A stretch of DNA of 64,000 nt from Desulfosarcina widdelii. Its GTDB lineage: Bacteria > Desulfobacterota > Desulfobacteria > Desulfobacterales > Desulfosarcinaceae. Made by a program: the position numbers and the translations under genes. The notes below the pieces were generated by a model that was not told the DNA's origin, ran no database searches, and worked only from the letters and a program-made list of their open reading frames with translations. Positions 1 to 64,000 of this stretch are shown in pieces (position 1 is the first letter of the stretch; every line of letters begins with the position of its first letter). The stretch lies in assembly GCF_009688965.1 (NCBI RefSeq), contig NZ_AP021875.1, positions 1,612,001 through 1,676,000 of the forward strand. The letters run 5' to 3'.

Positions 1-372
1 GGTCCGCTTCGATCCGCTTTGACCGTGGCTGGCCATGGCCACCAGGTCGACCTTTTCCCGCTCGGCTGTATCGAGGATGCCTGCCACCACGCTGCCGCGG
101 GCGATGGAAATCCGGGCCTCGATCCCCACGGGACGCCAGCGGTCAACAATTTTCTGGAGGTAGGACCGCTTTTCTTTGATGCGGGCACGGCGTTTTTCCA
201 GAAAATCGTTTACGTCGATCACTTCGTCGCGCCCAAGCATCAGGTTGGCGGTTTCGTCAACGTATAGCAGGATCACAACAGACTTCAGGCTCAAAGCCAG
301 GGGCTCCACATGGGGCAAAATGGCCTGTGCACGCTCCGAGCCATCCAGGGGAACGAGAATGGTTTTATACAT
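1..372 (-). CDS. Universal stress protein (UspA family), C-terminus beyond window
   Basis: The visible 124 codons begin MYKTILVPLDGSERA, the typical first beta strand and nucleotide-facing loop of a UspA domain, and run to VAMASHGQSGSKR, which matches the start of the MASHG-x2-G-x2-R segment that closes the ATP-binding site in this family. The ATG at 372 is preceded by AAAGGAGA at good spacing. The gene runs off the left edge, so the last part of the domain is missing. UspA proteins are small cytoplasmic stress-response proteins. This one sits downstream of Hsp20 and PilZ genes on the same strand, which fits a stress cluster. Family assignment is firm; the exact role is not known. Confidence 0.9.
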   Translation of the reverse strand, partial: MYKTILVPLDGSERAQAILPHVEPLALSLKSVVILLYVDETANLMLGRDEVIDVNDFLEKRRARIKEKRSYLQKIVDRWRPVGIEARISIARGSVVAGILDTAEREKVDLVAMASHGQSGSKRT

Positions 373-549
373 GGCTGCGGTTCTCCTTTGTCGCTGACAT
401 CGGTCCGTTTTATGGCTTTTCTGCATCGAACGGGGCTCGTGTTCCGAGAGCTGGCGCTTCCATACATTTCTCCCTTTGCCGCTGTCCACGGTAATGGACA
501 ATGGTCGTCTGGATTTTTGGCAAAACCTGTTTGCTGCCGGAAGGCTTTT

Positions 550-891
550 TTAATCAAGGTATCTTACACCCATGCCGTATCGGGTCGTCTCTTTATCGCC
601 CATGGCCTGCTGCCATTTGACTTCCGCCAGGCAGAAAGACCGCGGCCATTGGTCGCTGTCCACCGACGCGGGGACCGACGGATACTGCTCCATCCTCAGT
701 ATGAGAATGGTTCCCGATTTAAATGGATGGGAAGTTTCGATATATGACCCGTTGCGGGAAAAATTTCGCATTACGCCTTCCACTTTGCGAAAAATGCCAC
801 CGCTGGTATAGGGCTTACAAATAATATGGGCCCGCGTATGATTTCGCAAAGTGGTCCGCCGGGTCTTTTCCTTTTTCGATGTGGTTTTCAT
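550..891 (-). CDS. PilZ domain protein
   Basis: A 113-residue protein with a basic N-terminus (MKTTSKKEKTRR), then a single beta-barrel domain: RNFSRNGSYIETSHPF resembles the PilZ N-x-S-x2-G signature, and AEVKWQ and YGMGVRYLD match the later PilZ strands. PilZ domains bind cyclic di-GMP and relay it to motility, exopolysaccharide or other outputs. The first arginine pair of the RxxxR motif is not clear-cut, so ligand binding is uncertain. The ATG follows GGAGGGGAA. The gene lies between Hsp20 and a Usp gene on the same strand. An HD-GYP protein with the opposite chemistry is encoded further along the window. Confidence 0.75.
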   Translation of the reverse strand: MKTTSKKEKTRRTTLRNHTRAHIICKPYTSGGIFRKVEGVMRNFSRNGSYIETSHPFKSGTILILRMEQYPSVPASVDSDQWPRSFCLAEVKWQQAMGDKETTRYGMGVRYLD

Positions 892-950
892 TTCCCCTCC
901 ATCTTGTAGGGCATCGGGCTTGACGATTCGATCCTACGGTCAACCACCGG

Positions 951-1412
951 TCAACCGGATTTAATGTCGATTTTTTTGGTTTCGGACGACTGAATCTTCT
1001 TGAATACCAGCTTCAGAACCCCCTTTTTGTAAGTGGCGTCAATGTTCTTTGGATCGACGTCGGCAGACAACTGCAGCATGCGGCTGAAAGTGCCGTAGCT
1101 TCTCTCCACCCGGTGAACGTTTTCGCCCTTGTCTTCCTTTTCCTGTTTTTTCTCGCCGCTGATCGTCAGGGTCCGGCGATCCAGCTTCACATCGATATCG
1201 CCGACCTCGCATCCCGGAATCTCGGCCTGGACCGTAATATCGTCCTTGCCTTCGACCACGTCCACCCGCGGGGCCCAGTCCCCTTCTCCGAAAAATCGAC
1301 GTGAAATGGGCAAATCCATGTCGAAAAAACGGTTGAAGAGGCTGTCCATTTCATCTCTGAAACGAACCAGTTCCCGGCCGGACCGCCTTCTATGGGGCAT
1401 CAGATCGAACAT
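951..1412 (-). CDS. Hsp20/alpha-crystallin family small heat shock protein
   Basis: This 153-residue protein has the standard layout: a short N-terminal arm with phenylalanines (FRDEMDSLFNRFF), an alpha-crystallin domain from about residue 45 (WAPRVDVVEGKDDITVQAE) to about 140, and the diagnostic late-domain motif GVLKLVFKK. Small heat shock proteins hold unfolding proteins in a refoldable state without using ATP. It has normal family length. It lies in a minus-strand cluster with stress and signalling genes. No clear heat-shock promoter was recognised upstream. Confidence 0.93.
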   Translation of the reverse strand: MFDLMPHRRRSGRELVRFRDEMDSLFNRFFDMDLPISRRFFGEGDWAPRVDVVEGKDDITVQAEIPGCEVGDIDVKLDRRTLTISGEKKQEKEDKGENVHRVERSYGTFSRMLQLSADVDPKNIDATYKKGVLKLVFKKIQSSETKKIDIKSG

Positions 1413-1430
1413 GACATCACCTCCTGGTTG

Positions 1431-1820
1431 CTAATCGGTTGACATCGGATCGGACATCCGCTGTATGGTTGGTTCATCAGCGATTTTTTCATCTTTCGGC
1501 AGCACAATGGCGGCAACGGGGAGATCGTGATGGTTCCCTCCACTTTCCATCGGAGCTTGCCCCCCTCTGGGGGACAGAAATACCGCCACCGTACCGCTTC
1601 GGTTTTCGCAAAGATCGCATCCGGGCGTCGCAAAGAAGAAGCCGATAACCCGGCCGTCCTTATCGACCCACACTCGACCGATGACGAGGGGGGAAGAACT
1701 GGCAGCGGTTTCCGTTGAACCAGTCGGCACCGCGGAAGGCATCGGATTGGTGCACGCCAGCGCCCCGATCAAAATGGCCCCCCAAAGGGATATGCAGATA
1801 CCGGTTGGTTTGGGCTTCAT
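1431..1820 (-). CDS. Putative small exported lipoprotein, function unknown
   Basis: A 129-residue protein with a hydrophobic N-terminal segment (residues 8-22) ending in ALAC, an atypical lipobox with Cys23 as the possible lipidated residue. The remaining chain includes a strand-like segment (VIGRVWVDKDGRVIGFFF) followed by a CxxC pair (PGCDLCEN) and no recognisable domain. The start at 1820 has a purine-rich GGGGAGGG upstream. Position directly upstream of hsp20 on the same strand suggests co-transcription. I do not recognise the family; a signal peptide rather than lipidation is equally possible. Confidence 0.5.
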   Translation of the reverse strand: MKPKPTGICISLWGAILIGALACTNPMPSAVPTGSTETAASSSPLVIGRVWVDKDGRVIGFFFATPGCDLCENRSGTVAVFLSPRGGQAPMESGGNHHDLPVAAIVLPKDEKIADEPTIQRMSDPMSTD

Positions 1821-1964
1821 AAGTCTGCCCTCCCCTGTACCCTGCCATGCCTGGCATTTGACCCCCGCACAAAGATTGTCGACGGGGTCGCTGCCATCGT
1901 CAACGACCGGCCGCCATGGCCTGCCGGTATATCAAAGGCCGAAGAGTATTCAAATCAATCCCGG

Positions 1965-2273
1965 TCAGAGTTGGATCACCGAGTTCTGACTGTCTCCATA
2001 AGGTGTTGGCAAATGACCGTCGGCATCGGGATCATTCTCCCAGTGAGACGATCCCAGTAAATAGCGGAATTGGTAGGAACGTCCGGTTTCCAGGTCCACG
2101 GTCGTGCTGAAGCCGCCGTTTTTCATTCGTTTCATTGGATTGGCCGAGAGGGACCAGTCATTGAACTCCCCCACCACATGAGCGCTTTTGGCTGTGTCTC
2201 CCATGGTCCCGGAAATTTTAAAAGTGACTTTGCACACGGGCCTGGTTTTCAAGAACTGTTTACGAATTCCCAT
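1965..2273 (-). CDS. Stand-alone CBM48/AMPK-type glycogen-binding domain protein
   Basis: The protein is about 102 residues and consists of one early-set beta-sandwich: VTFKISGTMGDTAKSAHVVGEFNDWS, then NPMKRMKNGGFSTTVDLE, then YQFRYLLGSSHWENDPDAD. The VGEFNDWS and YQFRYLL motifs are characteristic of CBM48/isoamylase-N domains, which bind alpha-glucans in glycogen-metabolising enzymes and AMPK. The start MGIRKQF at 2273 is chosen because GGAGG lies six bases upstream. An upstream in-frame ATG at 2303 has no such site. No catalytic domain is attached. Similar small proteins occur in deltaproteobacteria, so a regulatory or scaffolding role is plausible but unproven. Confidence 0.75.
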   Translation of the reverse strand: MGIRKQFLKTRPVCKVTFKISGTMGDTAKSAHVVGEFNDWSLSANPMKRMKNGGFSTTVDLETGRSYQFRYLLGSSHWENDPDADGHLPTPYGDSQNSVIQL

Positions 2274-2366
2274 CTTCTTCCTCCATTGCGTCCGTGGTTC
2301 CATCCAAACGAGTCCTCACGCTTCCTCGCCATCCGGCATGGGTACAGCTTTTCTTCCCTTTTTGAT

Positions 2367-2644
2367 TCACGCCTCCTGAAACACACCGCTAAATCGGCCG
2401 TTGATCTCGACGTTCGCCGGACAGACTTCCAACCCTGACATGTGTGGCAACAAAACATCTAGGCCGAATGCATTGATCGTTCTCAGACCATCCGTATCGA
2501 TGGTCACTTTTATGGATTGTTTCACGCCCTTGTCCAACGCCTAAAACAGTCCCGGGCCGACGAAGCATCGAAATCGCCGAACACTTCCAGCAGCATGCGT
2601 TGGAGGCTTCTCTCTCTGGTCAAAATTTGAAAATTATTCGCCAT
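2367..2644 (-). pseudogene. STAS-like domain gene broken by a frameshift near 2541-2547
   Basis: An ATG at 2644 with AGGAG upstream opens a 40-codon frame: MANNFQILTRERSLQRMLLE, then VFGDFDASSARDCF. It then goes out of frame and stops at 2522. The continuation is in another frame: ALDKGVKQSIKVTIDTDGLR, then TINAFGLDVLLPHMSGL, ending at 2367. Joined, the product would be about 92 residues and reads like the small STAS-type proteins of sulfate reducers (GDFDxSSA ... IDTxGL..I..FG.DVL). One missing base in TTTTAG at about 2541-2547 would restore it. The two pieces also overlap as GTGA, so separate translation is formally possible. Sequencing error, true pseudogene and recoding cannot be told apart here. 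Confidence 0.6.
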
Positions 2645-2868
2645 CAATTCTCCTGACAAGGGCTGAGCAATGAAATTGCCATACTTGTACAATAAACATA
2701 GCAAAATTCCCGCCAAGGACAACGCTGATCGAAAGCAATGTCTTTCCATACGGTTATGATCAACCGAAGGATCGCCGCCCCAAGGCATGGTGTTGAACTT
2801 TTTTACATCCTGGAAAGCATCCCTACGAGATGTGCTTCGTCTGAGCAGTACCAAATACCGGTGGGATC

Positions 2869-3384
2869 TTAGGGTAACCAACTTATGAGGTGGTTGCCGC
2901 AGGCGACCTCAATACTTTTTTTAAGAGACTGCAGGGTAAACGGTTTGAACAGAAGTCCGTCGATCACATTGGTCCCGCTCACCAGATCTCTGATCGTCGC
3001 CGGGCAATGGCCGGTCATCATGACAACCCGCGTACCGGAATACTTGCTTTTAATCTCATCGGCCAGCTCCAGACCGTCCATGAAAGGCATGTCGTAATCG
3101 GTGATCACAAGTTTAAAATACGCTTTGCGAAGGCTGGAAAGTGCGTCCACCGGTCCCTGGCAGTTCACGGTCCGATACCCCAGATGCGTGGTCATCTTAG
3201 CAACCAATTCCAGAATGTTTGGATCGTCGTCCACGACCAGAATCCGGCTGGCATCGGAACCTACCCCCATGCCATCCTTATCTTCTAAGGCGTAGTCGGG
3301 CAAGACGGGATGCTCTATCCCTGAAGATACTTGCTGGAGGTCAACCAACCGCGATCCCCAATGCCGACTCATTGTGTAGGTCAT
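2869..3384 (-). CDS. Single-domain (receiver-only) response regulator
   Basis: A 171-residue protein from the ATG at 3384, chosen because GGAGGGAAG lies just upstream. The longer frame to 3498 lacks a ribosome site. After a 45-residue non-conserved leader the receiver domain runs from SRILVVDDDPN to the end. The acidic pair D52/D53, phospho-acceptor D96 (ITDYDMPFMDG), T124 (MMTGH) and K147 (FKPF) are all present, so it should be phosphorylatable. No output domain follows, so it likely acts by protein contact, like CheY or Spo0F. No histidine kinase is adjacent. The downstream gene on this strand is the broken STAS-like gene, 224 bases away. Confidence 0.88.
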   Translation of the reverse strand: MTYTMSRHWGSRLVDLQQVSSGIEHPVLPDYALEDKDGMGVGSDASRILVVDDDPNILELVAKMTTHLGYRTVNCQGPVDALSSLRKAYFKLVITDYDMPFMDGLELADEIKSKYSGTRVVMMTGHCPATIRDLVSGTNVIDGLLFKPFTLQSLKKSIEVACGNHLISWLP

Positions 3385-4058
3385 CTTCCCTCCAGATCCA
3401 TAACAACTCTGGTGAAACGCTGGTCTCCTCCCGCTTGAAATACTCAACGGCCTGCATAGGAAACGATCTTTCATTGCAAAAGAGGCGCAGGCACACACGA
3501 TCTATTTAGCAAAAAGTGTCAACGTACGGGCGGGGTTACAACCATTCAATGGTCAGTCAGCGCACGTACGGTAAACGGTTTGTCAATTTTGTTTTTACCG
3601 CAAGAACCGATAGGATAACAATTCGCACAAGTGCCCAATTTGGGTGTGTCCCTTGGGTACTTTTGCTTATTGCAGATTCGTTATATCGAAAACAATCCCT
3701 TTCATTTCGGCTCAAACGTATTATAATTGTAACATAGTTAATATTTATTGCTTCCCCCATTCAACTGTCAGTGCTTCTTCCACGCTGTAAAATAATCCGG
3801 CATCGAGGCTATATACGGATGTCCGTTCGAACTGCTGGATTGCCAACCGCGGAAAGAGACTGCCCGCTCCGACCGTTCCGTCTTTATATATATATCTTAA
3901 CTACTGATTTTATATACGATAACAATAGAAATACGAGCGAAATCCAAGGCATTTACGAATGAATCCGGATTGATGTTGGGTATCGATTCAAAAGCCGGGT
4001 AATGCCTTCAAACATGGTGTTCGGATTGCAAGGTTCTTTCAAATAGGAAGAGATGTTT
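3385..4058. other. AT-rich intergenic region between divergent response regulator and lon
   Basis: This 670-base stretch is distinctly AT-richer than its surroundings and carries no ORF with a credible start and ribosome site. The short frames present have no coding character. It separates two divergent transcription units and must hold their promoters, but I could not identify convincing -35/-10 pairs or a heat-shock promoter for lon. It contains an alternating AT tract near 3885-3900. Confidence 0.5.
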
Positions 4059-6602
4059 ATGGCAAACCAAAAGAGGATGAAACTTTGGATGGTAAATGCA
4101 ACCTCTTTCTTGATTCGCCTTATCCACGGCAACCAGACTGAAACCATGGAAGAAACCCCTTTAAAGAAAAATGAACGTAACGCCATTTTGAAACAGATTC
4201 CACGCGAAGTTGGCATCCTGCCTCTGCGTGACGTGGTGGCCTATCCTTATATGGTGCTTCCCCTGGCCGTGGCTATCCCTGCGCTGATAAAATTGATCGA
4301 AGACGCCGTGGATGGCAGCCAGATGATCGGGTTGATCACCACTAAAGAACCGGGTGTCGATATGCCCTCACCCTGGCAGGTTCACGAGGTAGGGACGGTT
4401 GCCCACATCCACCGTGCGGTGAAAACTCCCGGCAACCATCTGCATGTGATCGTGCAGGGCATCGAGCGATTCCGTGTAAATGTCTGGCGAAGAACCGACC
4501 CCTACCTGCAGGCCAGGATCGAATTGAGCCCTGAGCGCATCGAGGAGGGGATCGAATTGGACGCCCTCAAGCGACGCCTGCAGTTTCTTGCACGGGAAGT
4601 GGTGACCCTTATGCCCAATGTTCCCGAGGACGCCGGCTCATTTTTGGAAAATATCGAGGACCCCCGCTACCTGGCCTACCTCGTGGCCGCCAACTCGCGC
4701 ATCAAAGCGCCCACCAGCCAGAAAATTCTGGAAATCGATGACCTCAACGACAAATTACGGGCTCTGATTTCCCTGCTCTCCAGGGAAAAAGAGGTTCTCT
4801 CCCTTGACCACAAGATCCAGGCCGAAGCCCACGAGGAGATCGGCAGGGCCCAGCGTGATTATTACCTGCGCCAGCAGTTGAAAGCCATTCAGAAAGAACT
4901 GGGCGAAGAAAGCGAGGTGGAAGACGAAATCGCAGAGTATGAGGAAAAGCTTAAAAAAGCGACCCTGCCCGCCGAAGCTCTGGAGGAGGCCCGGCGGGAG
5001 TTGCGCCGCCTCAAAGGCATGCACCCCAGTTCGGCGGAACATTCGGTCATCAAGACCTACCTGAACTGGCTGGTGGAGCTTCCCTGGAACACCTTGAGCG
5101 ACGATTGCATGGACATCCCTCACGTCCGGGTCATCCTGAACGAAGACCACTACGACCTGGAAGATGTCAAGGACCGCCTGATCGAATATCTGGCCGTCAA
5201 GAAGCTGGTCCGTGAACGCCAGGATCCGGCCGACAGCGGGGAAAAAGAAGAATACGCCCAAATGACAGGAACCCTGCTCTGCTTCGTTGGGCCTCCCGGG
5301 GTGGGCAAGACCAGCCTCGGCCAAAGCATCGCCAGGGCATTGGGAAGACGATTCACACGCATGAGTCTGGGAGGTATTCGGGACGAAGCAGAGATCCGCG
5401 GCCACCGGCGCACTTACATCGGCGCCATGCCTGGCCGAATCATTCAAGCCATTCGACGGGCCGGTACTCGCAATCCGGTTTTCATGCTGGACGAAATCGA
5501 CAAAGTGGGCAGCGACTGGCGCGGCGACCCCAGCAGCGCCCTGCTGGAGGTATTGGATCCAGCCCAGAACCATGCTTTTCGTGACCACTATCTGGACGTG
5601 GACTTCGATCTGAGCGAAATAATGTTCATCACCACCGCCAATCAGTTGGAGACCATCCCGCCCCCTCTTCAGGACCGCATGGAAACCATTGCCCTGGAGG
5701 GCTACACCGAACACGAAAAGATGCATATCGCCAGAAACCACTTGGTGCCCCGGCAGATGAAAGCCAACGGCCTGCGTCCCGAAGAAATCCGTTTCGACGA
5801 TGCGGCCCTTGCCTGCATCATTCGCGACTACACGCGAGAGGCCGGCGTACGCAACCTGGAGCGCCGTATTGCTGCCGTCTGCCGGAAAACAGCCGTGGAC
5901 ATCTCCTCTGGTGTGCCGGGAGTGCCGGGGATCACCCCGAAGCGTGTCCGTGAGCTGTTAAAAAAACCGCTGTTCGAATCCGAACTGTCCGAATCTGTCG
6001 ATATTCCGGGAATTGCCACCGGACTTTCCGTTACCGCTTACGGCGGAGAAATTCTCTTTATCGAGGCCACGTGCATTCCCGGCAAGGGAGAATTGACCAT
6101 CACCGGCCACCTGGGGGATGTGATGATGGAAAGCGCCCGCATCGCACACAGCTATGTCCGCTCCAAGGCAGGCGAACTGGATATTGAAGTCAAACGCTTC
6201 AAGGCAACCGACACTCACCTGCACGTACCGGCCGGCGCGATTCCCAAGGACGGACCGTCCGCTGGTTTGGCTATGGTACTGGCTATGGCCAGTGTCTACA
6301 CGGGACGGCCGGTGCACAGTGACATGGGCTTTACCGGCGAGGTAACCCTGCGGGGTCGCGTACTGGCCGTGGGCGGCATCAAGACCAAGGTACTGGCCGC
6401 CCATCGGGCTGGCCTGCGTTCGGTGATCCTGCCGCAGTGCAATGAACGCGACCTGGACGAACTGCCATCCGAGGTCAAAGGGGAAGTGGAGATCCGGTTG
6501 GTCGACCGGGTCGAAGATGCGATAAAAATCGCGCTACTACCTCCAGAAATCACCAGTGCGGGCTGCGACGAGGCGGTGTCCAAACCAAAGGAGGCCGGAT
6601 GA
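4059..6602 (+). CDS. lon: ATP-dependent Lon protease (LonA type)
   Basis: Lon degrades damaged and regulatory proteins in the cytoplasm as a hexameric AAA+ serine protease. The N-terminal substrate domain begins around VGILPLRDVVAYPYMVLPL. A coiled coil follows. Walker A is GPPGVGKTS (about residues 412-420) and Walker B is FMLDEIDK (about 476-484). The protease domain has the catalytic serine in KDGPSAGLAM (about 735) and lysine in GGIKTKVLAA (about 777). Length is about 847 residues, normal for LonA. GGAAG lies eight bases before the ATG at 4059; an ATG two codons earlier is an alternative. The first 40 residues are an extra basic extension. The next gene overlaps by four bases (ATGA). Confidence 0.96.
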   Translation: MANQKRMKLWMVNATSFLIRLIHGNQTETMEETPLKKNERNAILKQIPREVGILPLRDVVAYPYMVLPLAVAIPALIKLIEDAVDGSQMIGLITTKEPGVDMPSPWQVHEVGTVAHIHRAVKTPGNHLHVIVQGIERFRVNVWRRTDPYLQARIELSPERIEEGIELDALKRRLQFLAREVVTLMPNVPEDAGSFLENIEDPRYLAYLVAANSRIKAPTSQKILEIDDLNDKLRALISLLSREKEVLSLDHKIQAEAHEEIGRAQRDYYLRQQLKAIQKELGEESEVEDEIAEYEEKLKKATLPAEALEEARRELRRLKGMHPSSAEHSVIKTYLNWLVELPWNTLSDDCMDIPHVRVILNEDHYDLEDVKDRLIEYLAVKKLVRERQDPADSGEKEEYAQMTGTLLCFVGPPGVGKTSLGQSIARALGRRFTRMSLGGIRDEAEIRGHRRTYIGAMPGRIIQAIRRAGTRNPVFMLDEIDKVGSDWRGDPSSALLEVLDPAQNHAFRDHYLDVDFDLSEIMFITTANQLETIPPPLQDRMETIALEGYTEHEKMHIARNHLVPRQMKANGLRPEEIRFDDAALACIIRDYTREAGVRNLERRIAAVCRKTAVDISSGVPGVPGITPKRVRELLKKPLFESELSESVDIPGIATGLSVTAYGGEILFIEATCIPGKGELTITGHLGDVMMESARIAHSYVRSKAGELDIEVKRFKATDTHLHVPAGAIPKDGPSAGLAMVLAMASVYTGRPVHSDMGFTGEVTLRGRVLAVGGIKTKVLAAHRAGLRSVILPQCNERDLDELPSEVKGEVEIRLVDRVEDAIKIALLPPEITSAGCDEAVSKPKEAG

Positions 6603-8323
6603 CTGCCCATCATCAAACGGCAATCCTTGAAGCCATGATGCAGTCCGGCTTCTATCCGCATCCGGCGCCATCGATCCAGCGGCAGGAAACCCACATCTCC
6701 ACGGTTTTTCTCACCGGCCGCTGGGTCTACAAGATCAAAAAGCCGGTGGACCTGGGATTTCTGGATTTCTCGACCCTCGAAAAGCGCCGGCAATATTGCC
6801 GACAGGAGGTCGCCTTGAACCGCCGCCTTTCGGAAGGCGTCTATATCGGCGTCGTGCCCATTACCCGTCACAACGGATGCTACGCGTTGAACGGACCGGG
6901 CGAGACGGTTGAGGTTGCCGTGAAAATGCATCAGTTGAACGAATCGGATGTAATGGCCGATCACCTGCGCCGGGGCGCCTTGACCGGCAGGCATATCGAA
7001 ATGCTGGTTGATCGGCTGGTCGATTTTTACGCCCACACCGCAGCCGATTGTGAGATGGATCCGACCCAGGCGCCGGCCTGGGAGATGAATCTACAGGAGG
7101 TCGACCGGTTTGCCGGCGCTTGGATTGACCGGCGGTCTTTCGATTTCGTCCGGGCCGCTACCCAATCCTTTGTCCGTACCCGAGGTTCCCTTTTCCGGCG
7201 GCGCCGGGAAAGTCGCAAGATCAAAGACGGCCACGGGGATTTGCGGACCGACCACATCTACTTTTCCGCCAACGGCATCCAGGTCATCGACTGCATCGAA
7301 TTCAGCCCCCACCTGCGCTGCCTGGACGTCGTCAGCGACTTGGCCTTCCTCTCCATGGATCTGGAATTTTTGGGGTTCCCAGATCAGGCCCGCAACCTGA
7401 TTCGATTGTACGTCAGTCAGGCCGACGATCTCGAAGCTCTGCCGCTGCTGGATTTCTACCGCTGCTACCGGGCGATGGTGCGCTGTAAGGTGAGTTGCTA
7501 TTGTATTGAGAAAGGCGGGTTGACGGACACCACCCGAAAGGCGCTCGTACAAACCGCCGGCCGATACCTGGCCCTGGCCCGGAGTTACACCGAAGCTTTC
7601 AGCCAGCCGACCCTATGGATGGTTGGCGGCCTGCCCGCGTCCGGAAAAAGTACCGTCGCCAAGGCGCTGGCAAGGGCCCATGATATTTGCGTAATCCGCT
7701 CGGACGCGGTCCGTAAGGCACATTTTGCCGATGGACCGGAAAGGTCCGGGACAACAGCCTTCGAACAAGGCATTTACAAGGCCGGTGCCACCGAGGCCAC
7801 CTACAACCGAATGGCTGCCATGGCGGCGGAAAATCTTAAAAAAGGGTGCAGCGTGATTCTCGACGCCACCTTCAGCCGTCAGGTCCACCGCGATCAGGCA
7901 CTGCGGGTGGCCCAATATCACCACGCCATGCCGATCTTCGTGGAATGTCATGCTGCGGATGCACTTTTGTCAGAGCGACTGAAACGGCGGGATACCGAGC
8001 CGTCTCTTTCCGATGCCCGTCTGGTCCATCTCAAAGCATTCAAAAAGCGCTTCGAACCGGTGGACACGATAGGAGGTGTGGGGGCCCATATCCGCGTCGA
8101 TACCGCACGGCCCGTTCGCGAATGCCTGCACCGCATTCTGCTCTCAAATGCACTCACTTCCAGCAGGCGCCGTAAGACGGAAGCCACCCCGGCAATGTGC
8201 GACCGCCGAATACCATCGGTTTTAAGAACAGGAGCACTGAGTCAACCGACACAAAGGAGGCTGATATGTTCAACCGCATCCTGGCGGCGACCGATATCGC
8301 TACCACACCCGACGCACCGGTAG
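6599..8323 (+). CDS. Aminoglycoside phosphotransferase-like / P-loop kinase fusion protein
   Basis: The first ~330 residues form a protein-kinase-like APH fold: VYKIKKPVDLGFLDF carries the ATP-contacting lysine region, and GHGDLRTDHIYF with downstream QVIDCIEF match the HGDL...D catalytic and metal motifs, with TDH replacing the usual xxN. From about residue 340 a gluconate-kinase-like P-loop domain begins (GGLPASGKSTVAKAL), with ILDATFSR later. Such two-domain proteins are widespread in environmental bacteria but their substrate is unknown. The gene overlaps lon by four bases and the following usp gene by 58 bases, so the last ~20 residues are probably not conserved. Drug resistance should not be inferred from the APH fold. 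Confidence 0.85.
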   Translation: MTAHHQTAILEAMMQSGFYPHPAPSIQRQETHISTVFLTGRWVYKIKKPVDLGFLDFSTLEKRRQYCRQEVALNRRLSEGVYIGVVPITRHNGCYALNGPGETVEVAVKMHQLNESDVMADHLRRGALTGRHIEMLVDRLVDFYAHTAADCEMDPTQAPAWEMNLQEVDRFAGAWIDRRSFDFVRAATQSFVRTRGSLFRRRRESRKIKDGHGDLRTDHIYFSANGIQVIDCIEFSPHLRCLDVVSDLAFLSMDLEFLGFPDQARNLIRLYVSQADDLEALPLLDFYRCYRAMVRCKVSCYCIEKGGLTDTTRKALVQTAGRYLALARSYTEAFSQPTLWMVGGLPASGKSTVAKALARAHDICVIRSDAVRKAHFADGPERSGTTAFEQGIYKAGATEATYNRMAAMAAENLKKGCSVILDATFSRQVHRDQALRVAQYHHAMPIFVECHAADALLSERLKRRDTEPSLSDARLVHLKAFKKRFEPVDTIGGVGAHIRVDTARPVRECLHRILLSNALTSSRRRKTEATPAMCDRRIPSVLRTGALSQPTQRRLICSTASWRRPISLPHPTHR

Positions 8324-9279
8324 TAACGGCCGCCCGCCTTGCCCGAGGACACCATGCCCGACTTTATCTGCTGCATGTCATGGAGTCGGCGTCCACGGAA
8401 AATCGCAAATTGATTCGCCATTACGAAACCGATGCGGAAATGATCGCCGACGCTGCATACGAGCAAACTGTCGCCCAGGTCTTGCGGAGAACATTTCGGG
8501 ATTCGATCCCTGGCGAGGAAACAGAAGTGCGCGTCACCGCCGGCTTTCCCTGGGAGGAAATTCTGCAGTATGCCCGGCAGATCGATGCCGACCTCATTGT
8601 TTTGGGTCCGCATTCGACCCGGGCCCAAGAAAAAGGAGTTGTGCGAATCGCCGGGCTGGTCGGTTCGACGGTGGAAAACGTGATGATCCGCGAAACCTGT
8701 CCGGTGATGGTGGTCAATCGCCCTGCAAATGCAGAGCAGCTTCGTTTTCGGCGGGTATTGATCCCCGTCGATTTCTCGCGATCCTGTGAATGTGCGGTGT
8801 GCTTTGCCGCCCGACTGGCAGCCAACTGCCACAGCCAACTGCAGATATTTCACATGATTCCGGTGCCCCCGGTGCCCAAATACAACCGGTCGGCCTATAA
8901 CCGGGACAAAGCCAGTGCCCTTAAGCGGCTCGAGTCGTTATACCGTCCTTACCTCGACGGCATCGAACACCGGTACATCATCCATGCCGGCTCCCTCCCC
9001 CACCTTGAAATTCTCAACGCAGCCCGGGACCAGAACTCCGATCTGATTGTCATGGGGTCCCATACCAAGGAGACCGGAGGCAAATGGTATCCGGGCAGTG
9101 CGGTCGAGCGGGTCGGCTTCCGGGCTTCCTGTCCCCTGGTCACGATCACCGACCCTCAGGTGTTGATCCACTGGAAAGGCCGGTTGACCGACACCGTAAG
9201 CAAGGAGCCGGATCGGCGAATCCATGTGTTCACCGGCACAGGCTCCCATCCCTCACCCAAAAAAGGAGGCATGTCATGA
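8266..9279 (+). CDS. Tandem-domain universal stress protein (two UspA domains)
   Basis: The start is the ATG at 8266 behind a strong AAAGGAGG. The product (337 residues) has two UspA domains: FNRILAATDIATTPDAPVV to about residue 150 with VGSTVENVMIRETCPVMVV, and FRRVLIPVDFSRSCECAV to about 300 with VMGSHTKET and SAVERVGFRASCPLVTI. These end motifs correspond to the G-x2-G-x9-G ATP-binding segment, moderately conserved in both halves. It is translationally coupled to the upstream kinase fusion and, by an ATGA overlap, to the downstream desulforedoxin. Context suggests a proteostasis and redox stress operon. Confidence 0.92.
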   Translation: MFNRILAATDIATTPDAPVVTAARLARGHHARLYLLHVMESASTENRKLIRHYETDAEMIADAAYEQTVAQVLRRTFRDSIPGEETEVRVTAGFPWEEILQYARQIDADLIVLGPHSTRAQEKGVVRIAGLVGSTVENVMIRETCPVMVVNRPANAEQLRFRRVLIPVDFSRSCECAVCFAARLAANCHSQLQIFHMIPVPPVPKYNRSAYNRDKASALKRLESLYRPYLDGIEHRYIIHAGSLPHLEILNAARDQNSDLIVMGSHTKETGGKWYPGSAVERVGFRASCPLVTITDPQVLIHWKGRLTDTVSKEPDRRIHVFTGTGSHPSPKKGGMS

Positions 9280-9443
9280 CAAAAGAATCCCAGGTCTTCA
9301 AATGCACGGTCTGCGGTACTATCGTCGCCGTGATCGCCGGCGGCAAGGGCGATCTGGTCTGCTGCGATCAAAAAATGGTCGAAGTGACACCGAGCGATGC
9401 CAAGAAATTGATTCACGGAATGGTCCGACCCGGTACCCCCTGA
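9276..9443 (+). CDS. Desulforedoxin-type small iron protein
   Basis: A 55-residue protein starting at the ATGA overlap with the usp gene, behind AAAGGAGG. It has the pattern FKCTVCGTIVAVIAGG ... LVCCDQKM. The CxxC plus adjacent CC arrangement is the four-cysteine iron site of desulforedoxin and of the N-terminal domain of desulfoferrodoxin. The catalytic superoxide reductase domain is absent, so this is the electron-transfer domain alone. Such proteins are typical of sulfate-reducing bacteria. Its tight coupling to usp and lon suggests use during oxidative stress, which is an inference from context. Confidence 0.88.
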   Translation: MTKESQVFKCTVCGTIVAVIAGGKGDLVCCDQKMVEVTPSDAKKLIHGMVRPGTP

Positions 9444-9467
9444 ATCGCTCCGGCATGGCGTTTGGTT

Positions 9468-9950
9468 CTACAGCTTGTAGCCGATGGCGCGCAGCAGGGA
9501 TTTGCGTTTGACAATGTCGGACTCGTCTTCGATGCCCTTGGAGGCAAAGCCGTCGATCACGCCCAGAATCCCCCGGCCCAAATCGGTTTCGGCCACGATG
9601 ACCTCCACCGGATTGGCCGTGGCGCAAAAAACGCGGCAGACTTCAGGTACGTTTTTGACGCTGTTGAGAATGTTCACGGGAAACATGTCGCGCATGAAAA
9701 TGATGAAGCTGTGGCCTGCGGAAAGGTTCAGCGCGTTTTTCTGCGCCAGTTCGATCAACTTCTCGTCTGTGCCGGCATGGCGAACCAGGCAAACATCGGA
9801 AGCCTCGCAGAAGGCTAGGCCGAATTTTGCCCCGGGAACCGTGGTGACAATGGCTTCGTAGAGGTCTTCGACGGTTTTGATAAAATGGGATTGCCCGAGA
9901 ATGAAATTCAGGCTCTCCGGATTTTCGACAGCCACCGTTTTCAAATCCAT
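9468..9950 (-). CDS. Adenosine-specific kinase (DUF355 family)
   Basis: A 160-residue, full-length member of the DUF355 family, recognised by FILGQSHFIKTVEDLYEAI, KFGLAFCEASDVCLVR, the central GHSFIIFMRDMFPVNIL and the C-terminal TANPVEVIVAETDLGRGIL stretch. Members from thermophiles bind adenosine and have been annotated as adenosine-specific kinases; the physiological role in bacteria is poorly defined. The ATG at 9950 follows AGGAGGAAATT. It is the last gene before the convergent desulforedoxin operon and lies downstream of the ClC gene on the same strand. Confidence 0.85.
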   Translation of the reverse strand: MDLKTVAVENPESLNFILGQSHFIKTVEDLYEAIVTTVPGAKFGLAFCEASDVCLVRHAGTDEKLIELAQKNALNLSAGHSFIIFMRDMFPVNILNSVKNVPEVCRVFCATANPVEVIVAETDLGRGILGVIDGFASKGIEDESDIVKRKSLLRAIGYKL

Positions 9951-10045
9951 AATTTCCTCCTGTTGCCCATTGATGAAGGATACGCTGCCGTGGACACTGT
10001 CACGGCAGCGGCCATCTGAATCGCATTGTCGTTTTTACAAAATGG

Positions 10046-11884
10046 TCAGTTTTCGGAAAAAGCCTGGCGCCGGGATTTCATCTCATCGACCTTCTGGTTG
10101 TAAAAGGTGATCACCTCCCGCCTGTTGAGCATGCCCAACAGGATGCCGTGGTCGTCGGCCCGCACCACCGGCAGGCTGTCGATGTTGCGGGTGGTGAACT
10201 TTTTGAGTACGGTATTGAGATCCTCTTCCGGCGTGGTGAGAATGATGTCCGAGGTCCCCACGTCCTTCATGACCACCAGTTGTTCGATCTCCGGTGCGAA
10301 CAGCACCCCGCGGATATCGTTGATGGAAAAAATCCCCACCAGCCGTTTCTCCTCGTCCATCACCGGAAAATAATGCTGCTTGGTTTCCGAGAAGTAGCGT
10401 TTGAACGCCACAAAAGGCATGTCCTGAGGGATCAGGGACACCTTCTGAACCAGCGGCATGAGGTCGTTCACCCGGAAGGTCTGCAGGATGTCCACGAAAA
10501 AATCACCGGCGTGGGCCGGAGAGTCAACCTTGCTCTGTACCTGCCGATGGAAAATGGTATAGCGCCGGGAGGCCAGGTAGGCGACCGAACAAACCAGCAG
10601 ACTGGGCAGCAGCAGATGGTAGGAATTGGTCATCTCGCTGACGAAGATGATGGTGGAAATGGGTGTGTTGGATACCGCCGTAAAAAATCCGGCCATGCCC
10701 ACTACCACGAAGGCCCCCGGTTCGGTCACCACCGTGGGCATGATGGCATGGAAGATCTGACCGACCACACCGCCCATGGCACCACCGATGACAATGGAAG
10801 GGCCGAAAACGCCGCCGCTGCCACCGGAACCGATTGAAAAGGAGGTGGTCAGCACCTTGCCCAGGGCCAGAGAGATCAGAAAGGGAATGGCCAGTTCGTT
10901 GTCGATGGCCTTTTGGGCAAAACCATAGCCGAAAGCCAGGGTGTGCGGCAGAAAAAAACCGACGATTCCGGTAAGCAGCCCGCCGATGGCCGGCTTGATA
11001 TGGTTGGGGATCTTCTTGATCGATTCGAACAGATGAATCGTTCCATAGAAGGTTTTGACGTAGAATATACCGGTAATCACCAGCACCAGGGCCAGAACCA
11101 GGTAGGGACCCAGTTCCAAAGGATTCTGGAAGTTAAAGGGCGGCGAACTGAAAAGCGACCCCCAGCCGAAACGCAGGCAGAAGACGCAGTAGGCCACCAC
11201 CGACGAGATCCCGGCCGGGATGATCACTTCGGATTCGAAATCCGGATCGCGGTAGAGCACTTCGGCGGCGAAAAGGGCTCCGGCCAAAGGCGCCCGGAAG
11301 ATACTGCCAACACCGGCTCCAACGCCGGCGGCCATCATGATGCGGCGTTCGCGATCAGAAAGCTTCAGCTTCGTAGCCAGAAAGGATCCGAATCCGGCGC
11401 CGATCTGGGCAATCGGTCCCTCCCGGCCCCCGGAGCCCCCGGTGGTCAGGGTAATCGCCGATGCGATGGTTTTGACGAAAGGGACCCGGCCACGGATGAA
11501 ACCGCCCTTGTTGTGATAGGAATTAATGGCCGCATCGGTGCCGTGCCCTTCCGCTTCGGGTGCGAACGTGTAAACCAGCCAACCGCTCAGGATTCCGCCA
11601 AGGGCTGGCAGAATGAGAAGCATCCAGCGGTTGAAGGGAACCGAAGTGGAGGGTAGCAGGTGGTGCTCTCCGGCCGGCGGAGGCGGACGGTAGCCCGCGG
11701 CCATATCCAGAAAATAGTGGATCCCGAGTTGGCACAAATAGTGGAATGCGATGGAACCCAGACCGGCGATCAAACCGATGGCCACGAAATAAAAAGACCA
11801 GCGGGTCGCCTGGGCGACGTTCAGGCGAGCCAGTTTATCTTTCATCCTGCTGACCGTTCCCGGTTTCTGTGCGGCTGGCGGCAT
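10046..11884 (-). CDS. ClC-type chloride channel/transporter with C-terminal CBS pair
   Basis: A 612-residue membrane protein with about ten hydrophobic segments. The ClC signature GGREGP (with the gating glutamate) and GGSGGVFGPS (GxFxP) are present. The first selectivity motif, normally GSGIPE, is replaced by EGHGTDAAI, so anion selectivity may differ. The gating glutamate suggests either fast-gated channel or H+/anion exchange. From about residue 450 come two CBS repeats (YFPVMDEEKRLVGIFSINDI and SLPVVRADDHGILLGML), which often bind adenine nucleotides. The gene starts three bases after the aminotransferase stop codon. An alternative start is the ATG at 11845. Co-transcription with the aminotransferase is likely. 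Confidence 0.93.
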   Translation of the reverse strand: MPPAAQKPGTVSRMKDKLARLNVAQATRWSFYFVAIGLIAGLGSIAFHYLCQLGIHYFLDMAAGYRPPPPAGEHHLLPSTSVPFNRWMLLILPALGGILSGWLVYTFAPEAEGHGTDAAINSYHNKGGFIRGRVPFVKTIASAITLTTGGSGGREGPIAQIGAGFGSFLATKLKLSDRERRIMMAAGVGAGVGSIFRAPLAGALFAAEVLYRDPDFESEVIIPAGISSVVAYCVFCLRFGWGSLFSSPPFNFQNPLELGPYLVLALVLVITGIFYVKTFYGTIHLFESIKKIPNHIKPAIGGLLTGIVGFFLPHTLAFGYGFAQKAIDNELAIPFLISLALGKVLTTSFSIGSGGSGGVFGPSIVIGGAMGGVVGQIFHAIMPTVVTEPGAFVVVGMAGFFTAVSNTPISTIIFVSEMTNSYHLLLPSLLVCSVAYLASRRYTIFHRQVQSKVDSPAHAGDFFVDILQTFRVNDLMPLVQKVSLIPQDMPFVAFKRYFSETKQHYFPVMDEEKRLVGIFSINDIRGVLFAPEIEQLVVMKDVGTSDIILTTPEEDLNTVLKKFTTRNIDSLPVVRADDHGILLGMLNRREVITFYNQKVDEMKSRRQAFSEN

Positions 11885-11887
11885 TGG

Positions 11888-13204
11888 CTATTGGCTGTTT
11901 TCCAATTCTTGGATCCCGTTGTAGATGGTATCGAATAATTTTTCGACGTCGCCGGCTTCCATGCAGGAAAAGGCGATGCGCAGATTGGACGCCCCTAAAG
12001 AAATCAACCCTACCCCGTATCGATCCAGCAGGTGAACGCGAAGTGCTTCCGCGTCCACGGTCTTGAGCCGGATGCACATGAAATAACCGGAGTTGAACGG
12101 GTACACCTCCCAGGCCGCGGCATATTTCGGGTCCGTGGAGACCGCCTTGACCCGCTCGGCCCGGTCCTTGAGAATGTCGAACTTGGCCTTTTTTTCGGCA
12201 ATGTTTCTCTCATCCTGCATGGATTTGAGCAAAATGGTCTGGCTCAGATGGGAGGCATTGGAAAGGGTGCCGCGAATGCATCCGGCGGTTTTGCGCTCCA
12301 ATGCATCGAAAAGTGGTCCCGTGTCGCCGGTGAATGTCCCGCCGTAGGTGATGAAGCCCACCCGCAACCCCCACACATAATTCTCCTTGGTGGCACCATC
12401 CAGTTTTACGGCCAGGATGCCGGGATGAGCCCCGCAGAGCCGGGCGAAGATTGATTCTTTGAGGGTCTGGGTTTCGTAAAAAAGGCCGAAATAGGCATCG
12501 TCGGTAACCGCCAGAACATAGGTTCCCCCGGCGGCGATATCCGTCAGAATGGCCACGATGGCATCGGCCTCGGCCTCGGTTATGGTGTAACCCGAGGGAT
12601 TCTGGGGAAAGTTGAGCAGAACAGTAATTTTTCGATTTTCCGCCGCCTCCTGGCGAACGGCCTGTTCGAATGCGGGCAGATTGAATCCGCCTTCTGCCGA
12701 AAACAGTTGGTAGTGCCGGATACGGGCGTCTTTGCGAACGGAGAAAATCATGCTGTAGTTGCCCCACATCATCTGCGGCAAGATAATGACGTCCCCGGGG
12801 TTGGTCCATACATCGGCGAAGGTGGCGATTCCATGGGTGATCCCGCAGGTAACTACCGGCAGGCTGACCGTTTTGCCCGCCAGGGAGGGGTTTTTCTCGA
12901 ATATCTCCTTTTGCCATTGCTGCCTCAGTTCAAGAAGCCCGAAAGACGGGGCGTAGGTAAGCGACTGGCTGGGTCGGATATGGGCAATAGAGTCCATGAC
13001 GGTGTCTAAAACCATGGTCCGCCCGTTTTCCTTGGCAATCCCGATGGTAGCGTTGATCGTATGGGCCTTTTCCCTGGCCTCGGCGCTCTGACTGAGAATG
13101 CCTTTGGGGAAAAACAGCTTTCGGCCCACGTCGGACAGCATGTCGTAGACATGGGGAGCTGAGGCTTTAAGGGTTTGATTCAACTGTTCGGCTAAAGGAT
13201 TCAT
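11888..13204 (-). CDS. Class I/II PLP-dependent aminotransferase
   Basis: The ATG at 13204 follows CGAGGACA, giving a 438-residue fold-type I aminotransferase. Visible elements are the substrate-arm region TYAPSFGLLELRQQWQ, the asparagine loop NFPQNPSGYTIT, AVTDDAYFGLFY with the pyridine-nitrogen aspartate, and LDGATKENYVWGLRVGF with the PLP-binding lysine. The substrate cannot be deduced; similar proteins are annotated as aspartate/tyrosine-type aminotransferases. It probably shares a transcript with the ClC gene immediately downstream. Confidence 0.85.
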   Translation of the reverse strand: MNPLAEQLNQTLKASAPHVYDMLSDVGRKLFFPKGILSQSAEAREKAHTINATIGIAKENGRTMVLDTVMDSIAHIRPSQSLTYAPSFGLLELRQQWQKEIFEKNPSLAGKTVSLPVVTCGITHGIATFADVWTNPGDVIILPQMMWGNYSMIFSVRKDARIRHYQLFSAEGGFNLPAFEQAVRQEAAENRKITVLLNFPQNPSGYTITEAEADAIVAILTDIAAGGTYVLAVTDDAYFGLFYETQTLKESIFARLCGAHPGILAVKLDGATKENYVWGLRVGFITYGGTFTGDTGPLFDALERKTAGCIRGTLSNASHLSQTILLKSMQDERNIAEKKAKFDILKDRAERVKAVSTDPKYAAAWEVYPFNSGYFMCIRLKTVDAEALRVHLLDRYGVGLISLGASNLRIAFSCMEAGDVEKLFDTIYNGIQELENSQ

Positions 13205-13476
13205 GGCTGTCCTCGATGAATATCGGCCGATCCTTATGGGAAGTAAGGATTGCGTCCCCACCGGTACGCCGTTGTGCGCGTCGGAGAACGGACCCGGGAC
13301 CGGCCGCGTGGTTGAAACTGCCGACTTCGGCATGGACGGCAGGCAAAAACAACAAAAGATACTTACTTGCTGCCGACAAAACCTGTCAAGGAAAAAGTGC
13401 TTGAAATATCAGGAAGATGCGGGCGTCATGACCCTGTCGCATCCACCGGCGGCCAAGGCCCGCTACCGGCGACACA
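13205..13476. other. Intergenic region upstream of the aminotransferase gene
   Basis: No ORF with a usable ribosome site and no recognisable structured RNA was found in this stretch. It lies between the terminator of the PxxKW gene and the aminotransferase start, so it should hold the promoter for the aminotransferase-ClC unit. No consensus promoter was identified. Confidence 0.4.
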
Positions 13477-13508
13477 AAAACCCCGCCACCGTTTATTGGG
13501 GGCGGGGT
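13477..13508 (-). terminator. Rho-independent terminator after the PxxKW gene
   Basis: Read on the minus strand, ACCCCGCC, a loop CCCAATAAACGGT, and GGCGGGGT are followed by a run of T. The stem is seven to eight GC pairs. It lies 34 bases beyond the stop codon of the cysteine-rich gene. Confidence 0.85.
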
Positions 13509-13541
13509 CCTCGACAGAATCGTTGATCTGTCGGATCGAAC

Positions 13542-13820
13542 CTACTTTCTGGAGCGCTTGGATGCCTTGAGCGGATTGATCTTCTGTGTGCTTTCGGCCA
13601 TGCTGTTGCTGACATGGGTCGCCAGATTGCAATTTCCGTGTTTCCACTTGGTGTCGGGTTCGGGGCAGGCGGCGCAGTACCATCCCGAAGAAACCTCAAC
13701 GGTCCGGCTGCATCCTTTGCACTGCTCCACGATTTCATGGCAGACGCCACCTTTGTATCCACAGCCCTTGGCGGTCATGAAGGCACATTCCATACCTTCG
13801 CGAATCGTCGTACATCTCAT
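13542..13820 (-). CDS. PxxKW family cysteine-rich protein
   Basis: From the ATG at 13820 (GGAGG eight bases upstream) the product is about 92 residues: MRCTTIREGMECAFM, then TAKGCGYKGGVCHEIVEQC, then KGCSRTV, with a later YCAACPEPDTKWKHGNCNLATH. Nine cysteines, the C-terminal P-x-x-K-W segment and the VEQCxGC block match the PxxKW family found mainly in Desulfobacterota. Its function is unknown; the cysteine spacing suggests metal or cluster binding. The Lys/Arg-rich tail (KASKRSRK) is variable. It is transcribed alone between two terminators. Confidence 0.85.
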   Translation of the reverse strand: MRCTTIREGMECAFMTAKGCGYKGGVCHEIVEQCKGCSRTVEVSSGWYCAACPEPDTKWKHGNCNLATHVSNSMAESTQKINPLKASKRSRK

Positions 13821-13855
13821 TGGTTTTTCCTCCCAAAGTAAAGTCTCGGCAAACG

Positions 13856-13892
13856 AAAAGGCCAAAGAGATAAAGATTCTTCGGCCTTTTTC
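13856..13892 (-). terminator. Probable terminator after mscS
   Basis: An AAAAGGCC ... GGCCTTTT inverted repeat with a 19-base loop lies between the mscS stop and the PxxKW start. T runs on both sides would allow termination in either direction. The four GC pairs make it weaker than the neighbouring terminators. Confidence 0.5.
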
Positions 13893-13985
13893 AAAACCAG
13901 CGACTTATATGCAGGTTAATCAGACTTGTCAAGCCTTTTTTACACCGGGCGCGCCGATTTTCGAAATCGCCGCGCGTTTCGGCTA

Positions 13986-14804
13986 TTATTCCCCTTCGCT
14001 ATGCTGGTACACGTGGACATCGCGCTGTGGGAAAGGAATGGAGACGCCGTTGGCATCGAATGCCTTTTTGATCTTTTCCGTCAAATCGAAATAGACCGCC
14101 CAATAATCCTCAACCCGGGTCCAGGGGCGAACCACGAAGTTTACGCTGCTGTCCCCCAGTTCCGAAACGGCAATCTGTGGTGCCGGATCCTTCAAAACGC
14201 GACTGTCGGCGGCAATGATATCCGCCATGATCGAGCGAGCCTTGTCGATATCGTCTTCGTAACCGATGCCCATCACCAGGTCCACCCGCCGCGTTCCTTT
14301 CACTGTCCAGTTGACGATGTTGTCATCCGTCAGCCTGGCATTGGGAACGATAACGGTCTTGTTGTCAGCGGTTTTCAACTGGGTGGTGAAAATCTGGATG
14401 GCCTCCACGACACCGAATACTCCGGCCCCTTCGATCAAATCCCCCACTTTGAACGGCCGGAAGATAATCAGCAGGAAACCGGCGGCGAAATTGGACAGGG
14501 ATCCTTGCAAGGCCAAGCCGATGGCCAGGCCGGCGGCACCAAGAATGGCGATGAAGGAGGTCGTCTGGATGCCCAGTTGCCCGAGAGCGGCAACAACGAT
14601 AAAGGCCAGCAGGGCGATGTAAACCAGGTTGGCGGTAAAACTGATCAGGGTGGAATCGACCTTGCTCTTGGACATGACCCGCTCCACCAGTTTTCGCACG
14701 CCTTTGGCCACCCAGCGCCCGATGACGAAAATCGCTATCGCGGCCAGCACCTTGATACCGTATACCGTCAATAATTGATAAATTTTATTGAGAATATCTT
14801 CCAT
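13986..14804 (-). CDS. Small-conductance mechanosensitive channel, MscS family
   Basis: The 272-residue protein has three N-terminal membrane helices (about 12-35, 55-80 and 85-110). The pore helix shows the expected Gly/Ala-rich pattern (ILGAAGLAIGLALQGSLSNFAAG). The beta domain follows (PFKVGDLIEG, with VPNARLTDDNIVNW). Length and order match E. coli MscS. It opens under membrane tension to release solutes in hypo-osmotic shock. The ATG at 14804 follows GGAGGAATAG. It lies near the ClC channel gene, so this region may serve ion and osmotic balance. Confidence 0.93.
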   Translation of the reverse strand: MEDILNKIYQLLTVYGIKVLAAIAIFVIGRWVAKGVRKLVERVMSKSKVDSTLISFTANLVYIALLAFIVVAALGQLGIQTTSFIAILGAAGLAIGLALQGSLSNFAAGFLLIIFRPFKVGDLIEGAGVFGVVEAIQIFTTQLKTADNKTVIVPNARLTDDNIVNWTVKGTRRVDLVMGIGYEDDIDKARSIMADIIAADSRVLKDPAPQIAVSELGDSSVNFVVRPWTRVEDYWAVYFDLTEKIKKAFDANGVSIPFPQRDVHVYQHSEGE

Positions 14805-14900
14805 GATCTATTCCTCCTTCTTATGGATCTGCAGTAGATGAACGGTTGTTGTCACTCACTCGATGGTTCAACAAAAATGGTTACAATAATTCAATAAATG

Positions 14901-15575
14901 TTACATGTTTTCGATGAAAGCGTCCGCCTCCTGAATGGATCGCTTCATATCCGCGATCAGAGAAGCGACCTCGGCTTCGATGTCGGCCACCTCACGTTTC
15001 AGAGAGTCCACAGCCTGGGCATTGAGATTATGCTTGAGGTAAAGAACATAATCCCGAAGATTCCTGAGCACCGGGTCCATGGAGGCTTCGACCCTCGTCA
15101 TGCTTCGCTGCAGCCGGGCAAATCGGGTACGGGTGTCCTGCAAAGACGCTCTGCTTTTAGCACGAAATTTCGCGTTTTCAATGGTGGCGATTTCCGATTC
15201 CCACTCCTGAAAGAGATCGGCGCCGATTCGCTCCACCTTGTCGATGCGGTCGCGCACCGCATCGGCGCGTTCTTCGCAGGCGCGGTAATCCGAACTGAGT
15301 TTGTCGTAAATGGCTTCAAGGTCGCCGCCCTCGAAGCCGTACATGGCTTTGATACGCTCCACCACCGAGGAAAATTGTTCCGAAGCATCGGCCTGTTCTT
15401 CCCGGGCCTTTTCCACGTTGTCTTTCAGCAGGTGGCGCTTTTCCTTACCCATCTTTTCCCAAAAGGCATAATAAGTAGTCTGACAACTGCAGAAAAGTAG
15501 CAGCCACACCACCAGAACACCGACGCACCCCGCTATTGATCGTGAACGAGCCGGTCTGTCATGCCATTGGGCCAT
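14901..15575 (-). CDS. DUF2959 family envelope protein, possible lipoprotein
   Basis: A 224-residue protein with a hydrophobic N-terminal segment (about 15-30) ending in FCSC, then the DUF2959 hallmark TTYYAFWEKMGKEKRHLL. The rest is almost entirely helical and charged, suggesting long coiled coils (VEKAREEQADASEQFSSVVE and onwards). The lipobox is not canonical, so anchoring could be by lipid or by an uncleaved helix. The function of the family is unknown. It sits between the mscS gene and the VWA/OmpA lipoprotein gene, consistent with an envelope role. Confidence 0.8.
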   Translation of the reverse strand: MAQWHDRPARSRSIAGCVGVLVVWLLLFCSCQTTYYAFWEKMGKEKRHLLKDNVEKAREEQADASEQFSSVVERIKAMYGFEGGDLEAIYDKLSSDYRACEERADAVRDRIDKVERIGADLFQEWESEIATIENAKFRAKSRASLQDTRTRFARLQRSMTRVEASMDPVLRNLRDYVLYLKHNLNAQAVDSLKREVADIEAEVASLIADMKRSIQEADAFIENM

Positions 15576-15600
15576 AACACATCACTTTCCGTCGAACGTC

Positions 15601-15631
15601 AAAACGGCCGCCGGCGTTTTTGCCGGCGGCC
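15601..15631 (-). terminator. Rho-independent terminator after the VWA/OmpA gene
   Basis: A ten-pair GC stem, GGCCGCCGGC / GCCGGCGGCC, with a six-base loop, followed on the minus strand by TTTT. It starts about 20 bases after the stop codon at 15652. Confidence 0.85.
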
Positions 15632-15651
15632 CGGGTTCGCAAAACGCCGAA

Positions 15652-17001
15652 TCAATCGACTTTCACAAACTGCACCCGCCGGTTCTTGGCGCGTCCGACC
15701 CGCGTGCCATTGTCGGCGATGGGACGATCCGGTCCGTATCCTTTTGCCGACAAGCGATCCGGCGAAACCCCCTTTTTCACCAGGTAATCGACCACGGACT
15801 GGGCTCTTTTCTGGGAAAGATCCATATTGAAAGCCCGCGCGCCCGTGTTGTCGGTATGTCCTTCGACGGCAACCTTCAGTTGGGGATTGGCGGCCAGCGC
15901 GGCGGCAATTTCATCCAGAATGCCGTAGGAAGAGGGTTGAATGTTCGCCTTGGCCGTTTCGAAGTTGATCTCGTTAAAGGTCCATGCTGTGGAACCGCTG
16001 TCCAGCACCGATGCCGGGCAACCTTTGGCGTCTACCCAAACGCCGGCGGGCGTTCCCGGACATTTGTCCTTGTAATCGCCGACACCGTCGCCGTCACTGT
16101 CCAGCGGGCAACCATCGGCATCCACGTCCACCCCGGCGGGCGTTCCCGGACACTTGTCCTTGTAATCGCCGACACCGTCGCCGTCACTGTCCAGCGGGCA
16201 GCCGTCGGCATCTACATTCACCCCGGCGGGCGTTCCCGGGCACTTGTCGCGGCTGTCTAAAACACCGTCGCCATCGCTGTCCAGTTGATCGCCGAGAAAA
16301 ATCCGGGCAACGTAATCGGCCATCTGCTGGCCACCGAGCAGACTTTGCGCCGAAACGCCGAAGCCGCATCCCCCGATCTCTGCGATTTCATCCAGCAGCT
16401 TTTTACCATCTGCATCGTCTCCCACTTGAACCGGATAGATGCAGACCGAATCGCCAAATTTCTCTTTGAGGGCCCTGGCGTTCTCTGCCGGATTCATGCC
16501 CATCTTTTCACCATCGGTAACGACGATTAACGCAGTTTTGCCCGTCATCCCCTCCAGGTCTTTGGCGGCGGCATCCACGGCTGCCGGCAAAGGGCTGGGA
16601 CCACCGGCCCCGGCAACGGTTGCCAACGATTTCTCATATTCGTTTCTGTCAAAGGTCCCCACATCGTCGATCAATTGAGTACTTTTTTGGAATACCGCAG
16701 GATCGCCCCCAAAAATACGCATGCCGCTTCGAATTCCTATATTCTCGGGAAGCGTCTGCCCCAGAATACGCACCACCGCAGTGGCAATATCGAACTTCTT
16801 CCACTGCTGATACCCCTCCTCCATAGAGGAGGAGGCATCTAAAATCACAAGCAGGTTCCGGGTCTTTAAAGCACGTCCACCGGCATCCAGATCAACGGGT
16901 GAAAACGTCGGTACCGGTTGATATGAGGTGGCACAGGCACTCAGTATCGTTGCGATGGCAATCATCGACAGAAATTTTAAAACGAAAATACGTCGTTTCA
17001 T
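15652..17001 (-). CDS. Outer-membrane lipoprotein with VWA, thrombospondin-3 repeats and OmpA domain
   Basis: The 449-residue protein starts with a lipoprotein signal ending in LSAC (Cys23). A von Willebrand A domain follows with the metal-site motif DASSSM (55-60) and VVTDGEKMG. Residues ~240-330 hold three calcium-binding thrombospondin type 3 units (DSDGDGVGDYKDKCPGTPAG). The C-terminal OmpA-like domain (about 340-449: INFETAKANIQPSS, VEGHTDNTGA, NRRVQFV) should grip peptidoglycan. The sequence therefore points to a surface or periplasmic anchor with a calcium-dependent adhesion domain. TSP3-OmpA proteins are common; the added VWA domain is less usual. It appears monocistronic. Confidence 0.9.
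   Translation of the reverse strand: MKRRIFVLKFLSMIAIATILSACATSYQPVPTFSPVDLDAGGRALKTRNLLVILDASSSMEEGYQQWKKFDIATAVVRILGQTLPENIGIRSGMRIFGGDPAVFQKSTQLIDDVGTFDRNEYEKSLATVAGAGGPSPLPAAVDAAAKDLEGMTGKTALIVVTDGEKMGMNPAENARALKEKFGDSVCIYPVQVGDDADGKKLLDEIAEIGGCGFGVSAQSLLGGQQMADYVARIFLGDQLDSDGDGVLDSRDKCPGTPAGVNVDADGCPLDSDGDGVGDYKDKCPGTPAGVDVDADGCPLDSDGDGVGDYKDKCPGTPAGVWVDAKGCPASVLDSGSTAWTFNEINFETAKANIQPSSYGILDEIAAALAANPQLKVAVEGHTDNTGARAFNMDLSQKRAQSVVDYLVKKGVSPDRLSAKGYGPDRPIADNGTRVGRAKNRRVQFVKVD
16051..16285. repeat. Three tandem 90-bp repeats inside the VWA/OmpA gene
   Basis: The string CGTTCCCGG recurs at 16051, 16141 and 16231, a period of exactly 90 bases or 30 codons. The first two units are almost identical over their length, while the third diverges after about 20 bases. 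They encode the thrombospondin-3 repeats, so copy number may vary by recombination. Confidence 0.85.
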
Positions 17002-17344
17002 GGCAACTCCTTTCGGTTTTTATGGAACGCAAGAACTTGGCTAATTTTGGATCGTGATTGGATGTCTGTGAAACGGGCCGAAACACGAAACAAGCGAACT
17101 ACGCAGCTTTGGCCGTTCAGCGGAAGTGTCTCGTGCGGAGAACTGATTTGAAATAATATGGACTCGACTCCAATATAGCAAGATCTTTTTATTCACCCGA
17201 AAATATAAAAATGAATGGAATTCACTATCGACAAAAAATCGGAAACGGCAATGTCGTATCCCCGACGGGGTCTCGTTTTCCCGTTTTCCGTATCGGCACC
17301 TGCCATCGCGTCCCTTTTACTTCCCTGTAGTCTGACGAGATGGA
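17002..17344. other. Intergenic region between divergent VWA/OmpA gene and kdsD
   Basis: No credible gene or structured RNA was seen. The region separates two divergent units, so it should hold the promoter of the lipoprotein gene. The candidate kdsD promoter lies just beyond its right end. Confidence 0.4.
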
Positions 17345-17372
17345 TTGACTTTTCACAGCAATGGGCTATTGT
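17345..17372 (+). promoter_or_regulatory. Candidate sigma-70 promoter for kdsD-pfk
   Basis: TTGACT and TATTGT are separated by 16 bases, about 80 bases before the kdsD start. The -35 box is five of six, the -10 box four of six. It is the best match in this gap. Confidence 0.4.
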
Positions 17373-17450
17373 TGAATAATTGTTGCCATATATAGCTGCC
17401 GCCCTTCTGCAGGGGCGCACCGTTTAACCGAGCATCGGGAATTCTCGCAC

Positions 17451-18437
17451 ATGATTATAGAGGAAGCACGTAAAGTTCTGCAAATTGAAGCGGATGGCAT
17501 CGTCAAGCTGATCGACCGCCTCGACAAGGAGTTCGAAGCGATGGTAGCCGTTATTCTTAACGCTACCGGTCGGGTTATCGTCAGCGGAATCGGCAAATCC
17601 GGCATTATCGCCCGGAAAATTTCGGCAACCCTGAACAGCACCGGCACCCGCTCTCTTTTTCTCCATCCGGTGGAAGCCATGCACGGCGACCTGGGCATGG
17701 TCAGCCCGGATGACGTCGTTCTGGCCATGTCCTACAGTGGGGAGACCCACGAACTGAACCTGATGATCCCCACCATCCGGAACCTTGGCTGCAAAGTCAT
17801 CGCCATGACAGGAAACCGGTCTTCAACCCTGGCCAAACAAAGCGACATCGTCATCGACGTGGGTGTGGAGAAAGAGGCCTGTCCGCTGGGTCTGGCGCCA
17901 ACGGCCAGCACCACCGCTCTTCTGGCCATGGGGGACGCCCTGGCCGTGGTCCTGATCAACAAGAAACATTTCAAGACCAGTGACTTCAAACGCTTTCATC
18001 CCGGCGGGGCTCTGGGTCATCGGCTGTCCAGCCAGGTCAAGGACATCATGATGACGGGCAAGGCGGTTCCCAGTGTCCCTATCTCCGCATCCATGCAGGA
18101 GGCGGTCGGAGAAATGGACCGTCACGGCCTCGGCGCCCTGATCGTCGTTGACGAAAATCGCCGGCTGGCAGGCATTTTCACTGACGGCGACCTGCGACGT
18201 ATCATCGCCCGGCAGGAGACGGTTTTCGAACAGTCCCTGTCTTCAGTGATGACCCCTTCTCCCCTGCACGCGTTTTCCCGGACACCGGCCTACGACGCCC
18301 TCAACATCATGGAACGGCATGAAATCACAGTCCTTCCGATTGTCGACGGCAAGCACCGGGTAAAGGGCATCTTGCATCTGCACGACATTCTCGGCAAAGG
18401 CGAATTCACCTTCAACGGCCACGAACCGGAGAAATAG
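17451..18437 (+). CDS. kdsD: D-arabinose 5-phosphate isomerase (KdsD/KpsF family)
   Basis: The enzyme converts ribulose 5-phosphate to arabinose 5-phosphate, the first step of Kdo synthesis for lipopolysaccharide. The 328-residue protein has a SIS domain (VSGIGKSGIIARKISATL, LHPVEAMHGDLGMV, SYSGETHEL) and two C-terminal CBS domains from about residue 205 (MTGKAVPSVPISASMQEAV and onwards). The histidine in MHGD and the lysine in GKSG match known active-site residues. Length and order are standard. waaA, which uses the Kdo product, is only 1.4 kb away on the opposite strand. It is followed by pfk after 35 bases, likely one operon. Confidence 0.93.
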   Translation: MIIEEARKVLQIEADGIVKLIDRLDKEFEAMVAVILNATGRVIVSGIGKSGIIARKISATLNSTGTRSLFLHPVEAMHGDLGMVSPDDVVLAMSYSGETHELNLMIPTIRNLGCKVIAMTGNRSSTLAKQSDIVIDVGVEKEACPLGLAPTASTTALLAMGDALAVVLINKKHFKTSDFKRFHPGGALGHRLSSQVKDIMMTGKAVPSVPISASMQEAVGEMDRHGLGALIVVDENRRLAGIFTDGDLRRIIARQETVFEQSLSSVMTPSPLHAFSRTPAYDALNIMERHEITVLPIVDGKHRVKGILHLHDILGKGEFTFNGHEPEK

Positions 18438-18472
18438 AGGCCCCCGGTTTTTTTGACCGGCAAGGAGACTTT

Positions 18473-19804
18473 ATGAATCAAGACCCCATCCAAACCCATA
18501 TTCAAACATTGGGCGAAGCCAAAATCCCCTCTCCGATGCTCGATGAAAAACGCGGGGGCGTTCACCACTTGTTCGTCTCGGATGAAGACCGAATCATGAT
18601 CAATATCAGACGGGCGGATATCCAGGCAATGGTGGACCAGGGCGTTGATCTGCCATCCTTCGAACTGGCCGGTCCGCGGCGCAAGGTCTATTTCGACGCC
18701 TCCAAGCTCCGGTGCGCCATTGCCACCTGCGGCGGCCTGTGTCCGGGATTGAATGACATCATCCGGGCCATCGTGCTGGAATTGCACTACCGCTATGGGG
18801 TAAAAAACATTTATGGCGCCCTTTACGGCCTGGAGGGATTCATCCCCGAATACAACCATGATTTTCTGGATCTGACACCCGCCCGGGTAACCGCGATCAT
18901 GAACATGGGCGGCTCCATTTTAGGCTCGTCACGGGGCGCCCAGGATATCGAACGGGTTGTGGACTGCCTCGAGGTCAACAATATCGGCATGTTGTTCATG
19001 GTCGGGGGAGACGGTACCCTGATGGCTGCATCCAAGATTGCCGAAACCATCTCCGAACGCGGCTTGAAAATCAGCGTGGTGGGAATTCCCAAAACCATCG
19101 ACAACGACATTCACCTGGTTTCGCGCTCTTTCGGTTTTGATACGGCGGTGGATGTTTCCCGGATGGCCATCCAGGGCGCCCATAACGAGGCCACCGCCTA
19201 CCCCAATGGCGTGGGGCTGATCAAGCTTATGGGACGGCATTCCGGCTTTATTGCCGCCACCGCCGCCCTGGCCCAGCAGGATGCCAATTTCGTGCTGATT
19301 CCGGAGGTGGACTTCGATCTCGACGGCCCCAAAGGCCTGCTGGCCGCCCTGGAAGCACGCATTGTCAGCCGAGGCCATGCGGTGATCGTGGTCGCCGAAG
19401 GAGCCGGGCAGAAATTTTTCGAGGAAGTGGACGAACGACGGGATGCGTCCGGCAATATTCGCCTCAACGACATCGGTATCTTTTTACGGGATACGATCAA
19501 GGCCTATTTTTCACAAAAAAACATCCCGCTGAACATTAAGTACATCGACCCCAGCTACATGATTCGCAGCGTGCCGGCCAATGCCAATGACAGCGTCTTT
19601 TGCGGTTTTCTGGGCCGGGATGCCGTTCACGCAGGCATGTCTGGCAAGACCAAACTGGTCATCGGCCACTGGAACAACCATTTCGTTCACCTGCCCATGG
19701 AGGCCACGGCAGGCAGAAGAAAACAGGTCAGGCCAAACGGCAAGCTGTGGACGACGGTATTGGAATCCACCGGGCAGCCATCGCTGCAAAACGATTCGGC
19801 GTGA
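18473..19804 (+). CDS. pfkA: 6-phosphofructokinase, TbPFK/plant-like clade
   Basis: The 443-residue enzyme phosphorylates fructose 6-phosphate in glycolysis. After an N-terminal extension of about 75 residues the PFK fold shows CGGLCPGLNDIIRA, YGLEGFIPE, VGGDGTLMAA, GIPKTIDNDI and GRHSGFIAA. The GGDGT glycine is typical of ATP-using enzymes (PPi users have GGDD), whereas the lysine in PKTIDND is shared by PPi-PFKs and by the ATP-dependent plant and trypanosome enzymes. Length and extension also match that clade. ATP is therefore the likelier donor. AAGGAG precedes the ATG. The aldolase gene lies 4.4 kb downstream. Confidence 0.9.
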   Translation: MNQDPIQTHIQTLGEAKIPSPMLDEKRGGVHHLFVSDEDRIMINIRRADIQAMVDQGVDLPSFELAGPRRKVYFDASKLRCAIATCGGLCPGLNDIIRAIVLELHYRYGVKNIYGALYGLEGFIPEYNHDFLDLTPARVTAIMNMGGSILGSSRGAQDIERVVDCLEVNNIGMLFMVGGDGTLMAASKIAETISERGLKISVVGIPKTIDNDIHLVSRSFGFDTAVDVSRMAIQGAHNEATAYPNGVGLIKLMGRHSGFIAATAALAQQDANFVLIPEVDFDLDGPKGLLAALEARIVSRGHAVIVVAEGAGQKFFEEVDERRDASGNIRLNDIGIFLRDTIKAYFSQKNIPLNIKYIDPSYMIRSVPANANDSVFCGFLGRDAVHAGMSGKTKLVIGHWNNHFVHLPMEATAGRRKQVRPNGKLWTTVLESTGQPSLQNDSA

Positions 19805-19820
19805 CCGGCGGGTCTGCCTT

Positions 19821-21152
19821 TCAGCCGGGAGACAAATCGAGGCGATACGGCAGGTTTAACATATCGGCGACCACCTTGGCATGCCGGCGGGCCGCACCTC
19901 GATTGGCAAGCACCGCCTGTTTGGCCCGCCTTCCCATCCGGCGGGCATTGTCGGCATGCGCGAGCAGATCGCCGGCCCGTTCGGCCAGAGCCTGACCGTT
20001 TTGGACGCACACCCCACCGCCGGACGCTTCGAGCAGGGCACTGGCATCCTGAAAATCCTCCATGAAGGGTCCGAAAAGCACCGGTTTACCGCACATGGCC
20101 GGCTCGAGTACATTCTGGCCGCCCAACGGAACCAGACTCCCGCCGCAAAAAACCACAGAAGCGAAGCGGTACACATGCCGCAACTCACCAATCGTGTCGA
20201 GAATCACCACGGGGGCCGCCCGTTTAGCCTGATTTTTTTCAAGATCCGTCCGGTACTGCCACCGCACAGCCCTGGATCGGGCGCAGGCGGCAATCCGGGG
20301 CGCGTTTTGGATATGCCGTGGGGCAACGATGAAAACCAGCTCCGGAATTCGGCAGGCCAGTCGGTCGTAGACGTCCATAAGGATCTCCACTTCAACGCCG
20401 CGAATGCTCCCGGCCACGAATACCGGTGTTTTGTCATCGATTGCATATAGTGCTTTGAGCTTTTTCAGGGTTGCGGTATCGTCATCGACTCCAGGGGCAT
20501 CCATTTTTGCGTTGCCGTTGATCCGGACCCGGTTGGCCGGTGCGCCCAGGTGGACAATTCGGCGGGCGTCCGATTCGGATATCATGCTGAAGGCATCCAC
20601 CTTTTGTAATATAGGGGCGATCAACGGCCGGATCCTTTTATAGGAGCGGATCGACCGGCTGGAGATGCGGCCGTTAAGAAAAAGTATTTTTATTCCCTTG
20701 CGATGGGCAAGGGTGATCCAGTTCGGCCAGATCTCCGTTTCCATGCAGACCAGCACATCGGGCCGGTGAAGTGTGAGGAAGCGATCCGTGGTCCACCATA
20801 GATCCAGTGGCGCGTATCTAATGCGCAGGGCGCTGCCGAACCGATTGCGTGCATGTCGCTGACCGGTCATCGTGGTAGTGGTCAGGACAAAGGAGAGGTC
20901 CGAAGAGGCATCGTTCAATGCATGGATAACGGCTTCGGCGGCCTTCACCTCGCCAACGGATACGGCATGGATCCAAATTACCGGACCGGCGGGTCGATTG
21001 CTGGCCAAAGGGTTCGGGTCATCATATCCCAGCCGCTGAAGCATAGCCGTCCTTCGCTCGGGATCACGCCGTTCATGGTACCAGAGGACGGGTAGGACCG
21101 CCGGGGCCAGGCAGAAACTTGCCAAGTTATAGGCAAACTGAAAAATTTTCAT
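19821..21152 (-). CDS. waaA: 3-deoxy-D-manno-octulosonic acid (Kdo) transferase
   Basis: WaaA adds Kdo to lipid A precursor at the inner membrane. The 443-residue GT30 protein starts with a membrane anchor helix (FQFAYNLASFCLAPAVLPVLWY), then HAVSVGEVKAA with the catalytic glutamate, TTTTMTGQ, METEIWPN, FLNGRISSRS and the C-terminal GGSLVPLGGQNVLEPA donor-binding block. All are typical of KdtA. The start codon overlaps the stop of the upstream lipoprotein gene by four bases. The kdsD gene for the same sugar pathway is nearby on the other strand. Confidence 0.95.
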   Translation of the reverse strand: MKIFQFAYNLASFCLAPAVLPVLWYHERRDPERRTAMLQRLGYDDPNPLASNRPAGPVIWIHAVSVGEVKAAEAVIHALNDASSDLSFVLTTTTMTGQRHARNRFGSALRIRYAPLDLWWTTDRFLTLHRPDVLVCMETEIWPNWITLAHRKGIKILFLNGRISSRSIRSYKRIRPLIAPILQKVDAFSMISESDARRIVHLGAPANRVRINGNAKMDAPGVDDDTATLKKLKALYAIDDKTPVFVAGSIRGVEVEILMDVYDRLACRIPELVFIVAPRHIQNAPRIAACARSRAVRWQYRTDLEKNQAKRAAPVVILDTIGELRHVYRFASVVFCGGSLVPLGGQNVLEPAMCGKPVLFGPFMEDFQDASALLEASGGGVCVQNGQALAERAGDLLAHADNARRMGRRAKQAVLANRGAARRHAKVVADMLNLPYRLDLSPG

Positions 21153-23245
21153 GGCTGGAGCAACGGTGTGTCGCTGTCGGAAGAATCCGACTCCAGGGAA
21201 AGCGTCGGCTGGGCCTGAACGAATCGTCCTTTTTCGATGCGTAGCATTTGCAGGGCTTTTTCCACTTCGCCATTGGGCTGAAAACGGGTGGGTCCGGTGA
21301 CCCCCTTAAAGGGCTCCATCTGCAAAAGGGCCTGTTTCAACTCCCTTCTGGAGTCCGTGGCCGTCTGCCGCATGGTGCTAAACACCATCATGGCGCTGTC
21401 GTAGGCCAATGCTTCGATGACGCCAGGGACTTTGCCGAAGGCCTCCTTAAAATCGGCTACAAACGTTTGCACGGCTTCCGAAGAGCTTTCGGTGAAAAAG
21501 GCATCGGCGATCAGCGTATTTTTCATGTATTCCCCGGACATTTCCAGAAGTGTCTTTGAATTCCAGAGATTGGTCCCCAGCAGATATATATCGCGAATGT
21601 CGTAATACGCCAGTTGAGGAATGACCAAACCGGCTTTTTTAGGCGCATCGGGAATGAAAACAGCGTCGAAGTCCACAATGGGATCCCATCGATCATCCCG
21701 GTCGGCATTGCGCCGACCGAGGTCGTCCAGTGCCTCCCGGTCCAGGGGGACGCCGCAGACACGCTCCACCGGATCGATGGCCGCAATGGGATCCTGGAGG
21801 TATCCATCTGCCATGGACGCCAGGGTCATGGGCAGAGGGCTGGGCATACTCTGTTGTTTCAGGTCCACGGGGATTTCATAGAAAAGCCCGGTCATTTTTT
21901 TGATGGGTTCGGCAAAATCGGTTCCTGATGGGTCGTAAGCCTCAACGGCGTTGACCGTACCCCCATTTTCTACCACCTGATCCCAAAACAGGTTCATGTA
22001 GCGCCAACCGTATTTTTCGTCCGGGTAGAGGATTGCGAATCGCCTGGCACCCAGATTTTCAGCGGCAAAAGTCACCAGTGATCGCACCTGCATCTGCGGA
22101 GTGATGAAATTCCTGAACACATAGGAGCCGACATCCGGCACCTCTTCTCGTTGGGTAAACACCACAATGGGTATACCTCTGGTCTGCGCATATTTTCCCG
22201 CCGCCTCCGCGGCAGACATGGGCCCCAGGATGGTACCGACTTTTTGCCGGTCCAGCTGCTCTATGGCTTCGGCGGTGACACCGGCATCCGAGCGGGAGTC
22301 TTTGACGATAATATGAAAGGGTATTCCGTCTGCCATTTCCCCGGTTCGGTTCAACGCCAGTTCGATACCGTTCAAGGCCCGTTGACCAAAAACGGCGTAT
22401 GGACCGGAAAGGGGCAAAAGGCAGCCGACCGTAAATGGGGTGAATCGGGAACGTTCCTCCAGCGAGAGGATCATGTCCGCGGCATCCTGATGATCCGGAT
22501 GATCGGGGAAACGATTCACAAACATCTCCAGAACATCGAATGCGTCGTCATAGTTTTCATCCATGATGAATGCCATACCGAGGCGGTACAGCAAAAGCCC
22601 CGTCACCTCCCGATCCTTCAATTCGGAAATCAGTCGCTGGATCTCCTCGACATTCAGTTGTCCCGCTGCGGATTCCAGTTTAGGCCAGGCCGCCTTCCTT
22701 TGCGGACCGATCGCCGTGTTCCATGCCCGATAATAAAACCGTGCCGCGTCCATATGGGCACCGAGGCTTTCATAGGCATCGCCGATCATAAGGAAAAAAG
22801 GCATCCGCGCAAGGTTGGGATCGGTGGTTCCGGTAAAGGCGCTTCCCCGAGCGATAACCGCTTCATACTTGCCGTTTGCATATAGAATATCAAGAAGTTC
22901 CAAAGTGGCATCCGGAACAAGAACACTTTCGGGAAAATCTCGCGTCAATTGTGTCAATACGGATAGGGCTTCTTCGTCACGACCGGTATGCCGGTATATC
23001 TTGGCGACCTTGAAAAGCGCCATTTCCGTAAACAGGTTGGGTTCGGACTTTTCCAGGAATTTGTTGTACAGTTCCAAGGCCTCGTCGTAGCGGCCTTCTT
23101 CGAAAGTACGCTCGGCTGCTTGAAAATCCGCATGCTCCGGCATTTCCGTGATCGGCTCCTTGGGAGAAGGAGGGGTGGGCGTTGGGGCACATCCCGCAAC
23201 GATAACAATCCAGATGATGGCAGCAACGCGAATCATCGAAACCAT
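21149..23245 (-). CDS. TPR / periplasmic-binding-fold lipoprotein (LppC/LpoA-like)
   Basis: From the ATG at 23245 the product is 698 residues with a good lipobox VAGC (Cys19). Residues about 40-230 are TPR-like helical repeats (AERTFEEGRYDEALELYNKF, KVAKIYRHTGRDEEAL). From about 250 comes a type I periplasmic-binding fold: VGCLLPLSGPYAVFGQRALNGIELAL, KDSRSDAGVTAEAIEQL, GPMSAAEA. This TPR-plus-binding-fold order is that of LpoA/LppC, the outer-membrane activator of penicillin-binding protein 1A. A branched-chain amino acid-type binding protein is the alternative, but no transporter genes are adjacent. ATGA coupling to waaA supports an envelope role. An ATG at 23275 has no ribosome site. Confidence 0.8.
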   Translation of the reverse strand: MVSMIRVAAIIWIVIVAGCAPTPTPPSPKEPITEMPEHADFQAAERTFEEGRYDEALELYNKFLEKSEPNLFTEMALFKVAKIYRHTGRDEEALSVLTQLTRDFPESVLVPDATLELLDILYANGKYEAVIARGSAFTGTTDPNLARMPFFLMIGDAYESLGAHMDAARFYYRAWNTAIGPQRKAAWPKLESAAGQLNVEEIQRLISELKDREVTGLLLYRLGMAFIMDENYDDAFDVLEMFVNRFPDHPDHQDAADMILSLEERSRFTPFTVGCLLPLSGPYAVFGQRALNGIELALNRTGEMADGIPFHIIVKDSRSDAGVTAEAIEQLDRQKVGTILGPMSAAEAAGKYAQTRGIPIVVFTQREEVPDVGSYVFRNFITPQMQVRSLVTFAAENLGARRFAILYPDEKYGWRYMNLFWDQVVENGGTVNAVEAYDPSGTDFAEPIKKMTGLFYEIPVDLKQQSMPSPLPMTLASMADGYLQDPIAAIDPVERVCGVPLDREALDDLGRRNADRDDRWDPIVDFDAVFIPDAPKKAGLVIPQLAYYDIRDIYLLGTNLWNSKTLLEMSGEYMKNTLIADAFFTESSSEAVQTFVADFKEAFGKVPGVIEALAYDSAMMVFSTMRQTATDSRRELKQALLQMEPFKGVTGPTRFQPNGEVEKALQMLRIEKGRFVQAQPTLSLESDSSDSDTPLLQP

Positions 23246-23408
23246 TGTTCGGCCTTTCTCTTTGTTACATCGCATGGCGGGACCGGGAAATCTCTAGTAG
23301 CCCCGAAGCCTCACCCGCATTCGACAACGCTCAATCTACACAAGCTATTTGCATTGTCAAACAATAGTTCATCGACCATCGGATCTTACTCGAGTTTACT
23401 CACGACGC

Positions 23409-23438
23409 TTGACATCTCCTGAACATCGACATTATAGT
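23409..23438 (+). promoter_or_regulatory. Sigma-70 promoter for the DUF4124 gene
   Basis: Perfect TTGACA at 23409 and TATAGT at 23433 (five of six), spaced by 18 bases, about 70 bases before the start codon. Expected transcription start is near 23445. Confidence 0.6.
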
Positions 23439-23507
23439 TGGTCAATCAAAGGGTTACCATCCGCTCGATACTGTTTTCGCTCGCATCTCACAGCAAAGGT
23501 TATTTCC

Positions 23508-24026
23508 ATGAAAAAGACTATACTGGCAATCTTTTCGATACTTTTAGGACTGTTATTTGCCGCTTATTCCAACGCCGAAATTTACAAATACCTCGACGAA
23601 AACGGTCAAAAACGCTGGACCGACGACTTGAGTCAGGTGCCGGTGGAACAAAGGGATTCGGCTGATCGCATGGATACCGAGGCGACGTTTGAAACGCCGT
23701 CTGATCGGGCATCCGACGAAGCCGCCCCGTCGGAGCCCGCCGAGAAGATGGAAGAAGCGACCTCCGATACGGATGAACCGAACCGGGGGGCATTGGAAAA
23801 AGAAAAAGCCGATCTGGACACCATGTACCAGGAACTGCTCCAGGAAAGGCAGCAGATAGAAAAAGCCAAGGCCGAGGCCAAGGGGGCCCAGGCGAAAGGA
23901 GCCTTGGGAAAAAGAATCAGCGCCTATAACGAAAAGGCGGAAAAATATGAAGAGCGGCTGAAAGCCTTCAACAAAAATGTCAACGAGTACAACCAGCGAA
24001 TCCAGTCGGCTACAAAAAACGAGTGA
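23508..24026 (+). CDS. DUF4124 domain exported protein with coiled-coil tail
   Basis: The ATG at 23508 begins a 172-residue protein with a clear signal peptide (KKTILAIFSILLGLLFAAYSNA). It is followed directly by the DUF4124 motif EIYKYLDENGQKRWTDDLSQVP, and then an acidic linker and a charged coiled coil from about residue 100 (EKEKADLDTMYQELLQERQQ onwards). DUF4124 proteins are small periplasmic proteins of unknown function. Longer in-frame extension upstream is not used because the promoter at 23409-23438 lies inside it. The gene appears monocistronic. Confidence 0.8.
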   Translation: MKKTILAIFSILLGLLFAAYSNAEIYKYLDENGQKRWTDDLSQVPVEQRDSADRMDTEATFETPSDRASDEAAPSEPAEKMEEATSDTDEPNRGALEKEKADLDTMYQELLQERQQIEKAKAEAKGAQAKGALGKRISAYNEKAEKYEERLKAFNKNVNEYNQRIQSATKNE

Positions 24027-24080
24027 GAAAAAGAATTGCAGACCTGCGGTCTCGAAATTGACATTACGCCTGGCTAACGG

Positions 24081-24109
24081 TTCCGACAAGGCAGGTGCGA
24101 GAATATAAC
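24081..24109 (+). promoter_or_regulatory. Candidate promoter for the class II aldolase gene
   Basis: TTCCGA and TATAAC with a 17-base spacer, about 75 bases before the start codon. The -10 box is five of six, the -35 box weak. Confidence 0.35.
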
Positions 24110-24185
24110 TTTGACTGTCTACCCTCAACACCCCCATAAAATCCGAGGGGAAACACGAATGAACCGTGTGTAAGGAGGTCATACC

Positions 24186-25469
24186 ATGACGACATCTTCC
24201 AGTGATTTCAGCAAAGCGCTTTCAGTGGGCCGCCCCCCCAATATTCAAAGACTGTTCCCCAACTCCAAGGCCCTGCTGGTAAGTGGGAAATTCATCGATT
24301 TGGGCATGATCAAAAAGGCCAATGCCATTTGCATGGCCGCCAACGGCAGAAACACTTTTGTCATCCGGGGGGCCCTGAGAGCCGCCCAAAGGGCCAATTC
24401 AGCCCTGATTATTGAAATTGCAAGGTCCGAAGGGGGAGCCGGCGCATATTGTGCGACCAATTATTGGAACATGGCCCGAATTGTGGACGCGGTGTGCAAC
24501 GAACTGGGAATCACCGTACCGGTTGCCGTACATGCCGACCACTACGGCATCAAGAGCAAAGATGACATTCCGCAGGCCAAAATTGAAATCCCCACCCTGT
24601 TCGAGGCGGGGCTCACATCCATTGCAGTGGATGCTTCCCATCTTCCCGATGACCAGAATCTTCTGACCAACCTCGAATTGAAACCGCTGATCCCGGACTG
24701 GGCCGGGTTGGAAACGGAGATCGGCGAAATCAAGGGAAAGGAGGGATTGTCCACAAAAGACGAAGCCCTTTTTCTGATTCAGGGATTGAATGCCAACGGC
24801 ATCTTTCCCAACTGGATCGCGCTGAACAACGGCAGTGTCCACGGTCTCGAAGCCAGCGGCCAGGGCATTCAGGTGGACCTGACCAAAGAGATCCACGAAG
24901 CCCTGATGCCCTATAATGTTTCAGGTGCCCAGCACGGCACCTCCGGCAACAGTTCCCATCGGCTCAGGGAAATCGCCAATGAGACCCGTACCACCAAAGC
25001 CAATGTGGCCACGGCCCTGCAAATGATTTCATGGGGCCTTGAAGTTAATGATGACGGCAATGCTGCACTGGACGAAGATGGCAATTTCATTAAAATTGAG
25101 GGCCAGGGCGTCTCGGAAGCCATGTGGATGCAAATGGTTGCCTATGCCGACGAAAAGGGATGGAAAGGCGGCAATTATAAGAAACTGAACCTGCCCTTCG
25201 AAACGAAATTGATGGGGCTGCCCAAAGAAATCCGCCAGAGAATGGAAGACCGGGTGGAATCGTTCGTATACAACATGCTGGTCAACGTATTCAACGCGCA
25301 GGACTCTGCCGATCTGACCATTGAATCCATTTTGGAAGCAGACGGGTTCGATCCTGGACCCAAAGCCCGGCGGATCGAAGATCCTCAAGAATGGACTCCG
25401 GAAAAAATCGCCCAACGGGCCGCTTTATTGGAAACCAATGAGGGGCCGGAGGGAGACTTCGACGATTGA
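24186..25469 (+). CDS. fba: Class II fructose-bisphosphate aldolase
   Basis: The enzyme splits fructose 1,6-bisphosphate using a zinc ion in central carbon metabolism. The 427-residue protein has VPVAVHADHYG (zinc ligand region, H116-H119), AGLTSIAVDASHLP, NNGSVHG and SGAQHGTSGNS, equivalent to the phosphate-binding GxSG-type loop of class II enzymes. It is longer than E. coli FbaA (about 359), with extra sequence at the C-terminus. The start at 24186 has an excellent AAGGAGG. A strong terminator follows at 25524. Together with pfk it supports glycolysis or gluconeogenesis. Confidence 0.88.
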   Translation: MTTSSSDFSKALSVGRPPNIQRLFPNSKALLVSGKFIDLGMIKKANAICMAANGRNTFVIRGALRAAQRANSALIIEIARSEGGAGAYCATNYWNMARIVDAVCNELGITVPVAVHADHYGIKSKDDIPQAKIEIPTLFEAGLTSIAVDASHLPDDQNLLTNLELKPLIPDWAGLETEIGEIKGKEGLSTKDEALFLIQGLNANGIFPNWIALNNGSVHGLEASGQGIQVDLTKEIHEALMPYNVSGAQHGTSGNSSHRLREIANETRTTKANVATALQMISWGLEVNDDGNAALDEDGNFIKIEGQGVSEAMWMQMVAYADEKGWKGGNYKKLNLPFETKLMGLPKEIRQRMEDRVESFVYNMLVNVFNAQDSADLTIESILEADGFDPGPKARRIEDPQEWTPEKIAQRAALLETNEGPEGDFDD

Positions 25470-25523
25470 TTGCACGAATCGTCGATCTGTTCGCAACAAT
25501 GTTATTAGCCCTATGATTTTTGA

Positions 25524-25570
25524 CCATCCACCGCTGAAAAGTGTAAAAACGGCAGTGGATGGTTTTTTTT
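25524..25570 (+). terminator. Rho-independent terminator after the aldolase gene
   Basis: CCATCCAC and GTGGATGG form an eight-pair stem, extendable by inner GC pairs, followed by eight T. It lies 54 bases past the aldolase stop codon. Confidence 0.9.
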
Positions 25571-25719
25571 GGTTCCTACCTGCTTCCCGACATCGCGATC
25601 CAAAATTGTGAATCCTTTCTTCCCATTTCATATTGCTTAGTTGCGTCACAATTCCACCGAAATCGAATCCAGCCTGCACGCCCTTAACCAGGGACTGCCG
25701 CATTTTTTCGGGTTTTTGC

Positions 25720-25746
25720 TAAAGGTATTTCGGGATCGGCCGATAA
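25720..25746 (+). promoter_or_regulatory. Sigma-28 (FliA) promoter
   Basis: TAAA, exactly 15 bases, then GCCGATAA: a perfect match to the enterobacterial sigma-28 consensus. The expected start of transcription is near 25752, followed by CGGAGGAA and the start codon at 25767. It implies that the downstream gene belongs to the late flagellar or chemotaxis regulon. Confidence 0.85.
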
Positions 25747-25766
25747 AATAAACGGAGGAACCGAAT

Positions 25767-26180
25767 ATGCTCATTCAAAGCTACCAAATCCATAATGTCT
25801 TAAATGTCTACCGCAGACAGTTAAGCCAGGCCAAACCGAATCAAGCGGGAAATAGCGGCAGCAGGAATACCGGTTCGGATACGGTTCAGATTTCGGTGGA
25901 AGGAAAAAGTCAGTCCATCATGGAAAAAGTGGCCGACAACGTCCTTAAAAAAATTACCAACGTGGAACCGGGATACGATTTTGGTCAGGAACTGGCCGAC
26001 CAGGTTCGATCAGACGCAGATTATGCGTCCGTCGTTGAAAAAGACAACCGATTCGTTTTCAACACGATAGAAGGTGACAATCAAAAGGAAACCCGATCCA
26101 TTGCCGTTGACGACTCTCAGGTATTGATGGATCGTCTCAACGAACTGGCCAAAGCGGCTGTGGATCGTAAAGGACAATGA
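25767..26180 (+). CDS. Small protein resembling the DVU0524 FlgM-associated family
   Basis: A 137-residue soluble protein beginning MLIQSYQIHNVLNVYRRQLSQ, with DTVQISVEGKSQSIMEKVADNVLKKI in the middle and a helical C-terminus. The opening Y-Q-x-x-N-V-L-x-V-Y-x-x-Q-L pattern and the V-x-I-S-x-E-G-K segment resemble proteins encoded beside flgM in Desulfovibrio-type bacteria, from memory. The perfect sigma-28 promoter 20 bases upstream independently points to the flagellar regulon. No flagellar structural genes are in this window, so it is an orphan regulon member. Molecular function is unknown. Confidence 0.65.
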   Translation: MLIQSYQIHNVLNVYRRQLSQAKPNQAGNSGSRNTGSDTVQISVEGKSQSIMEKVADNVLKKITNVEPGYDFGQELADQVRSDADYASVVEKDNRFVFNTIEGDNQKETRSIAVDDSQVLMDRLNELAKAAVDRKGQ

Positions 26181-26279
26181 ATCGTCGTGAATCGCTCAGT
26201 GCGATATCGTAAATTCCGCTGAAAGGACGGAATCTTCAGATTCGGCAATACATTTGTAGAAAACAAAGGGGGAATTGCC

Positions 26280-26564
26280 ATGCTAAATACAATTGGCGAA
26301 TCGGTCGTCAGAACGACGACACGAGCGGACAACAACCTGGCCTTGGAAAACAGGGATGTTACGCTTGAAAAGACAGAAAAGGTAGTTGAAGAACGCCCCG
26401 TAGAAAATTCCGATGAAAGTGCCAAATCGGAACCCGAAGGGGATCGCAAATCCGGTGGCTACGATGTGGACGACAAGGGCGTTTATTTTGAAAAATATGA
26501 CGAAAAAGGCAATGTCGTTTACAGGATACCGCCTGAGCAAAAGCCCATAGACGAACTCGCCTGA
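26280..26564 (+). CDS. Small acidic protein of unknown function, possible flagellar regulon member
   Basis: A 94-residue, highly charged protein. The first 60 residues look disordered (EKTEKVVEERPVENSDESAK). The C-terminus is compact: YDVDDKGVYFEKYDEKGNVV, then YRIPPEQKPIDEL. AAGGGGG precedes the ATG. It lies 99 bases after the sigma-28-controlled gene with no terminator between them and a terminator right after it, so both are probably on one transcript. FlaG-like or other flagellar accessory roles are conceivable but nothing in the sequence proves them. Confidence 0.6.
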   Translation: MLNTIGESVVRTTTRADNNLALENRDVTLEKTEKVVEERPVENSDESAKSEPEGDRKSGGYDVDDKGVYFEKYDEKGNVVYRIPPEQKPIDELA

Positions 26565-26589
26565 GTCGCTGTATCTTTTAATATAAGGA

Positions 26590-26613
26590 AAGCCGGCCGA
26601 ATACGCCGGCTTT
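26590..26613. terminator. Bidirectional terminator between convergent units
   Basis: AAGCCGGC / GCCGGCTT with a seven-base loop and TTTT, located between the stop codons of the small acidic gene and mazG. The right-strand T run is better for the plus-strand transcript. Confidence 0.8.
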
Positions 26614-26655
26614 TGGTGCTGGATACAAATGGGATGCGGAGAGAAAGCGTCCCTG

Positions 26656-27471
26656 TTAACAAAACTTTACTTTGGCCTCGTCCCAGAGAACGTGCATTTC
26701 ATCGAAGGTGAGACCATCCATGTCGCGGCCCGCTTCGGTCGCCTTGGCTTCCATGTATCGAAAACGATCCTCAAATTTTTGAATCGACCGGATCAGTGCG
26801 GTTTCCGGGTGAATATGGGCGAATCGGGCCACATTGACCATTGTAAACAAAACGTCTCCGAATTCCATTGAGGCCGTATCGCTTTCGCCGGCGCCATCTG
26901 CAGCACCCAATTCCGTCGAGAACTCTGCCCACTCTTCCATGGCTTTGGCCATCACGCCAGAGATATCGTCCCAATCAAAGCCCGTCTTCGCCGCCCGTTC
27001 CGAGACCATCGCGGCCCTGGCAAGGGCGGGCAGGCCTTTGGGGATGGAATTGAGCAACGATGGCTGTTCCTTGCCATTCTTTTCACTCTGTTTGATCCGA
27101 TCCCAGTTCTCACTCACCTTTTCAGGTGTTTTGGCGCTGACATCGCCAAAAACATGAGGATGCCTACGCACCATCTTATGGATATTTTTCTCGATAACGT
27201 CCTGAATGCAAAAATGACCGGATTCGCTGAACAGGTGAATGACAAACAAAACCTGAAACAGAACGTCGCCGGCTTCGTCGCAGACATCGTCGGGGTTGCC
27301 TGAAAGCACGGCGTCAACCAGTTCGTAGACCTCTTCGATAAGGTAGCGGGTAACTGTGGATGGTGTCTGTTTTCTGTCCCAGGGGCAGCCGTTTTCGCCC
27401 CGCAGCGTCTCGATCAAAGCCAGCAGACGGTCGAATGATGTGGGTCCGGAGGGATTTAACGATTTTGCCAA
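26656..27471 (-). CDS. mazG: Nucleoside triphosphate pyrophosphohydrolase MazG
   Basis: MazG hydrolyses NTPs and dNTPs to monophosphates and dampens starvation signalling. The 271-residue protein has two MazG domains: the first with NGCPWDRKQTPST, then LIEEVYELVDAV and EAGDVLFQVLF (metal-binding E-x2-E and E-x2-D motifs), the second with EEWAEFSTEL and EFGDVLFTMVN. RRHPHVFGDV and GFDWDD are also standard. The frame opens with TTG at 27471, inside the end of cvpA (16-base overlap). No strong ribosome site is visible, which fits translational coupling. Confidence 0.95.
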   Translation of the reverse strand: MAKSLNPSGPTSFDRLLALIETLRGENGCPWDRKQTPSTVTRYLIEEVYELVDAVLSGNPDDVCDEAGDVLFQVLFVIHLFSESGHFCIQDVIEKNIHKMVRRHPHVFGDVSAKTPEKVSENWDRIKQSEKNGKEQPSLLNSIPKGLPALARAAMVSERAAKTGFDWDDISGVMAKAMEEWAEFSTELGAADGAGESDTASMEFGDVLFTMVNVARFAHIHPETALIRSIQKFEDRFRYMEAKATEAGRDMDGLTFDEMHVLWDEAKVKFC

Positions 27472-27980
27472 GATGTATGTAATGCCTTGATTTTCAATGT
27501 GAATTTGGATTTCATATCCTTTGAAATCACCTTTGCCATGACTTCCGACACGGTAGCCACGGTTGGGGATGAAGCGGCGTCCCTGATAAAAGGGGCGCCT
27601 TTGGGCAAAAATGCGGTCAATACGATAAAAAGAACGGAAACGATCAATGCAGCCTTCACGCCTCCGAACAGGGCTCCGGAAACTCTATCGACCCATCCAA
27701 GATAGGCGATATTGAGCAGGTACTTGATGACCACGGCAAGAATGCCCACGATAACTACCACAACGATAAAAAGAATCATATAGCTTACGATGTTCAGGTA
27801 TGACGTACTGGTGATCCAGGGAGAGATCAGTTTGGTCATGTAAGGGTAGTAGGTGTAGGCAGCGTAAAATCCGCCCAGGACACCCACGATCGAAGCCAGT
27901 TCCCTTACCAGTCCCCTGAAAATACCGCGAATCACTCCGTACGCCAGAATGGCCAACACCAGAATATCGAAAGGATTCAT
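27456..27980 (-). CDS. CvpA family membrane protein
   Basis: The 174-residue protein has four predicted membrane helices (about 5-25, 30-47, 63-88 and 103-125). The typical CvpA start is MNPFDILVLAILAYGVIRGI followed by a glycine-rich second helix. CvpA is linked to colicin V production, bile or purine stress depending on species, with no known molecular activity. AAAGGA precedes the ATG. It is coupled to mazG. Confidence 0.9.
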   Translation of the reverse strand: MNPFDILVLAILAYGVIRGIFRGLVRELASIVGVLGGFYAAYTYYPYMTKLISPWITSTSYLNIVSYMILFIVVVVIVGILAVVIKYLLNIAYLGWVDRVSGALFGGVKAALIVSVLFIVLTAFLPKGAPFIRDAASSPTVATVSEVMAKVISKDMKSKFTLKIKALHTSWQNR

Positions 27981-28006
27981 AATGGTCCTTTGAAAACTGC
28001 ATTATG

Positions 28007-28105
28007 CTACTGACAATCCGCGCAGTAGGCGGCCCGAACGGTATCGCCGCATTTGTCGCAAAATGCCTTTATTTTAAACGAAATATCAATAATTTCAGAA
28101 TGTTC
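28007..28105 (-). other. Zinc-ribbon-like open frame lacking a normal start codon
   Basis: Upstream of cvpA on the same strand, an open stretch of 32 codons ends FCDKCGDTVRAAYCADCQ-stop. The two CxxC pairs are spaced as in a short zinc ribbon. The frame has an upstream stop at 28106-28108 and no ATG, GTG or TTG. An ATG at 28109 lies in another frame. It may be the remnant of a small zinc-ribbon gene, use an ATT start, or contain a frameshift. Confidence 0.35.
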
Positions 28106-28258
28106 TCATGTTTTTAGGTGGGTAACGTTAACAGAGCGATTTTCTTCAGTCAAGCATTTTCACAGTAGGGCCGAAAAGACAAATTGACATTTGCATTCCC
28201 CTGAAAAGTCGGATATGCCAATGCTTGCAATGCAAAAGGAAAGACGCCGTCCCGACGT
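28106..28258. other. Remainder of the cvpA-phoH divergent intergenic region
   Basis: Between the zinc-ribbon-like frame and the phoH promoter I see no gene or structured element. The promoter for the cvpA-mazG unit should be here but no consensus pair was identified. Confidence 0.35.
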
Positions 28259-28287
28259 TTGACAAATAGCGTGGCGCCATCCATACT
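28259..28287 (+). promoter_or_regulatory. Candidate sigma-70 promoter for phoH
   Basis: TTGACA, 17 bases, CATACT (four of six). Transcription would begin near 28294. This excludes a TTG start at 28290 and favours the ATG at 28335 for phoH. Confidence 0.5.
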
Positions 28288-28334
28288 GTTTGGCAGCAAC
28301 GCACACGAGCGATGGAATAGACACGTTTTTGCAT

Positions 28335-29318
28335 ATGGATGCGGCCACACAAAGCAAGCAAACCCGACTGACATTTTCCGACATCGAACTGGCCCGACAG
28401 CTTTTCGGTGAACAGGACGGCCATCTGAAGCGGCTTGCCGATCAATTGGGAATTCATATCCACGCCCGGGGCAACTCCGTCAACCTTAAGGGTGAAGATG
28501 AATCCGTCGACCTCTCACGTCGCGTGTTGGAGCAGCTTTACGGTCTGCTCAAGGAAAAATATCCCGTCTACCCCAACGACATCGATTATGCCCTGCGAAT
28601 CCTGAGAAAGAATCACACCGCCGATTTAAAAAAAATTTTCCTGGATACCGTTTATATCACCGCCAAAAAGCGTGCAATTGCCCCCAGAAACCAAAGCCAG
28701 AAGGCTTATATCGAAGCGATCCGCAACTTCGACCTTGTTTTCGGCATCGGTCCGGCCGGAACCGGGAAAACCTATCTGGCCATGGCCATGGCCGTATCCG
28801 CACTGAGCAAAGGGACGGTCAATCGCATCATCCTCACGCGGCCCGCCGTGGAAGCCGGCGAATCCTTGGGGTTTTTACCGGGGGATCTCACTGAAAAGGT
28901 AGACCCATATCTGCGGCCGCTCTATGATGCGTTGCACGACATGATGCGATTTGAAAAAGTCGCCGCCCTGATGCAAAATGGCGTGATTGAAGTCGCACCG
29001 CTGGCATTTATGCGCGGAAGAACGCTCAACGAAGCGTTCATCATTCTGGACGAAGCCCAGAACACCACCACCGAGCAGATGAAAATGTTTCTGACCCGGA
29101 TTGGATTCAATTCTAAAGCCGTGGTCACCGGCGATGTCACCCAGATCGACCTTCCGGCTGGCAAATCTTCCGGACTCATCGAGGCCAAGGCGATCCTAAC
29201 CCCGGTCACGGGAATACAATTTATTCACTTCACCAAACAAGACGTCGTCCGACACCGGCTGGTCCAGGATATCATCAACGCCTACGAGTTGCTGGAAGCC
29301 AGCCGGAATGCCGAATGA
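28335..29318 (+). CDS. phoH: PhoH family ATPase
   Basis: A 327-residue P-loop protein. An N-terminal KH-like/NTD region (about 1-110) precedes the ATPase domain with Walker A GPAGTGKTYLAMAMA, the PhoH hallmark TRPAVEAGESLGFLPGDL, Walker B IILDEAQN and DVTQIDLP. PhoH-like proteins are predicted RNA-binding ATPases or helicases. The chain phoH - pgpH - ybeY is conserved in many bacteria and links it to rRNA maturation with YbeY. The ATG at 28335 lacks a strong ribosome site; TTG codons upstream are alternatives, but the promoter position disfavours the earliest. Confidence 0.93.
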   Translation: MDAATQSKQTRLTFSDIELARQLFGEQDGHLKRLADQLGIHIHARGNSVNLKGEDESVDLSRRVLEQLYGLLKEKYPVYPNDIDYALRILRKNHTADLKKIFLDTVYITAKKRAIAPRNQSQKAYIEAIRNFDLVFGIGPAGTGKTYLAMAMAVSALSKGTVNRIILTRPAVEAGESLGFLPGDLTEKVDPYLRPLYDALHDMMRFEKVAALMQNGVIEVAPLAFMRGRTLNEAFIILDEAQNTTTEQMKMFLTRIGFNSKAVVTGDVTQIDLPAGKSSGLIEAKAILTPVTGIQFIHFTKQDVVRHRLVQDIINAYELLEASRNAE

Positions 29319-29400
29319 ATAGATGGCAGAACCCGAGTTCGCAATGGTATGGAAAGATCCATGGCCGGAATAACCGGTAAATCGATATCACCGGACAACC

Positions 29401-31839
29401 ATGCGCGACCGTAAAAAAGAATCCATCGACCGTTTTTTCAACCTAAGCCCCCATATTCGCTGGGGCTTGCTGGTACTCATCGCGGTCATTTTCACCGTCG
29501 CGCTTTACCCGAGTCTGGTGGTGAAAAAGCACCACTACGCCATCGGCGATGTCGTCCAGTCCGACGTCAAGGCATCGCAGGATTTTTTCATCGAAGACGA
29601 AAGCGCCACCGAAGCCTACCGCAGGCAGTCCGTGGACAATATACTCACGGTCTACGATCTCAATCCCAAGATTCTAAAAAACACCGTCGAGGGCCTGAAC
29701 AAAGCTTTCTCTCTGATGCAGGCCGCCTATGAAAGCGAACGCCAAAAAATTGAAGAAGAATCCCGGCCGTTCACAGATCCCGAAACGGTATCCCACCCGG
29801 TGCCCGTCGAACCGGCCGATGTGCCCGATCTGCCGATGGTGCCTTTGGCTGAAAGGATGCAGGCCCAGAAAAATCTTTTCGAGGATAAAATCGGCATCGA
29901 AGTCAGCGACGGTGCCTTTGCGATCCTTACCGAACATAGCTTCAACGAGGAGATTGCCAGGCTTTTGACCACCATCGTCACCCAGGTGCTTTCCAGAGGG
30001 GTGGTGGCCAACAAAGAGGTACTGTTAAAGGAAACGGATAACGGCATCACCCTGCGCAACGTGGAAACCCTGACCGAGACCCACGTATTGAATTTAAAGC
30101 AATTTTACGGACCGGATCAGGCCAAGACAATGGTCCGGATCGTGGCCGACCCGTTGGTCAAGGGTATGAATTATGCGCTGTTGAACCTCATCGTGGATTT
30201 TTCCCAGCGGATGATTCAGCCCAATATTACCCCGAATATTCATGAAACGGAGGCCAGGAAAAAAATCGCCGCGGAGCAGGTCAAACCGGTTATCACCATG
30301 ATCAAAAAAGGAGAAATGCTTCTCCGGGAAGGAGAGCGGGTCACCTCTTTGCAGCTTCGCAAGCTGGAAGCAATGGAGGGGCAGGCGGACATCCATCCGG
30401 TCCCCCTTGCCAGCGCCGGTGCCGCCACCTTGCTGGCAACCCTGTTAATCATCCAATACCATGTCCGGCTCGAACGTCGGATGACGTCCTTCAACCTCGG
30501 AAACAAGGATCTACTTTTTCTGGCGTGCGTCATGGTCGCCTTGATCGTTGTGGTAAAATTTGCGACCACCCTGCCCGAAGATTGGTTTCTCGGGCTGCCG
30601 CTGACCCGTCCGGCAAGCCCGATAGGCTTTGGCATCCCCCTGGCCGCCGGTGCCATGATCGTCCGTCTGTTCATGGACAGGGAAACCTCTCTGATCTTTT
30701 CCCTGGTGCTGGCCCTGGCGGCTTCCATGATGCTCCAGGGCGGCCTGGAGACCTTCATCTACTTCATCCTGGGCTGCACCATGGCAACCTGGTGGCTCGA
30801 AGACTGCCGGGAAAGAAAAGTCATCATCAAAACCGGCGCCAAGCTGGGCCTTCTCAACGCTTTTCTGGCCGTGGTCATTGACCTTTACCTGGGCGTTACG
30901 TCGTGGGATTTGCTCCCCTTCGATGCCACCGTGGCCTTTTGGGGAGGGATCGGCGCCGGGATCATCACGGCCGGCATGGCACCGGTGGTGGAAATGCTCT
31001 TTCACTACACCACCGACATCACACTGCTGGAGTTGGCCAATCTGGATCGGCCCATTCTGCGCCGGCTGATGCTCGAGGCACCGGGCACCTATCACCACAG
31101 TGTGGTCGTGGGCAGTCTTGTCGAGGCCGCAGCCACGGAAATCGGCGCAAATCCGATTCTGGCAAAAGTTTGCGGCTACTACCACGACATCGGCAAGATG
31201 AAGCAGCCGCTCTACTTTATCGAAAATCAATCCGACGGTCGGAACAGACACGATAAGCTGGCACCCTCCATGTCCGCCCTGATCCTAATCGCCCACGTTA
31301 AAAACGGCGTGGAACTCGCCCGCAAGAACAAACTGGGCCAGGTCATTATCGACGCTATCCAACAACATCATGGTACCAGTACGATCAGTTATTTTTATGA
31401 AAAAGCGAAAAAGGCAAAAGGCGAGGAAGCCGTCAAGATAGACGATTTCCGGTATCCGGGTCCCCGACCCCAGACCCGGGAAGCCGGCCTGGTGATGCTG
31501 GCCGATGTGGTCGAAGCCGCTTCACGTACCCTGGAAAACCCGACGCCATCACGAATTCAGGGGCTGGTGCAGAACCTGATCAACAAAATTTTCTCCGACG
31601 GCCAGTTGGATCATTGCGAGCTGACCTTAAGAGACCTTCACCTCATTGCCAACAGCTTTAACAAAATATTGAACGGTATCCATCACCACCGCATCGAATA
31701 CCTGGAAAGTACCGGCACCGCCTCCGAAAAGGGAAAACATGCAAATACTGATCGAAGACCGCCAAGGCCGCCACAGGCTGGCGAAAGAAGATATCCGGAC
31801 GACCGCAAGGCGCGTATTAAGCGCCTTGGGTTGCCCTGA
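29401..31839 (+). CDS. pgpH: 7TM HD-domain cyclic di-AMP phosphodiesterase (PgpH-like)
   Basis: The 812-residue protein has one N-terminal helix (about 22-42), a large extracytoplasmic 7TMR-HDED region (about 43-340, starting YAIGDVVQSDVKASQDFFIED), a block of seven membrane helices (about 345-540) and a cytoplasmic HD domain. Catalytic residues are visible in APGTYHHSVVVG, GYYHDIGKM (H-D near 595) and IQQHHGT. PgpH proteins hydrolyse cyclic di-AMP; whether this lineage makes it is not shown here, so substrate is inferred from family. The last ~33 residues overlap ybeY by 101 bases and are probably not conserved. Confidence 0.92.
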   Translation: MRDRKKESIDRFFNLSPHIRWGLLVLIAVIFTVALYPSLVVKKHHYAIGDVVQSDVKASQDFFIEDESATEAYRRQSVDNILTVYDLNPKILKNTVEGLNKAFSLMQAAYESERQKIEEESRPFTDPETVSHPVPVEPADVPDLPMVPLAERMQAQKNLFEDKIGIEVSDGAFAILTEHSFNEEIARLLTTIVTQVLSRGVVANKEVLLKETDNGITLRNVETLTETHVLNLKQFYGPDQAKTMVRIVADPLVKGMNYALLNLIVDFSQRMIQPNITPNIHETEARKKIAAEQVKPVITMIKKGEMLLREGERVTSLQLRKLEAMEGQADIHPVPLASAGAATLLATLLIIQYHVRLERRMTSFNLGNKDLLFLACVMVALIVVVKFATTLPEDWFLGLPLTRPASPIGFGIPLAAGAMIVRLFMDRETSLIFSLVLALAASMMLQGGLETFIYFILGCTMATWWLEDCRERKVIIKTGAKLGLLNAFLAVVIDLYLGVTSWDLLPFDATVAFWGGIGAGIITAGMAPVVEMLFHYTTDITLLELANLDRPILRRLMLEAPGTYHHSVVVGSLVEAAATEIGANPILAKVCGYYHDIGKMKQPLYFIENQSDGRNRHDKLAPSMSALILIAHVKNGVELARKNKLGQVIIDAIQQHHGTSTISYFYEKAKKAKGEEAVKIDDFRYPGPRPQTREAGLVMLADVVEAASRTLENPTPSRIQGLVQNLINKIFSDGQLDHCELTLRDLHLIANSFNKILNGIHHHRIEYLESTGTASEKGKHANTDRRPPRPPQAGERRYPDDRKARIKRLGLP

Positions 31840-32182
31840 TGCCCAGTTGTCCGTTTTGATTGTCAGCGACGAACAAATTGCGGAACTCAACCAAACCTAT
31901 TTAAACCATGAAGGGCCGACCAACGTGATTTCCTTTCCCATGCAGGAAGGCCCCTTTGCGGACATCACGCCCGATCTGTTGGGCGATGTGGTGATATCGG
32001 CGGATACGGCCCATCGCGAAGCCGGCGAAGCGGGAATGGAAACGATGGAACGTTTCAACGAGCTGTTGATTCATGGAATTCTTCATCTGGTGGGATACGA
32101 TCACGTGAATTCGGAAAAAGAGGCTGCTGCCATGGAACAAAAAAGCGGCGAACTGATGAAATTGATCGGCAAGGAGGAGTGA
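31739..32182 (+). CDS. ybeY: rRNA maturation endoribonuclease YbeY
   Basis: The 147-residue metalloprotein carries the YbeY signature HGILHLVGYDH (about 111-121) with three zinc-binding histidines, plus the upstream NHEGPTNVISFP and LLGDVVISAD blocks. YbeY acts in 16S rRNA 3' processing and ribosome quality control. The ATG at 31739 has AAGGGA upstream and lies 101 bases inside the end of pgpH, a common arrangement. Adjacent phoH is its usual genomic partner. Confidence 0.96.
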   Translation: MQILIEDRQGRHRLAKEDIRTTARRVLSALGCPDAQLSVLIVSDEQIAELNQTYLNHEGPTNVISFPMQEGPFADITPDLLGDVVISADTAHREAGEAGMETMERFNELLIHGILHLVGYDHVNSEKEAAAMEQKSGELMKLIGKEE

Positions 32183-32184
32183 AC

Positions 32185-32904
32185 ATGACGGGCTTGGCAG
32201 TGAATATCGATCATATCGCCACGTTGCGGGAGGCCAGAAAGGCGAGCTACCCCGATCCGGTTGCCGCCGCCTTGGTGGCCGAACTGGCCGGGGCCGACGG
32301 AATCGTCTGTCATCTGCGCGAAGATCGTCGCCACGTTCAGGACCGCGACGTGCGCCTGCTGCGCAAGGTGGTCCAGACCAAGCTGATTCTGGAAATGGCC
32401 GCCACCTCGGAAATGGTGGGCATCGCGCTGGATGTACGTCCCGAACTGGTCACCCTGGTGCCGGAAAGCCGTGAGGAAGTGACCACCGAAGGCGGGATGG
32501 ATCTGATCGTCCACAACAAGTCCATTGCCGAAACCATCGGCGCCCTCCAGAACAATGGAATTCCGGTGAGCATCTTCATCGATGCGGAACCAGAACAGAT
32601 CAAATTGGCCCATCAGGCCGGTGCCGACATGATCGAAATCCATACCGGAACGTTCTGCGAAGCCAACGGCAGCGCCCGACGCAGGCAGGCCTTCGACAAA
32701 ATCGTTGACGCGGCCAAGCTGGCCAAAAAGCTGAAGCTGGGTGTCAATGCCGGCCATGGCCTGTGCTACAACAGTATCAAGGCCTTCAAGGGTTTGTCCG
32801 AAATCGACGAATACAGCATCGGACACAGCATTGTCGCCAGGGCGGCCCTGGTGGGAATGGAGCGGGCGGTGCGTCAGATGCGCGAACTCATCGACGCCCT
32901 GTAA
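32185..32904 (+). CDS. pdxJ: Pyridoxine 5'-phosphate synthase
   Basis: PdxJ condenses 3-amino-2-oxopropyl phosphate with deoxyxylulose 5-phosphate to make vitamin B6. The 239-residue TIM barrel has LAVNIDHIATLREAR, DGIVCHLREDRRHVQDRDV, EMAAT, TTEGGMD and the C-terminal VNAGHGL and IGHSIVARA phosphate-binding loops. The ATG at 32185 is preferred (AGGAGG seven bases upstream) over the GTG at 32179 that overlaps the ybeY stop. It is coupled to ybeY. Confidence 0.96.
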   Translation: MTGLAVNIDHIATLREARKASYPDPVAAALVAELAGADGIVCHLREDRRHVQDRDVRLLRKVVQTKLILEMAATSEMVGIALDVRPELVTLVPESREEVTTEGGMDLIVHNKSIAETIGALQNNGIPVSIFIDAEPEQIKLAHQAGADMIEIHTGTFCEANGSARRRQAFDKIVDAAKLAKKLKLGVNAGHGLCYNSIKAFKGLSEIDEYSIGHSIVARAALVGMERAVRQMRELIDAL

Positions 32905-32947
32905 AGTTTTGCCCGGTTTGCCGGACAGCATGAATGAGGAGAAGGGT

Positions 32948-34564
32948 ATGTACCTGGTGACGGCAGACGAAATGCGTCGAATGGATCGGACCACCATCGA
33001 ATCCTTCGGCCTTCCGGGCCGCGTGCTCATGGAGAACGCCGGCCGCGGAGCGACCGCATTTTTTCTCAAGGCCATCTACCGGCAGTCCACCGGTCCCGTG
33101 GGGGTCGCCGCCGGACGCGGCAACAACGGTGGGGACGGCTTCGTGATGGCCCGTTATCTTTGCCAGAAAGGCATCCCGGCAACGGTCTTTTTATTTTCCC
33201 CGAAAGACCGCATCCAAGGGGACGCCGCAGCCAATTTGAAGCTGCTGGACTCCATGGGCGTCCCGGTGGTCGAAATCGTCGACAAGGCCGCCTTCGAAGC
33301 TCAAAAATTGCTAATGGATCGGCAGCGGTTCTGGATTGACGCCATTTTGGGCACCGGCCTGTCTTCCGATGTCCGTGGCTATTTCAAAACCGTCATCGAT
33401 TCCATTAACAACCTGAACCGGCCGGTCTTTTCCGTGGATATCCCCTCGGGCCTCAACGCCGACACCGGTCAGATCTGCGGGGTTTGCATCCGTGCGCAGG
33501 CCACGGCCACCTTCGGATTCGCCAAGGTCGGCCATCTTACTCATCCGGGACGATCACTCACCGGGAAGCTGAAGGTAATCGAGATCGGCATCCCGCCCCA
33601 TGTGGCCGAAACCATCGGTTGCCGGCAGCATCTCATCACTGCCGACATGCTTAAAAACGCATTTCCCTCAAGGCAGCCCACGACCCACAAGGGCCATGCC
33701 GGCCACGTGCTGATCCTGGCAGGATCTCCCGGAAAAAGCGGTGCTGCGGCCATGGCGGCCAACGCGTCCATGCGCGCCGGTGCGGGCCTGGTTACCCTGG
33801 GCATTCCCAAATCGCTGAATCCTGTGCTGGAGACCATGGTCACCGAACCCATGACCGTGGGCCTGCCCGAAACTGACCAGGGCGCCCTGGACGAATCAGC
33901 CTTTGAAAGGGTCCGGTCGCTGATCGAGGATAAACGCTGCCTGGCCATCGGCCCGGGAATCGGCACGGCCGCGTCCACGGGCAGACTGCTGGCGCGCCTG
34001 ATCGAAGAAAGCCCGGTTCCCATGGTGATTGACGCGGACGGTCTGAACCTTATTGCAGCGGACCCCGCTGTCCTGTCCCGCCGCAAAGCCCCCGTTGTCC
34101 TCACGCCCCACCCCGGAGAGATGGCCAGGCTCTGCGGTCTTTCCACCGCTCAGGTGCAGGACGATCGCATCGGTCATGCCCGCGACTTTGCCCAAAAGCA
34201 TGGGGTTCACCTGGTACTCAAAGGGGCGGCGACAGTGGTCGCCCGGCCGGACGGAACCGTTTTTTTGAACGTCACCGGCAACCCGGGCATGGCCGCAGGC
34301 GGCATGGGGGACGTACTGACCGGTTTGATTGCCGGTCTGATCGCCCAGGGGATCGAGATCTTCCTTGCCAGCCGGGCCGCTGTTTATCTGCACGGGCTGG
34401 CCGCAGACCGGTTGGAAAGCCAAAAGGCGCCCATGGGTTACCTGGCCACGGAAGTCATGGATACCCTTCCTGAGGCCATCAAGGCGCTTATGGGCGAAAA
34501 CGGCCGCCTTTTTTGGCCGGAACTGGACGAACTCACCTACCCCACACGGCCTGCTGGAGAATGA
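32948..34564 (+). CDS. nnr: Bifunctional NAD(P)H-hydrate repair enzyme (epimerase plus dehydratase)
   Basis: This enzyme repairs hydrated NADH and NADPH. From the ATG at 32948 (GAGGAGAAGG upstream) it is 538 residues. The N-terminal YjeF_N epimerase domain (1-210) has LMENAGRGA and GRGNNGGDGFVMARYL. The C-terminal ADP-dependent dehydratase domain (230-520) has THKGHAGHVLILAGS, TPHPGEMARL, LKGAATVVA and NPGMAAGGMGDVLTG with the catalytic aspartate. Domain order is the usual bacterial fusion. The stop codon overlaps tsaE by four bases. Confidence 0.95.
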   Translation: MYLVTADEMRRMDRTTIESFGLPGRVLMENAGRGATAFFLKAIYRQSTGPVGVAAGRGNNGGDGFVMARYLCQKGIPATVFLFSPKDRIQGDAAANLKLLDSMGVPVVEIVDKAAFEAQKLLMDRQRFWIDAILGTGLSSDVRGYFKTVIDSINNLNRPVFSVDIPSGLNADTGQICGVCIRAQATATFGFAKVGHLTHPGRSLTGKLKVIEIGIPPHVAETIGCRQHLITADMLKNAFPSRQPTTHKGHAGHVLILAGSPGKSGAAAMAANASMRAGAGLVTLGIPKSLNPVLETMVTEPMTVGLPETDQGALDESAFERVRSLIEDKRCLAIGPGIGTAASTGRLLARLIEESPVPMVIDADGLNLIAADPAVLSRRKAPVVLTPHPGEMARLCGLSTAQVQDDRIGHARDFAQKHGVHLVLKGAATVVARPDGTVFLNVTGNPGMAAGGMGDVLTGLIAGLIAQGIEIFLASRAAVYLHGLAADRLESQKAPMGYLATEVMDTLPEAIKALMGENGRLFWPELDELTYPTRPAGE

Positions 34565-35061
34565 ACGCCGGATCATCCAATCGACCCGGGGCCTTCGAGC
34601 GGGAATTTCTGACCCGGTCAGCCAATCAGACCATGGCCCTGGGTTACGCCTTGGGCAGCGCACTGAAAAGACCTCTCGCCCTTTTCCTGTTCGGCGACCT
34701 GGGTAGCGGGAAGACGGCCTTTGTCCAAGGACTCGCCCCGGGACTCGGGGTTCCGGGTACCGTTGCCGTTACCAGCCCGACTTACACCCTGGTCAACGAA
34801 TATCCCGGCAGGCTGCCTTTATTCCATGTGGATCTCTATCGCCTGCCGTCACCCGCCGACCCCGATGAAATCGGTCTTCTTGAAATCTTCGAAGAAAACG
34901 GCATCGTCGCTGTCGAATGGGCTGAACGCCTGCATGCCGGCGACCTCCCCACTTGCCGCCTGGACCTGTTCTTCACCGTTACCGGAGACAGCACCCGCTC
35001 GATCCGCATAATTGCATATGGACTTGATCTACCGGATCTGTTAAAGGACATCGACGTTTAA
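34561..35061 (+). CDS. tsaE: tRNA threonylcarbamoyladenosine biosynthesis ATPase TsaE
   Basis: TsaE is the ATPase that works with TsaD/TsaB to form the t6A modification of tRNA position 37. The 166-residue protein has Walker A GDLGSGKTAFVQGL, the switch-like VTSPTYTLVNEY, HVDLYRL and VAVEWAERL, all diagnostic. The start at 34561 is set by the ATGA overlap with nnr, with TGGAG upstream. The nnr-tsaE order is conserved in many bacteria. Confidence 0.95.
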   Translation: MNAGSSNRPGAFEREFLTRSANQTMALGYALGSALKRPLALFLFGDLGSGKTAFVQGLAPGLGVPGTVAVTSPTYTLVNEYPGRLPLFHVDLYRLPSPADPDEIGLLEIFEENGIVAVEWAERLHAGDLPTCRLDLFFTVTGDSTRSIRIIAYGLDLPDLLKDIDV

Positions 35062-35095
35062 TTCCCCGGTATCCATCGATAAAAGTGAGAAGAAA

Positions 35096-36316
35096 ATGGC
35101 ACTGATCGTCCAAAAATTCGGCGGCACTTCCGTGGCCGATATCCATAGAATTCAAAATGTCGCCAATCGGGTCGTCAAAACCCACAAGCAGGGAAATGAC
35201 GTGGTCGTTATTCTCTCGGCCATGGCCGGGATCACCGACCACCTGATCAACCTGGCCAACGAGGCCGCGAAAAAACCGGACCGGCGGGAGTTGGACGTTC
35301 TGTTGGCTACCGGCGAACAGACCACCGCAGCCCTTCTGGCCATGATGCTCAAGGGCATGGGGCACCGGGCACAAAGCCTGATGGGGCACCAGGCCGAAGT
35401 CATTACCGACTGCGAATACGGAAACGCCCGCATCCTGGAGATCGGTACCGACCGCATCCGGCGCCTGCTGGCGGATCGCAACATCGTGGTGGTGGCTGGT
35501 TTCCAGGGGACCGACATCAAGGGCAACATCACCACCTTGGGCCGCGGCGGGTCGGACACCTCGGCGGTTGCCATTGCCGCCGCCTTGAAGGCCGACGTCT
35601 GCGAAATTTATACGGATGTGGACGGCATTTATACCGCCGACCCGAACATCTGTCCTAAGGCGAGAAAAATCAGCGAGATTTCTTACGACGAAATGCTGAA
35701 CATGGCCAGCCTCGGCGCCAAGGTTCTGCAGATCCGCTCGGTGGGATTTGCCAAGAAGTACAACATCCCCGTCCATGTCCGTTCATCGTTTTCAGAGGAG
35801 GAAGGCACCATGGTTGTTCAGGAAGAGTCCGTACAGGAGCAACTGGTCGTTTCCGGCGTCACGCACGATCTCGATCAGGCCCGCATCACCCTTAAAAAAG
35901 TGCCTGACCAGCCCGGCATTGCGGCCAAGATATTCTCACCCATTGCCGAATCCGGCATTCTGGTGGATATGATCATCCAGAATACCCGGGCTACCGGCCA
36001 GACGGACCTGACCTTTACCGTTCCCAAGTCGGATTACGAAAAGGCCATGGAGATCGAGAAGAAGATCGCCGAAGAAATCGGAGCGGAGGAGGTATTCGGC
36101 GATCCGAATATCGCCAAGGTATCGGTTATCGGGGTGGGGATGAAGAACCATTCCGGCGTCGCCTCGCTGATGTTCAACGCCCTTTCCCGGGAGAACATCA
36201 ATATCATCATGATCAGCACCTCCGAGATCCGGATCTCCTGCGTCATCGAAGAGAAATATGCGGAACTGGCCGTCAGGGTGCTGCATACGTCCTTCGGACT
36301 GGATCGGGAAGATTAA
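35096..36316 (+). CDS. lysC: Aspartate kinase
   Basis: The first enzyme of the aspartate pathway to lysine, threonine and methionine. The 406-residue protein starts with KFGGTSVADIHRI, has the catalytic GRGGSDTSAVA and DVDGIYTADPN, and ends in two ACT domains from about 265 (ITLKKVPDQPGIAAKIF and VSVIGVGMKNHSGVAS), so allosteric feedback is expected. This is the long lysine/threonine-inhibited alpha form; an internal ATG could yield the beta subunit as in Bacillus, which cannot be judged here. No lysine riboswitch is seen; the gap to tsaE is only 34 bases. Confidence 0.96.
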   Translation: MALIVQKFGGTSVADIHRIQNVANRVVKTHKQGNDVVVILSAMAGITDHLINLANEAAKKPDRRELDVLLATGEQTTAALLAMMLKGMGHRAQSLMGHQAEVITDCEYGNARILEIGTDRIRRLLADRNIVVVAGFQGTDIKGNITTLGRGGSDTSAVAIAAALKADVCEIYTDVDGIYTADPNICPKARKISEISYDEMLNMASLGAKVLQIRSVGFAKKYNIPVHVRSSFSEEEGTMVVQEESVQEQLVVSGVTHDLDQARITLKKVPDQPGIAAKIFSPIAESGILVDMIIQNTRATGQTDLTFTVPKSDYEKAMEIEKKIAEEIGAEEVFGDPNIAKVSVIGVGMKNHSGVASLMFNALSRENINIIMISTSEIRISCVIEEKYAELAVRVLHTSFGLDRED

Positions 36317-36318
36317 TT

Positions 36319-36443
36319 ACCGAAGCCGTAAAAAACCCGATATCGGTGTTAGGCTTCGTCCCTCGTCAGTGCGGAGTACCTTTAGGTACGCCTCCTTCCT
36401 CGAGACTCGCAAGCCTTGATCTCGGGCTTTTTACGGCTTCGGT
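36319..36443. repeat. 125-bp near-palindromic element after lysC
   Basis: The 22-base ends, beginning ACCGAAGCCGTAAAAA at 36319 and its complement ending at 36443, match at 21 of 22 positions. Further inward, AGGCTT / AAGCCT and CTCG / CGAG also pair. The centre is the palindrome GTACCTTTAGGTAC (36376-36389). The whole element could fold into one long hairpin or cruciform. It begins three bases after the lysC stop, so it may act as a transcription terminator, or be a REP/MITE-like dispersed repeat. No second copy is seen in the window. Confidence 0.8.
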
Positions 36444-36462
36444 TGATCGTTTATCGTGAGTA

Positions 36463-36555
36463 ATGAAACACTTCTCGCCCGAACAGATCCGTTTTGTGTT
36501 TTTTATCTGTGCCGTGGTTCTGGCCTTGGCGCTGTGGCGCTACCTGACCCCTTGA
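36463..36555 (+). CDS. Putative 30-residue single-span membrane protein
   Basis: A 31-codon frame encodes MKHFSPEQIR, then FVFFICAVVLALALW, then RYLTP. The polar N-terminus, a 15-residue hydrophobic core and a basic end fit a tiny inner-membrane protein with N-in or N-out topology undecided. The ribosome site (GTGAG) is weak. It lies after the lysC palindrome and is convergent with pyrF. No homolog is recognised. Confidence 0.5.
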   Translation: MKHFSPEQIRFVFFICAVVLALALWRYLTP

Positions 36556-36580
36556 AAATATCGCCCGATAGGGAGAATCG

Positions 36581-37306
36581 TTACGGTCTTAATACCCCTT
36601 GAATTTCCTTGGCGACGGCTTGCGCGGCGGCGACGGGATCATCGGCATCCCGAATGGGTCTGCCGATCACCAGGTAGTCGGAGCCGCTTTCGATAGCCAT
36701 GGCCGGGGTGACCACCCTAGCCTGGTCGTCTGCTGCCACCTTTTCGCCGGCCGGCCTTATTCCCGGCGTCACCACCTGAAAATCGCGGCCCAACTCCGTT
36801 TTAACCGCTTGAACCTCCTGACCGGAGCAGACGATTCCGGCACACCCCGCCTTTTTGGCCATGGCCGCTTTTTTCATGACCAGTTGCCGCAGGTCCGTGG
36901 AATAGTCTTTCCGGTATCCCGCCTCGACCAGGTCGTCAGAACTGACGCTGGTCAGTACGGTAACGCCCAATACATTCACGCGCTCCCCGCCACCCTCTAC
37001 CGCTGCCTCCAGCATCGCCCGGCTCTCCCCACAGTGGACCGTTGCGAAAAAAACGCCCAACTCGGCCGCCCGCGCCATGGCTCGCTTGACGGTCACCGGT
37101 ATGTCGTGAAACTTCAGATCCAGAAACACCTTTGCGCTGCCCGCCTTGGCGATCCAGTTGACCAGTTCGGGCCCCGACCGGACGAACAATTCGAGTCCGA
37201 TTTTGAACATGCCCACGTGTTCGGCCAGGAGGGTGACCAACGATTTGGCCCTCTCGGGTTCAGAAACGTCCAGGGGAAAAACGATATAATCCTTGGCTGC
37301 TTTCAT
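36581..37306 (-). CDS. pyrF: Orotidine 5'-phosphate decarboxylase
   Basis: PyrF makes UMP in the last step of pyrimidine synthesis. The ATG at 37306 (GAGGAG upstream) gives 241 residues. The sequence shows FPLDVSEPERA, MFKIGLELF, the catalytic FLDLKFHDIPVTV (D-x-K-x2-D), GVTVLTS, CSGQE, VTPGIRP and IGRPI with the phosphate-binding arginine. This is the group I bacterial form. It appears to be a single-gene unit with the upstream gap shared with the divergent methyltransferase gene. Confidence 0.96.
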   Translation of the reverse strand: MKAAKDYIVFPLDVSEPERAKSLVTLLAEHVGMFKIGLELFVRSGPELVNWIAKAGSAKVFLDLKFHDIPVTVKRAMARAAELGVFFATVHCGESRAMLEAAVEGGGERVNVLGVTVLTSVSSDDLVEAGYRKDYSTDLRQLVMKKAAMAKKAGCAGIVCSGQEVQAVKTELGRDFQVVTPGIRPAGEKVAADDQARVVTPAMAIESGSDYLVIGRPIRDADDPVAAAQAVAKEIQGVLRP

Positions 37307-37566
37307 CGTGCATCTCCTCATACCATTGATTTTCTCACCTGCTGCCTGAATTATACAACCGGATATCCATCGACGCCAAAGGATTCGGCAACGTCCGATG
37401 CAACGTTGACAGCAGCCATTAAGCTGTGCCATTTTCGTGGCCGATTGGCATACAGGGTCTACCGATTCAGGTCGGCATACCCCAACGGACAACAACGGCG
37501 CCCATGGGGCCAACACTAGGCTTGACCGTAGGCGTTACCCGATCCAGGATTCTCGGGAAAATTCAA

Positions 37567-38304
37567 ATGGACAGCGTTACCATCGTTCTGGTCGAACCCC
37601 AGGGACCGCTGAATGTCGGCTCGGTATGCAGAGTCATGATGAACTTCGGTTTTTCGAAGCTGCGTCTGGTCGATCCCTGCTGCGACTATCGCTCCCTCGA
37701 TGCCCGACGCATGGCGCTTGCAGCCGAGTCGGTCTTGAACGATGCCCTGGTTTTTCCCACTCTGGAAAAGGCACTGGCGGACTGCCACCTGGCCTTCGGC
37801 ACGACCCGCAGGTTCGGAAAATATCGCCAGGACTTCCTCTCTCCCGAGCAATCCGCGGCCCGGGTTCGGTCCCTGTCGCCGGAAAACCGGGTGGCATTCG
37901 TCTTCGGTCGCGAGGACCGGGGGCTGCACACCAGCGAACTGGATCTGTGTCAGTTCTTTGTTACCATCCCCACCCACGACGCCTATCCTTCCATGAACCT
38001 GTCCCACGCGGTGGCCCTTGTTCTTTACGAAATCGGCAAAGAAACAGAAGACCGCGGCAATGGCCTTTTCGGAGAAGATCCCCCCGCCCGGGCAAAGGAT
38101 GTGGAGAACATGTTTCAGCACATGCGGCAAACATTGCTTGACGTCGAATATTTGGATCACCAGAACCCGGACCATATCCTGCGGGCCTTTCGGCGGCTTT
38201 TCGGCCGCAACGGTCTCAGCGAGCGCGAGGTTCGGATTCTTCAGGGATTGTGGAGTCGGATCGACTGGATCGAGGGGCAGCGAAGAAAGCTGTCCGGGGA
38301 ATAA
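37567..38304 (+). CDS. SpoU-type (TrmH/TrmJ) RNA 2'-O-methyltransferase
   Basis: From the ATG at 37567 the product is 245 residues of the SPOUT class: LVEPQGPLNVGSVCRVMMNFGF (motif 1, split here by its asparagine and arginine), VAFVFGREDRGL (motif 2) and MNLSHAVALVLYEI (motif 3). The C-terminal ~80 residues form the helical extension typical of TrmJ, which methylates tRNA position 32. A two-substrate rRNA or tRNA enzyme cannot be excluded. GGGAAA lies upstream. In-frame codons before 37567 lack a ribosome site and conserved character. Confidence 0.88.
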   Translation: MDSVTIVLVEPQGPLNVGSVCRVMMNFGFSKLRLVDPCCDYRSLDARRMALAAESVLNDALVFPTLEKALADCHLAFGTTRRFGKYRQDFLSPEQSAARVRSLSPENRVAFVFGREDRGLHTSELDLCQFFVTIPTHDAYPSMNLSHAVALVLYEIGKETEDRGNGLFGEDPPARAKDVENMFQHMRQTLLDVEYLDHQNPDHILRAFRRLFGRNGLSEREVRILQGLWSRIDWIEGQRRKLSGE

Positions 38305-38400
38305 CCCTCCTCATCGCAGTGCTAACAGCCCCCCACTGGCCTAGCGTTTTCAATTGCCACCTGCAAAAGGCAGCGCTTCGTCTTAACGGTAGCGGGAGAA

Positions 38401-38592
38401 TCACGCCAGTTTGAACGCCACGACCACCAGTCCCACGACAATGCTGATAATGAAGAAAAAACTTTCGTTGTTTCGCATGGCATCCACAAGGGTGCCGCCG
38501 GTGCGTTTCACTTCCGAGTATGCGGATAAAAAGGCCAAGCCCATGATCAGCCAGAAAATCAGCACGGTCAGTATCAGTGTCTGGGTATTCAT
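38401..38592 (-). CDS. Small two-helix membrane protein, function unknown
   Basis: From the ATG at 38592, nine bases after GGGAGAG, a 63-residue protein with two hydrophobic segments (about 5-25 and 45-62) separated by a polar loop YSEVKRTGGTLVDAMRNNES. No motif is recognised. It converges on the methyltransferase gene. Confidence 0.6.
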   Translation of the reverse strand: MNTQTLILTVLIFWLIMGLAFLSAYSEVKRTGGTLVDAMRNNESFFFIISIVVGLVVVAFKLA

Positions 38593-38793
38593 CCTTTTGT
38601 CTCTCCCGATGGCGTCGTTATCGATGGTGGGACTACTGTAGAGGTAAAGACAGACGATTGTCAATTGACTTGGATACAACGCTTGTTTTATTTATCGATG
38701 AAATCGTAAAAGGCCTTTTTCGGACGCGACAAAAGGGTGAGCCCCCGAACACATTGGGGATTGTTGGGGGCTCCAGGAGTGAGAGGAGGTAAG

Positions 38794-38907
38794 ATGGAAG
38801 CTGAACCTTTTTTTCATCTTCCGACGTTAAAGAACCGGAAGCAGGTAAAAGGTTACATTGTGGTAGTTCTTTTTCTGTCATGCCGGCCCCGTCGGCAAGG
38901 AAGGTGA
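38794..38907 (+). CDS. Putative 37-residue small protein upstream of DUF1232 gene
   Basis: An excellent ribosome site (AGGAGG, eight bases spacing) precedes an ATG and a 37-codon frame: MEAEPFFHLPTLKNRKQVKG, then YIVVVLFLSCRPRRQGR. It ends four bases before the ATG of the DUF1232 gene, so it may act as a leader for coupled translation. The 8-residue hydrophobic stretch is short for a membrane helix. No homolog is recognised. The rest of the gap from 38593 holds nothing else I can identify. Confidence 0.4.
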   Translation: MEAEPFFHLPTLKNRKQVKGYIVVVLFLSCRPRRQGR

Positions 38908-38911
38908 TCCA

Positions 38912-39211
38912 ATGCCCCAACCCGTTCCCAGCGGCACGAACCTGATCCGGCGTCTTTTCGAGGACCTGCGATTGCTGTTTCTTCTCATCCGCGATTACAG
39001 CAAGGGGCGCTACCGCGATGTCTCCCCGATCTCCGCAGTCGTCTTCACCCTGGCCGTGGCCTATCTGCTGATCCCCACCGATCTCATCGGCGACTTCATC
39101 CCCGGACTGGGGCAACTGGACGATGCCGCCCTGTTTCTGGGGTGCCTCTATTTTTTGGAAAAGGATCTTTATCGCTATCGGGATTGGAAAGAGGGCAACG
39201 GGCGGAATTGA
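38912..39211 (+). CDS. DUF1232 (YkvA-like) membrane protein
   Basis: A 99-residue protein with the DUF1232 core: VVFTLAVAYLLIPTDLIGDF, then IPGLGQLDDAALFLGCLYFL. The PTDLIxDFIPGLGxxDD motif is diagnostic. Two hydrophobic segments flank it, as is usual in the family. The function is unknown. GGAAGGTGATCC precedes the ATG. It ends four bases from the stop of the convergent PHP gene. Confidence 0.85.
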   Translation: MPQPVPSGTNLIRRLFEDLRLLFLLIRDYSKGRYRDVSPISAVVFTLAVAYLLIPTDLIGDFIPGLGQLDDAALFLGCLYFLEKDLYRYRDWKEGNGRN

Positions 39212-39214
39212 CCG

Positions 39215-39874
39215 TTACCGAAACAAAGTGCCTGATTCGGCTTGCATGAAACAGTGGCGGGAATCCGGCACATAGAGGCCATCATCGGTACGATCTTCAG
39301 GCCGGCACAGCCGGTTTTTCAGTGCCGCGACCAGATCGGACCGCGTTCGAACGGGAACGAAGAAACGGGTAGCGAAGCTCCCCACCTCTTCAATGGTATG
39401 GGCGTCGCTGCCGCCGCACTCGGTCAAACCGTAATCGTCGCACCAGCGTTCGACCCCCGCGTTTTCCCTTGCCGTATTGCGGCCATTGAGACTTTCGATG
39501 ACGCGGCAGCGCCCATCTTCTACAATGCGCGCGTCCACGGGCCGCTCCTTGCGAAACGGGTGGGCCGCGATGGCGATGCCTCCGCTTTGATCGACGATTC
39601 GCAGCAGCCGATCCGCCGAAAGGCCGGGATCGAGCGCTTCGAACGGGCCGAAAACCAAAAAGTCTCCCCGGGAGGTGGTGTACTCCATTCCGAAAATCAC
39701 GACCACGCCGTTTTCCTGCACCCCTTCCGTCAGGGTGTGACGGATGTCCATGGTGTCGTGGTCGGTGATGCAAATCCCGTCCAGGCCGCTTTGCCCGGCG
39801 GCGGCCACGGCTTCATCGACGCGCATCCTGCTGCAGGGGGAAAAGGTCGTATGGACGTGCATATCGATTATCAT
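39215..39874 (-). CDS. PHP domain phosphoesterase
   Basis: A 219-residue protein formed of one PHP domain. Metal-binding motifs are MHVHTTFSPCS (motif 1), ITDHDT (motif 2), GMEYTT, AAHPFRKE (motif 3) and GGSDAHTIEEVG (motif 4). Family members hydrolyse phosphoesters such as nucleotides, 3',5'-bisphosphates or histidinol phosphate, using a tri-metal site. The substrate cannot be predicted. The start at 39874 has only a weak ribosome site. Confidence 0.88.
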   Translation of the reverse strand: MIIDMHVHTTFSPCSRMRVDEAVAAAGQSGLDGICITDHDTMDIRHTLTEGVQENGVVVIFGMEYTTSRGDFLVFGPFEALDPGLSADRLLRIVDQSGGIAIAAHPFRKERPVDARIVEDGRCRVIESLNGRNTARENAGVERWCDDYGLTECGGSDAHTIEEVGSFATRFFVPVRTRSDLVAALKNRLCRPEDRTDDGLYVPDSRHCFMQAESGTLFR

Positions 39875-39998
39875 GCCGGCATCATAAAAATTTCAGAGGG
39901 AATGGCAAATTTTTTGTTTGGATGTCCGAACGCCCGCCCATAGATTATTTCAATAGAGGGGAAATCGGCCTGCCCCCCCGTTGCGGAAGGTATTTGAA

Positions 39999-40027
39999 TT
40001 GACACGCTACAACCGTCCCCTTATAAA
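39999..40027 (+). promoter_or_regulatory. Near-consensus sigma-70 promoter for apgM
   Basis: TTGACA, 17 bases, TATAAA. Both boxes are at or one base from consensus with ideal spacing. Expected start near 40034, leaving a 58-base leader that contains a nine-residue ORF. Confidence 0.75.
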
Positions 40028-40062
40028 TGATTGAGAAGTAGACGACAGCGGCGAGGACCTTC

Positions 40063-40092
40063 ATGAAAATTCCGGCGGAAGATCGATCATAG
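40063..40092 (+). other. Nine-codon leader ORF abutting apgM
   Basis: ATG at 40063 with GAGGAC upstream encodes MKIPAEDRS and stops with TAG directly before the apgM ATG at 40093. apgM itself has no clear ribosome site, so its translation may depend on ribosomes finishing this leader. Confidence 0.45.
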
Positions 40093-41430
40093 ATGGCCAA
40101 AAAATGTATTCTGATTCTCCTCGATGGACTTGGCGACCGCTCCTACGAGGAGTTGAACGATCTCACGCCCCTGCAGGCCGCCCGAACCCCCGCGCTGGAC
40201 CGGTTGGCCCGAGAAGGTGCCAACGGGCTTTACCATGCGGCCCGATTGGGCCAGGCTCTTCCCAGTGAAAATGCCCACTTTTCCCTGTTCGGTTACGACC
40301 TTAAGGCCTTTCCGGGCCGCGGTGCCCTGGAAGCATTGGGAGCCGGCATTGCCCTTACACCCGAAACGGTTGCTGTTCTGGCGCACTTCGTCTCGGTGAC
40401 CGAATCGCCCGAGGGAATGCTTCTTCTGATTGACGGCAAGCCCGACGCGTCGGACAACGAACTTCAAGTGCTGTTCCAAACGGTTGAACATTTCGAAACG
40501 GAGAACACCCGAATCCGCCTGCATCCGACCCATGGATTTCGCGGCATTCTCACCCTTGACGGCTCTGTTGCCCCCTTTATCACCGATTCCGACCCCATCG
40601 AAAAAGGACGTCTGCTCACTGCCGTGCTGCCCTGGCAGGCCTTTGCCGATGATCGGTCATCGGTGAATACGGCGAATGACCTTGAAGCCTACCTGAGGTG
40701 GGCTTATCGCGCATTGAGCCGCCATCCGCAGAACAAAATACGTCGCAAGAAAGGCCGTTTGCCGCTTAACGCCCTGGTCACCCAGCGGGCCGGCCAGCTG
40801 AAAGAGATATCCGCTTTCGAGCAAGCCTATGGCCTTAGGGGGCTGAGCATCGCCAGCGGCCTGATCTACCACGGCCTGGCGTCCTACCTGAGGATGGACG
40901 TCCGCAAAGTAACCGACAGCGACGATCCGGGAAACGACCTGGCCGAGCGTCTCGAAATGGCCATGGAATCGCTGACCGATTACGACTTTATCCATGTCCA
41001 CACGAAAATGCCGGATGTGGCCGGACACACCAAAAACCCGCTCTTTAAGAAGCAGGTCATCGAGGATTTGGATAAAGGTATCGGCAGGTTGGTGGAACGG
41101 CTGGTCAACGATCCGGAATTGCTCGTCGTGGTCACCGCCGATCATTCGACCCCCAGCGCAGGGCCGCTGATTCATTCGGGCGAGGCGGTGCCGTTGATCT
41201 TCTGCGGTCCGGGCGTCCGTCGGGATGCGGTGCGGCATTACGATGAAATCAGCGCCGCCTGCGGTGCCCTGGGGCCGGTGCGGGGAAAAGAACTCATGTA
41301 CCTCATCGTCAACCATCTGGATCGGGCCAAGTTGCATGGGTTGATGGATACGCCGGTAGACCAGCCCTTTTGGCCGGGCCATGCTCAACCCTTTTGTATA
41401 GCGGAACGAAAAAATAAGGATGGAATATGA
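40093..41430 (+). CDS. apgM: Cofactor-independent phosphoglycerate mutase, archaeal ApgM type
   Basis: The 445-residue alkaline phosphatase superfamily enzyme interconverts 3- and 2-phosphoglycerate. It has ILILLDGLGDRSYEEL (metal-binding aspartate), TPLQAARTPALDRLA, the nucleophile-region motif LPSENAHFSLFGYD, FIHVHTKMPDVAGHTKN and VVTADHSTPSAGPLIHSGE. These match the archaeal-type ApgM/PhpA-like group rather than bacterial GpmI. Some paralogs act as phosphonopyruvate decarboxylase-like proteins, so the mutase role is probable, not proven. It overlaps the adenylyltransferase gene by four bases. Confidence 0.88.
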   Translation: MAKKCILILLDGLGDRSYEELNDLTPLQAARTPALDRLAREGANGLYHAARLGQALPSENAHFSLFGYDLKAFPGRGALEALGAGIALTPETVAVLAHFVSVTESPEGMLLLIDGKPDASDNELQVLFQTVEHFETENTRIRLHPTHGFRGILTLDGSVAPFITDSDPIEKGRLLTAVLPWQAFADDRSSVNTANDLEAYLRWAYRALSRHPQNKIRRKKGRLPLNALVTQRAGQLKEISAFEQAYGLRGLSIASGLIYHGLASYLRMDVRKVTDSDDPGNDLAERLEMAMESLTDYDFIHVHTKMPDVAGHTKNPLFKKQVIEDLDKGIGRLVERLVNDPELLVVVTADHSTPSAGPLIHSGEAVPLIFCGPGVRRDAVRHYDEISAACGALGPVRGKELMYLIVNHLDRAKLHGLMDTPVDQPFWPGHAQPFCIAERKNKDGI

Positions 41431-41993
41431 ACGCACCCCAGCCGCCTTATGAAACCGGTGTTATCCACGGTCGGTTCCAGGTATTGCACAACGACCACCT
41501 CCGGTATCTGCTGGCCGGGAAAGAACGATGCCGCCGGCTGGTGGTGGGGATCACCAATCCGGACCCTTTCACCACCAAAAAGGAAGAGACGAATCCCGAA
41601 CGAAGCGATCCGCTGGCCAATCCGCTGACCTATCACGAACGCTATACCATGGTCAGGACCGCGCTCATCGAGGCAGGGGTGGACGACCGTGACCTGGATA
41701 TCGTTCCCTTCCCCATCAACATGCCCGAACGCTACCGCTTCTATGTCCCCATGGATGCCGTCTTCTTTATCTCCATCTACGACGACTGGGGCCGACGTAA
41801 ACACCGCTATTTTACATCACTGGGATTGAACACCTATGTCCTGTGGGAAGTCCCGCCGGAAAAAAAGGGAATCAGCGCAACCGATATCCGCCGGTCGATC
41901 GTCGACGATCGGCCTTGGCAGCATTTGGTTCCTGCCTGCGTACCGCCGCTGTTGGAACGATGGAAACTGCGCGAACGCCTCAAAAATCGTTGA
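41427..41993 (+). CDS. Nicotinamide-nucleotide adenylyltransferase-like protein (NadM-like)
   Basis: A 188-residue nucleotidyltransferase-fold protein with GVIHGRFQVLHNDHLRYL in place of the usual GRFQPxHxGH, and a C-terminal GISATDIRRSI in place of ISSTxIR. Both active-site histidines (H-N-D-H) and the arginine are present, but the central glycine is aspartate. The family transfers AMP to NMN to make NAD. Central insert KKEETNPERSDPL is typical of the NadM-like group. ATGA overlap links it to apgM. Activity on NMN is likely but not certain. Confidence 0.78.
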   Translation: MNAPQPPYETGVIHGRFQVLHNDHLRYLLAGKERCRRLVVGITNPDPFTTKKEETNPERSDPLANPLTYHERYTMVRTALIEAGVDDRDLDIVPFPINMPERYRFYVPMDAVFFISIYDDWGRRKHRYFTSLGLNTYVLWEVPPEKKGISATDIRRSIVDDRPWQHLVPACVPPLLERWKLRERLKNR

Positions 41994-42000
41994 TCGGCAT

Positions 42001-42984
42001 TTATCCGCCCTCTTTTAATTTCTCGATGGCTTCGCGGGCGGCTTCCTGCATTTCCTCGTCATCGTCTCCGGCAGCCACACCTTCCAGAAACGGCAGGGCC
42101 GTTTGGTTGCCCGACTCGCCCAGAACATGCAGCAGATCGCCTTTGACCATGTCGTCCACCTTCTCGAAAAGAGCGGTCAGCGGCTCGACGATTTCTTTGG
42201 CCAGCCCGGCGTCCACTTCGGCCAGGGATTCGAAAGCCACCATGGCCCCCAGGCGCACGGACCAGCGGGGATGGGCCAGAAGATCGATAAAAGCACCGAA
42301 AATCTTACCACGCTGGCTCATCATGCGGGCCACGCCCTCGGCGTCCCCCTCTTCGATCATGCTCCGCAGCGCGTCGGCGCCCAGATTGGCCGGATCGCGG
42401 TCCAGCATCAGGGTCACCAGTTCGGCGGCATCCACACTGCCGGTCCAGCGGAACTGACCGTCCAGGATTACCGTGGGTGCAGCGCTGACCTTGTCTTTCA
42501 CGGCGGCATCGGGGAACAGTTCGCCGTCGATGACCGTCACCCGCACCTGTTCGCTTACGGCCGCCAGACCCAGCAGGAGCGACACCACATTGGGGCAATG
42601 CGGGCAAAACGGCGTAACGTAAACCTTGACCAATGCCGGCAAGGTCAGCTGCGCCAGTCGCTCGCGCACCTCCGCGGAAACGCGGTCCGAAAAGGCATCG
42701 GCATCAGCCAACAATTCCAGAAATGGCTCTAGTTCCCGATCATGCGGAATGGCCTGGTAGGTCACCCGGCTGCCGACCAGCAGGCTGGGAAGCGTAACCG
42801 GTGCATCACCGTCTTTCTTTGCATTAACGCATGGGGCCAGGTCAGCCATCATGCCGGCAAAATCCTTGAAGGCTTCATCCATGGCATCGCCGGTGGTGGT
42901 GTAACGAAGGGGAATGTCTGCATCCCGTCCTTTTCCCCACTTACGGATCCGATCCTTTGCCTGCTCAGTTATCCTTTCTGTCAT
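42001..42984 (-). CDS. Thioredoxin-fold disulfide protein with C-terminal HEAT repeats
   Basis: A 327-residue protein. Residues 1-115 form a first, cysteine-poor thioredoxin-like half (LPSLLVGSRVTYQAIPHDRE). Residues 115-210 form a second half with the active-site-like PFCPHCP (C127, C130) and APTVILDGQ with the cis-proline. This tandem order resembles the AhpF N-terminal domain and hyperthermophile PDI. Residues about 225-325 are HEAT-like helical repeats (LLAHPRWSVRLGAMVAFESL). The fusion suggests a redox protein that docks onto partners through the HEAT region. It ends seven bases from the adenylyltransferase stop. Confidence 0.8.
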   Translation of the reverse strand: MTERITEQAKDRIRKWGKGRDADIPLRYTTTGDAMDEAFKDFAGMMADLAPCVNAKKDGDAPVTLPSLLVGSRVTYQAIPHDRELEPFLELLADADAFSDRVSAEVRERLAQLTLPALVKVYVTPFCPHCPNVVSLLLGLAAVSEQVRVTVIDGELFPDAAVKDKVSAAPTVILDGQFRWTGSVDAAELVTLMLDRDPANLGADALRSMIEEGDAEGVARMMSQRGKIFGAFIDLLAHPRWSVRLGAMVAFESLAEVDAGLAKEIVEPLTALFEKVDDMVKGDLLHVLGESGNQTALPFLEGVAAGDDDEEMQEAAREAIEKLKEGG

Positions 42985-42985
42985 G

Positions 42986-43441
42986 TCACCTTTCCCGTTT
43001 ACCGAAACTGAATCGATCCCGTAATAGACGTAAGGTGGCCGGATTGACCTTCAGGTGCGGTAGCTCGTCCTGCACCACCCAGCGGGCATCGGCGGCGTCG
43101 TCCGCAGCCCGGGGCGTTCCGCTGACATAATCAGCATCCAGATCCACGATAACGTAATGGTATTGGACGATGCCCCGCTCGTCTTGCTGAATGGTATCGA
43201 AAACCAGCACCGGTTCGCCGGCGCGGATGACCACCCCGGTCTCTTCCAGTACCTCGCGCTCGGCCGCCTCCTGAAGGGTCTCCCCCAGGCGGACGCTGCC
43301 GCCCGGTATGGCCCACATGCCCTGGGCCGGCGCCTTTGCCCGCTGCACAAGCAGGACGGCGTCGTCTTTGAAAACCACTGCGCCAACCGCCGGACGGGGT
43401 GTATCGGGGTAACTTCCGCCTGCTTCCGGATCACATTTCAT
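42986..43441 (-). CDS. NUDIX hydrolase
   Basis: From the ATG at 43441 (AAGGAAA upstream) a 151-residue protein with a full NUDIX box: GGSVRLGETLQEAAEREVLE, then ETGV, matching Gx5Ex7REUxEExGU. VGAVVFKDDAVLLVQRAKAP precedes it. The closest style is ADP-ribose pyrophosphatase-like MutT proteins, but substrate is not predictable. The frame stays open for 82 codons upstream without conserved character. Its stop overlaps or abuts the thioredoxin/HEAT gene start, so they are probably co-transcribed. Confidence 0.88.
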   Translation of the reverse strand: MKCDPEAGGSYPDTPRPAVGAVVFKDDAVLLVQRAKAPAQGMWAIPGGSVRLGETLQEAAEREVLEETGVVIRAGEPVLVFDTIQQDERGIVQYHYVIVDLDADYVSGTPRAADDAADARWVVQDELPHLKVNPATLRLLRDRFSFGKRER

Positions 43442-43833
43442 GGGATCAATATTTCCTTGTAACGTCACCAGGTACCGTTGGCAGTGTCCGTCCAGAAATA
43501 GGAAAATTTGGTCGAGATCAAGGCGCACGACCAATTTTAGCTCTGGTTTTACCACAGGTGCCCGAAGGAAATGCCCTTGGGGTGCATATGGTTGATATTT
43601 CGAGGATAAAATTTTTCGTGCAACAAAGATATCGGCCAAGGGTGAAATTGGCTTGGCCATTTCTGGATGGTCACTAGGTATCACCATTTCCTGATGGCTT
43701 CAATTTGAATTTGCTCCAACCGCCATGGGGGATCATTGACGCTCCGGATATTTTCTGATAGCTGCAACAGCGTCCCACGCGATGCATGTAGGCTGTGAGA
43801 CATCATCGGATTCTTAACCGGGTGAAAGGCCAT
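43442..43833. other. Intergenic region between divergent NUDIX gene and acyl-CoA dehydrogenase
   Basis: No credible gene was found. The minus-strand NUDIX frame remains open through most of it, but lacks ribosome sites and recognisable sequence. It must contain the promoter of the acd-etf unit, and would be the natural place for an operator if the EtfA-XRE-cupin protein regulates its own operon. I did not find a clear inverted repeat. Confidence 0.4.
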
Positions 43834-44976
43834 ATGGACCAACTGCTGGAAGAAAAACACCGTATTGTGCGTCAGTCGGTGCGCCGTTTCTGTGAACGGG
43901 AGTTGCGGCCCATTGCCGCCCAGATCGACCAGGAAGCTCGGTTCCCTTGGGAAGTGGTCGAAAAGATGGGCAAGCTGGGCTATTTTGGGATTCAGGCTTC
44001 GAAAGAATTGGGTGGCGCGGGCCTGGATGCCGTCAGCTATGCCATCATCGTCGAGGAGATTTCGCGGGTCAGTGCCGCCATCGGTCTTTGCGTCACCGTT
44101 CACAACTCCGTGGCCCTTTACCCCATCTTGGCCTTCGGCAATCCAGAACAGATCGAACGCTGGGTTCCGCCTCTGGCCCGGGGAGAAAAAATCGGCGCTT
44201 TCTGCCTGACCGAACCCAATGCGGGCTCGGATGCCGGGGGTATTGAATCGACGGCCATCGTCGACGGTGACAATTACGTGGTCAACGCCAACAAGGTGTT
44301 CGTGACCAACGGGGGTGTGGCCGACATCTGCCTGATTTTCTGCCGGACCGATCCGGCCGCCGGGCATCGGGGCATCAGCGTCGTGGTGGCCGAACGCGGC
44401 GCGGCCGGTTTTGTGGTGGGCGACCTGGAAGATCTTTGCGGAATGCGGGCCAATCCGGTCAGTTCCATACGCCTTACCGACTGCCGTATCCCGTCGGGAA
44501 ACCTTTTGGCCAAAGAAGGCATGGGGCTGAAAATCGGCTTGGCCGCTTTGGACACGGGTCGCATGGGCATCGGCGCCCAAGCGGTGGGGATCGCCCATGC
44601 GGCACTGGAGGAGGCGGTCCGTTACGCTCGGCAGCGCCAGCAGTTCAAAGTCCCCATCGAACGCCATCAGGCCATCCAGACCATGATCGCCGACATGGCC
44701 ACCCAGGTGGACGCCGCCAGGCTGATGGTTTACCGGGCGGCAACCCTCAAAGAGCGGAGCCTGCCCTTTACCAAAGCGTCGGCCATGGCCAAGCTGTTCG
44801 CCTCCGAGGCGGCTGACCGGGTCACGGACCTGGCCGTTCAGATCCACGGCGGCTACGGGTACAGCAAGGCCTACCCGGTGGAACGCTACTACCGCGATGC
44901 CCGCGTAACCCGTATTTATGAAGGCACTTCAGAAATCCATCGCATGGTCATTGCCAAAAGCGTGATGGACGAATAG
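43834..44976 (+). CDS. Acyl-CoA dehydrogenase
   Basis: A 380-residue flavoenzyme that introduces the trans-2 double bond in acyl-CoA and passes electrons to ETF. The ATG at 43834 has GGTGAAAGG upstream; an earlier GTG at 43795 is less likely. Signature motifs are [16 protein letters not shown], ITxxVTNGG-like [36 protein letters not shown] and [16 protein letters not shown] with the catalytic glutamate. Family members with this profile act on short-chain or branched acyl-CoA. The direct link to etfB and an etfA fusion argues that the three form one electron-transfer unit. Confidence 0.93.
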
Positions 44977-44993
44977 AAAAAAGGAATCGCCTC

Positions 44994-45764
44994 TTGCACA
45001 TTGTCGTCTGCATCAAATCCGTGGTTGTCGAGGCCCCCAAAGGAAAAATCATACGAACGCCCGATAAGTGCGCCCTCAACCCCTTCGACCGGCCGGTTCT
45101 GGAGATCGCCCTGCAACTGAAGGCCGCCCAAGGCGGGTCGGTTACCGTCCTTTCCATGGGACCGCCCAGCGCTGAAGCCAGCCTGCGAGAAGCCATGGCC
45201 GCAGGGGCGGACCGGGCCTTGCTTCTCTGCGACCCGGCGCTGGCCGGTGCGGATACCCTGGCCACTGCGACCGCCCTGTGTGCCGGAATCGGCAGCCTGG
45301 CTCCTTTCGATCTGGTGCTTTTCGGAACTCGCACCTCGGACAGCGACACCGGTCAGGTCGGCCCCCAGACGGCGGTGCTGCTGGACCTTCCCATGGTTTC
45401 CGGGGCCAGGCAGATCGAGGTGGAGGCTAACACCCTCACGGTCTCGCGCGATCTGGACGGCATCCTGGAGACCTACGCGCTGGACATGCCGGCGGCGCTC
45501 ACCATTCATCCGTCGGCGTCCACACCGAGAGATCCGGAACTGGGCAAGATTGTCGAGGCTTTTGACGAAAAAACCGTAGAATCTATTACCATCGGCCAAT
45601 TGGGACTGGAGCCGGCGCAGGTGGGCGATGCCGGATCCCCCACGCGGGTGCTGTCCATGAAGACCGTAACCCGAAAGAGAACATGCCAATGGATCGAAGG
45701 GACCTCGGACGCCCAAGCCGATGCCCTGGTCAAAAAACTGGTAGAGGCGGGGAAAATCGGCTGA
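44994..45764 (+). CDS. etfB: Electron transfer flavoprotein, beta subunit
   Basis: The 256-residue EtfB starts at a TTG (LHIVVCIKSVV) behind AAAGGAA, with no in-frame ATG nearby. Family motifs are NPFDRPVLEIALQLK, VTVLSMGPPSAEASLREAMAAGAD, GTRTSDSDTGQVGPQTAVLL and the C-terminal SMKTVTRKR-like region. EtfB carries AMP or a second FAD and docks with the dehydrogenase. The sequence alone does not tell whether this ETF is bifurcating. It sits 17 bases after acd and 54 before the etfA fusion. Confidence 0.93.
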   Translation: MHIVVCIKSVVVEAPKGKIIRTPDKCALNPFDRPVLEIALQLKAAQGGSVTVLSMGPPSAEASLREAMAAGADRALLLCDPALAGADTLATATALCAGIGSLAPFDLVLFGTRTSDSDTGQVGPQTAVLLDLPMVSGARQIEVEANTLTVSRDLDGILETYALDMPAALTIHPSASTPRDPELGKIVEAFDEKTVESITIGQLGLEPAQVGDAGSPTRVLSMKTVTRKRTCQWIEGTSDAQADALVKKLVEAGKIG

Positions 45765-45818
45765 CTTGCAGCCGGACTGCACAAACGACTACCGAAAGAC
45801 AATGATGGTGCCGTCATC

Positions 45819-47486
45819 GTGAACCATACCAATTTTTCAACCGACAACCGAGAGATAACTTTGGACGCCGCATCATCCGGCCAAATCTGGGTATTCGGAG
45901 ACCTGCGCAGCCGACAATTGCTGGACACCAGCCTCAAGGTTCTGGCCAAAGCCTCGGCCCTGGCCGAAAAAACCGGGGACCGGGTGGTCCTGTTCATACT
46001 GACGCCCGGGAAGAAAAGCCTTATGACTGTTTCGGGAGACGACGCCTGCACCGTTGAAGGTTCCGTGGAAGAAAAGGCTTTTGCCTGGGGGGCTAATGCG
46101 GTCTACTACTTCGAAAACAAATGCTTTGCCACCCCATCGCCCCATCTTTTCGCCGATGCCCTGAATCCCATACTCAAACAGCACCGCCCCCGACTGGTGG
46201 CATTCCCCCTTACCGACTTCGGCCGCGAACTGGCGGCCAGGACCGCCGCCGCCGCCCGTGCCGGCCTGATCGCCGACTGCGTGGAACTCCTGCCGGGTAA
46301 AAACGGCAGCGTGGTGGGACTCTGCCCGGCCTGGGGGGGAGAAATCATGTCCGAAATCACCTTTGCTCCCGGCTACGAAATGGGATTCGCCACCATACAG
46401 CCCCATGGAGCGGGCATCAAGAACGAGACCGCCTGTAAAGGTGAGGTGGTCCACGAAGCCGTCGAAGATCTCCCTGGAAAAAAAGCCATCCGGTTGCTCT
46501 CTTCGCAATGGTCGCCTCCCGCCGGAGCCGATCTGGAAAACGCCGACACCGTGGTCGTCGGAGGGGCCGGATTGGCAAGCATGGAGAATTTCGGACTGGT
46601 TCGACAGTTGGCTGCCGCGCTGTCCGGACAGGTGGGGGCGACCCGGCCGCCGGTGCTCAACCACTGGGCGGCCGAAGACCGGCTCATCGGCCAGACCGGC
46701 AAAACCGTGCGCCCCAAGCTGCTGATCTCCGTGGGCACTTCGGGAGCGGTGCAATATACCGCAGGCATCACGGAGGCCGAAACCATCGTTGCCATCAACC
46801 GTGATCCGGCCGCACCCATCTTCCATTTGGCGGACATTGGCGTTGCCGCCGATGCGCCCACGTTCCTGCCGCTGCTGATCTCACGGGTCCGGCAGGCGGT
46901 CATGCGCCGGTTGGCCGATGACATTTGCACGGATGAAGCCGAGTCCTCCCGCAAAAGCGGATTCGGTGCAAAACTGAAGGTCCTGCGCGAGGCCCGGGGC
47001 TGGTCGCAGGAGCAGTTGGCCGAAGCTACCGGACAGACGCCGGACTTCATCGCTGGCGTCGAGGACGGCGAGTTCTCCCCGCCGGTGGCGTTTATCCTGC
47101 GGCTGGCCAATGCCTATGGCGTCGATCCGGGAACCTTCCTGCGCGATGAGGAAAAAACACAGATCCTCGACCAGCGAACCCGGGCCTATGTTAAACGCAC
47201 CCGCAACTACTCTTACCAAACATTGACGTCCGGTGCCGAAAACGACCACCTGCGCGCTTTCATGGTCACCATCGAACCGCACCACGATCATAAACCGGTG
47301 GCCTACAAACACGAAGGGGAAGAGTTCATTTTCGTCATGGAGGGGGATCTGGAATTCACCCTGGGAAGCAAAGTGCATAACCTGAAACCGGGCGAGTCCA
47401 TTCATTTTCATTCCAATATCCCCCACAAACTAAAAAGTCTGTCCGCCGAAATGACACGATGCCTGGTGATCCTCTATACGCTATAG
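45819..47486 (+). CDS. EtfA fused to XRE helix-turn-helix and cupin domains
   Basis: One uninterrupted 555-residue frame starts at GTG 45819. Residues ~21-366 are a complete ETF alpha subunit: VFGDLRSRQLLD, then the FAD-binding GQTGKTVRPKLLISVGT and AINRDPAAPIFHLADIG. A short linker leads to an XRE domain (384-441: LKVLREARGWSQEQLAEATG, then SPPVAFILRLANAYGVDP). A single-barrel cupin domain follows (470-553: HKPVAYKHEGEEFIFVMEGD, LKPGESIHFHSNIPHKL). Normal EtfA ends near residue 320-360, so this is a true C-terminal addition of an XRE-cupin regulator. It could couple redox or acyl metabolism to transcription. The usual histidine in SGAIQH is tyrosine here (Y313). Confidence 0.9.
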   Translation: MNHTNFSTDNREITLDAASSGQIWVFGDLRSRQLLDTSLKVLAKASALAEKTGDRVVLFILTPGKKSLMTVSGDDACTVEGSVEEKAFAWGANAVYYFENKCFATPSPHLFADALNPILKQHRPRLVAFPLTDFGRELAARTAAAARAGLIADCVELLPGKNGSVVGLCPAWGGEIMSEITFAPGYEMGFATIQPHGAGIKNETACKGEVVHEAVEDLPGKKAIRLLSSQWSPPAGADLENADTVVVGGAGLASMENFGLVRQLAAALSGQVGATRPPVLNHWAAEDRLIGQTGKTVRPKLLISVGTSGAVQYTAGITEAETIVAINRDPAAPIFHLADIGVAADAPTFLPLLISRVRQAVMRRLADDICTDEAESSRKSGFGAKLKVLREARGWSQEQLAEATGQTPDFIAGVEDGEFSPPVAFILRLANAYGVDPGTFLRDEEKTQILDQRTRAYVKRTRNYSYQTLTSGAENDHLRAFMVTIEPHHDHKPVAYKHEGEEFIFVMEGDLEFTLGSKVHNLKPGESIHFHSNIPHKLKSLSAEMTRCLVILYTL

Positions 47487-47525
47487 AAAATCGTGGGACT
47501 TAAAAATGGCTGATTCTGAAATCCG

Positions 47526-48008
47526 ATGACAGTTGGGATGAAAAGCGATCAAAAACGTCCCTATATCGGGGTGGCGGTCATCGTCGTCAGGCAGGGACGG
47601 GTGCTGCTGGGCAAACGTATCAATGCCCACGGTGCGGGAACCTGGCAGTTTCCCGGGGGCCACCTGGAGTACGGCGAATCCATCGAGGCCTGCGCTCGGC
47701 GCGAACTGATGGAAGAGACGGGTCTGTCCATCGAATCCTTACGCCTCGGACCGTTTACCAACGATTTTTTCGAAGCCGAGAAAAAGCACTACGTGACCCT
47801 TTTCGTCATCGCCGATCAGACCACGGGCGACCCCGTGGTGAGAGAGCCGGACAAATGCGAACGCTGGGGTTGGTTCCCCTGGGCGCAGCTTCCCAGCCCT
47901 CGTTTTCTTCCCATCGTCAATCTGCTCGAACAGAATTTCACCATCGACCCGCCGCAATCCGGTGAAGAAACCGCAAAAAAGCCGCGCAAAGGAGAAAGAT
48001 CCCCATGA
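47526..48008 (+). CDS. NUDIX hydrolase
   Basis: A 160-residue protein with the NUDIX box GGHLEYGESIEACARRELME followed by ETGL, preceded by VAVIVVRQGRVLLGKRINAHGA. FTNDFFEAEKKHYVTLFV and CERWGWFPW resemble the dCTP/8-oxo-dGTP pyrophosphatase (NudG/MutT-like) group. A cytosine-type substrate is possible but not established. An in-frame ATG at 47538 is an alternative start. It overlaps the downstream PHP gene by four bases and begins 39 bases after the etfA fusion, so it may share that transcript. Confidence 0.87.
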   Translation: MTVGMKSDQKRPYIGVAVIVVRQGRVLLGKRINAHGAGTWQFPGGHLEYGESIEACARRELMEETGLSIESLRLGPFTNDFFEAEKKHYVTLFVIADQTTGDPVVREPDKCERWGWFPWAQLPSPRFLPIVNLLEQNFTIDPPQSGEETAKKPRKGERSP

Positions 48009-48856
48009 CGAACGTCCCGTCCCCCGTTTCAGTCCATGGCGGCCACAGCGGGCAGTTCTGCTGCCACGCCAACAATTCCCTTGAGGAAATCGTGCGGGCC
48101 TACATCGATCTGGGCTATCCGTGGGTAGGAATCACCGAACACATGCCCCCCGCATCGGATGCCTATCTATACCCAGAGGAAAAGCAGGCCGGGCTCGATG
48201 CCGACGCCCTTATGGAGCGCTTCGCCGAGTATATGACCGTCTGCCGTAGTCTGCAGGCCAAATACGTGGACCGCATCGAAATCCTGGTGGGCTTCGAAAC
48301 CGAGTATTACGAGGGAAGCATAGACCTGGCCCGCAGACTGATCGGGCAATTTTCTCCTGACTACGTGGTGGGTTCCGTCCATCATGTCCAGGAGATCCCC
48401 TTCGACTACAGCCCGAAAAAATACCGGGAGGCGGCGGATCGCTGCGGTGGGCTGGACGAGTTGTACAACGCCTACTTCGATCAGCAGTTCGAGATGCTCC
48501 AGGCCTTGAAGCCCAATGTGGTCGGCCACCTGGATCTCATTCGCATTTACGATCCCGGATACAGCACTCGCCTGGTCAAACCGAACATCTGGGGAAAAAT
48601 CCTGAGGAATCTGGAGTTGGTCAGGCAACTGGGACTGATTCTGGACTTCAACCTGCGTCCGCTGTCAAAGGGGGAGAAAGAACCCTATCTGTCCGCCCCT
48701 ATATTGAAGCAGGCCATCGATATGGGAATCGACGTGGTTCCGGGCGACGATTCCCACGGAGTCGATACCATCGGCCGATACATGCCCACTGCCATCGAAA
48801 TGCTACAGGCGGCCGGGGCGCGGACCAACTGGCGCAGGCCCGCAGATCGGTCCTGA
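48005..48856 (+). CDS. Histidinol-phosphatase-like PHP family protein
   Basis: A 283-residue PHP-domain phosphatase of the HisK/YtvP-like type. Motifs are SVHGGHSGQFCCHA, GITEHMPP, LVGFETEYYEG, VVGSVHHVQEIPFD, VVGHLDLIRIYD and VVPGDDSHGVDTIG. Histidinol phosphatase is the usual function, giving histidine synthesis. Other phosphomonoesters are possible and no his genes are adjacent. Coupled to the NUDIX gene by ATGA. Confidence 0.85.
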   Translation: MTNVPSPVSVHGGHSGQFCCHANNSLEEIVRAYIDLGYPWVGITEHMPPASDAYLYPEEKQAGLDADALMERFAEYMTVCRSLQAKYVDRIEILVGFETEYYEGSIDLARRLIGQFSPDYVVGSVHHVQEIPFDYSPKKYREAADRCGGLDELYNAYFDQQFEMLQALKPNVVGHLDLIRIYDPGYSTRLVKPNIWGKILRNLELVRQLGLILDFNLRPLSKGEKEPYLSAPILKQAIDMGIDVVPGDDSHGVDTIGRYMPTAIEMLQAAGARTNWRRPADRS

Positions 48857-48972
48857 CCAGGCGATCATAAATCGTTATGGAGTAAGGCGATTTACGCTTT
48901 TCGTGCCTTGTGCTTTGGTTGCTTTGCCGGTCTTGGTGCGTCTTTGCATTTATGAACAGGGATGCGAAGAAC

Positions 48973-49461
48973 TCATTGCCTTTCGGGCAACACTTTTTTG
49001 TTGCGATCCTCATTGGCTTCGGGTATTCGGTTTTCGTCGGGAGTAATGGCTGAGGATTCCGGTTCCAACGCTTGTGAGACCGATTCAAAGCCGGCAATTG
49101 AAGGTTCCGCCCTCCCGGTCACTTCCAATACCAACGGGTCCGAAAACGACCTTCGCTGCATAGACCTCCGGTCTCCACCTCGCCGTCGTTCCGGATGATG
49201 GTTCTTTGAGGGGATCCATCTTCTGTCAAGCCCTGCCCTGCGGCAAGGTGTTCGGGCTGCATCATTGCTTTGATGCGGCTGCATTTCGGTCTTGTTCGTA
49301 AGCTTTTCATCCATTTCCATTATAGTACGTTCAAACTCCTCGACATTGAATTTTATCACCAGGGTTGACAATTCGCGCCTCATCCTTCCCAATGAATCGG
49401 GAATATCGCCGCAGTATCCGACGGGGGCGCGTGGGGGATCAAAACTTAGGTTGCCCTCCAT
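48973..49461 (-). CDS. Hypothetical protein with RRxGxDRR motifs behind a sigma-28-like promoter
   Basis: A 162-codon frame (or 136 from the ATG at 49383, which follows GGGAAGG). It holds an N-terminal helical stretch (TLVIKFNVEEFERTIMEMDEKL) and a strongly basic block CRRAGLDRRWIPSKNHHPE, then RRRGGDRRSMQRRSF. Repeated (R/K)RxGxDRR blocks are frequent in deltaproteobacterial proteins near receiver or PilZ domains and often link domains. No catalytic domain is recognised. A TAAG-N15-GCCGATAA promoter ends six bases before the first ATG, so the first ATG would be leaderless and the internal start is preferred. Function unknown. Confidence 0.55.
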   Translation of the reverse strand: MEGNLSFDPPRAPVGYCGDIPDSLGRMRRELSTLVIKFNVEEFERTIMEMDEKLTNKTEMQPHQSNDAARTPCRRAGLDRRWIPSKNHHPERRRGGDRRSMQRRSFSDPLVLEVTGRAEPSIAGFESVSQALEPESSAITPDENRIPEANEDRNKKVLPERQ

Positions 49462-49467
49462 ATCTAT

Positions 49468-49494
49468 TTATCGGCCCGAGGGTAAAAAACCTTA
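49468..49494 (-). promoter_or_regulatory. Sigma-28-like promoter upstream of the hypothetical gene
   Basis: On the minus strand TAAG, 15 bases, GCCGATAA, differing from the sigma-28 consensus at one base of the -35 box. It would start transcription at about 49461, toward the DRR-motif protein gene. Confidence 0.7.
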
Positions 49495-49642
49495 ATACCC
49501 GGCAACACCTCTTGACAGCCATATCGTTTTTTCTTACAGTTTTTTTCAAAAGAGTTTTCGCCTTGCGGCTGCCCGACAACAATCCGTCGGCAGCCTGTAA
49601 ATAATGCGCCCGAAGTACCGATAAATCAGGAAGCGTCTGGTG

Positions 49643-50194
49643 ATGAACGGCAACGCACTCCCTTTTACCAACCGGCGAACTTTTCTTAAAATGAGCGTCT
49701 CCGCTGCGTTGTCCCTTCTCCCCATCTCAGCGATGGCGGTTCAAACCCCTGAGCATCAAATCCTCTCTTTCTACAACATTCACACGGGAGAATCGCTTTC
49801 CACCTGCTACCGCTCCCATGGAAAACTGATTCACCGTGCGGTTGGAAGAATCAGCACCATCATGCGGGATCACCGCACCGGCGAAATCAAGCCGGTGGAC
49901 CCCGACCTGCTGGATCTGCTCCACCGCATCGTCATGGAAATCAATACATCCGAACCGATCAGCATCATTTCAGGATACCGTTCCCCGGAAACCAATGCAG
50001 CCCTGAGAAGAGTCACCCGAGGCGTCGCAAAAAACAGCCTGCATATGAAGGGGCGCGCCATAGACATCCGAGTCCCGGGATTCCGGACGGAAGAAATCCG
50101 GGAGCTTGCCGTTGACCTGCATTCAGGCGGAGTGGGATATTATCCCTCCTCCGATTTCGTACATCTGGATACGGGTCCGGTGAAGGTCTGGTAG
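49643..50194 (+). CDS. Tat-exported DUF882 (YcbK-like, peptidase M15) protein
   Basis: The 183-residue protein starts with a twin-arginine signal, TNRRTFLKMSVSAALSLLPI, cleaved after SAMA. The mature part is a DUF882/M15 peptidase-like fold. ISGYRSPETNAAL, SLHMKGRAIDIR (the SxHxxGxAxD zinc motif) and DFVHLDTGPVKVW provide the zinc ligands. Members cut or remodel peptidoglycan cross-links in the periplasm. ATG 49643, with AGGAAG nine bases upstream, is preferred over the GTG one codon earlier. Confidence 0.9.
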   Translation: MNGNALPFTNRRTFLKMSVSAALSLLPISAMAVQTPEHQILSFYNIHTGESLSTCYRSHGKLIHRAVGRISTIMRDHRTGEIKPVDPDLLDLLHRIVMEINTSEPISIISGYRSPETNAALRRVTRGVAKNSLHMKGRAIDIRVPGFRTEEIRELAVDLHSGGVGYYPSSDFVHLDTGPVKVW

Positions 50195-50221
50195 ATCGTT
50201 TTTCGGTGATATTCTGGCAGC

Positions 50222-50250
50222 TTGACATTTATCCAGCGATCCTTTATGCT
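50222..50250 (+). promoter_or_regulatory. Candidate sigma-70 promoter with long leader upstream of histone-like gene
   Basis: TTGACA, 17 bases, TATGCT (four of six). Transcription would start near 50257, leaving about 290 bases before the histone H1-like gene. The leader holds no ORF with a ribosome site. Confidence 0.4.
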
Positions 50251-50543
50251 CATTCTCATAGTGCGTTGCGGCTTTCTTGCTTTTGTTCTCATCGCTATTC
50301 TTCGAAATTTTTTAATTGCGCCATGCTCATTTTTACACGGCAACGCCATTTGAGCCGGTTACCCTGCGGTATTCAGGCATAAAAAACCAACCGAGTTGCT
50401 GCTCGCATATCCTTCAGGATCGCCGATCCATCGGGCGGCGCCTCGTTCTTTCTCAATATATTTTACGCGACAGGCTGTCGAAGAACCGACGGGCTGTTGA
50501 GAGGTAGACAATTGCCCACCCTTTACAAGGAGGACGTAAGCTT
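50251..50543. other. Long untranslated leader region of the histone-like gene
   Basis: I see no gene here. A 19-codon ATG frame at about 50323 lacks a ribosome site. The region contains several short GC-rich inverted repeats but no RNA family I recognise. It ends with the AAGGAGG of the histone-like gene. Confidence 0.35.
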
Positions 50544-50894
50544 ATGAAAAAAGCAGCCAAGGATCTAAAAGTCATCGTAAGGCAGCTAAACGCGCTGGCC
50601 AAAAAAACCGAAACACTGGCCAAAACGTTAGACAGCGCCCCTAAAAAAAAGGTCGCCAAGAAAAAAGTGGCAAAGGCCGCGAAAAAAAAGGCGGCCCCGA
50701 AGGCCAAAGCAGGCACACCCACCGACAAGGTTCTCACCATCATGAAACGGTTTAAGAAAGGAATCTCCGTTGAAGCGTTGCGGGGAAAATCCGGTTTTAC
50801 CGAAAAGCAGATCAGCAATATCGTTCACCGCGCCTGTCAGAAAGGCAAAATGAAGCGGATCGGTCGGGGAATTTACTCGGTGTACGGCCTGTAA
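50544..50894 (+). CDS. Histone H1-like protein: lysine/alanine repeats plus winged-helix domain
   Basis: A 116-residue protein. Residues 1-33 are helical (KKAAKDLKVIVRQLNALAKK). Residues 34-58 are a basic low-complexity stretch (KKKVAKKKVAKAAKKKAAPK), like the tails of eukaryotic histone H1 and bacterial HU/AlgP-type proteins. Residues 60-116 form a small winged-helix domain (TDKVLTIMKRFKKGISVEAL, then FTEKQISNIVHRAC, ending GRGIYSVYGL). It is probably a nucleoid or DNA-binding protein. A strong AAGGAGG precedes the ATG. It lies upstream of cspA but with no evident shared transcript. Confidence 0.8.
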   Translation: MKKAAKDLKVIVRQLNALAKKTETLAKTLDSAPKKKVAKKKVAKAAKKKAAPKAKAGTPTDKVLTIMKRFKKGISVEALRGKSGFTEKQISNIVHRACQKGKMKRIGRGIYSVYGL

Positions 50895-51066
50895 TCGGTT
50901 TTTTTAACCGGTTCAGTAGACGATAATTCGAACATGTAAGAGGGGATTGTAGGGTGGTCCGGCCATGGGCCGGAAAGGTCTTGTGCAGGGGAGGAGTTCA
51001 CCTTTATCCAGTGGCAACCAGGCTTCGAGACCGGGATGTTTACTTATTTTCAAGGAGACCGCAGAA

Positions 51067-51270
51067 ATGGCAAACGGTGTAGTAAAATGGTTCAGTGACA
51101 AGAAAGGGTTTGGTTTCATCGAACAGGAAGACGGTCAGGGCGATATTTTCGTCCATTTCTCTTCCATTCAGGCGGAGGGTTTCAAAACCCTCTCGGAGGG
51201 AGACCGGGTGACCTTCGACGTGGAGCAAACCGACCGTGGCCCGGCTGCTGCCAATGTGGTAAGAGTGTAG
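51067..51270 (+). CDS. cspA: Cold-shock protein
   Basis: A 67-residue OB-fold protein with the RNP motifs [14 protein letters not shown] and [10 protein letters not shown]. It binds single-stranded RNA and DNA and acts as an RNA chaperone. The start at 51067 is behind AAGGAGACC. A strong terminator follows directly. Confidence 0.97.
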
Positions 51271-51291
51271 CAAAAGAGCAGGCTGACAATT

Positions 51292-51329
51292 AAAGCGGCG
51301 CCCCTGTCCGGCAGGAGGCGCCGCTTTTT
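51292..51329. terminator. Rho-independent terminator between cspA and gdhA
   Basis: AAAGCGGCGCC and GGCGCCGCTTTTT form a stem of nine or more pairs around a 14-base loop. The T run favours the cspA transcript; AAA on the other side could also end gdhA. Confidence 0.9.
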
Positions 51330-51386
51330 ATTGGCAATGATTCATAAAACCTTCATCTTCTCAGACAAACGCAGTCTGCATGCCTT

Positions 51387-52736
51387 TTACACAACCCCTT
51401 GGTCAAGCATGGCCTCCACCACCTTGACGAATCCGGCGATGTTGGCCCCGTTCATGTAGTTGCCCGGTGTACCGTACTGTTCGGCTGCATCCAGGCAGGT
51501 TTTATGAATGCTTTTCATGATCATCTGCAGCCGGTTGTCCACCTCTTCGCGGGTCCAGGCCAGCCGCATGGAGTTCTGGGTCATCTCCAGGCCGGATACC
51601 GACACGCCGCCGGCATTGGCCGCCTTGCCCGGTCCATAGAGCATTTTATTCTCGATGAAGATGTCGATGCCTTCGGGCACCGTGGGCATGTTGGCCCCCT
51701 CGCACACTACGGCTACACCGTTGTCCACCAGGTTTTGGGCGTCCTTGGCGCTGATCTCGTTCTGGGTGGCCGACGGAAAGGCGCAGTCCGCCCTGTGGTT
51801 CCACAGCGGGTTGACTTCCGCTTCCGGATCGGCCTCGGCGTAGACGGCATCCGGATATTTCTCGGTATATTCCTTTACCCGGCCCCGGCGAACGTTCTTC
51901 AGGTTCATCAAAAAAGCCAGCTTGTCCCGGTCGATGCCCGCTTCATCGTAGACGTACCCGGAAGAATCCGAACAGGTCACCGGTTTGGCCCCCAGATCCA
52001 GCAGCTTTTCCATGGTGTACTGGGCCACGTTGCCCGATCCGGACACCAGGCAGGTCTTGCCATCCAGCGTTTCGCTGCGGGTGGCCAGCATTTCAGCCGC
52101 GAAATAAACTGACCCGTAGCCCGTGGCCTCGGGCCGGATCAGGCTGCCGCCCCATCCCAGGCTCTTGCCTGTGAGCACGCCGGTAAACTCGTTTTTCAGC
52201 TTCTTGTACATACCGAAAAGGTAGCCGATCTCCCGTGCCCCGACGCCGATGTCGCCGGCCGGCACGTCCGTATCCGGTCCGATGTGGCGGAACAGTTCGG
52301 CCATGAAGCTCTGGCAAAAGCGCATCACTTCCATGTCGCTCTTTCCCTTGGGGTTGAAATCCGAGCCCCCCTTGCCGCCCCCCATGGGCAGGGTAGTCAA
52401 GGCGTTTTTAAATACCTGCTCGAAGGCCAGGAACTTGAGAATTCCCAGGTTCACCGAGGGGTGAAAGCGCAGGCCTCCTTTGTATGGCCCGATGGCGCTG
52501 TTCATCTCGATGCGGTAGCCCCGGTTGACCTGGACTTCGCCCTGGTCGTCCACCCAGGGCACCCGGAAAAGGATCACCCGCTCGGGTTCCACCAGCCGCT
52601 CCAGAATTTTAGCTGCCCGGTACTCGGGGTTGCGATCCATTACCGGCTGAATCGATGCCATCACCTCCATGACCGCCTGGTGAAACTCTCGCTCACCGGG
52701 ATCTCTCTCTTTAACCAGTTGCAAAATGTCAGACAT
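51387..52736 (-). CDS. gdhA: NADP-specific glutamate dehydrogenase
   Basis: The enzyme fixes ammonium onto 2-oxoglutarate. From the ATG at 52736 (AAAGGAAAA upstream) the 449-residue protein aligns with the hexameric E. coli GdhA type: GGLRFHPSVNLGILKFLAFE, PMGGGKGGSDFNPKGKSD with the catalytic lysine, DTDVPAGDIGVGAREIGYLFG, SLIRPEATGYG and LVSGSGNVAQY as the dinucleotide-binding fold. The upstream in-frame extension to 52784 is not supported. It is transcribed after the PPDK_N protein gene, separated by 97 bases. Confidence 0.96.
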   Translation of the reverse strand: MSDILQLVKERDPGEREFHQAVMEVMASIQPVMDRNPEYRAAKILERLVEPERVILFRVPWVDDQGEVQVNRGYRIEMNSAIGPYKGGLRFHPSVNLGILKFLAFEQVFKNALTTLPMGGGKGGSDFNPKGKSDMEVMRFCQSFMAELFRHIGPDTDVPAGDIGVGAREIGYLFGMYKKLKNEFTGVLTGKSLGWGGSLIRPEATGYGSVYFAAEMLATRSETLDGKTCLVSGSGNVAQYTMEKLLDLGAKPVTCSDSSGYVYDEAGIDRDKLAFLMNLKNVRRGRVKEYTEKYPDAVYAEADPEAEVNPLWNHRADCAFPSATQNEISAKDAQNLVDNGVAVVCEGANMPTVPEGIDIFIENKMLYGPGKAANAGGVSVSGLEMTQNSMRLAWTREEVDNRLQMIMKSIHKTCLDAAEQYGTPGNYMNGANIAGFVKVVEAMLDQGVV

Positions 52737-52832
52737 TGATTTTCCTTTCTTTTGTATGGGTAAACGGCCGACCCTCTCCCGCAACGGGCCTTGACCCCAT
52801 AGTTTCTTTTTACCTGCACGACTTGGCTTTGG

Positions 52833-55802
52833 TCAACTATCGCTGACGATGACACCCTTGGATGTACGACCGTCGACTTTGAGGGTCAGCGGATGATCCA
52901 TCCGAACATGGGCGACGAAATTGCCGTCGCTCATCCGTGGCAGTTCCGCCAGCCAATCCCAGTCGAGCCTGCTGCCGTCCGATTCAAAAACCGTGATGTA
53001 ATGGATCCCCAGGGTCGTAATATTATGGAAAAAATGAGAGCCCTGGGAGGGTTCGGCCCGAAGCCGTTCAGACCGGGTTTCGACCATGGCGCCCACACCG
53101 GATATGTCCGCCCAGGCAACGGGGATTCCCAGCCATCGGTCCGCCGTTCCCCAACGTCCCGGGCCAATAAGCAGAAATTTCCGGTTTTCCTTGACCAGCG
53201 ATGCGTTGATCCTGGCAATCTCCTTGACCATCTGCACGGTTTTGGCCGGATCGAAGGTTTCCGGTTTAACGAACACGATGTCCGCCATCTCCCGGTTTTT
53301 GGCGTTGCCCAGGGCATGCACGGAATAACAGAATGCATTTTCGATCTCCTGGTCGGAGATGGTCACCTGTTCCAGTTCGGCGCGGGCCGTCATTGGACGC
53401 AACTGCAAAAAGGCGAACTGGGGACGCTTGTCGCCGCCTTCCGTCACGTTGACCGAAAATTCCATTTCCACCGGGCAACCCATCCCCCGGGCCCCTAAGG
53501 CGAGCATGTCTTTCACGATATCGGCCAGGGGGAACTCGCGGTATTTGAGGATACGGGCGAAGGTCAGCACCCGCTGCCCCGGGATATGAAGCGTGTCCCG
53601 GATACGGTGCTCCTCGGGCACATACGTACTGGCGAGCAATTGTACCGGAAGTTCTTTTTCGGCCTCTGCCACCTCGCGATACCAGAGGTTGGCCCCTTCG
53701 TTGCTATTCAGGGATTGACAGGTCTTCTCCATCTTGAGGGCGTAAAAATGGCGCTGGGAATTGTCGAGAACGTCCTCCACGGTGGAACGCTGGGGCAGCA
53801 ACTGGGGATGGGCCGGAGAGAATCGGAGCGTTTTCTCGCCTTCGACCACCGTCTTTCCCAGCCCCATGGCAACGGTGACAATCCCCTCTTCGGGCTTCAT
53901 GCGGGCAAAGGGGTAGTAATTATGTGACTGGGCGACACCGGAAAACGTCGGGTAGAACGCATCTTCATATTGATCGCCAACCAGTTTCTGGACGATAACG
54001 GCCATCTTTTCCTCTTCCGTTCGGTGGCCGACGCGCCGGGAAAACATCTTGGGTCCCTTGTAGTAGGTGGACGCGTAAACCAGCTTGACGGCGTGAATCA
54101 GATGCTTCAAGCGCTGTTCCAGGTCGGGGCAGTCGTTGGTGATCATGTACGTGCGGTACAGCCCGGCATAGGCCCGGAACTGGGCGTCCTCCAGCAGACT
54201 GGAAGACCGGATGGCCAGGGGATAGGTTACCTGGCGCAGGTAGTGCCTCAACTTCTCTTCGATCCATGGGGGAAACTGGCCGTTGACAAAATGCTCGGAG
54301 ATCTTCTCGTCCGGCATGTCGGCCTTGGACAAATGGCGCAACTGGTTGGTTTCCACGAAGGATTCGAATCCGTCGGTGGTGATGACCAGGGTTTGGGGAA
54401 CCAAAATATCCACCCCGTTATAGGTCGTGTGCAAATCCGGATTCTGGCCCAGCAGAGAAGCCACAAAGGCCAACCCCCGCGCCTTTCCGCCCAGCGAACC
54501 CTGACCGATCTTGAAAAATTCGGTGTCGAAGTCTGCGTCGGCGGCATCGAAATCGGCAACGATGCCTTTCTGGCGGCCCCTGCGGCGGTCGGCGATCATC
54601 GCAACCAGATGCTGGCGATGACTGTCCAAATCCGAAAAGTCCTCGTCGCTGATAGGCCGTATCCGGGCAGCCAGCGTCATTTCGGTTCTTGCGAACAGCC
54701 AGCGCGAAAAGTCGTTTTGCCGGCAGTGATACATAAAAGCGTCATCCGGGATGGTCCGCAGGTGCTGTTCCAGGGTCTTTAAGTTGGAGGCACGTCCGAT
54801 TTCGGCACCGTCGGGTGTCCGAAAAATAAAATCTCCGAATCCCAGGCGTTTTTTGACGAACCGTTGCACCTCTTCGTGCAGGGTGTCCGAATTCTTGTCG
54901 ATAAAAGCCGCCTGAACGGTCTTCGCCTTTTCGGCATCCTCCGGCTTGGAGCCGGTGAGCAGCAACGGGATGTCGAAGCGCCGTCGATACACATGGCCAA
55001 GAAAATCCGCTCCCGCATTTTCGTCCGGGCGACCGTTTCTTTTTATACGCACTTTGGAAATGACACCGAGCACATTGGCTTCGTATCGTTCGTAGATCGC
55101 CATGGCCTCCTCATAGTTTCCGGCAACCAGGATCTTCGGCCGCGCCCGCATGGTCAACAGCCGGTGATCTTCGTTGAGGGTGCCCTCCATGACGGCCTGG
55201 GTCTGACTGACGAGTTCACGGTAAAGGATGGGAAGCAGGGATGACAGGTAATAAGGCGAATCTTCGACCAGAAGAATCACGCGAATCCCGGCCGAGCGGG
55301 TGTCTTTCTCAACGTTCATCCGGTCTTCGGCATGTTTGACCAGCGCCACCAGAATATCCGTGTTTCCGGACCAGACAAAAACCTGGTCGATGCCCGGTGC
55401 ATTCCCGGCCGGCTGCTCCCTTTCGGGAGAAGGAATCGTATCGTGAGACAATAATACGACGGGAAGGTCGGGGGCCTTTTCCTTGATCTTATGGCCCAGG
55501 GCAGCGGCATCCATGTCCGCCAGGCGCGGCATGGTAATCACCATGTCAAAAGAGTTGCTTTCGATCTCAGCAAGGGCCTGCGTCGCGGAAGCGACCCATG
55601 TCAGGCGAGGCGGTTTGCTGAGATTCAGCCCCCGGTACTCGTTGACGATCCTCTCGGAAAGCCGGCAGTCCTCTTCCATGATCCAGGCGTCGTAGGGCGT
55701 GGATACCAACAGGATATGGCCGATTTTGCGGCCCATCAGCTCGTGAAAGAGCTTGAATCGGGAATCGGATTCACTATAGAATAACTTTGTGCTCAACACC
55801 AT
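52833..55802 (-). CDS. Receiver-like / PEP synthase N-terminal (PPDK_N) domain protein
   Basis: A 989-residue protein. Two receiver-like segments come first: GHILLVSTPYDAWIM to about 140, whose phospho-acceptor position is not a clear aspartate, and IRVILLVEDSPYYLSSLL (about 175-310). A PPDK_N nucleotide-binding domain starts near residue 430 (GSLGGKARGLAFVASLLG, YPLAIRSSSLLEDAQFRAYAG). The usual phosphohistidine swivel and PEP-binding barrel of PEP synthase are absent; an unassigned C-terminal region contains GPGRWG. It is therefore likely a regulatory relative rather than a PEP synthase. The ATG at 55802 (GGAAGG upstream) is preferred over GTG 55820. Confidence 0.82.
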   Translation of the reverse strand: MVLSTKLFYSESDSRFKLFHELMGRKIGHILLVSTPYDAWIMEEDCRLSERIVNEYRGLNLSKPPRLTWVASATQALAEIESNSFDMVITMPRLADMDAAALGHKIKEKAPDLPVVLLSHDTIPSPEREQPAGNAPGIDQVFVWSGNTDILVALVKHAEDRMNVEKDTRSAGIRVILLVEDSPYYLSSLLPILYRELVSQTQAVMEGTLNEDHRLLTMRARPKILVAGNYEEAMAIYERYEANVLGVISKVRIKRNGRPDENAGADFLGHVYRRRFDIPLLLTGSKPEDAEKAKTVQAAFIDKNSDTLHEEVQRFVKKRLGFGDFIFRTPDGAEIGRASNLKTLEQHLRTIPDDAFMYHCRQNDFSRWLFARTEMTLAARIRPISDEDFSDLDSHRQHLVAMIADRRRGRQKGIVADFDAADADFDTEFFKIGQGSLGGKARGLAFVASLLGQNPDLHTTYNGVDILVPQTLVITTDGFESFVETNQLRHLSKADMPDEKISEHFVNGQFPPWIEEKLRHYLRQVTYPLAIRSSSLLEDAQFRAYAGLYRTYMITNDCPDLEQRLKHLIHAVKLVYASTYYKGPKMFSRRVGHRTEEEKMAVIVQKLVGDQYEDAFYPTFSGVAQSHNYYPFARMKPEEGIVTVAMGLGKTVVEGEKTLRFSPAHPQLLPQRSTVEDVLDNSQRHFYALKMEKTCQSLNSNEGANLWYREVAEAEKELPVQLLASTYVPEEHRIRDTLHIPGQRVLTFARILKYREFPLADIVKDMLALGARGMGCPVEMEFSVNVTEGGDKRPQFAFLQLRPMTARAELEQVTISDQEIENAFCYSVHALGNAKNREMADIVFVKPETFDPAKTVQMVKEIARINASLVKENRKFLLIGPGRWGTADRWLGIPVAWADISGVGAMVETRSERLRAEPSQGSHFFHNITTLGIHYITVFESDGSRLDWDWLAELPRMSDGNFVAHVRMDHPLTLKVDGRTSKGVIVSDS

Positions 55803-55924
55803 GGATCCATTACCTTCCACGGGAGGGTTCAGGCTTCAGTTAAAAACGGTCTGCGGCCCGTTGCGGTCGCTTAATGTTAAAACCCTGAGATTTTACAACC
55901 AGCAGGGTTGTCACTCCGGTTCCT

Positions 55925-55952
55925 ATAATAACGGAAATCAAACGAAAAGCAA
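55925..55952 (-). promoter_or_regulatory. Candidate promoter for the PPDK_N protein gene
   Basis: On the minus strand TTGCTT, 16 bases, TATTAT. The spacing is acceptable and both boxes are four or five of six. It would give a leader of about 115 bases before 55802. Confidence 0.4.
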
Positions 55953-55996
55953 ACCAAGGGAATCGACCGTCGTCGGATGGTCACCAAGGAACAGGC

Positions 55997-58480
55997 ATGC
56001 CCCTGAGAATCAGACGCTATCCGTTCTATGTCGGCATCGCCACGTTGATCGTTTTCATCGTCGTCGTCCTGACCGGCCTTTTTTTATGGATTTCCCACCG
56101 GGAAAGTAAAATTGCCGCCTTCCAGACGGCCGACCGACTCTTTTCGGAAATCAACGCAAAGGTTTTGCAGCGCTACGAAAGCGCCCTGGAATCGGTTGCC
56201 GTTCTGGCCGATTCGGCGGCACGCATGCCGGGCATGGCCTCCCCCCCGGTAGGCGGAGGGTTGACCCATTCGGGCATGGAGCTGATGCTTTCGTCACTGG
56301 AATTCAACGACGAACTGTTTTCCGTTTATGTGGGATACGACGACGGCACGTTCATCCAGATCGCCGCTATCAGGGAGAACCCCGAGGTTCGACGCCTGTT
56401 CGAAGCACCGCAAAAAGCTTTTTTCGTCCTGCGCACCATCTCGGCCGATACCGAGGGGGCCTTGAAGCAGCGCTGGCTTTTTCTGGACCGGCAGCGGCAG
56501 GTAATCGGCGAGCGATCCGGCCTCGACCCGGACTATGATCCCCGTACGCGCCCCTGGTATATCCGGGCAAACAGGGAAACGACGGCCTTTTATACCCGGC
56601 CCTATATTTTCTCTTCCACCCGGCTTCCCGGAATCACCTGTGCGGAACGGCTGATCGACGGCGGAGGGGTTTTCGGCGCCGATATTACCCTGGACCAGTT
56701 TTCACGTTCGCTGAAAAAGCAGAAGGTCTCGGACAACGGCATGTTGTTTCTTTTCGACCGTTCGGGGCGAGTCATCGCCCATCCCACGCAGGATGCCGTC
56801 CGCGTCGGCGCCCATGAGGCCCTGGTGTTTATTTCCGCCGAGACATCCGACGATCCGCGGGTACGGTCCGTGGTGGCCGATGTTCGAAAAAAACCGGACG
56901 GCAATATCAACTGCACCCGGGAAATTCGAATCGACGGGATTGACTACCTGGTGCGCTCGACCCCCATCAAGGCGGGCCTGAAATTCGACCAGATCCTAGC
57001 CTCCATCGCCCCGGTATCCGATTTTACCGGCCACATCCGACGGATGCAGCAGCGCGTCTTTCTTTTTTCCGGCCTGCTTCTCCTGTTGGTCCTGCCGCTG
57101 GTGCTGCTGGTCTCCAAAAAGATCTCCAGGTCGCTGATCCTGCTGGAAGTGGAATCCAGGAAAATCGGTCAGCGCGATTTTTCGGAATCGGCGGCCTTCG
57201 ACTCCAGCATCAAGGAGATTCATGCCCTGATCCGGGCCTTTGTGCTGATGAAACGCACGATCCGAAAACTTCTCAAAGAGCAGCGCAAGCTGTTCAGCGA
57301 CCTGACCAAACTCATCGCCGGGGCCATTGACGCAAAGTCTCCGTATACCGGCGGACACTGCGCACGGGTCCCCGAACTGGCAAAAATGCTTGCCGAGGCG
57401 GCCTGCGACACCACTAAAGGTCCGTTGGCTGATTTTTCCATGGAGACGGAAGATCAACGCTGGGAATTCGAGGTGGCCGCCTGGCTGCACGACTGCGGCA
57501 AGGTCACCACACCCGAATTTGTAGTCGACAAAGCCACTAAACTGGAGACGATTTACAATCGGATCCATGAAATCCGAATGCGTTTCGAGGTTCTTCTACG
57601 CGATGCCGAGATCGATTACTATCGCGGACGCCTGGCCGGCGATGAGGACGAGGCGTTCCTGGAAAGACGGCTGGAAAAATCCCGCCTGCAGATTGCCGAG
57701 GATTTCGCTTTTGTGGCCCAATGCAATATCGGCAGTGAACTCATGGCCGACGAGAATATCGCACGCTTGAAGAAAATCGCTATGACAACCTGGTTGCGAC
57801 ACCTTGACGACCGCATCGGCATCTCCCCGGATGAAGCCCTGTTGAAAAATGCGAGCCCACCGCCATCCCTTCCGGTGGTCGAACCGCTGCTGGCCGACAA
57901 ACCCGAGCACATCGTCCCCAGGCCCCAGCCGGCCGCCCCCACGGACAACGACTATGGGTTCAATATGGAGATCCCCGAAAACCAGTACAACTTAGGAGAG
58001 CTTTACAATTTGAGCATCCGCAAAGGCACCCTGTCGCCGGAGGACCGCTTCAAAATCAACGAGCATATCATCCAGACCATTATCATGCTCGGCAGGCTCG
58101 ATTTCCCGGAGTATTTACAGCAGGTGCCCGAGTTTGCCGGAGCCCACCACGAAACCATGGACGGAACCGGCTACCCCCGGGGTTTGAGAAAAAGGGAAAT
58201 GTCGGTCCAGGCCCGGATCATCGCTATCGCCGACATCTTCGAAGCCCTGACCGCGGCGGACCGGCCCTATAAAACCCCAAAGACGGTAAACGAGGCCCTT
58301 GGCATCATGAGCCGTATGCGCGACGATGCCCACATCGACGGTGATCTGTTCGATCTGTTTCTGAAAAGCCGGATATACAAGAAATATGCCCGGCAATATC
58401 TGGCCCCGGAGCAACTCGACGGGGTGAATATCGACAGCTATCGATCCTCCGCGGCCGGAAAAAAAACGCCTGTCGCCTGA
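55997..58480 (+). CDS. Cache-HAMP-HD-GYP sensor, cyclic di-GMP phosphodiesterase-like
   Basis: An 827-residue membrane sensor. The first helix is at 10-35. A periplasmic dCache domain follows (about 36-345; YDPRTRPWYIRA is typical). A second helix lies at about 352-372, then a HAMP-like linker. The HD-GYP domain begins near 430 with DAKSPYTGGHCARVPELA and WLHDCGKVTTPEFV (about 495-508), and closes with AHHETMDGTGYPRG (about 715-728). The distance between the two blocks is about 220 residues; about 65 is usual. An insert of ~150 residues splits the domain. HDxGK and GYP motifs are intact, so activity is likely. AAGGA precedes the ATG. Confidence 0.88.
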   Translation: MPLRIRRYPFYVGIATLIVFIVVVLTGLFLWISHRESKIAAFQTADRLFSEINAKVLQRYESALESVAVLADSAARMPGMASPPVGGGLTHSGMELMLSSLEFNDELFSVYVGYDDGTFIQIAAIRENPEVRRLFEAPQKAFFVLRTISADTEGALKQRWLFLDRQRQVIGERSGLDPDYDPRTRPWYIRANRETTAFYTRPYIFSSTRLPGITCAERLIDGGGVFGADITLDQFSRSLKKQKVSDNGMLFLFDRSGRVIAHPTQDAVRVGAHEALVFISAETSDDPRVRSVVADVRKKPDGNINCTREIRIDGIDYLVRSTPIKAGLKFDQILASIAPVSDFTGHIRRMQQRVFLFSGLLLLLVLPLVLLVSKKISRSLILLEVESRKIGQRDFSESAAFDSSIKEIHALIRAFVLMKRTIRKLLKEQRKLFSDLTKLIAGAIDAKSPYTGGHCARVPELAKMLAEAACDTTKGPLADFSMETEDQRWEFEVAAWLHDCGKVTTPEFVVDKATKLETIYNRIHEIRMRFEVLLRDAEIDYYRGRLAGDEDEAFLERRLEKSRLQIAEDFAFVAQCNIGSELMADENIARLKKIAMTTWLRHLDDRIGISPDEALLKNASPPPSLPVVEPLLADKPEHIVPRPQPAAPTDNDYGFNMEIPENQYNLGELYNLSIRKGTLSPEDRFKINEHIIQTIIMLGRLDFPEYLQQVPEFAGAHHETMDGTGYPRGLRKREMSVQARIIAIADIFEALTAADRPYKTPKTVNEALGIMSRMRDDAHIDGDLFDLFLKSRIYKKYARQYLAPEQLDGVNIDSYRSSAAGKKTPVA

Positions 58481-58488
58481 AGCCGGTT

Positions 58489-58926
58489 TCAGCTTCCGGC
58501 AAGCCGCTGCATCTGCGCGATCCGTTGGCTGCGTTTCTTGCCCAGGGTTTTCAGGGCTCGCGAGACTTCCGGAAGGGCGCGGATTTTCTTTCCCGCATCG
58601 GTGTAGTAGCGAACCGCCCGCTCTTCAAGGGCCATGGCCGCAGCCAGCATGCCTTTAAGATCGAGGCTTCCGGCATCCGGCATCGGTTCCTGGTAGCTGG
58701 TGCGCGTCAGGTCCCGGATGGGTTCAAGGATCATTTCGGTAACGTTTTCTCGCCGGGTCCGCTGGACCAGAGAGAGGTTCTTTTTGCCTTCCCTGACGAA
58801 CATCTCGAACAATATCCGGTAGGCCTCCGCCACGTCGGCAGCTTCGGCATTGCGGTAAAATTCCGTATCATCCCGTTCCAGGGTTTCGGCAAAGTTCAAG
58901 ACGGCTCCAAAATTGGTCAGCGGCAT
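58489..58926 (-). CDS. Ferritin-like (rubrerythrin-fold) protein with degenerate metal site
   Basis: A 145-residue all-helical protein. The first helix (FAETLERDDTEFYRNAE) and third (AMALEERAVRYYTDAGKK) follow the rubrerythrin/ferritin-like pattern. The second and fourth helices, which should carry ExxH-type ligands, read FVREGKKNLSLVQR and GKKRSQRIAQMQ, so the di-iron site seems incomplete. It may be a structural or regulatory descendant. GGAGACAAGT precedes the ATG. It is convergent with the HD-GYP gene (eight bases apart). Confidence 0.7.
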   Translation of the reverse strand: MPLTNFGAVLNFAETLERDDTEFYRNAEAADVAEAYRILFEMFVREGKKNLSLVQRTRRENVTEMILEPIRDLTRTSYQEPMPDAGSLDLKGMLAAAMALEERAVRYYTDAGKKIRALPEVSRALKTLGKKRSQRIAQMQRLAGS

Positions 58927-59031
58927 ACTTGTCTCCGAAAATAGAAAATTAGCTGTTCAGACTGCGGGTTTTTAGGTGCTGCTGAAGATCGTTTTTGTCT
59001 TCAGCCTAACCCCCTTAAGTCTATCCACCTA

Positions 59032-60486
59032 TCAATACCATCTTTCGATGACCACCTTCATATCCGTGTAGAACTGGAAAATCTCCTGTCCGTGTCCTTT
59101 GATGTCCCCGAACATGGAGTTGCCGGCGCCGCCAAAAGGAAAAAAGCTCATAGGAGCTGCAATGCCGATATTGACGCCAATCATGGCTGGCTTGACCCGG
59201 TATTTGAATTCCCGGGCTACCGCACCGCTGGCGGTATAAATGCAGGCGGCATTGGCAAAACCGCGGCTGTTGATCAGATCGACCACCGCATCCATGTCCG
59301 GTGCGCGCACAATGCTCACCACGGGGCCGAAGATCTCCTCTCTGGCAATGGTCATGTCCGGCGTCACGTTGTCGAAAACCGTGGGGCCGACAAAAAAACC
59401 GTTAGGGTAACCATCGACCTCAATGCCTCTGCCGTCCAGGATCAGATTGGCCCCCTCCTCGATCCCCTTGGCGATATACCCCAGCACCCGCTCCCGGTGG
59501 GCATTGCTGATCAGAGGCCCCATGAAAGTCTGCTCGTCTATCCCGTCACCGATGCTGACTGTTTTGGCGGCCGCGGCAAACTGCTCCACCACACGGTCGG
59601 CGGCATCTCCCACCGGCACCAGCACCGAACCGGACAGGCACCGCTGACCCGTGCAGCCGAAAAAGGAGGTCAGCAAAGACGGCATGCCCTGTTCCAGGTC
59701 GGCGTCGGACATGACCGCCACGATGTTCTTGGCGCCGCCCAGGGCCTGGACCCGCTTGCCCGTATTGCCGCATTCCCGGTAGATATGGCGGGCCGTGGGC
59801 GTTGAACCTACAAAAGAGATGCCCTCGATATCGGGATGGGCCAGCATGGCGTTGACCACATCCTTAGATCCGTGGACCATGTTGATCACTCCCTCGGGAA
59901 AGCCCACCTCGTCGACGATCTCCATGATTTTAGTCTGGGTCATGGGCACCTGCTCCGAAGGCTTGAGCACGAAGGTGTTGCCGGTAACCACGGCATAGGG
60001 CAAAAACCACCACGGCACCATGGCAGGAAAGTTATACGGGGCGATGCAACCGAAAACGCCCAGCGGCTGGCGATGGCCGTAGCAGTCGATATTCTTGGCG
60101 ATGTCTTCCAGGGTATAGCCGCACATCAGGGTGGTCACACCGGTGGCGTGCTCCACGTTTTCGATCATACGGCGCACTTCGCCGCGTGCCTCGTCGATAG
60201 CCTTGCCGTGTTCGGTGGTGAGCACCTCGGCAATATCCTCGAAATTCTCTTCGAAGGCCTCTTTCAGGCGGAAAAGGTAGCGGGCCCGGGTCAACGGCGG
60301 GGTTTCACGCCAGAATGTGAAGGCCTCTTTGGCCGCGGCCACGGCTCGGTCCACATCTGCGGCGGTGCCGTATGCCACGGCAGCGATCTTTTCTCCTCTG
60401 GCGGGGTTGTAGACATCCCCGAAAACGGTGGAATCGGATTTCGCCCACTCCCCGTCAATGTAATTTTTAATCAGTGGTACGCTCAT
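59032..60486 (-). CDS. mmsA: Methylmalonate-semialdehyde dehydrogenase (CoA-acylating)
   Basis: From the ATG at 60486 (GGAGG 11 bases upstream) the 484-residue enzyme has YNPARGEKIAAVAYGTAADV, APYNFPAMVPWW, FVGSTPTARHIYREC and the catalytic cysteine in FGCTGQRCLSGS. It makes propionyl-CoA from methylmalonate semialdehyde in valine or inositol breakdown, using NAD and CoA. The GCxGQRC motif is specific to MmsA versus other aldehyde dehydrogenases. No valine-pathway neighbours are adjacent. It could work with B12-dependent methylmalonyl-CoA metabolism, but that is not shown here. Confidence 0.93.
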   Translation of the reverse strand: MSVPLIKNYIDGEWAKSDSTVFGDVYNPARGEKIAAVAYGTAADVDRAVAAAKEAFTFWRETPPLTRARYLFRLKEAFEENFEDIAEVLTTEHGKAIDEARGEVRRMIENVEHATGVTTLMCGYTLEDIAKNIDCYGHRQPLGVFGCIAPYNFPAMVPWWFLPYAVVTGNTFVLKPSEQVPMTQTKIMEIVDEVGFPEGVINMVHGSKDVVNAMLAHPDIEGISFVGSTPTARHIYRECGNTGKRVQALGGAKNIVAVMSDADLEQGMPSLLTSFFGCTGQRCLSGSVLVPVGDAADRVVEQFAAAAKTVSIGDGIDEQTFMGPLISNAHRERVLGYIAKGIEEGANLILDGRGIEVDGYPNGFFVGPTVFDNVTPDMTIAREEIFGPVVSIVRAPDMDAVVDLINSRGFANAACIYTASGAVAREFKYRVKPAMIGVNIGIAAPMSFFPFGGAGNSMFGDIKGHGQEIFQFYTDMKVVIERWY

Positions 60487-60597
60487 GATCGTAGAAGCCT
60501 CCAGTATACTTAAGGTTTGTGGATTTCGGTAATCAAAGGGTCGAGCGAAGCAAGGGGGCACCCATCCCATATCCCCTCCGCCTTCGAACGGCCAGCC

Positions 60598-60635
60598 ATC
60601 AGCTATCAGCTATCAACGATGAGCTATGCGCTATA
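60598..60635. repeat. Short direct-repeat tract (ATCAGCT-type)
   Basis: The region reads CATCAGCTATCAGCTATCA followed by a degenerate copy GATGAGCTATGCGCTAT. It lies in the gap between mmsA and the cobalamin riboswitch and has no coding potential. Confidence 0.55.
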
Positions 60636-60712
60636 CTCAATCGCACACCTCCCCCACTTTTGCCAACCCCTTTTTCCAATGCAAAGAAAAGCCGTTGGCC
60701 GTTGAAAAGCCA

Positions 60713-60741
60713 TTGACATCGACGGGTCGTTTGGGTTTATT
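60713..60741 (+). promoter_or_regulatory. Promoter of the cobalamin riboswitch - btuFCD unit
   Basis: TTGACA, 17 bases, TTTATT (four of six). Expected start near 60748, just before the riboswitch. Confidence 0.6.
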
Positions 60742-60765
60742 GGTCTGTAAGAAAATCATTTCATC

Positions 60766-60925
60766 CGGGTGCCCGTTGGGGCCAACAGGGAAAGCGGTGT
60801 AAATCCGCTGCGGACCCGCCACTGTAAGTGGGGACGAAAGCCGCAAACGATCACTGATCTTCATCGATTGGGAAGACGCGGCCGGTAGAGCGATCCACGA
60901 GCCAGGAAACCTGCCCAGATGACAC
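60766..60925 (+). ncRNA. Cobalamin (adenosylcobalamin-type) riboswitch
   Basis: The leader shows the conserved cobalamin riboswitch elements in order: GGGTGCCCGTT, GGGAAAGCGGTGTAAATCC, the B12 box core GCCACTG (60818-60824) and AGCCAGGAAACCTGCC (60900-60915). When B12 is bound the downstream transporter should be shut off. The flanking terminator at 60976 gives the likely transcriptional switch. Confidence 0.95.
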
Positions 60926-60975
60926 ATTGAATGCGCCTTCGCGGTCAAGGCCGACCCCATGAACCGGCAACCGAG

Positions 60976-61010
60976 CCCCGCCTTGATTCCATCAGGCGGG
61001 GTATTTTATT
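60976..61010 (+). terminator. Expression-platform terminator of the riboswitch
   Basis: CCCCGCC and GGCGGGG form a seven-pair GC stem, followed by TATTTTATT, directly before btuF. It is positioned as the switchable terminator. Confidence 0.8.
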
Positions 61011-61024
61011 AGCGGAGAAAACAA

Positions 61025-62062
61025 TTGAAAAACCGATCGACGAACGTCAGGCGTATTCCATCCCTTTTAGCACCTGCGCCGCAGCGTGCCATCACATGGG
61101 GAGGAGAGACCGCCGTACAGTATGCGGTCGTCGCTTTCTTCGCACTTCTGACGCTCCTTATGCCAATCCATGTCAGCGCCGCGACGGTTGTCGACCAACT
61201 CGGCCGGAAGGTATGCGTACCGGATCACCCCGGGCGCATCGTCTGCCTGGCCCCCAGCATTACCGAGATCATGTTCGCACTGGACCTCTCCGACCGGCTG
61301 GCAGGAGCCACCCAATTCAGCGACTATCCACCCCAGGCCAACCGTCTGGCCAAAGTCGGATCCTACGTCCGGCTGGATGTGGAAAAAATCGTGGCCTTGA
61401 AGCCGGATCTTTGCATCGCCGTTAAGGACGGCAATCCCCTCACCGCGATCCGCAAACTGGAAGCGCTGGGCATCCCTGTCTATGCGGTGGATCCCAGGAA
61501 CCTGGAGGCGGTCATGGATACCCTCCAGGAACTGGGGCGGCTGCTGAGCGTCAGCGATCGGTCCGATGCCATCGTTGCAGGAATGCGGCATCGCATCGAG
61601 CGGGTTCGTCAGACCGTGGCCGGAGCGACGCATCGCCCAACGGTTTTCTTCCAAATCGGCATCGCCCCCATCGTCTCGGTGGGCACCGACACCTTCATCC
61701 ACGAACTGATCGACATGGCCGGAGGCGTCAACCTGGCAGCGGGAGATACGCCCTATCCCCGGTTTTCCAAGGAGGCTGTGATTGCCAGTCGTCCCGAAGT
61801 GCTGATCATCACCTCCATGGCCCGAAAGGCCGTCTTCGAACAGGTCAAACGGGAGTGGCGCGAATGGGAATCTATACCGGCCGTGAAAAACGACCGCATC
61901 TACCTGGTGGATTCCAACGTACTGGACCGCGCTACCCCCCGCCTGGCGGATGGGCTGGAGATGCTCGCCCGCCTGATCCATCCAGACAGGTTCGGGCCGA
62001 ATCGATTCGCGCTGGACCAGTCCGAGGCCGGCGAACGGGACGATAAAGGCGTATTGCCATGA
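61025..62062 (+). CDS. btuF: Cobalamin ABC transporter, periplasmic substrate-binding protein
   Basis: A 345-residue protein with a long basic N-region and signal helix (AVVAFFALLTLLMPIHVSA), so export is likely. The binding fold shows GRIVCLAPSITEIMFALDLSDRLAGATQFSDYP, split here as usual for the BtuF/TroA class, then the VGSYVRLDVEKIVALKPDL helix. The start is a TTG with GGAGAAA upstream; no ATG fits. The riboswitch upstream makes cobalamin the likely ligand. Other corrinoids are possible. Confidence 0.9.
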   Translation: MKNRSTNVRRIPSLLAPAPQRAITWGGETAVQYAVVAFFALLTLLMPIHVSAATVVDQLGRKVCVPDHPGRIVCLAPSITEIMFALDLSDRLAGATQFSDYPPQANRLAKVGSYVRLDVEKIVALKPDLCIAVKDGNPLTAIRKLEALGIPVYAVDPRNLEAVMDTLQELGRLLSVSDRSDAIVAGMRHRIERVRQTVAGATHRPTVFFQIGIAPIVSVGTDTFIHELIDMAGGVNLAAGDTPYPRFSKEAVIASRPEVLIITSMARKAVFEQVKREWREWESIPAVKNDRIYLVDSNVLDRATPRLADGLEMLARLIHPDRFGPNRFALDQSEAGERDDKGVLP

Positions 62063-63066
62063 CCGAAAGCCCCCGATCTCTCTCCACCAGGATCGCCATA
62101 ACGGTGCTGATAACGGCCCTGCTGCTGACGGCGGCCATGACCGCCGGACTGGCCATGGGTTCATCGGGAAGCGGACTTTCGACGGTCTGGCAGACCCTTT
62201 TCGGCGATGGGGGAAACAGCACCGCAGGCGCTATCATCTGGCGCCTGCGCCTGCCGCGGGTGCTGCTGGCGGCCATGGTGGGCGCGGCTCTTTCCCTGGG
62301 CGGCCTGGTGTTTCAGGCCCTGCTGAAAAATCCACTGGCCGAACCTTACATTCTGGGCATCTCCGGCGGAGCGGCCATCGGTGCGATCACCGGCATCATT
62401 TTAGGGTTGTCGCGGATTCCCGGGGTCGGAATCACCGCTTTTGCCGGCAGCCTGGCTACCCTGACGCTGATCCTGTTCATTTCCTCGGGACGCACCATCC
62501 TGGTCAAGGACGCCCTGCTGCTTTCCGGTGTCATGGTCAACGCCTTCTGCTCCGCGGTAATCATGTTCCTGATCTCCATTACCCAGGATTCGCGGCTGCA
62601 CAACATTCTCTTCTGGCTCATGGGCGACCTGTCGGCCTCCCGGATCGAACACGCCGGAATGCTTGCCACCATCCTGCTGCCCTGTTTCGCGGTCGTTTTC
62701 ATCTATTCCAACCGCATGAACCTGCTGCAGTTGGGCAGCGAGATGGCCGCCTCCATGGGCGTCCCGGTTCGCCGCGTTATCCTGACCCTTCTCGTGATCA
62801 CCTCGCTGATGGTCAGCGCCACCGTGAGTCAGTGCGGCCTGATCGGTTTCGTCGGCCTGGTCATCCCGCATCTGCTGCGCCTGATCGTCGGCCCTGATCA
62901 CCGGGTACTGGTTCCGGGCTGTATTCTGGGCGGTGGCGCCTATATGGTGGTGTGCGATCTGCTCTCCCGTGTGCTGCCCCCCCAGGGAGAAATGCCTGGG
63001 GGCGTGATCACCGCCATGATCGGTGCGCCTTTGTTCATCATTCTCTTGAGGCGCTCCAAGCCATGA
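62059..63066 (+). CDS. btuC: Cobalamin ABC transporter, permease
   Basis: The 335-residue FecCD-type permease has about nine to ten membrane helices. Diagnostic segments are IWRLRLPRVLLAAMVGAALS, GGLVFQALLKNPLAEPYILG and GLIGFVGLVIPHLLRLIVGPDHR, the cytoplasmic coupling loop to the ATPase. It imports cobalamin across the inner membrane. It overlaps both neighbours by four bases, so the three genes form one operon. Confidence 0.95.
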   Translation: MTESPRSLSTRIAITVLITALLLTAAMTAGLAMGSSGSGLSTVWQTLFGDGGNSTAGAIIWRLRLPRVLLAAMVGAALSLGGLVFQALLKNPLAEPYILGISGGAAIGAITGIILGLSRIPGVGITAFAGSLATLTLILFISSGRTILVKDALLLSGVMVNAFCSAVIMFLISITQDSRLHNILFWLMGDLSASRIEHAGMLATILLPCFAVVFIYSNRMNLLQLGSEMAASMGVPVRRVILTLLVITSLMVSATVSQCGLIGFVGLVIPHLLRLIVGPDHRVLVPGCILGGGAYMVVCDLLSRVLPPQGEMPGGVITAMIGAPLFIILLRRSKP

Positions 63067-63860
63067 GCCCGGCGCTTTCCATCCATGGCCTTAACTGCGC
63101 CTATCCCGGAACGACAGTGCTGCGCGATGTAAGCGTTGCGGTGGATCGCCAGGAGTTTTTCATCGTCATCGGTCCCAACGGATCGGGCAAAACCACCCTG
63201 ATCAAGGCCATTGCTCGACTGCTGCCCGCCTCGGGAGGAGAAATTCACATCTGCGGGCGGCCGCTGAATCGCCTCGGACGCCGCGAACTGGCTCGCAGGG
63301 TGGCCTACGTGCCCCAGAGCGCCGCCGAGGACACCCCCTTTCCGGTCGAAGAACTGGTACTCATGGGCCGGGCGCCCTACCTGGGAGTCCTGGGACTGCA
63401 AGGAGAGCACGATCTTGCCATTGCCCGTCAGGCCATCGAATTCACCGGACTCAGTCATTTGGCCGACCGCCCCGTCAGCCACCTTTCCGGCGGCGAACGG
63501 CAGCGGGCCCACATCGCCCGCGCCATCTGCCAGCAGCCGGAATTGATCCTGCTGGACGAACCCACGGCTTCTTTGGATCTGACTCACCAGATCCGCGTCA
63601 TGGAGTTGATGGCCGATCTGAAAAGCCGCAACGCGACGACCGTGGTTATGGTCTCCCACGATATCAACCTTGCGGCCATGTTCGCCGACCGTCTGCTTCT
63701 GCTGGTCGACGGCAGGGTAGCGGCCTACGGCCCGCCTGACCGGGTCATCGAGGAGAAGATTCTGGAAACGGCCTATGGCTGCAAAATTCGGGTGGATGCC
63801 AGCCCCTTTGGCCCCTGGCCGCGGGTGAACCTGTTGCGGGAGGGGAGAGTGGATGGATGA
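63063..63860 (+). CDS. btuD: Cobalamin ABC transporter, ATP-binding protein
   Basis: A 265-residue ABC ATPase of the FecE/BtuD type. Walker A is GPNGSGKTT, the Q-loop is in VAYVPQSAAED, the signature is HLSGGERQRAHIARA, and Walker B is LILLDEPTASLD with the H-loop in VMVSHDIN. ATGA coupling to btuC. Confidence 0.95.
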   Translation: MSPALSIHGLNCAYPGTTVLRDVSVAVDRQEFFIVIGPNGSGKTTLIKAIARLLPASGGEIHICGRPLNRLGRRELARRVAYVPQSAAEDTPFPVEELVLMGRAPYLGVLGLQGEHDLAIARQAIEFTGLSHLADRPVSHLSGGERQRAHIARAICQQPELILLDEPTASLDLTHQIRVMELMADLKSRNATTVVMVSHDINLAAMFADRLLLLVDGRVAAYGPPDRVIEEKILETAYGCKIRVDASPFGPWPRVNLLREGRVDG

Positions 63861-63911
63861 TGGATGATGGACAAAGGAAGACGGAAGGCAGAAAACCGAG
63901 GACGGAAGTCT

Positions 63912-63955
63912 GATCACCGATCACAGTTCACTGTTCACTGATCACCGTTCACTGC
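63912..63955. repeat. Imperfect GATCACCG/GTTCACTG tandem tract
   Basis: The unit T-G-A-T-C-A-C-C and its variant G-T-T-C-A-C-T-G alternate several times downstream of btuD. It carries no gene. The preceding bases 63861-63890 are GGATGATG-like repeats and belong to the same low-complexity stretch. Confidence 0.55.
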
Positions 63956-63996
63956 TCCAAACCCGGAACCCAACAAACACACATTAGGAATTTTCC

Positions 63997-64000
63997 ATGA
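63997..64000 (+). CDS. Start of a further gene, cut by the window end
   Basis: An ATG at 63997 follows AGGAATTTTCC, a usable ribosome site, about 137 bases after btuD. Only four bases are visible, so the product cannot be named; it may still belong to the B12 unit. Confidence 0.4.

Follow-up and report, generated by a model that had tools for sequence, protein, structure and literature searches.

A single gene of Desulfosarcina widdelii encodes an electron transfer flavoprotein (ETF) alpha subunit, EtfA, that continues into an XRE-type helix-turn-helix (HTH) and a cupin. It lies in a stretch of 64,000 nucleotides that was analysed as a whole (the window). We give about an even chance to the reading that the protein belongs to a dedicated, probably non-bifurcating ETF of a short-chain acyl-CoA dehydrogenase, and that its XRE-cupin tail is a ligand- or metal-binding accessory acting on the protein itself. 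The substrate of the partner dehydrogenase is probably C4.

Fused gene, operon and distribution

The gene is one open frame of 555 codons with no internal stop. Two start codons are possible, GTG 45819, which is without a clear ribosome site, and TTG 45861, which has a better one (GAGAG ahead of the codon) and stands at about the level where many homologs start, so that the length of the protein, 555 or 541 residues, respectively, is uncertain. The features of the gene and its operon are as follows.

43736..43762, forward strand: probable promoter (TTGACG, spacing of 15, GATAGC), 71 bp before acd, the main conserved element near acd in Desulfosarcina
43834..44976, forward strand: acd, short-chain acyl-CoA dehydrogenase (SCAD/Bcd/AcrC-like; Pfam Acyl-CoA_dh N, M and C)
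44994..45764, forward strand: etfB, ETF beta subunit (PF01012, 9e-38)
45819..47486, forward strand: fused EtfA-XRE-cupin gene
45888..46466, forward strand: EtfA N-terminal domain, PF01012 (ETF), residues 24-216 (Pfam 1.5e-14)
46323..46325, forward strand: Cys169, at the position of the Arg required for bifurcation (T. maritima R140, RPxFGG), by alignment with 7koe_B
46530..46769, forward strand: EtfA FAD-binding domain, PF00766 (ETF_alpha), residues 238-317 (Pfam 1e-27)
46755..46757, forward strand: Tyr313, in place of the FAD-tuning His (SGAIQH), by alignment of the fused proteins
46929..46961, forward strand: short linker from the EtfA C-terminal helix (346-370) to HTH helix 1 (382), in the predicted structure
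46962..47141, forward strand: XRE-type HTH, residues 382-441 (Pfam HTH_31/HTH_3)
47037..47069, forward strand: recognition-helix segment TPDFIAGVEDG, residues 407-417, by comparison with standalone relatives
47262..47471, forward strand: Cupin_2 domain, residues 482-551 (Pfam 1.5e-15)

Every Pfam domain match in the fused protein exceeds the gathering cut-off (the HTH_31 and HTH_3 matches cover residues 382-438, at 4e-14 and 3e-10), and generic HTH repressors are the sole matches in PHROGs. An AlphaFold model built with 28 relatives (mean pLDDT 72.6, pTM 0.43, no inter-domain confidence) contains the EtfA, HTH and cupin folds, and Foldseek with this model retrieves EtfA structures (4kpu_A, 3.9e-28) and, separately, XRE-cupin structures (1y9q, 1.8e-12; HppE). 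EtfA and the HTH are 7-14 residues apart in the fused proteins listed. Pfam and Foldseek thus agree with the initial annotation, which had described a fusion of EtfA, XRE and cupin in one frame; it had also correctly placed the gene directly behind acd and etfB, both of which are directly upstream on the same strand. A literature search for electron transfer flavoproteins with a cupin, XRE or helix-turn-helix found nothing relevant, and within that literature the statement that no protein of this architecture has been characterised holds.

The start of acd was placed at ATG 43834 by homologs. The best solved relative of its product is 5ol2_C, the acyl-CoA dehydrogenase of the C. difficile Etf/butyryl-CoA dehydrogenase complex (1.6e-118), and its best NCBIfam match is AcrC, at 452 bits below the cut-off of 640. 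The solved structures nearest to EtfB are bifurcating-type EtfBs (5ol2_B, 4kpu_B, CarD). The order acd-etfB-fused gene is found in all 20 loci examined and, when strict spacing rules are applied, in 63 of another 74 loci that have sufficient upstream sequence; of the 11 loci that fail these rules 10 still have etfB, and acd is more distant in some. In one genome line (G307, locus L075) the order is thiolase, 3-hydroxybutyryl-CoA dehydrogenase (HBD), acd, etfB and the fused gene, which, for that line at least, connects the fused operon with C4 beta-oxidation. Around the operon, 42001-43687 (reverse strand) and 47526-48856 (forward strand) encode a thioredoxin/HEAT-repeat protein, two Nudix hydrolases and a HisJ-type PHP phosphatase. 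The thioredoxin/HEAT, Nudix and PHP neighbours are kept in several genomes of the genus, and beyond the genus the PHP gene is the sole one of them that was seen, near one locus (L067).

The fusion is present in 11 of the 13 genomes of the genus that were searched (D. widdelii included; one with an early stop), and it spans nearly the whole query in 21 of 60 relatives searched (one with an early stop). Another 21 fusions came from a sample of 395 genomes across the phylum; they belong to several families, with identity down to 37%. Nearly all of the best 80 loci in a scan of genome contigs hold the full-length fusion, save those at contig ends, and separate searches of Desulfobacterota recovered the same fusion in about 40 genomes. 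Isolates with the fusion include Desulfosarcina alkanivorans PL12, D. cetonica, Desulfatibacillum alkenivorans, Desulfatitalea alkaliphila, Desulfocicer vacuolatum, Desulfamplus magnetovallimortis and strain NaphS2. A few fused records are titled Nitrospirota, Myxococcota or Fibrobacterota and are placed among the rest in trees; these titles may reflect old names, mislabelling or transfer.

There is practically no chance that the gene arose by faulty assembly or binning, or that it is a neutral product of read-through without function. Isolated broken copies are all that speaks for this view, namely an early stop in the copy of G010 and a frameshift in that of G022, whereas the fusion occurs both in isolates and in metagenome-assembled genomes of independent projects and its tail is under strong purifying selection. 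The many independent fused copies rule out an assembly error. The initial annotation had considered that homologs might have a stop between EtfA and a separate XRE-cupin gene; what they have, in the genus and in many families, is the fusion. The G022 frameshift (L022/L109, G022:C6:675201-676818) lies inside the FAD domain, splits the gene into two abutting open frames and is either a sequencing error or decay.

In a tree of the XRE-cupin part the fused proteins stand together, save the fragment L023, and a set of standalone XRE-cupins is their sister. L023 is a contig-end fragment with 65% identity to the fused tails and is read, from its sequence, as a truncated fused gene. In the EtfA tree the fused proteins are on one side, save the long-branched L050. 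G368 has acd-etfB-etfA with no tail (L094), nested within the fused clade with a support of 100/97, which looks like a later loss of the tail. The simplest reading of these trees is one old fusion event with one nested loss: the tail would have been joined once, early, and would share ancestry with the standalone XRE-cupins of short-chain beta-oxidation clusters. The loss in G368 shows that the ETF operon can persist without the tail, and this tail-less operon of the fused clade (L094:5022-8105) is a natural control.

ETF half of the protein

By its domains and FAD-site residues the fused protein belongs to the EtfA class, and FAD binding and electron transfer are predicted. The FAD-site residues are kept in the fused proteins (Arg276 is R in 77/78 and Thr293 is T in 78/78). 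With the ETF alphas of acyl-CoA dehydrogenase complexes, such as those of Bcd-EtfAB from C. difficile (5ol2), EtfA of A. fermentans (4kpu), CarE (6fah) and AcrA of acryloyl-CoA reductase, it has in common both EtfA domains, the FAD-site Arg and Thr, and the adjoining etfB and SCAD-type dehydrogenase. Unlike them, it carries an XRE-cupin tail and has Cys, Ser or Val for the bifurcation Arg and Tyr or Phe for the FAD-tuning His; its partner EtfB also differs from those systems, with Ser for an invariant Gly and a deletion of six residues.

These replacements bear on electron bifurcation. T. maritima EtfABCX cannot bifurcate without Arg140 of its EtfA (PMC10734219), and the corresponding position is C, S or V in 78/78 fused proteins. 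The Gly at position 123 of A. fermentans EtfB is invariant in bifurcating EtfBs (PMC12630350); the window EtfB has Ser117 there, and the partner EtfBs mostly have Ser, with a few having Gly. In addition, the KQVPDT segment of EtfB is six residues shorter in the window and likewise across the main clade, and the motifs RTPD and GSPTRV stand at the positions of RxGV and GxxSPTxV. A bifurcating role is unlikely for this ETF, because the bifurcation Arg is gone and EtfB has both Ser for Gly and the KQVPDT deletion. Assignment to the bifurcating (group 2) ETFs is unsupported, with the alpha-subunit Arg and the invariant Gly of EtfB both replaced.

The His of SGAIQH, which raises the FAD potential (PMC12630350), is a common EtfA feature that is not strictly defining. 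Its position is Y in 75 and F in 3 of the 78 fused proteins, and Tyr also occurs in the unfused L095, L096 and L098. Because the replacement is common to unfused relatives, it does not remove the protein from the EtfA family, and Tyr-for-His was ruled out as a marker of the fusion.

XRE-cupin tail

The tail has the domain architecture of XRE-cupin proteins, an HTH_3-type domain and a Cupin_2 domain. The same order, HTH_3/HTH_31 and then Cupin_2, is found in the standalone XRE-cupin factors PuuR, PauR and ErfA and in 1y9q of V. cholerae, from all of which the tail differs by its position behind EtfA, by its acidic HTH and in that a local operator was not found. The net charge of the HTH is -3 in the window protein, with a mean of -1.9 in 43 fused proteins versus +2.9 in 14 standalone ones; net charge has little predictive power (the HTH of the fused L073 has +4) and, since the fused set is one clade, the shift counts as one evolutionary change, not many. 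The Lys/Arg of the recognition helix, present in 14/14 standalone proteins, is Ala in the window protein and mostly A, E or T in the fused proteins. The HTH therefore appears, on comparison of sequences, to be without the basic DNA-facing surface of its nearest standalone relatives. Its identity between genomes (190 pairs) is 0.53 in fused and 0.51 in standalone proteins, so the fused HTH is not decaying, and this equality together with a dN/dS of 0.11-0.22 rules out a decaying relic. Equal conservation would likewise be expected of an HTH that still binds DNA but has a different specificity.

The XRE-cupin factors studied in Pseudomonas are local repressors that bind palindromes adjoining their own gene (PMC7901475). 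Upstream of acd, alignments within Desulfosarcina and within Desulfatitalea contain a -35/-10-like hexamer pair and no conserved dyad; a consensus scan for promoters and terminators called nothing at the conserved promoter. Individual palindromes upstream of the fused operons are mostly at chance level, with none in common, and a palindromic Gibbs motif search of the regions ahead of these operons gave no clear excess over shuffles. A genus-level dyad, TTCAATTTGAAATTGAA, adjoins the divergent Nudix gene and is perfect only in L063; its window version is partial (43699-43715, 3 mismatches), and a pair of matches this good in 64 kb does not stand out clearly from chance (6/100 shuffles). With an HTH that seems to have no basic surface, and no dyad conserved upstream of acd in two genera, the regulation of its own operon that had been proposed for the protein finds no support in these comparisons, and the autoregulation reading is weakened.

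PutA is a flavoenzyme with a DNA-binding domain and a trigger enzyme. The fused protein resembles it in joining a redox flavoprotein to a DNA-binding-type fold and differs from it in the flavoprotein, in the HTH class, in the place of the HTH near the C-terminus with a cupin, and in that its sequence does not favour DNA binding.

The cupin has a metal triad, His498, Glu502 and His536, which aligns with the H-xxx-E...H of hydroxypropylphosphonate epoxidase (HppE, 1zz6). The equivalent three residues bind iron in HppE. The triad is kept in 86/86, 86/86 and 85/86 (one gap) of the fused proteins and in 38/38, 38/38 and 37/38 of the standalone proteins. The cupin thus falls in the 2-His-1-Glu metal-binding class, and metal binding is predicted. 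Because the triad is invariant, the earlier proposal of the cupin as a sensor is plausible as far as a ligand or metal is concerned. Within the genus dN/dS is 0.017-0.082 for the cupin, 0.109-0.221 for the HTH and 0.171-0.226 for EtfA; all parts are thus under purifying selection, and the cupin is the most constrained part of the fused protein, above EtfA. HppE likewise combines an XRE-like domain with a cupin and is not a transcription factor; unlike the fused protein, it is a stand-alone enzyme with no EtfA, and identity is about 20%.

Standalone relatives and the role of the tail

The nearest standalone XRE-cupin relatives are in the same phylum, at about 42-46% identity (about 42% to the fused tail in the window genome). 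In at least five genomes (L081, L084, L086, L087, L093 and others) a standalone gene is located between genes for 3-hydroxybutyryl-CoA dehydrogenase and acyl-CoA dehydrogenase, and some of these clusters add a fused isobutyryl-CoA mutase, IcmF, and an acetyl-CoA acetyltransferase (thiolase). This location suggests that the standalone protein is likely to be a regulator of C4/isobutyryl-CoA metabolism. A motif upstream of the standalone genes, ATTCAAGGATTCCAAA, was dropped; it appears to be a conserved stretch of coding sequence from the 3' end of the HBD gene. A standalone relative with at least 36% identity co-occurs in 31 of 36 fusion genomes checked. Among the matches listed, none at this level is found in G007, G011, G026, G264 and G307, of which G007 and G011 are incomplete genomes. 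A second XRE-cupin fusion, of 432-435 aa, exists in at least five Desulfobacterota genomes (L218:3347-4645, reverse strand; L220:2407-3705, L221:2260-3564, L222:2253-3560 and L223:2058-3365, forward strand); its N-terminal ~245 residues appear KaiC/RecA-like in L218 (PF06745, 4e-5, below the cut-off).

A trigger enzyme seems unlikely; here the fused EtfA would bind DNA by its HTH, repressing its own operon or related ones, and would be switched by the ligand of the cupin or by the redox state of the flavin. The HTH fold is intact and under selection, the Pseudomonas XRE-cupin factors studied are local repressors (PMC7901475), and in G264 and G307 the fused gene occupies the place that a standalone regulator has in other genomes, with no close standalone copy among the matches listed. 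However, the HTH is acidic and has lost the recognition-helix Lys/Arg, alignments within two genera contain no conserved operator dyad upstream, a separate standalone relative (at least 36% identity) is retained in 31 of the 36 genomes checked, and an ETF subunit, being usually abundant, would probably give an awkward repressor dose. The joint presence of both forms in those 31 genomes, their common cupin and triad, and the same pathway neighbourhood are the grounds for another possibility, itself quite improbable: the tail would dimerise with the genome's own standalone XRE-cupin paralogue, titrating or tuning it as an anti-repressor, so that ETF abundance or state would be linked to expression of the C4 beta-oxidation cluster. 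Yet the two are only about 42% identical in the window genome, whose standalone paralogue is at G000:C1:5321666-5322196, and co-occurrence is expected anyway because standalone copies are common also in genomes without the fusion.

It is highly improbable that the cupin is a metal enzyme domain of the HppE type acting on a product or inhibitor of the dehydrogenase, even though the HppE-type triad is invariant and the structure search ranks HppE with the best matches to the tail. The triad is equally kept in standalone relatives and is therefore not specific to the fusion, and HppE uses an oxidant while many of these fusion hosts are strict anaerobes.

Under the favoured reading, that of an accessory tail on a dedicated ETF, the cupin would bind a metal and a small pathway ligand, and the tail would act via the short linker on the mobile FAD domain and probably also by cupin-cupin dimerisation. 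The effect would be altered assembly of the ETF/dehydrogenase complex or altered docking of the FAD domain, with the HTH serving as a packing or protein-contact domain, not as a DNA binder. A built-in reporter, an ETF whose tail would form pairs with the genome's standalone repressor or would itself bind DNA in one of its states, appears distinctly unlikely; if it were true, transcription would be informed of the flux or redox state of short-chain beta-oxidation.

ETFs are viewed as passive electron shuttles, and here a lineage across much of Desulfobacterota keeps a regulator-derived tail on one, with the cupin of that tail better conserved than the electron-carrying part. There are signs in these sequences that the tail is no longer an ordinary DNA-binding switch in many sulfate-reducing and related bacteria. 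An XRE-cupin pair is not always a DNA-binding switch, so that names assigned automatically to proteins of this type may be misleading. Isolates such as Desulfosarcina alkanivorans, Desulfatibacillum alkenivorans and Desulfocicer vacuolatum would allow a test of whether a small molecule or metal directly controls an ETF.
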